Below, one piece after another: positions 1-23,414 of a stretch of DNA of 23,414 nt; positions within the stretch are counted from its first letter, which is position 1, and the number at the start of each line of letters is the position of its first letter. A program made the position numbers and the translations under genes. The stretch is from positions 1 to 23,414 of the IMG/VR virus record IMGVR_UViG_3300013004_000193; one strand, written 5' to 3'. Under the pieces are notes generated by a model that had not been told where the DNA came from, did not search any database, and saw only the letters and a list, made by a program, of their open reading frames with translations. Source of the DNA: a virus.

Positions 1-1436
1 CTAGTTGGATCTGTGTACTTAATACGAATCTGGTCATTTCCTGTTGGTTGTTTAAGAACATCGAATGTAAAGTTAGCCGATCCCGATAGACCATTTTGAA
101 AAGTGGTAACATAAGAGAATGGCTCTTGAAAACCTCCAAAAGCTGCCCAATTGACAGTGGTATCTTTTACTCGTAAGAAAGCTGAATCAGTATAAGTGTC
201 ACCGGCTGAAGTAGATCCAGGAGTTTGATATTCACTTACCCAATCATATATGTTATCTATTGAATAGATGTTATTGGCTGTATCTTTTAAGTAACCAAAT
301 CTAGATCTTTGAGTTTCTTCCCATGTAAGAAGTCTTCCTGAATAAATTCCAGTTGTTCCTGATACAATATTAGGATAAACTTTAATTCCTTTGTCGTTAG
401 ATTGAATTTGATTCTCTGCTAATGTAGGATCTCCAACATTTGGTATAATCGGTGTTGGTGTTTGTGAGTTTTCTACAAATCTATCAGCATATAGCTTATC
501 TGGATCAATTGTAAATTGACCAAGTTCTTGCTCACTCACATACATACCAAAGTATCGGTAGAATTTATAATCTTCTTGTTCAGTATCATCGAACAAAAAT
601 TCCATGTTTATTAGATTTGCACAAACAACGGAATTTCTAGAGAAACCGAATGTGATAAAATCTTCCGATTCAACTACTGTCTTATCTGGTAAAACGTAAT
701 CAGTATTTATAGGTTCTGATTTTTTAGTAAATCCACCTTCATCTAGAGATATACCTTGCCAATATGTTAGATCACCTTCTTCTGGTGAAAAGTATAAAGG
801 CGATTCTGGAAATTCTGGATCGTTGACATGTCTACGTAAATAAGATCCAATATTGGTATTATCAGTTAGGTTAAATTGTGCAACGATTTTAGCCTTTTGA
901 ATATAATTAGAGAAAAATAGATCAGGGTTTTTGATGAGTTCATCTAAAGCAGGATCTGTATCTTTATCTACATTTGCATATTCAGAGGTATTAATGTTCT
1001 TTGTTACTGGACCGTCCATTCGGAAGATCACAAAATAATCGGGGATATTATCTCTTTCTAACCAAAGAGGAGCAAATACTGCGAATTCTTCTGGATATAG
1101 TTTAGAATTTTTAGGGTATGATCCTAGAGCATATGTAAAGTCTCTTTGAAATTTGTAACGATCTTTAACCGATATTGCACCATCTTCTTCATATACTTCA
1201 TATAGAAGATTTTTAGGGATGGTATCTCCTTGATTAAAAAATCTATGTAGATCCTGAGAATAATCGGTTTGTACCTCATATCCTTTATATAAAGAACTAC
1301 TCAAAATAGGATTCGAGTCAATGCTCTCCAAATAAAGTTTATCTGAAGAGTCTGCAACTAGCTTTACGTTAGTTGATAATCTAGGATTGGTTCTTATGAG
1401 ACCGAACGAGGTTCTCTTTAGTATCTTATTTGCCAT
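1..1436 (-). CDS. Partial virion structural protein (baseplate/fibre region), C terminus beyond window
   Basis: An open frame starts at the ATG at 1436-1434 and reads through 478 codons to the window edge without a stop, so it is truncated only by the window. The translation begins MANKILKRTSFGLIRTNPRL and contains no signal peptide or membrane segment. It is rich in Asp, Tyr, Ser and Thr, with segments such as FAPLWLERDNIPDYFVIFRM and YRYFGMYVSEQELGQFTID, a composition typical of large beta-rich tail or baseplate proteins. It is the last visible gene of the minus-strand series and lies 77 bp downstream of the Hint-containing gene, the longest gap in the window. I do not recognise a named family. 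The structural assignment rests on composition, length and position. Confidence 0.75.
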   Translation of the reverse strand, partial: MANKILKRTSFGLIRTNPRLSTNVKLVADSSDKLYLESIDSNPILSSSLYKGYEVQTDYSQDLHRFFNQGDTIPKNLLYEVYEEDGAISVKDRYKFQRDFTYALGSYPKNSKLYPEEFAVFAPLWLERDNIPDYFVIFRMDGPVTKNINTSEYANVDKDTDPALDELIKNPDLFFSNYIQKAKIVAQFNLTDNTNIGSYLRRHVNDPEFPESPLYFSPEEGDLTYWQGISLDEGGFTKKSEPINTDYVLPDKTVVESEDFITFGFSRNSVVCANLINMEFLFDDTEQEDYKFYRYFGMYVSEQELGQFTIDPDKLYADRFVENSQTPTPIIPNVGDPTLAENQIQSNDKGIKVYPNIVSGTTGIYSGRLLTWEETQRSRFGYLKDTANNIYSIDNIYDWVSEYQTPGSTSAGDTYTDSAFLRVKDTTVNWAAFGGFQEPFSYVTTFQNGLSGSANFTFDVLKQPTGNDQIRIKYTDPT

Positions 1437-1513
1437 ACAATATATTTATCCAATTGATTTAGATCATAGATATACACCACTTGTACATATCTAGTTCGAA
1501 ATTCTTAATCAAA

Positions 1514-4500
1514 TTACGATTGACCAGAATTAAAAGCTTGGGTAAGACTCTTAACCATCTTATTATGTGAAATTAATCCATTAGATATGTAGGTATGTGC
1601 ATCTTCAATCTCAAATTTAATTACGGTACCAATACCGATTGATTCGATTGATTCAATAACTTTATCACTTTCTAGACCTTTAATAACCATACCTTCAGTT
1701 AAGTTATAAGCTCTCATCCATTCTTCATTTGACATAAAGAATTGGTGAGTATCTGATACTTTAATAGAGGTTCCGTCAGTAAATGTAATATCAAATTTCT
1801 CTTGTTCGATAGGACTAGCTTCCATAACTCGGAACATACCGAATTCTTTTGTCTTCTCGTGCATTGTATAAATCATATCACCAACCTTAAGTTCTCCAGC
1901 AATTATCGATAGATCACGTGAGATAGAGATTGGGGTCATTGGGTCTGGACAACCTCCTCCACCACCAGACTTAATCGAATTAGCTAACGATTTAACTGCT
2001 GCCGGAGTTTTAGGGGTTGGAGCCGATATTACTTGACTAATACCAGTTCCTTTGATTTGTGTAACGGTTGGGTTAATGTTTTTAACCACATTAGTCAATG
2101 TATTAATTTGGGATTCGAATGTTGTTACCGGAAGAAGAGAACCAACAATAGAGTTAGAACGATATCTAGAAGTAAATTCAATATCAAATGAGAATCTTTG
2201 ATTTTCTTTTGGATTTGAGTATACATCGATTCCTATAGTTTTAGAATATTCAACATTAGCATTAGGTGAAGCGTTTAAAGATCCACCAATTTTACCCAAT
2301 CCAGAAGTTCCATAACCAAAATAGTCGGTCATACGATATTGATACGTGATAGGAATATTTAGAGCATTTGCTCCTCCAAATTGTACAGTCTTAACTGCAT
2401 CGAATCCACTACCATCAACCACAACATCTCCATGAGTATTTGGGTTAAGGAATAGATAAGCTCCACATGATCTAGGTCCTAATAAGAATTGGTCATTTTC
2501 AACAAATGCAACTTTAGAATATGTAGCACCAATTGCACCAGCTGAAGCTCCATTAAAATAAAGTGCGGTTTGTCTTCCGTATCCATAATTAGGAACTTGA
2601 ACTGGAGCAAAACGAGAGTTTCTTACCGATCCTTTAGTTATATTAAGTAGATTTGCGGTAGATCCAGCACAAGCGGTTTGCCAATCAATAATAGATGGAT
2701 GATCTCGATGAACTAGGATATCAGTATCATAGAATGTATTAATGATTGATGATGTTGACCCAACTACGAAAGATCCAGAAACTGTAGGTTTCCAAATAAA
2801 GTCAGATGTTGGTTGACCATTTGCCAGTGAAGTAATTGCACTTAATGCAGTTGTTCCAGCAAAGTACTCCATTTGATCCAGTGATGTTGCATATTGAGCA
2901 TTTGCATTAATGGTGGTTGATGGAATTCCACCACTACCGTATTGTAAGAATAAATCAGTTCTTACAACTCCATAAGTAGCACCACCAACGTTAGAGAATA
3001 ACTTGGTAATACCATCAATTGCTAAATATCTAGAATTAATATATTGACCTCTAACCTGAGCACTTTGTTCAGGTTGACGATTTATAATTCCATAACGATT
3101 AACATCTAATGTAGCAGGATTTGATAGAGCTAGAGGAACATAATCATAACGTCTTACTGTGTTGTAATCAGCATCGGTTGTTGAATATCCAGCACCGGTT
3201 GAGTATGATGCATTTGCAGGTTGGTATTTAGAACCCCAAATTCTTGCATACATTTCAAGAGGTGATGTATCAGCATTTTGTATTTGAACAAAATAATTCT
3301 TGGTGATAATAACACCTTTCTTAACGTTTAATCCGGCAACCTCATCTTTGTAATTACCGGCAAATATTTTAAGAGTTTTATTAGCCTCTACTGTATATTC
3401 GGTTCCTTGACTGTCAATAACTTTAACAACTAGTACACCTTTAGCAACTGTAATAAGAGCAGCAAGATTTTGTATTTGAGTTTGAAGGTCATTCAATTTA
3501 TCAAATAACGAAATGATATTATTTTCAGGAGTTAAGTAACCTGATGCAATATCAAATGAGTTATGCGCCCAATAGTTTTCACCTTGAGTAAATGATGTAG
3601 AAATGTGTTGTGGAACTCCATCTTGAATAAGAGCAAGTTCTAAATCTACTCTAACTTTATCTTGTTTAGCCTGTTCAACTATTTGATTTAAGCCTTGATC
3701 TACTTCTAGTTCTGAAGGAAAATCTACTTTAATTGTTTCACTGTATATAGATGTAGATGGTGATATTGGCCAACCTGCTTCAGAGATAGATTGAACTTTG
3801 AATTCAATGGCTTCTCCGGCTTGTATAGCAATATCAATTTGATTAATATTTACATAATCAGGGTTTTCAACATCTTCAACTACCCATTTTTGAGCACCGG
3901 TAGTAGGGTCTACTGCTCTCTTTCTTAACTCTGATTTATATTCAGTCCAAGTAGAGAAGGTACCTGTTCTTGGTTGACCGTTATTATCTGTGAATGGAAT
4001 TTGTTGTGGTGAATTAGCACTACCATTCTTTTGTAGATAACGATATTGAATATTAAATTGAACTACTTGTTGAGGACTAGTTCTATCCGATAATTTAGGT
4101 TGAGGCATCGGAAAGAAACCTCTAAGTCTGTACTTAGGATTGATATCTGAATTTGGGTCAGTTCCAATTTTAACAATCTCATTAACGGTGGTTGCATATA
4201 ATTGAGTTGCCGCATCTTTTTGCGTAATTAACGCATTAAGTTTATTTTCATCAACATCTCTTAAACGAGTTGTTGTATATTTAACCGTTTGTATCTTGGC
4301 TCTTAATTGATTAACTGATGCATCTAATGAAGCAATATCAGCCGATATACGTATCTTGTCTGCTTGTAGCTTTTTTAATTTTGCAGCCGGTGAAGTATCA
4401 GTTAAGTGATTATTGATTTGAACTACTTTGAAATCTGATGCAGTAAGTTTTGGTGCATCCGGGGTTAAACCAAAGATTGCTGGTGGAACTTTCTCTTTTG

Positions 4501-5674
4501 ACATTGAGTATAAAAAGGCACCAAAGTCAATTACTGAGTTTTTATAATAATCGGATAAGAAAACCGTATTTCCGGTAGTGTTATCGATGATGGTTAATTC
4601 ATTTGTATAAAACGATGAACCCGGAGACCAATTGATTGCTTCTAATTTAGAATCTGGATCGATAGCTTTAATAAATACTACACAGTTTTCGTTGAATCCA
4701 ACATTAAGGTTGATACTGATACTCGAAACATCTTCAGTATAAAACGAAAGAACATTAGCACCAATAGCAACTGGATCAAATCCTTCAATTAATTTAAGAG
4801 CAACTTTACGTTGACCTCCATCGATAGATGTTATTTCGTAACGAGTATTTCTTCTTCCATTATTTACCACTAAGAAGTCACCAATCTTAAGAGATTGAGT
4901 ATCTAGGTAAGGAGAATTAGAATCATTATAAAATAGGTTATCTAATTGAACAATAATTTGACGATTTTGTATAGTCACTCCGTCAACTACTGATGAAGTG
5001 GTAGAATCAGCAACATCTAAAACAGAAAAATCTCCATAGAAACGAACGGATCTCGGTGGAACATCAATTACATCTTTATCTAGGAAATAAGAAATATTGT
5101 AATCAATTAGGATTTTTACAAAATCATCATAATTGATATCTGATCTTCCTTTAAGTCTCTGTTCGAATACTTGAGTTTTTTCATAAGTATCAAGGTTTAA
5201 GATATATCGAGCAACATCAACATTTTCCGTGTTGAATTTAACTTGATTGGTTAGATCATATGTTACATACATTAAAGGATTAAGAAAAGATTCAAAGAAC
5301 CAATTTTCTTTAGTGGCAAATGTAGTCGGATTCGATACCGATTGAATAGTTGCCGCTTCCTTTTTAAGTTCACTAACTAAAATTTTTCTAAATGAACCAT
5401 CTGACAATTGAACATTCGATGCAGATTCACCAACACCAGAAAGTGCTTCCACATTTTTAGATAATGCAGAGATTTGTTCTTTCATTGAACCGAAAGAAGG
5501 AACCTTAACGGTTTTAAATGAACCACGATTTTCTGGATCGAGCACAAGTATTTCAACGGTATCTGATTTAGAAGAAACTACCTCAGATAGTTTACTCATA
5601 ATCTCGTAACCGTTATTTTGTAGTGCCAATAGGTCACTAAGGAGGGTTGTCAGTGTATATTTAGTTTCGCTCAT
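1514..5674 (-). CDS. Large tail fibre/outer baseplate protein with FN3-like region and C-terminal intein-like Hint domain
   Basis: This is a 1386-aa protein. The N-terminal ~130 residues are mostly helical. Residues about 430-505 form a predicted coiled coil (heptad-like Leu/Ile spacing, Lys/Asp rich). Residues about 535-655 resemble a fibronectin type III-like region, with IEFKVQSISEAGWPISPST near 623-641, as in phage host-specificity proteins. A long Ser/Thr/Gly/Asn/Tyr-rich beta region follows. A poly-Gly run (1237-1241) then leads directly into an intein-like Hint domain (1242-1371) and a 15-residue tail. The ATG is 1 bp from the stop of the upstream 681-aa gene, implying co-transcription and possible translational coupling. 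The leader has no Shine-Dalgarno. Family knowledge: large phage fibre or baseplate proteins combine such modules. Inference: this is a host-contact or outer-baseplate component that is processed at its C terminus. The exact T4 counterpart is not recognised. Confidence 0.8.
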   Translation of the reverse strand: MSETKYTLTTLLSDLLALQNNGYEIMSKLSEVVSSKSDTVEILVLDPENRGSFKTVKVPSFGSMKEQISALSKNVEALSGVGESASNVQLSDGSFRKILVSELKKEAATIQSVSNPTTFATKENWFFESFLNPLMYVTYDLTNQVKFNTENVDVARYILNLDTYEKTQVFEQRLKGRSDINYDDFVKILIDYNISYFLDKDVIDVPPRSVRFYGDFSVLDVADSTTSSVVDGVTIQNRQIIVQLDNLFYNDSNSPYLDTQSLKIGDFLVVNNGRRNTRYEITSIDGGQRKVALKLIEGFDPVAIGANVLSFYTEDVSSISINLNVGFNENCVVFIKAIDPDSKLEAINWSPGSSFYTNELTIIDNTTGNTVFLSDYYKNSVIDFGAFLYSMSKEKVPPAIFGLTPDAPKLTASDFKVVQINNHLTDTSPAAKLKKLQADKIRISADIASLDASVNQLRAKIQTVKYTTTRLRDVDENKLNALITQKDAATQLYATTVNEIVKIGTDPNSDINPKYRLRGFFPMPQPKLSDRTSPQQVVQFNIQYRYLQKNGSANSPQQIPFTDNNGQPRTGTFSTWTEYKSELRKRAVDPTTGAQKWVVEDVENPDYVNINQIDIAIQAGEAIEFKVQSISEAGWPISPSTSIYSETIKVDFPSELEVDQGLNQIVEQAKQDKVRVDLELALIQDGVPQHISTSFTQGENYWAHNSFDIASGYLTPENNIISLFDKLNDLQTQIQNLAALITVAKGVLVVKVIDSQGTEYTVEANKTLKIFAGNYKDEVAGLNVKKGVIITKNYFVQIQNADTSPLEMYARIWGSKYQPANASYSTGAGYSTTDADYNTVRRYDYVPLALSNPATLDVNRYGIINRQPEQSAQVRGQYINSRYLAIDGITKLFSNVGGATYGVVRTDLFLQYGSGGIPSTTINANAQYATSLDQMEYFAGTTALSAITSLANGQPTSDFIWKPTVSGSFVVGSTSSIINTFYDTDILVHRDHPSIIDWQTACAGSTANLLNITKGSVRNSRFAPVQVPNYGYGRQTALYFNGASAGAIGATYSKVAFVENDQFLLGPRSCGAYLFLNPNTHGDVVVDGSGFDAVKTVQFGGANALNIPITYQYRMTDYFGYGTSGLGKIGGSLNASPNANVEYSKTIGIDVYSNPKENQRFSFDIEFTSRYRSNSIVGSLLPVTTFESQINTLTNVVKNINPTVTQIKGTGISQVISAPTPKTPAAVKSLANSIKSGGGGGCPDPMTPISISRDLSIIAGELKVGDMIYTMHEKTKEFGMFRVMEASPIEQEKFDITFTDGTSIKVSDTHQFFMSNEEWMRAYNLTEGMVIKGLESDKVIESIESIGIGTVIKFEIEDAHTYISNGLISHNKMVKSLTQAFNSGQS
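1562..1951 (-). other. Intein-like (Hint/BIL-type) autoprocessing domain, residues 1242-1371 of the 1386-aa protein
   Basis: The domain starts with Cys1242 directly after five glycines (CPDPMTPIS fits the C-x4-T-x-I pattern of intein block A). It contains a block-B-like SDTH (S-x-x-H in place of T-x-x-H) and ends with a clear F/G block, EDAHTYISNGLISHN. The terminal His1370-Asn1371 pair is the one needed for Asn cyclisation. At 130 residues there is no room for a homing endonuclease. The residue after Asn is Lys, not Cys, Ser or Thr, so ordinary protein splicing lacks its +1 nucleophile. This is the hallmark of bacterial intein-like (BIL) domains, which cleave rather than splice. Inference: cleavage at Cys1242 and/or Asn1371 releases the Hint domain and the tail KMVKSLTQAFNSGQS. 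Confidence 0.85.
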
Positions 5675-5675
5675 T

Positions 5676-7721
5676 TTATCTTAATATGTCTAATTCGAAA
5701 TTGAAACCACTATCATCGGTACAAGTAATTTCAATTATTGGTTTTGATGATAATAGCTCAGAAGAAAGTAAAGTGTAGATTATTTTTCCATAAGATCCAT
5801 TTCCTAGAATATTAGCCGCATCAGTTCTGAATACGATGTTATATCCACCAGTAGCAATTGGATCTCCAAATACCAATCTAAACGTTTGTCCTTTTTTCCA
5901 TTTAACAGCACTATCGTCTATATTTATATAGAGAGAATCCTGAAATGTTTCAATTCCTGTACTAGGATTAGCATTTGTATTTTTTTGTTTGAAATAATTG
6001 GTGAATGTACCTAGAGTCAATACGTTTCCATTTGTTGTTGCCGCAACTACTCTTCCATTATTTACATTCGTTTGTAATTGACCAGAATCATTCTTACAGA
6101 TAACAAAATTATCATAATTCTGTTTTCTGTTTGTAATCTTTATTTGATTAGGAACTGATTTGTCAAGTAGAATACCTGGACCTGGCATAAATGTTCCTAG
6201 ATCGTAGGTTAAACTTATACTCGTTCTTCCTGAAAGAATGTTATTGACATCTTCTGCATTTTTATTGATAAGATCTAATAAAGCAGTTTCATTAGCAAAA
6301 GATAATCTTGCATTATTAAGTTGTCTTTCTAATAAAGAAACTCTTTGAGAAAGAAGATCTAATCCTCCTTGAGAATATGCAATATTCTTTAAGTTTACAA
6401 TTTCGGTTCTAATTTCTGCCACATCATTTCTTTGACGTAAGAACATTTCACCGGCTTCTTGTAATCTAACAGAAGCATCGATAAACAAGTCCATTGAGAA
6501 TGTATTGTAATCGTTGATTATCGTTTCAACTCCAACATTATCAGCAGATGTATCAAATTTCAAATTTAATTTCAATCCATAAGAGTTACCATTTAATTTG
6601 GTAATAGGATTTGGTTTGTATTTATCGAATCTCTTTAAATATGAGAAGCTAGAAGATGCATTAGTATAATCATCCAGGAATAAAATTCCATAAAGGTTTC
6701 TCGCTCTAACCGTTGGATTTGATGCTTGATAAACATCATAATAAACAAGTACAGCGTTAAATGAGAAGTCACCAGCAGCACCACTAGCATTCCATTCAGG
6801 AATGATGTTAATACCTGGATCGTCAACGATTGGACGATATGAAGAAGCCTCAAAATCTAGTAAAGCACCATCCATATTTGAGATGAGTACTGGTTTAGAA
6901 CTTCCACCAGATATTGTAGCAAATCCAGATGAATTAGATACAAGTCCAAATGTTGCACCAGTTGCATAGTAATCACCAAGATCACTATCATAATATGCTC
7001 TTAAATCTAATCCACTAGGTGAAGTAGACCCAGAATCACGACCATCAATATATGGATTTCCATTAGACCAAATTCCTCCTGGGAAGTAATTATAATCTTG
7101 GAAGGTTTTAAATAGCGCATATGGAGTATTACCATGTTGAGTAGGCACATTCAAATAAATTTCTGAATATGAATGTCCATCTCTTGATACGTTATTGATA
7201 ATGTCTATATCACCCAAGTATTTAACAACTCGATTATACACAGCTGAAGGATCTTCTTCAGTGTATCTTGTTCCGGCAGAACTTTCAGATGCAGTTGCAT
7301 TCCTGAAACGAATAGCATTTACTTGAGCTAACCATTTCCAAAATATTCTTTCAGAAACTGTGTATAACTCAGATTGATTATAACCTCTGGCTAATGTATT
7401 AGTTCCTTCAAGAACTAATTGTTCAAAGTTAAGAGTATAATTTTGCAGAGATTCTGCAAGATTGATATTATCATCAATTGAAAGAGTAGCCACCGAAGAA
7501 GTTCCACCTCCTGCAACAGACCCAATCCCTTCCCATACGAGATAATTTTCTCGGTTAGCAGATGGAGTTCTTACATCCGGGATATCAAGAAGAGCATATT
7601 TCGAAAATACAAAACGTGTATCATCATCCGTAAAGGTTTTTGATATGTCTTCAGCAGAAGATGTGAATGTATAGAATGTTCCTCCTTGTACCCTAAGTGG
7701 ACTTAATAAAGGTGTAGCCAT
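5676..7721 (-). CDS. Tail/baseplate structural protein with central coiled coil
   Basis: This is a 681-aa protein, mostly beta-type sequence rich in Asn, Ser, Tyr and Gly. It has one clear helical stretch at about residues 425-500, with heptad-like Leu/Ile spacing (for example LLSQRVSLLERQLNNARL). This fits a trimeric coiled-coil stalk between two globular beta regions. A compact C-terminal beta domain follows, ending FNFELDILR. There is no signal peptide, membrane segment or enzymatic motif. The gene starts at an ATG with an AT-only leader and ends 1 bp before the start of the 1386-aa gene. Its position between the gp7-like and fibre genes suggests an outer wedge or fibre-attachment role, where T4 has gp8 to gp12. 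I cannot match it to one of those, and this role is inferred from context only. Confidence 0.7.
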   Translation of the reverse strand: MATPLLSPLRVQGGTFYTFTSSAEDISKTFTDDDTRFVFSKYALLDIPDVRTPSANRENYLVWEGIGSVAGGGTSSVATLSIDDNINLAESLQNYTLNFEQLVLEGTNTLARGYNQSELYTVSERIFWKWLAQVNAIRFRNATASESSAGTRYTEEDPSAVYNRVVKYLGDIDIINNVSRDGHSYSEIYLNVPTQHGNTPYALFKTFQDYNYFPGGIWSNGNPYIDGRDSGSTSPSGLDLRAYYDSDLGDYYATGATFGLVSNSSGFATISGGSSKPVLISNMDGALLDFEASSYRPIVDDPGINIIPEWNASGAAGDFSFNAVLVYYDVYQASNPTVRARNLYGILFLDDYTNASSSFSYLKRFDKYKPNPITKLNGNSYGLKLNLKFDTSADNVGVETIINDYNTFSMDLFIDASVRLQEAGEMFLRQRNDVAEIRTEIVNLKNIAYSQGGLDLLSQRVSLLERQLNNARLSFANETALLDLINKNAEDVNNILSGRTSISLTYDLGTFMPGPGILLDKSVPNQIKITNRKQNYDNFVICKNDSGQLQTNVNNGRVVAATTNGNVLTLGTFTNYFKQKNTNANPSTGIETFQDSLYINIDDSAVKWKKGQTFRLVFGDPIATGGYNIVFRTDAANILGNGSYGKIIYTLLSSELLSSKPIIEITCTDDSGFNFELDILR

Positions 7722-7737
7722 TAAATGTTATGTTTTA

Positions 7738-8307
7738 TTATATTGCTGTACCTAAGGTAAGCGGTTTCCATGTTCCAGTAACTCCTGATTGTGTACATAT
7801 TACAGGATAGCAACTAGCACCAGTAACAACATTTACTACTGCACCAATTTGTGGGAATTGAATGTCTTTAATGGTTGCAAGAGTCAAACGAGGAAGAATC
7901 ATAGCACCAACCGGGCCAGTTCCACCAGTTCCAGCAGTACCAGAGAAGTTAATTACCGGGATAGTTCCTGATACACTAGCAAAGTTACGAGCAATTTTCT
8001 CGAAACGTACATTTGATCCTGAACCTAATTCGATATAACCACCTGAAATTACATTTCCATTGTTTACATTAACACTTCCGGTAATAACGGTAATACCTCC
8101 ACCAGTTGATCCTCTAACAATTAAATCTTCGGTCTCGATATCATTGTCACTTCCATAAGCAGAGTTATTAATCTTACCAGTTGAAATGTCGATAATAGCA
8201 AGTACAGAGTTTAACGCATCAGTAATTGTTGAAAAGTTATCGTTAATCGTGATTCTAGATGACGATAGTGCATCTGTTCCGTTAAGTGAGGTTATTGAAA
8301 TACTCAT
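7738..8307 (-). CDS. Short tail-fibre-like protein
   Basis: This is a 189-aa protein with a fibre-like arrangement. The N-terminal helix (SSSRITINDNFSTITDAL, residues about 15-32) resembles trimerising or adhesion segments. A Gly/Val/Asn-rich repetitive beta region follows (about 65-120, with ITVITGSVNVNNGNVISGG). Then comes a GTAGTGGTGPVG linker (about 125-136) and a small C-terminal domain with LPRLTLATIKDIQFPQIGAV and TGTWKPL. Such tips are common in phage fibre and decoration proteins. It lies 3 bp after the stop of the gp7-like gene and 16 bp before the 681-aa gene. The start is an ATG behind the leader AAAAATTGTATAAAAA, with no Shine-Dalgarno. The protein is much shorter than long tail fibres, so it may be a short fibre, a fibre tip or a baseplate-decorating protein. 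No intramolecular chaperone is seen. Confidence 0.7.
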   Translation of the reverse strand: MSISITSLNGTDALSSSRITINDNFSTITDALNSVLAIIDISTGKINNSAYGSDNDIETEDLIVRGSTGGGITVITGSVNVNNGNVISGGYIELGSGSNVRFEKIARNFASVSGTIPVINFSGTAGTGGTGPVGAMILPRLTLATIKDIQFPQIGAVVNVVTGASCYPVICTQSGVTGTWKPLTLGTAI

Positions 8308-8310
8308 TTT

Positions 8311-11300
8311 TTATACAATTTTTATTATTTGTTTTTTCTCAGTTTTACTTAAGTTTCCGTTGGTATCTTCAAGTTGAAGAGATATTGTGTAATCTCCTGG
8401 ATCTTTAAATAGGTACGAAAAGTACTGATTATTATAGTATATATTCTCAGTAGAATTGCTTCCTTCTTTAATGATAGTCCATATTGGATTTTTCTTTCCT
8501 TTCATTTTTGAATTGTCATAACAGAAACTTAAAAGTGTCATTCTTGGTAGAATTTGACGATATTTAAGAACTCGTATAGCATCCCAATTAATGTTTTGGA
8601 TTGAAGGTCTTCCATATGTAGTACCAACGATACTTCCAGTATACTCAACGTCTACATGAAATGGTGAAGTGAATGCCTTAGCAATTGCCTGTATCTTAAC
8701 AGGAATTAATGAGGTAGGTCCAGTTCCACTAGTCCATCCAGGTGCTGAATATACAGTATTATATGTATACTCCATCAAACCAGGATAATCAGCGTTAGAT
8801 GCCGTATTCAATTCATTTGCTAGATCGATTAAATTAGTGGCACCGGTTGTATAAGCAGCAGTCATTCCGGTCGAGGTAGTAGGCCCTATTAAGATAGTAG
8901 AAGTTCCACCAATCTTATAGATTTCAAATGTAGCAGGCATATCTCCAGCATATCCAAAGAAAGGAGTTTCAAAAGATTTTTGAGTACCTGTTCCACCCAT
9001 CATAGTTCCACCAGTAGGAATAGGATAATTAAATCCATAGTTAAAACGATATTGACCTTTACGGCTATAATCTCTAGAGACTAGTGTTATTCTAGGTCTA
9101 GGTATGTAACCAGTATCATAAACCTCATCATAATACCCAATTAAATCAGGGAATATTCTATGAGGATTGGTTTCTCCAATTCCATTTATTTTCTTAACCG
9201 CTTCAATATAACCGGCAGATGATCCAGTAGTAACATTCGGAATTGCAATTCCATCTAAATCTTGATTATCAAATTTCCATTCACTACCAGTCCAAACATA
9301 TGCTCTAGCATTAGCGGCAGAGTAAACGATAGTTCCGGTACCTCCAGAAGGAGCAGCACTAGCTCCTGTAGCTCCAGTCCATCCTGTAGGACCATCAACC
9401 CAAAGAATTTTAGTTCCTTGATCTATATTTAGAGTACTGTTTCCTCTAGAAACATATAGGTATGCGGTTGATCCAGTAGTTCCAGTTGGATAACCCAATG
9501 TACTTACAATAGTTTGGCTGAACTTGGGTCCAGTTCCATCCCACCATAAATGATATCCATCTAACCACGACATCCAATCACCTACAAGATCCCATGTATA
9601 AGGGAATTTGTCGATGTAATCATCTCCATAATTGGTATTAGCCTGAGTTTGATAGAATTCAATCGTATCAAGAGTATCGTATGTAATATCGAACATACCA
9701 ATTTCTTCATTAGGGTGAAATGGTAGTTCCCATGTAGTGTTATAATCTTTCCATCTTAAGACAGGTTTGTGTGATTCTTTCCAAATCTCTGAGAATATTG
9801 AATAATCACTTTGTACAGGATATCTTCTATCCGCACCATTCCAGGTATAAGATTTTTGCAGTTGTTGATACCATCCAATAAAGTCAGATGTTCCACTTTC
9901 ATTAACGGTAATAAAATCGTCATTTACTCGTATTGATAGATTATTCCATAGATCCCACATCTTAAGAGTAACTCTATATTTACCCACATAAGGTAAGATT
10001 AGAGGATATCGATATCCATCTCTTGCACTTAATCTTGGTGATGTGTGTGAAAAAGTTGCACCGGCTCCAGGAACCATTTCAACTTTCCATTGCATTTCGA
10101 CGAATCCTCTATCACCAACATTATACCATGCATATTGATTAGTATAAGGATATAAAGATGAAGGGAATGATGTTACCCCTTGAATTACTGGAATACTCAC
10201 ATATGTTGCACCAATCGGATATGGTCCAGCAGATCCACCACTCACAGATGTCCATCCGATAACATCATAACTATTATCAAATGATGAGAATAGAGTATAT
10301 CCTAATCCAGCACTTGGACCGGTAGATCCAAATACATCTAATTGATTATATGATACTTCTGCTTCATCCCATGTTAAATCAAATGTGTTATTTTGTAAAA
10401 CTATTGAGTATCCAACAGGAATATCAGGTGCATCATTTAATTCATATACTGTACGATTAAGACCATTGAAATATCCAAGAAAGGCATTTCCATAATATCC
10501 AATAGATGCACCGGTTGGACCAAATGTTCCATAAGGCGAAATATCTATGTATGTTGCAGTTCCACCAGTTAGTCCTGGACTTAAATATGTACCTGAAGGA
10601 ATTGCGGTTGCAGTATTAGAATACCATCCGGCATAAATGGTTCCACTGGCACCGGCAACTGTAGATACAATTCTCATTACTCCACTAGTTCCTCCTTCTT
10701 GGAAGACGTTATAATTTTCGAATAAAGATTCCGTTGCACCTTTCCATGATGTTATCATTTTATCAACAATAACATTTGCGGGATATGTTTGTTCTCCTGT
10801 ATCATCGTCAGTTTTAATAACGGTTGCAACTCGATAATATGTAGTAGATCCGGCAGGAACTAGATCTAAATAATAGGTTTGTATAGAACTTAAAGGTCCT
10901 ACTGTACTAGCAGTATTTCCAACTTGAATATTCCATGAGTAAAAATTTGAAGTTCCACCAACAGTAAGATCCGGTCCAACTGCAGCTCCATAATAATAAA
11001 GAGGGCGAAGATCTTCAATCTGACCAGTTATTCCAGGAAGAATTGTTAGAGTAGGGTTAATTCCCAAGCTAACGGCTTCTATTCGAGATTGGTCATTCCA
11101 AACATTAATATCATATTTAGCGAAGTAAATTGCTTCACCAACGATATCAATAATTCTAGCATTAAGAGGTAAGAAGTATTCTTCTAATTTTTTCTTTAAT
11201 GCATATAGCTTAATTAGAACTTCTTGTATTGTGAAATTGAAAGATTCTTTAACGATCGGTAAGCCATCATCATCAAATTCATTAGTGGCTTCTGTTATGT

Positions 11301-12396
11301 TAAAGAATAAACCAAATTGGTTAGTTTTCTTGAATATCTTGCTCGGTACTGTTCTAGCATCATTAAAATTAGCAGCCGGCGAAAATATGTCGATGATATT
11401 AGTTTGACGAATTTTACCATAATTCTTGGATCTTAAATCTACGTTCTTCCAGTACTCTTTGACTGTTAGATTTTGATATCCATAGAATTTAATGATATTG
11501 ATTAGGGCTTTGTATGAACCTAAGAAAGGAAAGATATTGGCATATTCATTGATAAGCTCTTTTCTTTTTCGATTGATTAAATTCCAATCAGTGTTAGGTT
11601 CATTAACATCTGATGAATCGAATATAATCGAATCAGTTGGCAATATATCATAACCTAAAGTTTCTAACAGAGCACGAAGACGATCATCTTCATTTAAACC
11701 TTCACCATAAATCTCGATCTTTGCAAAGGCAGTACCTCCTAAAGTTTCCAAGAATAAGTATGTTGTGTATGCATCTTCATCATCTGGTCTAAATGCCAGA
11801 TTGATTTGCATTGCTCTATTATAGGGTTGTGTTGTGTATGATATGTATGGATAATCTCCGGTAGATCCAAATTGATAATCACCAGGACTACTAGTACCAT
11901 ATCCAATTGTAGCACCGATTGTAACTGGTTGTAAACCGACAGAAGTATTTCCACTTGAATAAGGATTTCCATAAATCTGATTGATTATGTAAGTTCCTGT
12001 ACCACCAGGAGTTCCACCTAATTCATAATCAGATTTTACATAAGGCTCAGGTATTTGATTCAAACCATCTGCCGGAGTAGGAGATAGAGGATCATACATG
12101 AATATCTGAGTTAAATCATATGATTCTGGAGAATAATCAGATAGGGGTTTTGCGATACCATCCGCATTAAAATATGCACGGATACCGTTGATGGTAGAAG
12201 TTCTTGGCCAGCTATATTCAAGTTGACCTGGATTTGGATTCCACACCTCTTCCATTATGTATATTTGGTAATCTTCTATAAGACCTTGAGAAACCGTATT
12301 CAGATCAATTCGACCAGACCAAAAATCTTTAGTCTCGTCGTAATCGAAAGAAAGATATTCACCATCTTTACCAAAAAAATTGAGATATTTGAACAT
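8311..12396 (-). CDS. Baseplate wedge protein, gp7-like, enlarged with PKD-like and collagen-like insertions
   Basis: This is a 1361-aa protein. Residues about 275-320 carry NRKRKELINEYANIFPFLG, continuing into SYKALINIIKFYGY and LKEYWKN-like text (TVKEYWKNVD). I associate this helical signature with gp7-type wedge and tail-protein-I-like proteins of T4-related phages. It follows gp25-like and gp6-like genes in the order expected for wedge genes. A second helical stretch (about 385-425) precedes a very long Gly/Ser/Thr/Tyr-rich region. Within that region are a short collagen-like run (GPTGWTGATGAS, near residue 1000) and two PKD/Ig-like segments: YVGKYRVTLKMWDLWNN near 820, and GDYTISLQLEDTNGN at the extreme C terminus. 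T4 gp7 is 1032 aa, so this one is larger. The start ATG overlaps the previous TAA as TAATG. The wedge role is moderately sure and the functions of the extra domains are inferred. Confidence 0.75.
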   Translation of the reverse strand: MFKYLNFFGKDGEYLSFDYDETKDFWSGRIDLNTVSQGLIEDYQIYIMEEVWNPNPGQLEYSWPRTSTINGIRAYFNADGIAKPLSDYSPESYDLTQIFMYDPLSPTPADGLNQIPEPYVKSDYELGGTPGGTGTYIINQIYGNPYSSGNTSVGLQPVTIGATIGYGTSSPGDYQFGSTGDYPYISYTTQPYNRAMQINLAFRPDDEDAYTTYLFLETLGGTAFAKIEIYGEGLNEDDRLRALLETLGYDILPTDSIIFDSSDVNEPNTDWNLINRKRKELINEYANIFPFLGSYKALINIIKFYGYQNLTVKEYWKNVDLRSKNYGKIRQTNIIDIFSPAANFNDARTVPSKIFKKTNQFGLFFNITEATNEFDDDGLPIVKESFNFTIQEVLIKLYALKKKLEEYFLPLNARIIDIVGEAIYFAKYDINVWNDQSRIEAVSLGINPTLTILPGITGQIEDLRPLYYYGAAVGPDLTVGGTSNFYSWNIQVGNTASTVGPLSSIQTYYLDLVPAGSTTYYRVATVIKTDDDTGEQTYPANVIVDKMITSWKGATESLFENYNVFQEGGTSGVMRIVSTVAGASGTIYAGWYSNTATAIPSGTYLSPGLTGGTATYIDISPYGTFGPTGASIGYYGNAFLGYFNGLNRTVYELNDAPDIPVGYSIVLQNNTFDLTWDEAEVSYNQLDVFGSTGPSAGLGYTLFSSFDNSYDVIGWTSVSGGSAGPYPIGATYVSIPVIQGVTSFPSSLYPYTNQYAWYNVGDRGFVEMQWKVEMVPGAGATFSHTSPRLSARDGYRYPLILPYVGKYRVTLKMWDLWNNLSIRVNDDFITVNESGTSDFIGWYQQLQKSYTWNGADRRYPVQSDYSIFSEIWKESHKPVLRWKDYNTTWELPFHPNEEIGMFDITYDTLDTIEFYQTQANTNYGDDYIDKFPYTWDLVGDWMSWLDGYHLWWDGTGPKFSQTIVSTLGYPTGTTGSTAYLYVSRGNSTLNIDQGTKILWVDGPTGWTGATGASAAPSGGTGTIVYSAANARAYVWTGSEWKFDNQDLDGIAIPNVTTGSSAGYIEAVKKINGIGETNPHRIFPDLIGYYDEVYDTGYIPRPRITLVSRDYSRKGQYRFNYGFNYPIPTGGTMMGGTGTQKSFETPFFGYAGDMPATFEIYKIGGTSTILIGPTTSTGMTAAYTTGATNLIDLANELNTASNADYPGLMEYTYNTVYSAPGWTSGTGPTSLIPVKIQAIAKAFTSPFHVDVEYTGSIVGTTYGRPSIQNINWDAIRVLKYRQILPRMTLLSFCYDNSKMKGKKNPIWTIIKEGSNSTENIYYNNQYFSYLFKDPGDYTISLQLEDTNGNLSKTEKKQIIKIV

Positions 12397-12644
12397 TATC
12401 GGTTTATGCTATTATCGTTTTTATCAATTATGTAGTTATAAAAGAATTGTACCCTTTTAACAGATTCAATCCAATTTATGAATATTGGATTTAGTCTCTT
12501 AAGGAAACCTTCCATGATAGGATTTCCAATCATACGATTAGAAACAAATTTTTCCATTATGTTTGTGTCTTGGTATTGGAATCCTCGGTATTTTAAATCT
12601 TCGGATTCTGCCAACATCTTTTTGTAGATACTTTGCTTATACAT
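12396..12644 (-). CDS. Small helical protein between wedge genes, function unknown
   Basis: This is an 82-aa protein (MYKQSIYKKMLAESEDL...), basic and aromatic, predicted mostly alpha-helical, with no signal peptide or membrane span. Its start overlaps the stop of the gp6-like gene (TAATG), and its own stop overlaps the start of the gp7-like gene in the same way. It is therefore very probably a real, translationally coupled gene and not a chance frame. Sitting between two wedge subunits, it may be a small wedge component or an assembly helper. I recognise no family and see no catalytic motif. The frame is well supported by the tight overlaps on both sides. Confidence 0.75.
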   Translation of the reverse strand: MYKQSIYKKMLAESEDLKYRGFQYQDTNIMEKFVSNRMIGNPIMEGFLKRLNPIFINWIESVKRVQFFYNYIIDKNDNSINR

Positions 12645-14419
12645 TACTTAATAGAATCTTTATTTTTCATTGTTATTCTAGTTGATAGCGTTTCTGGAAT
12701 TACACTTTTTATGATGACGTTAATAGAAGAGAAATCTTTATCACTTAGACCTTCTTCATAATAATTTCCGTAACGATCGAACCATCCACCTCTAATAACA
12801 GGAACTTCATTTTGTTCAATGATAACATCACCAAATTCATCTAATCCCAAGCTAGGATTTTCACCTGGAGCAACGGTTATCTTCTTCAAAGTTTCGGTAG
12901 TAAGAGATCTAACCACATTAGAAGTTTTTTCTATTCGATAATAGAATCCATCGTTTATAGCATCTTCATTTTCTTGAGAAACGAAGGTAACGTCTACTGA
13001 GTCAACTCCATTTACACCTTCAACGATAGAAATTAAATCAGATTTAGGAATTCTATCACGACGAGTAACATTAATTAGATACTCGGTTATTTGATTGATA
13101 ACATCGTTTTTAATTGTAACTGCATCTACTGTATCAAATATTCTTAAAAACACATTGACCGCATATTTCTTAATCACTGGATCTACAACACTTAATTCCG
13201 TCGAAATAATTTGTCTTCCGCTTTGATTGATATATGAAATGATTGCAGCTTTTTCATCCGGATCTAAGTAAAAATTAGTAATATCCGTTGTGAAATAATC
13301 TGCATTCTTTGATAATCTTCTTGAAATATCCGGTAGTAAAAATAGGTAGATTACGTTATCATCTTCAACAAATCCGTCGTTTTTAGTTGTGTATGCATCA
13401 ACATACGAGTAGTTGAACCTAGATAATAGATTAATGTAATTGTCAGGGTTTGCTAAAACAAATGATCTAGAAGTCTTTGGTGCAATTAATTTAGTTAGAG
13501 CGGTAGGCTCTTCATCGGCACCTAAGATAATAGGTTTTTCTATTTCAGTACTAAAGAATTCGTTAATATCGATTTCCTCACCGGTATTTGAGTATGCTGG
13601 ATCCAACCATTTGAATTGAATAGAGGTACTCTTACCGAATATGTTTCCTTGGAAGCCGCTCGTTTTTACATATTCAACCATGATTTTAGATCCAAATGCT
13701 GGAATGCTTCCGAAATCCTCGTTTCCGAATATAAGATCTATACCACCAGCAACACCAGTTTTAACCATACATTGCTTTTGATCTTTAGTCATATCATATA
13801 GAGAATCTTTGATTTCATAAGGCTCACCATTCACAAAAACATAAACCATATCATTTTCAATAGGTCTATCGGTTTGGAAGTTGTAAGTCTGTAGAGGAAA
13901 TCCATCAGATATTGCAGTTTGAGTGTCTAATATACCTTGAACTATCTTAAATGAAGTATATCCAATATTATTTGAATCTACTTTAACGTTTCCTAAAGCA
14001 TTACCCATCTGAATAAAATAATCAAGTCCATTATTTACACAACTTAAACGAGTCTTATTAAGAAATAGAAGATATGATGCATTAATATCTGCCTGAGCTC
14101 CCGGATTCATTTTAATACGAATCGTTCCTTGTGCAGATAGAGCTCTGGTTGGATTATGTCCAACTAATCTAGCTAATCCATAAATAGATTTTTGCTTTTG
14201 AGCAGTTAATATGTTATTCTCTACAATCGCATCTTCTAGGTAAAGGAAGAATAGCTGAGAGAAATTATTAATTACATCAAGTAATTGTCCATAAGGAGAT
14301 GCCTTAGAGAACACGGTTTGTGCCTGAGAGTAAGTATCAATCAGGTACACATATACACTATTAAGTAGTTGTTGATAATCTATCTTATTAGTCGAGAATA
14401 TCTTATTAAGCTTTGCCAT
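12644..14419 (-). CDS. Baseplate wedge protein, gp6 / baseplate J-like
   Basis: This is a 591-aa protein. Near residues 78-96 it has SIYGLARLVGHNPTRALSA, a signature I associate with gp6-type wedge proteins of T4-like phages. An N-terminal helical region precedes it (residues 10-75, with YGQLLDVINNFSQLFFLYLE). Toward the C terminus (about 410-475) the alternating pattern AVNVFLRIFDTVDAVTIK, then YLINVTRRDRIPKSDLISIV and GVNGVDSVDVTF, is typical of the baseplate-J fold, which dimerises to form the ring holding the wedges together. The length is close to T4 gp6 (660 aa). It begins 20 bp after the gp25-like gene and overlaps the next gene as TAATG. In family terms, gp6-like proteins form the iris-like ring around the hub that changes shape during tail contraction. 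Confidence 0.85.
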   Translation of the reverse strand: MAKLNKIFSTNKIDYQQLLNSVYVYLIDTYSQAQTVFSKASPYGQLLDVINNFSQLFFLYLEDAIVENNILTAQKQKSIYGLARLVGHNPTRALSAQGTIRIKMNPGAQADINASYLLFLNKTRLSCVNNGLDYFIQMGNALGNVKVDSNNIGYTSFKIVQGILDTQTAISDGFPLQTYNFQTDRPIENDMVYVFVNGEPYEIKDSLYDMTKDQKQCMVKTGVAGGIDLIFGNEDFGSIPAFGSKIMVEYVKTSGFQGNIFGKSTSIQFKWLDPAYSNTGEEIDINEFFSTEIEKPIILGADEEPTALTKLIAPKTSRSFVLANPDNYINLLSRFNYSYVDAYTTKNDGFVEDDNVIYLFLLPDISRRLSKNADYFTTDITNFYLDPDEKAAIISYINQSGRQIISTELSVVDPVIKKYAVNVFLRIFDTVDAVTIKNDVINQITEYLINVTRRDRIPKSDLISIVEGVNGVDSVDVTFVSQENEDAINDGFYYRIEKTSNVVRSLTTETLKKITVAPGENPSLGLDEFGDVIIEQNEVPVIRGGWFDRYGNYYEEGLSDKDFSSINVIIKSVIPETLSTRITMKNKDSIK

Positions 14420-14439
14420 TATTATATCTATTCATGTTA

Positions 14440-14808
14440 TTAAGGGGTTGCGGCGACGCCGAGAACTTTTTCATCATTAATAAAAATATCAACCAAAATA
14501 CTGTCGGTAATATCTCCAGCAATGAAATTTACTTCAATATCATATGGAATAACCGATCCATAATCGCTTCCATATGTTAGAATCTGAGTCATTATCTCTC
14601 GCTTCACCGAACTAGATGTTATCTGATCATTCCACAAGAATTGTTCTAGGTTACATCCTAAACCAGGATTTCCAAGAACCTCTCCTTTTTTCGTAGTCAA
14701 TAACATCTCTATTAATTGCAAAAATTGTTGGAACATATCATCTCCATCAATCTGCGTAGGGTCGTAGTTAGGATCCGTAGGGACTCTTAGATATATGTCG
14801 ATTGCCAT
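14440..14808 (-). CDS. Baseplate wedge protein, gp25-like
   Basis: This 122-aa protein has the size and layout of the gp25 family (T4 gp25 is 132 aa, also related to the type VI secretion sheath-initiator TssE). It has an N-terminal beta strand, a helix at about 23-38 (MFQQFLQLIEMLLTT), and the characteristic KKGEVLGNPGLGCNLEQFLW near 40-59. A helix with SSSVKREIMTQIL follows, then C-terminal strands. In the family, gp25 joins the gp6 ring and nucleates sheath assembly at the baseplate. The next gene is gp6-like, so the wedge order agrees. The ATG at 14808 has the AT-rich leader AAAAGAATTAATATTA, with no clear Shine-Dalgarno. Confidence 0.88.
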   Translation of the reverse strand: MAIDIYLRVPTDPNYDPTQIDGDDMFQQFLQLIEMLLTTKKGEVLGNPGLGCNLEQFLWNDQITSSSVKREIMTQILTYGSDYGSVIPYDIEVNFIAGDITDSILVDIFINDEKVLGVAATP

Positions 14809-14843
14809 TAATATTAATTCTTTTAGGTTTATTTTCGTTTCAC

Positions 14844-14867
14844 CAGATGATCTAAGAAGATCGTCTG
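14844..14867 (-). other. Intergenic RNA hairpin upstream of the gp25-like gene
   Basis: On the transcribed strand CAGACGATCT and AGATCATCTG can pair around a 4-nt loop (TCTT). They give 9 base pairs interrupted by one C-A mismatch. The hairpin starts 8 nt after the stop of the 261-aa gene and lies about 35 nt before the gp25-like start. No U-tract follows, so it is not a typical intrinsic terminator. It could be an RNA processing or stability element, or chance. Confidence 0.35.
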
Positions 14868-14875
14868 TGAGTATA

Positions 14876-15661
14876 TTAAGATCCTCCCGAGGTAAAGAAA
14901 AAGTCCATACCTTCTTCGGATTTGATTTCTTCTTCTATTTTCTCTAGAGCAGTTTCACCTTCACTACGAATTAAATCGAAATTGATTTTGATTCCACCAG
15001 GGAGATTAAAATCAAATGTTCCAATTACTCTCGATAGCTGCATTTTACATTTAGCCACAACATAACGGAAGAATAGCTCATCTTCCATTAATTTATCAAC
15101 CGGCACCTTAGTGTATACATGTAGAACACAATCTCTATCCGGCTTTTGACCAGCGATGAATAGCTTATTGGTATTACGGTTATAGTTATAACTGATGGTG
15201 TGATTGATTATATGTGATGCAACATCTAACCAATACATATTTAGAGTATAGTACATTAAGTTTTCTGTTCCTTGACCTAATGAAACCGAATCAGATAAGA
15301 ACAAACGTTCAATACCAAAATCGGCAGTACCATCAAAAGACATTGATCTACCAAAGTCTTCTCTTAGCTTCTTAACCGAGAATACTGAAAATACGCAATC
15401 CGGAAGAGTAATTGATCTTTCTCTTTTAAATTGAGGAGTACCAAACCAGTTAACTGGAATTACATAATATCTTTCTTCAACTGCATCTTCGTATTTCTTA
15501 TAGAACCATTCCGCAGCATACTTGATAATTCTTTCAATTTCCGGTCTTGGTGTTGTGAATGGTAATGCACATGCAACACTTAGTTCTTGTTGAACATCAG
15601 ATATAAATTGATCGTAGGCTATTCCGGCAGGAGAGTTTGGATCGTTACAATTGTCTATCAC
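14876..15661 (-). CDS. Probable virion structural protein (tail/neck type), GTG start
   Basis: This is a 261-aa protein. The N-terminal helix region is followed by IERIIKYAAEWFYKKYEDAV (residues about 42-61), then an alternating beta region (RYYVIPVNWFGTP, ITLPDCVFSVFSVKKLRE). The C-terminal motif has FNLPGGIKINFDLIRSEGE and a Glu/Lys helix, and the protein ends DFFFTSGGS. The pattern resembles the small structural proteins near connector or baseplate genes in large myophages, but I cannot name a family. The start codon is GTG, which overlaps the upstream TGA as GTGA, and no in-frame ATG occurs nearby. It is the only non-ATG start accepted in the window. Re-initiation after the upstream stop would explain its expression. 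It is followed by a 67-bp gap holding a hairpin. Confidence 0.7.
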   Translation of the reverse strand: MIDNCNDPNSPAGIAYDQFISDVQQELSVACALPFTTPRPEIERIIKYAAEWFYKKYEDAVEERYYVIPVNWFGTPQFKRERSITLPDCVFSVFSVKKLREDFGRSMSFDGTADFGIERLFLSDSVSLGQGTENLMYYTLNMYWLDVASHIINHTISYNYNRNTNKLFIAGQKPDRDCVLHVYTKVPVDKLMEDELFFRYVVAKCKMQLSRVIGTFDFNLPGGIKINFDLIRSEGETALEKIEEEIKSEEGMDFFFTSGGS

Positions 15662-17016
15662 AGCGTTTTAAATTTTTTTGTAGGTATAATTACTCGATCG
15701 CCAGCGACAAAGTACCCTGATTTGATAGGTGAGTATTCAATAACAACCGTATCTTTCGATATTTTTGCATGTTCACCAACTTTACATTTTTTGATTAGTC
15801 CTCCAATAACATCGCAATTGATGACAGTGTTCATACCATCAATTTCACAATTTTTAAGTTGGACCGTTCTATTTGCAAATGAATCGATTAGGTTAGATCT
15901 ATCGGCAATCGAATGTAAAAATAAATTGCAATAATTTAGTGAAGAATCAATGATTTGACAATCGTAAAAATCACACATTTCAAAAGTTCCACTCATGATT
16001 TCGCAATCAACGAAGTCAATTTTCATTAGCTTATTAGCCCTGAATTTACCTGATCTAATTTGAAATGTACAAAGTAAGGTGTCGTAATTCAAATCACATT
16101 CACCATCAATGGTAATGTTACTGAATATTTCATATATACGATCTTTTAGAATTCCATAATAGGATTCAAGTATCTTTGGACTATCGAGTAAATCTACAGT
16201 AAATTTAACTTTAGGAAAGTTCTTTTGGAATAGACCAAAATCTAGGTAAGCTTCTCTTGCGCCTTTAGATTTAGATATTATCGTTACGAATTTATCTATG
16301 TTGTCTTTTGTGTAGGTCTTATTAATAACGGCATCCCAACAACCAATCGTGAATTGATTAAGTATTGTAAGGATCTCACTAGATTTTTCTTCGTATTTAG
16401 TTCCACCAATGTACTGTAATCTCACATATCCATCAATTAAAGTTTCAAAATTTACTCCACTATTTGAAGTGTTGGGAATATCATAAGAGGTAGGATCTAT
16501 GTATTTGGTTTTTATCAGGAATTTTTGCTGAGGGATAAAATTTCTAATTGTTTGTGAATTAAATCCATTTTTTCTTGACGGAAATACTTTATAGACTCCA
16601 TCTTCATCAAATCCTAAAGCGAATTTGATTTTGTCGATTGAATCGATTTTTGTTGATGTATTAAACAGAGTACCTTTAAATGGTCCAGCAATTTCATCAA
16701 TAAACTTAAGATCTAGATAAAGATTATCGGTTCTTTCAGTTTTTGTATTACGTTCCATCCATTTGAATAGATCGATTAGAGTAAGACGAGCGTCTCTGTA
16801 CAGCAAGAATCCGGTAGAAAATGTGAATTTCCCGGATTCATCTCTTTTCAATTGAAAAGACATAGAAGAAGGATCTGAAGGCGTTACCTTGCGCTTCAGA
16901 TCCTTTGATAATGTTTCTAATGCTGCACTATTACTCTTATCACTGTGAAATTCCGCAGTGATTCTTACTAAGCTCTTTTCGAATAGAGGTGTAAAATTAA
17001 GTGAGTTGTAGTCCAT
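15658..17016 (-). CDS. Unrecognised protein with Cys-rich beta-helix-like C-terminal region
   Basis: This is a 452-aa protein. Residues 1-300 are mixed alpha/beta, with DARLTLIDLFKWMERNTK near 75-92 and GYVRLQYIGGTKYEEK near 196-211. Residues about 303-415 show short repeating strands separated by turns, for example MKIDFVDCEIMSGTFEMCDF, with many Cys, Asn and Asp. This resembles a right-handed beta-helix or pentapeptide-like solenoid. Nine of the ten Cys (307, 316, 338, 348, 353, 363, 390, 401, 411) fall there. The central region faintly recalls proteins annotated as putative amidoligases in large T4-like phages, but I see no convincing catalytic set, so that is only an alternative. It ends in the sole TGA stop of the window, overlapping the next GTG. 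Context suggests a structural or assembly role. Confidence 0.7.
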   Translation of the reverse strand: MDYNSLNFTPLFEKSLVRITAEFHSDKSNSAALETLSKDLKRKVTPSDPSSMSFQLKRDESGKFTFSTGFLLYRDARLTLIDLFKWMERNTKTERTDNLYLDLKFIDEIAGPFKGTLFNTSTKIDSIDKIKFALGFDEDGVYKVFPSRKNGFNSQTIRNFIPQQKFLIKTKYIDPTSYDIPNTSNSGVNFETLIDGYVRLQYIGGTKYEEKSSEILTILNQFTIGCWDAVINKTYTKDNIDKFVTIISKSKGAREAYLDFGLFQKNFPKVKFTVDLLDSPKILESYYGILKDRIYEIFSNITIDGECDLNYDTLLCTFQIRSGKFRANKLMKIDFVDCEIMSGTFEMCDFYDCQIIDSSLNYCNLFLHSIADRSNLIDSFANRTVQLKNCEIDGMNTVINCDVIGGLIKKCKVGEHAKISKDTVVIEYSPIKSGYFVAGDRVIIPTKKFKTL

Positions 17017-17037
17017 ATCCGTACCATTTCCTTTTAT

Positions 17038-17045
17038 TATTTATC
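17038..17045 (-). promoter_or_regulatory. Possible T4-type late promoter box (GATAAATA), weak
   Basis: On the minus strand the 38-bp gap upstream of the 452-aa gene contains AAGATAAATAATAAAAGG. GATAAATA differs by one base from the T4 late consensus TATAAATA and lies 21 nt before the ATG, a plausible distance for a short leader. The same octamer occurs at 1443-1450 but only 6 nt before a start codon. In DNA this AT-rich such matches occur by chance, and no T4-type late sigma factor is visible here. Confidence 0.2.
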
Positions 17046-17054
17046 TTAAAGAAA

Positions 17055-18224
17055 TTATACAGTAAAGTCTACTTTCTTGGATTCTCTGTCGATCTTTACG
17101 ATTTTAACATCGATTTCTTGACCAACTTCAAATTGCATATCTTCATTAAGATGAGATTTGTGTAATAGGCCTACGATTTTAGGTTCTAGTTCAACAAAGA
17201 TTCCGTATTTCACGATTCTCTTTACTTTACCCGTTACCACCGATGGCACTTTGTATTTATCTTCGATACCTTCCCACTCATTAACAATAGTTTCTGGTTT
17301 GCATGAAAGTATGATTTTTGTATCATCTATAACATCTTTTAAGAAGAAGTCGATAGCATCACCCGGTTTGATTCTTCCTGAATTGTATTCTTCTAAGTTA
17401 GTTTCTGCTAAATCCGATTTTGCAATTAGACCAGTTAAGCAACCATTAAATTCAACGAATACTCCATGTCGGCTAGTTCCAGTAACGAAACCTGAGTATT
17501 TTTGACCGATAATAAGTTTTTCAACTTCTTGAGGAACAAGGGCTTTAAGATATTCACGGTGAGAAACCACGATATAATCTTTCTCTCTTGAGTAATTGAT
17601 TGGAACAACGTAAATTACCTGTCCAAGTAAAGATTCAAAATTAACTAGTTTGTTCATTCCACCAAGAGATCCTGGCATAAAGCAACGAACGCCATCAATA
17701 TTAATGAAGTAACCTCCATGAATAAGTTCTTCTACTTTACCTGAGTAAGCAATATTTTTACCGATAGATTCAAATACTTCGTTACGTTTAGAAGCTTGAA
17801 CATTTTTAGAATAAGAGGCAACGATAGGAGCATTAGATCCTTTAGTTTCGATAATAACCTCAATTTGATTTCCTACTTTAATATTAGGAATGTACTCTGG
17901 CGATTCTTTTTTAAGATCTAGAATGGCATCTTCTCGCCAACCTACATAAAGAATTGCATTGTGTTTTTCCTCATTAACCGTTAATACTGTTGCAAGGACA
18001 ACATCTCCGGTTTTAGGCTCTTTTATATTAGCAAGAGATCCCATGTATAAATCATAAATCTTTTGAGCGTCTGGCCCATTGTAAAAGACTTTTGATTTGT
18101 CACCTGGAGCATGTTTGATTTTTTTGTTGATTCTTCTTCTCCCAAAGGATTCTGACTCATAAGCTTCCCAATCTGCGTCGGTCCATACTTTTTTCGTCAT
18201 TAAAGATTCGATTTGTTCTGTCAT
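17055..18224 (-). CDS. Four-repeat S1 RNA-binding protein resembling ribosomal protein bS1
   Basis: This is a 389-aa protein. After a ~65-residue charged N-terminal segment come four S1 (OB-fold) repeats, at about 72-140, 158-222, 239-308 and 329-389. Repeat 2 has VRCFMPGSLGGMNKL, like the F-x-PGS-L signature of the second domain of ribosomal S1. Repeat 3 has YSGFVTGTSRHGVFVEFNGCLTG and repeat 4 has GKVKRIVKYGIFVELEPKIVGLLHKSHL, both classic S1 motifs. E. coli bS1 has six repeats, so this is shorter. S1 binds single-stranded A/U-rich mRNA and loads it on the 30S subunit. It is unusual inside a baseplate gene cluster. Inference: it biases host ribosomes toward phage mRNAs, or serves another RNA-binding role. 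The ATG follows AACAAACAAAAAA, without a Shine-Dalgarno. The assignment of S1 repeats is firm and the cellular role is not. Confidence 0.92.
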   Translation of the reverse strand: MTEQIESLMTKKVWTDADWEAYESESFGRRRINKKIKHAPGDKSKVFYNGPDAQKIYDLYMGSLANIKEPKTGDVVLATVLTVNEEKHNAILYVGWREDAILDLKKESPEYIPNIKVGNQIEVIIETKGSNAPIVASYSKNVQASKRNEVFESIGKNIAYSGKVEELIHGGYFINIDGVRCFMPGSLGGMNKLVNFESLLGQVIYVVPINYSREKDYIVVSHREYLKALVPQEVEKLIIGQKYSGFVTGTSRHGVFVEFNGCLTGLIAKSDLAETNLEEYNSGRIKPGDAIDFFLKDVIDDTKIILSCKPETIVNEWEGIEDKYKVPSVVTGKVKRIVKYGIFVELEPKIVGLLHKSHLNEDMQFEVGQEIDVKIVKIDRESKKVDFTV

Positions 18225-18287
18225 TTTTTTGTTTGTTAAAGTGAATGTAAATAGATTATTGTATTATTAGATTATATATCTCTGGGA

Positions 18288-18641
18288 TTATTCCAATCCA
18301 TTAACTAATGGAGTTGATTGAACTGGAGCCGTGGTTGCTCCTGTCTGTGCGGCCGGAGATCCAGCAGTAGCAACTGCTTGGCCTGGAGGGATTGTGATGG
18401 CTTTTACTGTGGCGGATTTTACAAAAGTCTCTACTGCCTTTGATAATTTTGGAGCCACTGTATCGGCAAACTTAGTTGATGCAGCTGCTCTAGCGGAAGA
18501 AACAACGCCATCCGCATCTCCTTTAGCCTTTGCATTACTAAGACCTGACATTTGATCCATGAATTCTTTTAATCCAGCGTTGAATCCATCTTTCATTATG
18601 GTATTCATTTCTTTTTCTAAATCGGACGTTTTTAAAGGCAT
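18288..18641 (-). CDS. Small Ala-rich protein next to the spike gene, function unknown
   Basis: This is a 117-aa protein. The N-terminal part (1-75) is helical (EKEMNTIMKDGFNAGLKEFM, ARAAASTKFADTVAPKL). The C-terminal 40 residues are low-complexity Ala/Thr/Pro/Gly (PPGQAVATAGSPAAQTGATT) and probably extended. It starts 7 bp after the gp5-like spike stop and precedes the S1 gene by 63 bp. It has no PAAR motif, signal peptide or membrane segment, so it is not an obvious spike tip. It could be a spike-associated or virion protein, or an assembly chaperone. Position and compact spacing support a real gene, but the function is unknown. Confidence 0.7.
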   Translation of the reverse strand: MPLKTSDLEKEMNTIMKDGFNAGLKEFMDQMSGLSNAKAKGDADGVVSSARAAASTKFADTVAPKLSKAVETFVKSATVKAITIPPGQAVATAGSPAAQTGATTAPVQSTPLVNGLE

Positions 18642-18648
18642 ATCTTAA

Positions 18649-19404
18649 TTATTTAGTTTTGACTTCCATTTGACTTAAATGAGTTTTCTTCATACCTCCA
18701 GCAGGACCAGCGGTTGGTGGAGATGTAGGAGCTCCTAAATTACCTATATGAGTATGAGTATTAAAATAGTCCATAAATGTATCTCCTAGAACAAGATGTT
18801 CTTTTGCACCTTTACCTAATTCTATGCTTGAAGCGTGGTCAATTATCAAGTTTTTACATTTAGCGGTTATTGTTTCTGATTGAGTGATATTCATATTACC
18901 ATCATCTAACATCTCAACCTTACCTTTTCCTGAGGCATTTTGAATGATAATAGATTTGTCAGGTTTTATATTAATTTGAGATTTTTTATAATCAATCATA
19001 AGGCCTTTTTCTTCAGTAAAGAATATCTTGAGTGCTCCTTCAGTAACAGTATCATAAACTATTATATGAGCATTTGTGTAAGAGTTTTCAATTTCTTTAC
19101 GAGCATCTTGTGATAAATGCTGATTGAAGAAATATTCAGGATAATAGATGTTTCCATTATCAAATTTGATGGAAACGATAGATCCCTTTTTGGGAACTGA
19201 GAAGAAAGATCCTCCATCTGCACTTCCGGCAGAGATATTATTTCCTGGATAGGCCCATGGAATAGCATCATTTTCTAGTTCATCGAACTTACCAAAAACT
19301 TTAACTTTGATTCGACCAATTTTCTGAGGATCTTCAATATCTACCACTTCACCTAACCATGAGGTGTTACGTAAATCATCTTTTGAAAAGTCTCTTATTG
19401 CCAT
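18649..19404 (-). CDS. Baseplate central spike protein, gp5/gpV-like
   Basis: This is a 251-aa protein. Residues about 12-92 form a gp5-type OB-fold: WLGEVVDIEDPQKIGRIKVK, then IPWAYPGNN, then FFSVPKKGSIVSIKFDNGN and YYPEYF. This is the N-terminal module shared by T4 gp5, P2 gpV and VgrG. Residues about 105-205 show repeating short strands (INIKPDKSIIIQNASGKG, MNITQSETITAKCKNLIIDH) expected of the trimeric beta-helix needle. The C terminus has FNTHTHIGNLGAPTSPP, a His-rich (H217, H219) ending common in these spikes. No lysozyme domain is inserted between the OB-fold and helix, unlike T4 gp5, so it is a piercing spike without cell-wall hydrolase activity. It lies between the tube-initiator-like and S1-associated genes. 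Confidence 0.88.
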   Translation of the reverse strand: MAIRDFSKDDLRNTSWLGEVVDIEDPQKIGRIKVKVFGKFDELENDAIPWAYPGNNISAGSADGGSFFSVPKKGSIVSIKFDNGNIYYPEYFFNQHLSQDARKEIENSYTNAHIIVYDTVTEGALKIFFTEEKGLMIDYKKSQINIKPDKSIIIQNASGKGKVEMLDDGNMNITQSETITAKCKNLIIDHASSIELGKGAKEHLVLGDTFMDYFNTHTHIGNLGAPTSPPTAGPAGGMKKTHLSQMEVKTK

Positions 19405-19426
19405 CTTATACTATTATATGATTATG

Positions 19427-20989
19427 TTATCCATTAGACAATGATGCCTGATCATTACCTTTTCCTTGTGAGGTAGCATCTGGACCATTATCATTTGCCA
19501 ATGAAGCCTGATCATTACCGGTTGCTTGTGATTTAGAATCTGGACCATTATCATTTGCTCTTGAAGGTTGAAACCCTAAAAACGCATTACCTAAATCAGT
19601 TTGCATATTCTTCATTAGAGCTTGACTGGGTGAAGTTTCATCGAATACATTCGGTTCTCCTTCGATTTGCTGTGTGTCATTTTTCTTGGAAGCTCCACCA
19701 CCCATACTTGTAAGAGATGATATTCCCTGAACCATTGTGGATGGATCTCCGGTAAGAATTGATTGTGCAGCACCGGCAACGTTAGCGGCAGAGAATCCAT
19801 AAATATTCCCTAATAGAAGACCTTTTGCTCTCGATGCAACCGCCTGGGTTAATCTATCAGCTGCCATTGATGCAAATGGTTTAAGCGAATTGAAGTTTCC
19901 ATTAAGAACTGATTTCATATCAAATCCACCACCTTCATCGAATTTAGCTTTTAGATTTTTTAGAGTCGGTTCAGCATTATCTAATGCACTTTGATCTAGA
20001 ATATAATTCAAGTCAGTTACACCTATTCCTGAAAATAGGTTGTAGATATTTTCTTCATAAACCATTTTGTATGAGAATGATAAAGTTTGTTCTGCTGGTT
20101 CTCCGGTTATGTTATTTACTTTAGCCCCAATAACTCCACTCTCATCAGGTAACCATTCACATAGATCAAATTTAAACATGATTCTATTGATGGTGTTATC
20201 TATATTATTTGCAAATTGTTTTCCATTATCAAATCCATCATCTGCCGTCTTTTTTTGACCAATCCCGATTACTCCTTCTACCCCAGCTTTTATTGAATCG
20301 ATAGATGGAATTTTTTTCGCAACATTAGGATCACTTAATGGAATACCTAACATAATTTTGTTTTGATCTATTTGACGTTGATTAACCTCTGGTAATGCCG
20401 CATACTCTTTGAGTGAGGATAGCGAATTAGATCCAGGTTGACCTTTAACATTTATCGTTCGGTTTTCATAACAGTATATGTACATGGTAAATTGACGTAA
20501 ATTCTTGGGAACTACCTCACGTCTATTTGGCCAATCAAAACATGCTTTACGATAAAGATCAATTAAGGCAGTCATACGTAAATCAATACTCTCTAAACAT
20601 TTAATAGAGATTTTTCTATCAGCAGGGAGTAAAGGTTTGAAATCTGCTTCTTGATATCCATGTTTCCATGCATCTTGAAGTCCTTCAATTGATTGAAAGA
20701 ACCAAGGAGTTTGTTGATTAATGGCAACTAAATGTTGGACAAATTTCTGTAGATAATGCACTCTTGCAGTATCACCAATATTCGTCAAATATCCCATAGC
20801 CGTATTTGGTAAAGCTTGATCTGAAAGCAGCTTACTGTCCGGTTGATTAACCAAAAAGAATAGCTTGAATCCTATGTATGTAGGATCCTGAAACAGAATA
20901 TATGGATTAGTCTCAAAAAATAAATTTGTTTTCTTAAATCTATTAAGACCTCCATCTTTGTATTTTTGCGATCTAGCTGAAAATGCCAT
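19427..20989 (-). CDS. Probable baseplate tube / tube-initiator protein with C-terminal tandem repeat
   Basis: This is a 520-aa protein. Residues about 110-185 contain DRKISIKCLESIDLRMTALI and FTMYIYCYENRTI, a helix-strand pattern found in T4-type gp54/gp48-like tube proteins at the top of the hub. Residues 260-330 (INRIMFKFDLCEWLPDESG and LSFSYKMVYEENIYNLFSG) look like further beta strands of a tube-type domain. Ala/Gly-rich helices follow (about 360-430). The end consists of two 20-aa repeats (residues 478-497 and 498-517) of pattern ANDNGPDxxSQxxGNDQASL, then SNG. It sits between the hub-like and spike genes, in the right neighbourhood for the tube-baseplate junction. The assignment rests on context and weak similarity by eye. 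It could also be a different hub component. Confidence 0.6.
   Translation of the reverse strand: MAFSARSQKYKDGGLNRFKKTNLFFETNPYILFQDPTYIGFKLFFLVNQPDSKLLSDQALPNTAMGYLTNIGDTARVHYLQKFVQHLVAINQQTPWFFQSIEGLQDAWKHGYQEADFKPLLPADRKISIKCLESIDLRMTALIDLYRKACFDWPNRREVVPKNLRQFTMYIYCYENRTINVKGQPGSNSLSSLKEYAALPEVNQRQIDQNKIMLGIPLSDPNVAKKIPSIDSIKAGVEGVIGIGQKKTADDGFDNGKQFANNIDNTINRIMFKFDLCEWLPDESGVIGAKVNNITGEPAEQTLSFSYKMVYEENIYNLFSGIGVTDLNYILDQSALDNAEPTLKNLKAKFDEGGGFDMKSVLNGNFNSLKPFASMAADRLTQAVASRAKGLLLGNIYGFSAANVAGAAQSILTGDPSTMVQGISSLTSMGGGASKKNDTQQIEGEPNVFDETSPSQALMKNMQTDLGNAFLGFQPSRANDNGPDSKSQATGNDQASLANDNGPDATSQGKGNDQASLSNG
19439..19558 (-). repeat. Two in-frame tandem 60-bp repeats at the 3' end of the tube-like gene
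   Basis: The copies at 19439-19498 and 19499-19558 match at 53 of 60 positions. They encode the 20-aa unit ANDNGPDxxSQxxGNDQASL twice. The repeats are adjacent and in frame, implying a tandem duplication that has since diverged. Confidence 0.9.
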
Positions 20990-21004
20990 TTCTTTCTTTT
21001 ATTT

Positions 21005-22546
21005 TTAGTAGTTTTTACTCTTAGCTGGTATTGGCCATTCTCTACGAAGAAGTGTCATCTCCATAGATACCGGTCCTGGTGAAGTCCATTTATATCGAAT
21101 TCCACTAACAACATAATATCCAGTCAAAAATTCATTTTTAATTGAATCTCTTTGATCGTCTCCAACCTTTCCTCCAGGAGCAGTTTGATTGTTTCCTTGT
21201 TCAGCATTACGACCTCCTTCTGGAGCTCCTGGTTTGTCTTCTCCTAGATCTTTATCTCTTTGATTCAGCTTATTAAACTCTGCATTATTCTCTGCACCTT
21301 GATAAATTAAAACAGGAATTCTCATATATTTGTATATGTAAAAATTCATTTGTTCCATCTCAATTTTTAGAGATTGTTTGGTTATTTCTTTCTTGTTTTG
21401 ATGATTAAGAACTTCTGAGAATATGAAATTATCATGCATATTTCCTCCGTCTGCATCTCCTGAAATTTTACCTAACCATTTATACTTCACTTGAGTTTTG
21501 TATCGGTCTTCATCTCTTCTTCCTTTAGGTAGAATTAGCTTTTCTTCCGCTCCTTTAGTTGTTAATGGATCGACGAAATTTGAAACATATTCACCTTTAG
21601 CGGTTCCGTCACCAACATTGTAATATTGTACATATCTTTTATATCCTTCGCTTAATGCAACCGATGCGGCATTATTTTCAAGCGAAAAACTTTTGATGTA
21701 CACATTAGTTGATGACATGTCTGACCTATTGGTTAATACCAGTGATCCTTTAATAGATTTTTCGGTTTCTCCCTGATCCCAACCTAATCCAAGATTACCG
21801 TTAGTAATATTGATTGGATCTGTCTTATCGTCTAATGAAAATTGCTTATTTACATTAACATAATTTAAGTAATAATAAGGATCAATAAACCAACAGAAGA
21901 AAGAATCATCATCTTTATAAGAAGAGTTAACGGTTTCATCTAAAAATTCATTCAAATTCACATAAGGACATAACCTAACCATTTTATCTTCAGTGGCAGT
22001 TTCGTTTGAAGCAAATCCGATTTTGAGAAACTCTGCTACATCTTGTAAATGATTAAATGATGAGTCTTTTGGAAATGACTTATTCGTTTCGGCATATAAC
22101 CCAGGAACTTTCATCAATCCATTAAATCTAAATCCGGCATCTCCGAATGGATCCATTGAAGATATGTCGAAATCTATACGAATAGGTCTTTGATTCTTAT
22201 CATCCGGTGGTTTTAGATAAAGAGAAATTACATCTCCATCTAATGGGCCGGTTATATTCATCTTACGATTAGCGTCAATTATCGAGAAATTGATTGTTGG
22301 AACAGGACCATACATATCAAGTTCAAAATTTTCAATTTCTGCCTCTTCAAATTTGGTTGTGTTAATAAAAATAACAGGTGATACTTGTCCTAGTCGATTC
22401 GATTGTTTTAGCTTGTCATCTCCACTCGGTGCTGCTGGATTCTTTTCATCCACCGCTTTCTTTGATTCCGAATCTTCAACCATTAGCTTATCAACTTTAA
22501 TAGTTGGCTCGATGAGAGTTACTATGCTTCTTTCTAAATTACTCAT
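21005..22546 (-). CDS. Probable baseplate hub protein (gp27/gpD-like)
   Basis: This is a 513-aa protein. Residues about 1-55 are charged and likely flexible. Residues 58-150 have SPVIFINTTKFEEAEIENFE, then VPTINFSIIDAN and GDVISLYLKPPDD. This is the strand pattern of the hub fold of T4 gp27 and P2 gpD, where the trimer joins tube to spike. FRFNGLMKVPG is followed by FNHLQDVAEFLKIGFASNE and DDDSFFCWFIDPYYYLNYVN, typical of the second hub domain. Residues about 440-470 are a Gly/Gln/Asn-rich loop, after which the fold resumes with GYYVVSGIRYKWTSPGPVSM, as expected for the closing strands. It lies directly between the LysM/gp53-like and tube-like genes. The hub call is moderately sure. Confidence 0.65.
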   Translation of the reverse strand: MSNLERSIVTLIEPTIKVDKLMVEDSESKKAVDEKNPAAPSGDDKLKQSNRLGQVSPVIFINTTKFEEAEIENFELDMYGPVPTINFSIIDANRKMNITGPLDGDVISLYLKPPDDKNQRPIRIDFDISSMDPFGDAGFRFNGLMKVPGLYAETNKSFPKDSSFNHLQDVAEFLKIGFASNETATEDKMVRLCPYVNLNEFLDETVNSSYKDDDSFFCWFIDPYYYLNYVNVNKQFSLDDKTDPINITNGNLGLGWDQGETEKSIKGSLVLTNRSDMSSTNVYIKSFSLENNAASVALSEGYKRYVQYYNVGDGTAKGEYVSNFVDPLTTKGAEEKLILPKGRRDEDRYKTQVKYKWLGKISGDADGGNMHDNFIFSEVLNHQNKKEITKQSLKIEMEQMNFYIYKYMRIPVLIYQGAENNAEFNKLNQRDKDLGEDKPGAPEGGRNAEQGNNQTAPGGKVGDDQRDSIKNEFLTGYYVVSGIRYKWTSPGPVSMEMTLLRREWPIPAKSKNY

Positions 22547-22549
22547 ATA

Positions 22550-23134
22550 TTATAGTTGACTAGGTTTTGGTATCTCTGAGGTTAATGCAGTCAATGATGG
22601 CATAGCCTTAGAGTTATATGGTGAAAACGTTAATGCAGTACCATCTGTAACGAAAGGAACTTCTCCAGTTTTAAGTAAATTAGCCGGTTTTATTTCTTTC
22701 GATCCATTCTTTCTTTTATCTGCTATTTTCTGTAGTTGTTCTAATCTAGCTTTATCTTTTTGACTTGCACGACTAGGATCTATGAATAAAGCTTTGGTAT
22801 CTAATATTAGCTTATCATTTCGCAATGCCTCTTGCTGATAAAATCTATTCACCGATGCTTTTGTAGGGAATACTATTATATCGTTTATCTGCATTGAAAA
22901 TGGATTTGTTATTTGATTGAATTTCATAATAACATCTACATAATCAATCGATTGATATGCCTCATATGAAAGTAAATCTATCCTACACAAATGACGTTCT
23001 TCGACTAACATAAGTCTTGCAATTTCTAATTGTGGATCGAAATAATTTACCAAGAAATTATTTGATAGAAAATCTATCATCGTCTCTCCGTTACGAAGCA
23101 TCTCATTTTTGAGGTCAAACAATTTAATAACCAT
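22550..23134 (-). CDS. Baseplate wedge protein with LysM-like segment (gp53-like)
   Basis: This is a 194-aa protein. Residues about 50-90 read CRIDLLSYEAYQSIDYVDVI, then MKFNQITNPFSMQINDIIVFP. This matches the pattern of LysM-related segments in T4 gp53 and similar baseplate proteins, in which a helix pair is followed by an NPF loop and a terminal strand ending in Pro. The C-terminal half is Lys-rich and helical (105-145), followed by an extended tail. There is no signal peptide, which argues against a secreted peptidoglycan hydrolase. It is 1 bp from the preceding small gene and 3 bp from the hub gene. In T4, gp53 joins wedges into the ring around the hub, which fits this position. A general LysM-like hub accessory is the alternative. 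Confidence 0.6.
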   Translation of the reverse strand: MVIKLFDLKNEMLRNGETMIDFLSNNFLVNYFDPQLEIARLMLVEERHLCRIDLLSYEAYQSIDYVDVIMKFNQITNPFSMQINDIIVFPTKASVNRFYQQEALRNDKLILDTKALFIDPSRASQKDKARLEQLQKIADKRKNGSKEIKPANLLKTGEVPFVTDGTALTFSPYNSKAMPSLTALTSEIPKPSQL

Positions 23135-23135
23135 A

Positions 23136-23402
23136 TTAGTCTAGTGTTGATGATATTTGTTGAAGGATTGCTCCTGCATTCTGTTGGTTAGGGAAACGTG
23201 CTTGTGCTCTAGCATCTTTTGCTAAAAATTCAACACCAGTATAGTAGAATTTCTGACCATCTTGACCATCTCCTCCTCCTTTAGCTTGTTTAACTGTGGT
23301 TTTTGGAGGAGTTGGTTTGGGACCTGGTTTGTTATTTGGATATTTTTCTCCAACTGGTGGGTTAGTTAAATAAGTTCTACCTCCTCTATGGAACATTGCC
23401 AT
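23136..23402 (-). CDS. Small Pro/Gly/Lys-rich protein, function unknown
   Basis: This is an 88-aa protein. It has a basic start (MAMFHRGGRTYLTNPP), then a Pro/Lys-rich stretch (about 24-40), a Gly/Asp/Gln-rich linker (42-50), and a short C-terminal helix region (FLAKDARAQARFPNQQNAGA). It is probably largely disordered. It ends 1 bp before the gp53-like start and is on the same strand, supporting a real gene. The ATG at 23402 follows an AT-rich leader cut by the window end. No family is recognised; a small virion or assembly protein is plausible from context only. Confidence 0.65.
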   Translation of the reverse strand: MAMFHRGGRTYLTNPPVGEKYPNNKPGPKPTPPKTTVKQAKGGGDGQDGQKFYYTGVEFLAKDARAQARFPNQQNAGAILQQISSTLD

Positions 23403-23414
23403 AATATCAATTAA

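Follow-up and report, generated by a model that had tools for sequence, protein, structure and literature searches.

A Hint domain at the end of a phage contractile-tail protein and a candidate lysine signature of its class

Inteins need a Cys, Ser, or Thr at the +1 position. Type-A BIL domains, in which Cys1 forms a thioester and the Asn cyclizes, mostly produce cleavage, with splicing being possible via a freed alpha-amine (PMC4031507), and BILs have been described in hypervariable, non-conserved bacterial proteins (PMC7765530). A different outcome has been reported by its authors for BIL2 of Tetrahymena thermophila, namely splicing through an isopeptide bond to a Lys side chain (PMC8616854). 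No Lys rule for type-A BILs was found in the BIL reviews consulted, and no description of the lysine signature presented here was found in the largely non-subscription literature searched, a result that is weak evidence of novelty.

The locus compared here with these systems lies in IMG/VR virus record IMGVR_UViG_3300013004_000193, positions 1 to 23,414; this whole stretch of 23,414 nt is referred to as the window. The precursor gene (Table 1) sits in a T4-like baseplate cluster, with gp6-like and gp25-like (wedge) neighbors, a gp5/spike-like (spike/hub OB) neighbor, and one weaker wedge-like match. Because of this position in the baseplate gene cluster, the precursor is a contractile-tail protein, and the label “fiber-like” given to it in the preliminary description found no support. 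Relatives of its N-extein are encoded by Tenacibaculum phages PTm1, PTm5, and pT24, Sphingomonas phage PAU, Lak, and other huge phages. A structure model of the C-terminal half of the N-extein (residues 719-1241) had a pLDDT of 30 and was excluded from the evidence. The baseplate cluster also contains an S1 RNA-binding-domain protein (window 17055-18224, (-); Pfam S1, E 5e-26).

Table 1. Positions in the window of the precursor gene, its Hint domain, and associated features
Feature	Position	Strand	Basis or remark
Precursor gene, 1386 aa	1514..5674	(-)	N-extein homologous to phrog_29329
N-extein, residues 1-1241	1952..5674	(-)	90% identity to Hint-free ortholog (L001/L002) stopping at the corresponding residue
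Gly5 linker, residues 1237-1241, directly N-terminal of the junction	1952..1966	(-)	Sequence read
Hint domain, residues 1242-1371, 130 aa, without endonuclease	1562..1951	(-)	Profiles, alignment, model
Cys1 of Hint (Cys1242), predicted N-S acyl shift nucleophile	1949..1951	(-)	Invariant, 26 relatives
Block B motif SDTH, His1310	1745..1756	(-)	His invariant, 26 relatives
Block G His1370-Asn1371, predicted Asn cyclization site	1562..1567	(-)	Sequence read
Lys1372, +1, conserved flanking lysine	1559..1561	(-)	+1/+2 counts across the class
Remainder of C-terminal tail, MVKSLTQAFNSGQS, non-conserved	1517..1558	(-)	Comparison with relatives
Gene B, C-terminal end, cut by window end	23136..23414	(-)	Hint-capable part outside the window

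The end of the precursor reads GGGGG, CPDPMTPI (C-x4-T-x-I), VSDTHQF, and EDAHTYISNGLISHN up to Asn1371, followed by KMVKSLTQAFNSGQS and the stop codon, the post-Hint tail of 15 aa being Lys1372 and then MVKSLTQAFNSGQS. The Gly5, Cys1242, C-x4-T-x-I, SDTH, and the Lys after the domain had all been read in the same way in the preliminary description, and the interval it assigned to the domain corresponds exactly to Cys1242-Asn1371. It had proposed an intein-like Hint domain without Cys, Ser, or Thr at +1, to be checked by a profile search and structure prediction, and both bore this out. Pfam Intein_splicing matched the 166-aa tail at E 3e-7 (below Pfam’s cut-off), and NCBIfam intein_Cterm scored 18.7 bits on it, exceeding its cut-off of 15.6. 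Mini-inteins in the PDB matched the tail by sequence (E 3e-6 and 1e-4), and the Hint family profile recovered solved BIL domains from the PDB at E 1e-13 and 2e-10. The AlphaFold2 model showed an intein fold with a mean pLDDT of 88 (core above 95), matching inteins, BILs, and Hedgehog at Z 18-20. Across an alignment with 26 relatives, neither Cys1 nor the block B His varied; the invariance of HN there is by construction, since the search pattern itself required HN and parts of TY..NG..S. Residues 1242-1371 are confirmed as an intact Hint domain, with its catalytic residues intact and Lys1372 at +1. Gly-rich linkers like the Gly5 occur in many relatives. The post-Hint tail (VKSLTQAFNSGQ, 1517-1558, (-)) resembles the pre-Hint stretch (VKSLANSIKSGG, 1967-2000, (-)), possibly a flank duplication at insertion.

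Comparison with relatives showed that the domain is not always present at this junction. The closest relatives (L001/L002) end in ..SLKNLIKSAKGG-stop where the window reads ..SLANSIKSGGGGG-Cys, that is, ..IKSAKGG and a stop versus ..IKSGGGGG and then Cys. No Hint of the same family was found in these two contigs (134 and 254 kb). The L010 protein, with an N-extein 50.5% identical to that of the window, carries at the corresponding end a Hint 67.7% identical, flanked by GGGGG before and Lys directly after HN; L005, nearer to L010 in the N-extein (66%), is without Hint. Because exact-junction Hint-free alleles occur in the closest relative and in a second tail gene, the domain behaves as a patchy insert, exactly inserted or exactly lost. 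Self-processing at Gly1241 is plausible: the Hint-free closest relative naturally stops at the position corresponding to the junction, and a protein released at Gly1241 would regain this terminus.

This other tail gene, gene B, belongs to the same tail module, and sister phages carry the same Hint family internally in it. Its alleles (L424, L425, L023, and L427-L431) comprise Hint-bearing and Hint-free forms, with two Hint types at one site. In L424 and L425 the protein reads ..ESEVQTLSGGSG, Hint C...SHN, and then KTKQGNEGAAIGG.., and in L023 a different Hint type occupies the same site (SGGGGG-C...HN-KTMQGNEG). Four Hint-free alleles are continuous, such as ..ESEIQSLQAQEG-YGNEGDAIGG.., so the junction reads ..LQAQEG-YGNEG.. 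without the Hint versus ..LSGGSG, Hint, KTKQGNEG.. with it. The junction Lys is found in 3/3 Hint-bearing alleles and in none of the Hint-free ones, and the roughly 360-aa C-part is conserved, running without interruption where the Hint is missing. An unrelated tail-tip gene gives a similar picture: Hint-free L447 reads ..PPGGQ-YNKMNQPEQPSQV-stop, and its relatives with Hint (82-91% nucleotide identity upstream) read ..PPGGQ-C...HN-IKMNQPEQPSQ[VAD]-stop (tail IKMNQPEQPSQV). As Hint-free L447 also has the Lys, the residue there may be native or left over. The preliminary description, correct on an intact Hint without a +1 nucleophile, had missed this insertion at more than one place. An in-frame insert missing from some alleles, as expected of a class 1 intein, was found at class level (gene B, L447); the pattern is weaker for the window’s own gene because its C-extein is only 15 aa.

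A LamG-like tail family (L018, L471-L535), fetched by a host-protein query, has an internal Hint in 60 of the 60 readable members, fixed rather than patchy, and all 60 have Lys at +1 (HN then KG). These distributions bear on the idea that the domain is a degenerate intein that has lost its activity and persists as a passenger, with the full-length chain being assembled. Its dispensability in close relatives would agree with this, but all 26 aligned members retain Cys1 and the block B His, the Hints of the window and L010 are 68% identical while the host proteins are only 50% identical, and every readable member of the LamG-like family retains the domain, which makes decay very improbable.

Lys-flanked or related Hint domains were also observed in other settings. 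Three proteins (L017, L029, L108) contain two tandem Hints, the first ending in HN-R and the second exactly in HN-K-stop. Hints at the protein C-terminus, with tails of the form HN-[ILV]K, occur in genome-collection contigs of Sphingomonas (L406, L413, L419, L420), Stakelama (L407), and Sphingomonadaceae (L409), probably in prophage or tail-tip genes. In L141, L157, L217, and L117, the Hint directly precedes the [KR]DP[LIV].Q[ST]F motif of a large structural protein, and its +1 residue is Arg or Lys. In a cultured-phage collection, Hint and Lys-flanked representatives matched mostly true inteins (terminase, RecA/UvsX, helicase, and portal genes), and no cultured virion proteome for the Lys-flanked class was found via these matches.

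The frequency of the flanking Lys was assessed with a sampling that was redone using three Lys-free patterns, one genome scan, and a separate host-protein query, because the first search pattern required Lys. Enrichment persisted in the Lys-free patterns and in the host-protein query, and an artefact of the first search was rejected. When clustered at 50% identity, the matches listed fell into 158 lineages, of which 124 are inteins, having Cys/Ser/Thr at +1, and 34 are not, one of these being a TK-stop family placed there for its two-residue tail. Among these matches, Lys was found at +1 or +2 in 27 of the 34 lineages compared with 7 of the 124 intein lineages (Fisher p ~1e-17, for single-linkage clusters that are only approximately independent and were sorted by a rule fixed after data inspection), and it was absent at +5 to +10. 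With the most specific Lys-free pattern, KG/KT/KV or [AGILNTV]K followed the domain in 34/38 non-canonical clusters among the matches listed. The search patterns favor one C-terminal motif, and the sequences are mostly metagenomic. The C-exteins are often 2-12 aa, sometimes just K, TK, NK, or GK, and otherwise non-conserved; no ORF ending at HN was found among the sampled matches listed, and several end HN-K or HN-xK. Exceptions among the 34 include Arg (RDPLCQTF), PAEK, MFKK, ASSK, AN, DA, and one poly-Gly; in a few lineages +1 is occupied by Arg, Asp, Gly, Pro, Met, or Ala and +2 is not Lys. As judged from these sequences, Lys at +1/+2 is a conserved positive signature of a large and widespread phage Hint class. 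The absence of Cys, Ser, and Thr from +1, as originally described, is correct, but the position is marked by more than that absence.

Since the Lys is kept while the rest of the C-flank varies, a role in the reaction appears to be its best explanation, most simply as the acceptor amine. Together with the insertion at several places, the conserved +1 Lys would make self-excision with a Lys acceptor no less likely than simple cleavage. Our preferred reading, held tentatively, is that this is a self-processing type-A BIL-like or mini-intein-like Hint in which the thioester is most likely resolved by the amine of the flanking Lys. BIL2, the best PDB sequence match of the family, offers a precedent with its reported Lys side-chain isopeptide. 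We infer the activity of the Hint, the role of the Lys, and the product as follows. Cys1242 would form a thioester with the Gly1241 carbonyl; Lys1372 (+1/+2 in relatives), in place of Cys/Ser/Thr, would provide the amine that resolves it, most likely through its side chain; and cyclization of Asn1371 would free the Hint domain. The mature protein would end in ..KSGGGGG, either free or joined to the short Lys-tail. That the phage class as a whole consists of “lysine inteins,” which use the side-chain amine of the +1/+2 Lys as acceptor and leave tail proteins with a Lys isopeptide scar, is a possibility held with less confidence. Lys at +1 and at +2 would need different geometries, BIL2 itself continues into MQVSI without a Lys, and the few lineages with Arg at +1 point to charge, not a nucleophile, as the relevant property. 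The ligation to a virion or host-surface partner suggested at first is unsupported, nothing having been found for or against it.

Cleavage at both ends is a close rival of the Lys-acceptor reading. As an ordinary type-A BIL, the domain would cut both junctions by thioester hydrolysis and Asn cyclization and free the N-extein at Gly1241, with the Lys merely a local charge or packing residue. Cleavage products predominate for type-A BILs, the closest relative naturally ends where the predicted N-fragment would, the C-tails are short and non-conserved, and Arg does occur at +1. However, cleavage alone leaves unexplained why Lys is retained at +1/+2 in C-exteins as short as K or xK and why sampled ORFs ending in HN are lacking among the matches listed, and in gene B, whose conserved C-part is uninterrupted in alleles lacking the Hint, simple cleavage would sever a conserved protein. 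We consider this explanation possible but on balance doubtful. The same presence/absence alleles keeping both exteins (gene B, L447) would also fit splicing through the alpha-amine, a mechanism proposed for type-A BILs in the literature, in which the Asn cyclizes first, the freed +1 alpha-amine attacks the thioester, and a normal peptide bond is formed. The Lys would then be accessory, but no role would be left for a Lys at +2, and this route seems unlikely.

If the Lys is the acceptor, as in the preferred reading, it would represent a further solution of protein splicing to the nucleophile problem, with very small domains (~105-130 aa) that need just one or two residues after them. Such domains could be useful for protein ligation, and an autocatalytic maturation step would be added to phage tail assembly. 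Even with cleavage alone, a large set of tail proteins would be identified that probably have C-termini in the virion other than the annotated ones, and the Lys signature is directly testable by BIL studies.

Among known systems, the window Hint shows the features of the Hint superfamily, namely the fold, Cys1242 at position 1, and the block B S-D-T-H1310. The Hedgehog C-terminal autoprocessing domain (PDB 1at0) shares the Hint fold (Z 17.9), the C-terminal position, and the Cys1 thioester; unlike it, the window Hint ends in His-Asn and has a 15-aa tail without a sterol-recognition region. Hedgehog-like lipidation was ruled out, as 15 aa after the Hint leave no room for a sterol-binding tail. 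Homing was rejected for a 130-aa Hint without an endonuclease domain. BIL2, from the BUBL1 locus (PDB 6y75, 6tmm), is the best PDB sequence match of the Hint family (E 1.3e-13) and an equal best fold match (Z 20.3). However, this domain is eukaryotic, has ubiquitin-like domains on either side, and continues into MQVSI, with no Lys at +1/+2, and no Pfam match to a ubiquitin-like domain, the flank expected of BUBL, was found in the window’s host protein. Class 1 mini-inteins (Ssp DnaB, gp41-1) share the fold (Z 20.3 for the Ssp DnaB intein), the catalytic residues, and the precise presence/absence in host genes, but have Cys/Ser/Thr at +1, where the window Hint has Lys1372. The type-A BIL CthBIL4 (PDB 2lwy) shares the Hint fold (Z 19.0), Cys1, the block B His, and the C-terminal His-Asn, and the window Hint, with SHN followed by Lys, has the His-Asn without +1 Cys/Ser/Thr that defines type-A BILs. 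Type-A BILs are located in hypervariable bacterial proteins, whereas the present class is found in conserved proteins of phage tail modules. Because the intein rule for +1 fails and the location is unlike that of described BILs, the window Hint falls into neither class, and on account of its conserved tail-module location it is filed as BIL-like rather than as a BIL proper. From type-A BILs, the present class differs in its occurrence in phage structural proteins, its mostly C-terminal position, and its conserved Lys at +1/+2.

What the first reader, a model, noticed from the sequence alone, without database searches (positions are those of the whole stretch)
17055..18224. bS1-like four-repeat protein encoded inside the baseplate operon
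Four S1 repeats are visible, including the PGSL signature of S1 domain 2, which in bS1 takes part in ribosome docking. Viruses encoding ribosomal proteins are known, but an S1-like protein among spike and wedge genes is not a standard T4-type arrangement. Inference: expressed with late genes, it could redirect ribosomes to A/U-rich, SD-less late mRNAs. A virion-associated RNA-binding role is the alternative.
Basis: partly seen in the sequence, partly recalled or inferred. Interest (0 to 1): 0.75.

Follow-up and report, generated by a model that had tools for sequence, protein, structure and literature searches.

The report
Phage ribosomal-S1-like protein beside baseplate genes
A group of large viruses that probably infect Bacteroidota always carries, between two tail-baseplate genes, a shortened copy of the ribosomal protein that feeds messenger RNA to the ribosome; it keeps its ribosome-docking and RNA-gripping residues and its own promoter-like element, so it probably works on the host ribosome late in infection.

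Summary
ORF 17055-18224 (-) encodes 389 aa, colinear with domains 1-4 of bacterial bS1, with the PGSL motif in domain 2. Phage S1 proteins and the idea that they steer translation are already published for huge phages (Al-Shayeb 2020). What is added here: (1) in this lineage the gene is fixed: in 50 of 50 non-identical contigs with both flanks it sits between the spike (gpV/gp5-type) gene and the g452/neck genes; (2) across the clade it keeps bS1's uS2-docking aromatic (Tyr, 52/56) and loop-2 basic residue (K/R, 55/56) and a fully conserved domain-4 RNA-binding face (Y, F, H, K/R, 56/56); (3) some members keep an N-terminal F-D/N-W motif found in 42/42 Bacteroidota bS1 and 0/22 others; (4) it has a conserved promoter-like ATATATAAT element (43/54) that in a 254-kb relative also precedes the tail sheath gene. 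Best reading: a 30S-docking bS1 paralogue made with the late genes. A virion role is not excluded. No biochemistry exists.

The parts
17055..18224 (-). bS1-like protein, 389 aa, four S1/OB domains (colinear with bS1 D1-D4; D5-D6 absent)
18156..18179 (-). N-terminal DADWEAYE (residues 16-23), degenerate form of the FDW-D-FE motif of Bacteroidota bS1 (intact in relatives L005, L006, L114, L127, L130 and Lak)
18030..18068 (-). helix 53-65, counterpart of the bS1 N-terminal helix that docks on uS2 (Tyr60 aligns with E. coli Phe9)
   Evidence: docking residues from PMC10123108
17805..18026 (-). domain 1 (residues 67-140); Arg97 aligns with E. coli Lys43 that enters the uS2 zinc pocket
17556..17756 (-). 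domain 2 (residues 157-223), FMPGSLGG; most conserved domain of the clade; Tyr172/Phe182 align with F120/F130
17298..17513 (-). domain 3 (residues 238-309); canonical His replaced (Ala268)
17058..17258 (-). domain 4 (residues 323-389); canonical RNA face Tyr340, Phe343, His355, Lys384 conserved in the clade (Y, F, H 56/56; K/R 56/56)
18248..18282 (-). conserved promoter-like element GAGATATATAATCTAATAATACAATAATCTATTTA upstream of S1
17036..17045 (-). second promoter-like element GATAAATAAT between S1 and g452
18649..19404 (-). spike/gpV OB-domain baseplate protein (upstream neighbour)
18288..18641 (-). small fast-evolving protein g117, usually the immediate upstream neighbour
15658..17016 (-). 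g452, immediate downstream neighbour, unknown structural-type protein with weak pentapeptide-like repeats
14876..15661 (-). head-tail adaptor (Ad2)/neck-type protein
14440..14808 (-). gp25-type baseplate wedge protein
12644..14419 (-). gp6/J-type baseplate wedge protein

Best explanation
A phage-encoded, four-domain bS1 paralogue, probably of Bacteroidota bS1 ancestry, made from its own late-type promoter with the tail genes. Its N-terminal helix and domain 1 dock on uS2 of the host 30S subunit, domain 2 sits at the mRNA exit, and domain 4, whose RNA face is intact, grips the A-rich leader around -11 to -14 of phage late mRNAs. It thereby replaces or tops up the loosely bound host bS1 and sustains or biases initiation on late mRNAs. 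Shown here: homology, domain make-up, conservation of docking and RNA-face residues, invariant locus, conserved upstream element, SD-less A-rich leaders. Inferred: docking, timing, exchange with host bS1, the effect on translation, and the host.
For: Colinearity with bS1 D1-D4. Top solved-structure matches of the model are bS1 in 30S mRNA-delivery complexes, and bS1 in a 30S pre-initiation complex matches with TM 0.75 by target over 169 columns. The Phe9 position is Tyr in 52/56, as in 41/42 Bacteroidota; Lys43 is K/R in 55/56 and ranks 9th of 87 columns in D1-region conservation; F120/F130 positions aromatic in 56/56; D4 Y/F/H and K/R in 56/56, against docking residues named in PMC10123108. 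Conserved ATATATAAT upstream of S1 in 43/54 vs 1.2 expected and 0/51 for gpV; the same element precedes the tail sheath gene of the 254-kb relative. SD-like sites 6/138 vs 3.4 by shuffle (Firmicutes control 37/59), with A excess at -14 to -11; PMC6847099 places bS1 domain 4 near nt -12 to -15. Precedents: rpS1 in huge phages and late-expressed bS21 in structural blocks of Bacteroidota phages.
Against: No binding, expression or proteomic data. Bacteroidota phage PTm1 lacks any S1-domain match and is equally SD-less, so the protein is not needed for such translation. D3 has lost its canonical His in this clade. All NCBIfam bS1 equivalog cut-offs are missed. The tree puts the phage clade on a long branch outside every phylum. 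An invariant baseplate position is also what a structural protein would show.
Confidence: 0.6

Rival explanations
1. Virion-associated: the OB-fold protein is a baseplate or tail component, or is packaged and delivered with the genome, and the bS1 ancestry is incidental to its present site of action.
For: Invariant place between spike and neck genes in 50/50 contigs; in the other large clade it follows a cassette with a homologue of the window's fibre-like protein; OB folds are common in baseplates (general knowledge). PMC9723584 raised packaging for bS21.
Against: The exposed docking residue (K/R) and the D4 RNA face stay conserved; Lak carries it beside tRNA-His guanylyltransferase, DnaB and RNA ligase instead; cultured Tenacibaculum phage PTm1, with related baseplate genes, lacks it.
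Confidence: 0.16
2. Competitor: the truncated bS1 occupies the uS2 site without D5-D6 and shuts down host initiation rather than helping phage mRNAs.
For: Docking part conserved, C-terminal domains missing. Phage bS21 in E. coli ribosomes severely impaired translation (PMC6375957).
Against: Phage and Bacteroidota mRNAs look alike in their leaders, so blocking would hit the phage too; the D4 RNA face is conserved; the upstream element suggests late, not early, expression; four-domain bS1 is normal in some bacteria.
Confidence: 0.11
3. Off-ribosome RNA binder: it coats, protects or remodels late phage mRNA, or acts in transcription, without docking on 30S.
For: Intact RNA face in D4; S1 domains are used in many RNA proteins; Al-Shayeb et al. 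leave 'on or off the ribosome' open.
Against: Would not explain why the uS2-docking Tyr and loop-2 K/R are kept in D1, the fastest-evolving of the four domains.
Confidence: 0.13

Closest known systems
Bacterial ribosomal protein bS1 (rpsA), D1-D4; nearest by motif Bacteroidota bS1
   Same: Colinear domains, docking Tyr and basic loop-2 residue, PGS motif in D2, RNA face in D4, FDW N-terminal motif in some members
   Different: About 23-27% identity, lacks D5-D6, extra N-terminal stretch, D3 His lost, below all equivalog cut-offs
Phage rpS1 of huge phages (Al-Shayeb et al. 2020, PMC7162821) incl. Mahaphages and Lak
   Same: One clade with the window protein (100/100); SD-less genomes; same proposed role
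   Different: Mahaphage and Lak genes lie elsewhere; in the Mahaphage-type clade the D4 Phe is Leu while D3 His is kept, the reverse of this clade
Phage bS21 in structural blocks of Bacteroidota phages (Chen et al. 2022, PMC9723584)
   Same: Translation-initiation ribosomal protein placed among virion genes, late expression, Bacteroidota hosts
   Different: Different protein; no bS21 found in the 134-, 254-, 246- or 294-kb records nearest the window
PhiMa05 cyanophage bS1 (PMC13157829)
   Same: Phage-encoded bS1
   Different: Groups with bacterial S1, away from this clade (long branch); sits with other ribosomal protein genes

Membership tests
bS1 (ribosomal protein S1) | Tandem S1/OB domains in bS1 order | tested here: met
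   D1-D4 colinear; D5-D6 absent, as in some Firmicutes bS1
bS1 (ribosomal protein S1) | uS2-docking N-terminal helix aromatic and loop-2 Lys (E. coli Phe9, Lys43) | tested here: met
   Tyr 52/56; K/R 55/56, at sequence level only
bS1 (ribosomal protein S1) | Canonical RNA-binding face in central domains | tested here: inconclusive
   D4 conserved 56/56; D3 lacks the His and Asp
bS1 (ribosomal protein S1) | Score above curated bS1 equivalog cut-offs | tested here: not met
   Best 156.6 bits vs cut-off 624; hence called a paralogue or bS1-like, not bS1
bS1 (ribosomal protein S1) | Binds the 30S subunit and mRNA | not testable with these tools
   needs biochemistry
huge-phage rpS1 | Same clade as S1 proteins of published huge phages | tested here: met
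   100/100; hhalign E 4e-55
huge-phage rpS1 | Genome rarely uses Shine-Dalgarno | tested here: met
   window 1/14, 254-kb relative 6/138
Bacteroidota bS1 as donor | Phage clade nested in Bacteroidota bS1 | tested here: inconclusive
   Tree outside on a long branch; grouping with Bacteroidota not rejected, p 0.23, and least bad of three tested; FDW motif shared
virion structural protein | Present in purified particles | not testable with these tools
   no isolate and no proteome

The most novel reading that the evidence does not exclude
The S1 protein is both a ribosome factor and a virion passenger: assembled with the spike/neck region and delivered into the cell, so that phage-marked 30S subunits exist from the first minutes of infection; this would explain why the gene never leaves the baseplate block.
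Probability: 0.07. Interest if true: 0.85.

Novelty: new variant of a known kind. Interest (0 to 1): 0.52.

Why it matters
If right, a widespread lineage of large phages treats a ribosomal initiation protein as a core late gene, not a stray acquisition, in hosts whose ribosomes ignore Shine-Dalgarno sequences and where bS1 is suspected to read the A-rich leader instead. That would make the open question of what bS1 does in Bacteroidota initiation testable with a natural D1-D4 minimal version. It also warns that the published link between phage rpS1 and missing SD may partly reflect host phylum.

Tried and rejected
Contamination by host DNA: rejected, since the gene is in the same phage block in 50/50 contigs. 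A recent host acquisition: rejected, since the phage S1 clade is deep. Firmicutes-type four-domain bS1 as donor: not rejected outright (AU p 0.077), but worse than Bacteroidota and without the FDW motif. A paired bS21: not found in the nearest large records; hits only in three marine and several Mahaphage-type records. A uS2 partner: none found in five records. Gut and wastewater 'phage' records with S1: their S1 genes look like ordinary bacterial bS1 (cmk-rpsA-himD order in one), so used only as bS1 references. The sigma-70 and terminator scan gave chance-level counts. Paper searches for an S1 protein in a virion proteome or tied to a baseplate operon found nothing relevant in the held library. 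One AlphaFold job was enough; no ribosome complex could be modelled.

Full report
What is there. The ORF at 17055-18224 (-) is a 389-aa protein. Pfam S1 scores 4.9e-26, with D3 and D4 passing on their own. NCBIfam bS1 models align over residues 65-387 with D1-D4 of bS1, though below their equivalog cut-offs. Solved bS1 chains align over 60-386. An AlphaFold model (mean pLDDT 82.5, pTM 0.55; domains confident, relative placement not) shows a helix at 53-65 followed by four S1 barrels. Its best PDB matches are bS1 in 30S mRNA-delivery complexes, including the two-domain docked form (TM 0.75 by target).

Neighbourhood. The gene lies between a gpV/gp5-type spike gene plus a small fast-evolving gene (g117) and g452, a neck-type gene, gp25 and gp6. 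Scans of IMG/VR with two clade alignments gave 139 loci and 108 distinct proteins. In the window's clade, every non-identical contig with both flanks (50/50) has the order gpV - (g117) - S1 - g452 - neck; the contigs reach 294 kb and identity to the window protein falls to 38%. The same order is seen in the 462-kb LR756500. In the Mahaphage-type clade S1 follows a different cassette (a ~1250-aa, a 229-aa and a ~125-aa gene), and where longer flanks were held (LR756502, LR745206 and two further contigs) a homologue of the window's fibre-like protein lies just before it. In Lak it lies near tRNA-His guanylyltransferase, DnaB and RNA ligase. So the baseplate place is clade-specific but, inside the clade, fixed.

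Origin. Ten phage S1 proteins form one clade (100/100) on a long branch outside all bacterial phyla. Grouping them with Bacteroidota bS1 is not rejected (p 0.23) and costs least of three groupings tried. An N-terminal F-D/N-W motif is in 42/42 Bacteroidota bS1 and 0/22 others, and is present in many close relatives of the window, in L249 and in Lak, degenerate in the window itself (DADWEAYE). Other genes point the same way: records related to the gp6-type and neck-type proteins are mostly phages of Prevotella, Tenacibaculum, Chryseobacterium and Flavobacterium, with Sphingomonas, Rhizobium and Stenotrophomonas as minorities. [quoted passage not shown] Host assignment is therefore likely, not proven.

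Residue test. D'Urso et al. (PMC10123108) name Phe5, Phe9 and Lys43 for uS2 docking and Lys117, Phe120 and Phe130 in domain 2. In 56 members of the clade, position 9 is Tyr in 52 (Bacteroidota: Tyr 41/42), position 43 is K/R in 55, 120 is Tyr in 56 and 130 is Phe in 56; position 117 is His in all. Phe5 itself is not kept: the position is mostly aliphatic in the phage and in Bacteroidota alike. The class-entropy rank of the Lys43 column is 9 of 87 in the D1 region. The canonical S1 RNA face is complete in D4 (Tyr, Phe, His and K/R in 56/56) but lacks its His in D3; the Mahaphage clade shows the reverse. Purifying selection is moderate (dN/dS 0.14; most neighbours 0.06-0.18, g117 0.79).

Expression signals. 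A promoter-like ATATATAAT lies within 80 nt upstream of S1 in 43/54 non-identical contigs against 1.2 expected, mostly 35-39 nt before the ATG; it is absent before gpV (0/51), rare in exact form before g452 (6/56) and common before gp25 (35/56). The window, L004 and L005 share about 34 nt here although L005 is only 58% identical in protein. In 141 kb of the 254-kb relative, [GA]ATATATAAT occurs six times, each 14-55 nt before an ORF start on the same strand, including a tail sheath gene. The total count equals chance expectation (about 7); the positions do not look like chance. Likeness to the T4 late promoter TATAAATA is from memory. A looser element precedes g452, so S1 may be its own short transcription unit.

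mRNA leaders. SD-like sites: window 1/14, 254-kb relative 6/138 (shuffle 3.4), Bacteroidota gene starts 18/185 (shuffle 14.9), Firmicutes control 37/59 (shuffle 21). A is in excess at -14 to -11 in the phage (0.53-0.63 against about 0.45 farther upstream, 254-kb relative) and in Bacteroidota. Baez et al. (PMC6847099) found A at -12/-13 to favour initiation in F. johnsoniae and placed bS1 domain 4 near -12 to -15. A protein that stops after a well-kept domain 4 fits that geometry. Control: Tenacibaculum phage PTm1, without any S1-domain match, has 0/36 SD-like starts and a similar A hump. Thus phage S1 is not needed for SD-less translation, and the published association of rpS1 with missing SD (PMC7162821) may partly reflect host phylum. 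This is inference from one control genome.

Mechanism and verdict. The best reading is a 30S-docking bS1 paralogue expressed with late genes that replaces or supplements host bS1. [quoted passage not shown] johnsoniae preparations, and adding it raised initiation on one SD-less mRNA twofold (PMC9976891). Docking, timing and effect are inferred. Virion association, competition with host bS1, and off-ribosome RNA binding remain open. Phage rpS1 and the ribosome-hijack idea are published; the fixed baseplate locus, the residue-level conservation, the Bacteroidota motif and the conserved upstream element were not found in the papers I could read. Hence: new variant of a known kind, interest 0.52.

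Noticed in passing
window 1514-5674 (-), residues ~1245-1370 of the 1386-aa protein: The fibre-like protein (PHROG 29329) ends in a Hint/intein-like stretch (GGGGGCPDPMTP...HNKMV; Pfam Intein_splicing E 1.8e-4, below cut-off) with only about 16 residues after it: possible C-terminal autoprocessing or a near-terminal intein.
   Followed up: no
window 18288-18641 (-): g117 between spike and S1 evolves very fast (dN/dS about 0.79 to the 87% relative) while all tested neighbours are constrained; in LR756500 a 424-aa protein with weak tape-measure similarity stands in its place.
   Followed up: partly
L004 3114 and 9947; L108 13237 and 16693; L109 8881; L110 17259: [GA]ATATATAAT lies 14-55 nt before ORF starts only, including tail sheath: candidate late promoter of this phage group.
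   Followed up: partly
L192-L220, upstream of S1: In Mahaphage-type contigs S1 follows a conserved cassette of a ~1250-aa, a 229-aa and a ~125-aa protein of unknown function.
   Followed up: partly
records behind L150, L182, L169: Three marine relatives with baseplate-linked S1 also encode a bS21-family protein of 95-100 aa open frame, so some phages may carry both bS1 and bS21.
   Followed up: no
clade of the window vs Mahaphage clade: Complementary loss: this clade loses the RNA-face His in D3 and keeps D4; the other keeps D3 and has Leu for Phe in D4.
   Followed up: partly
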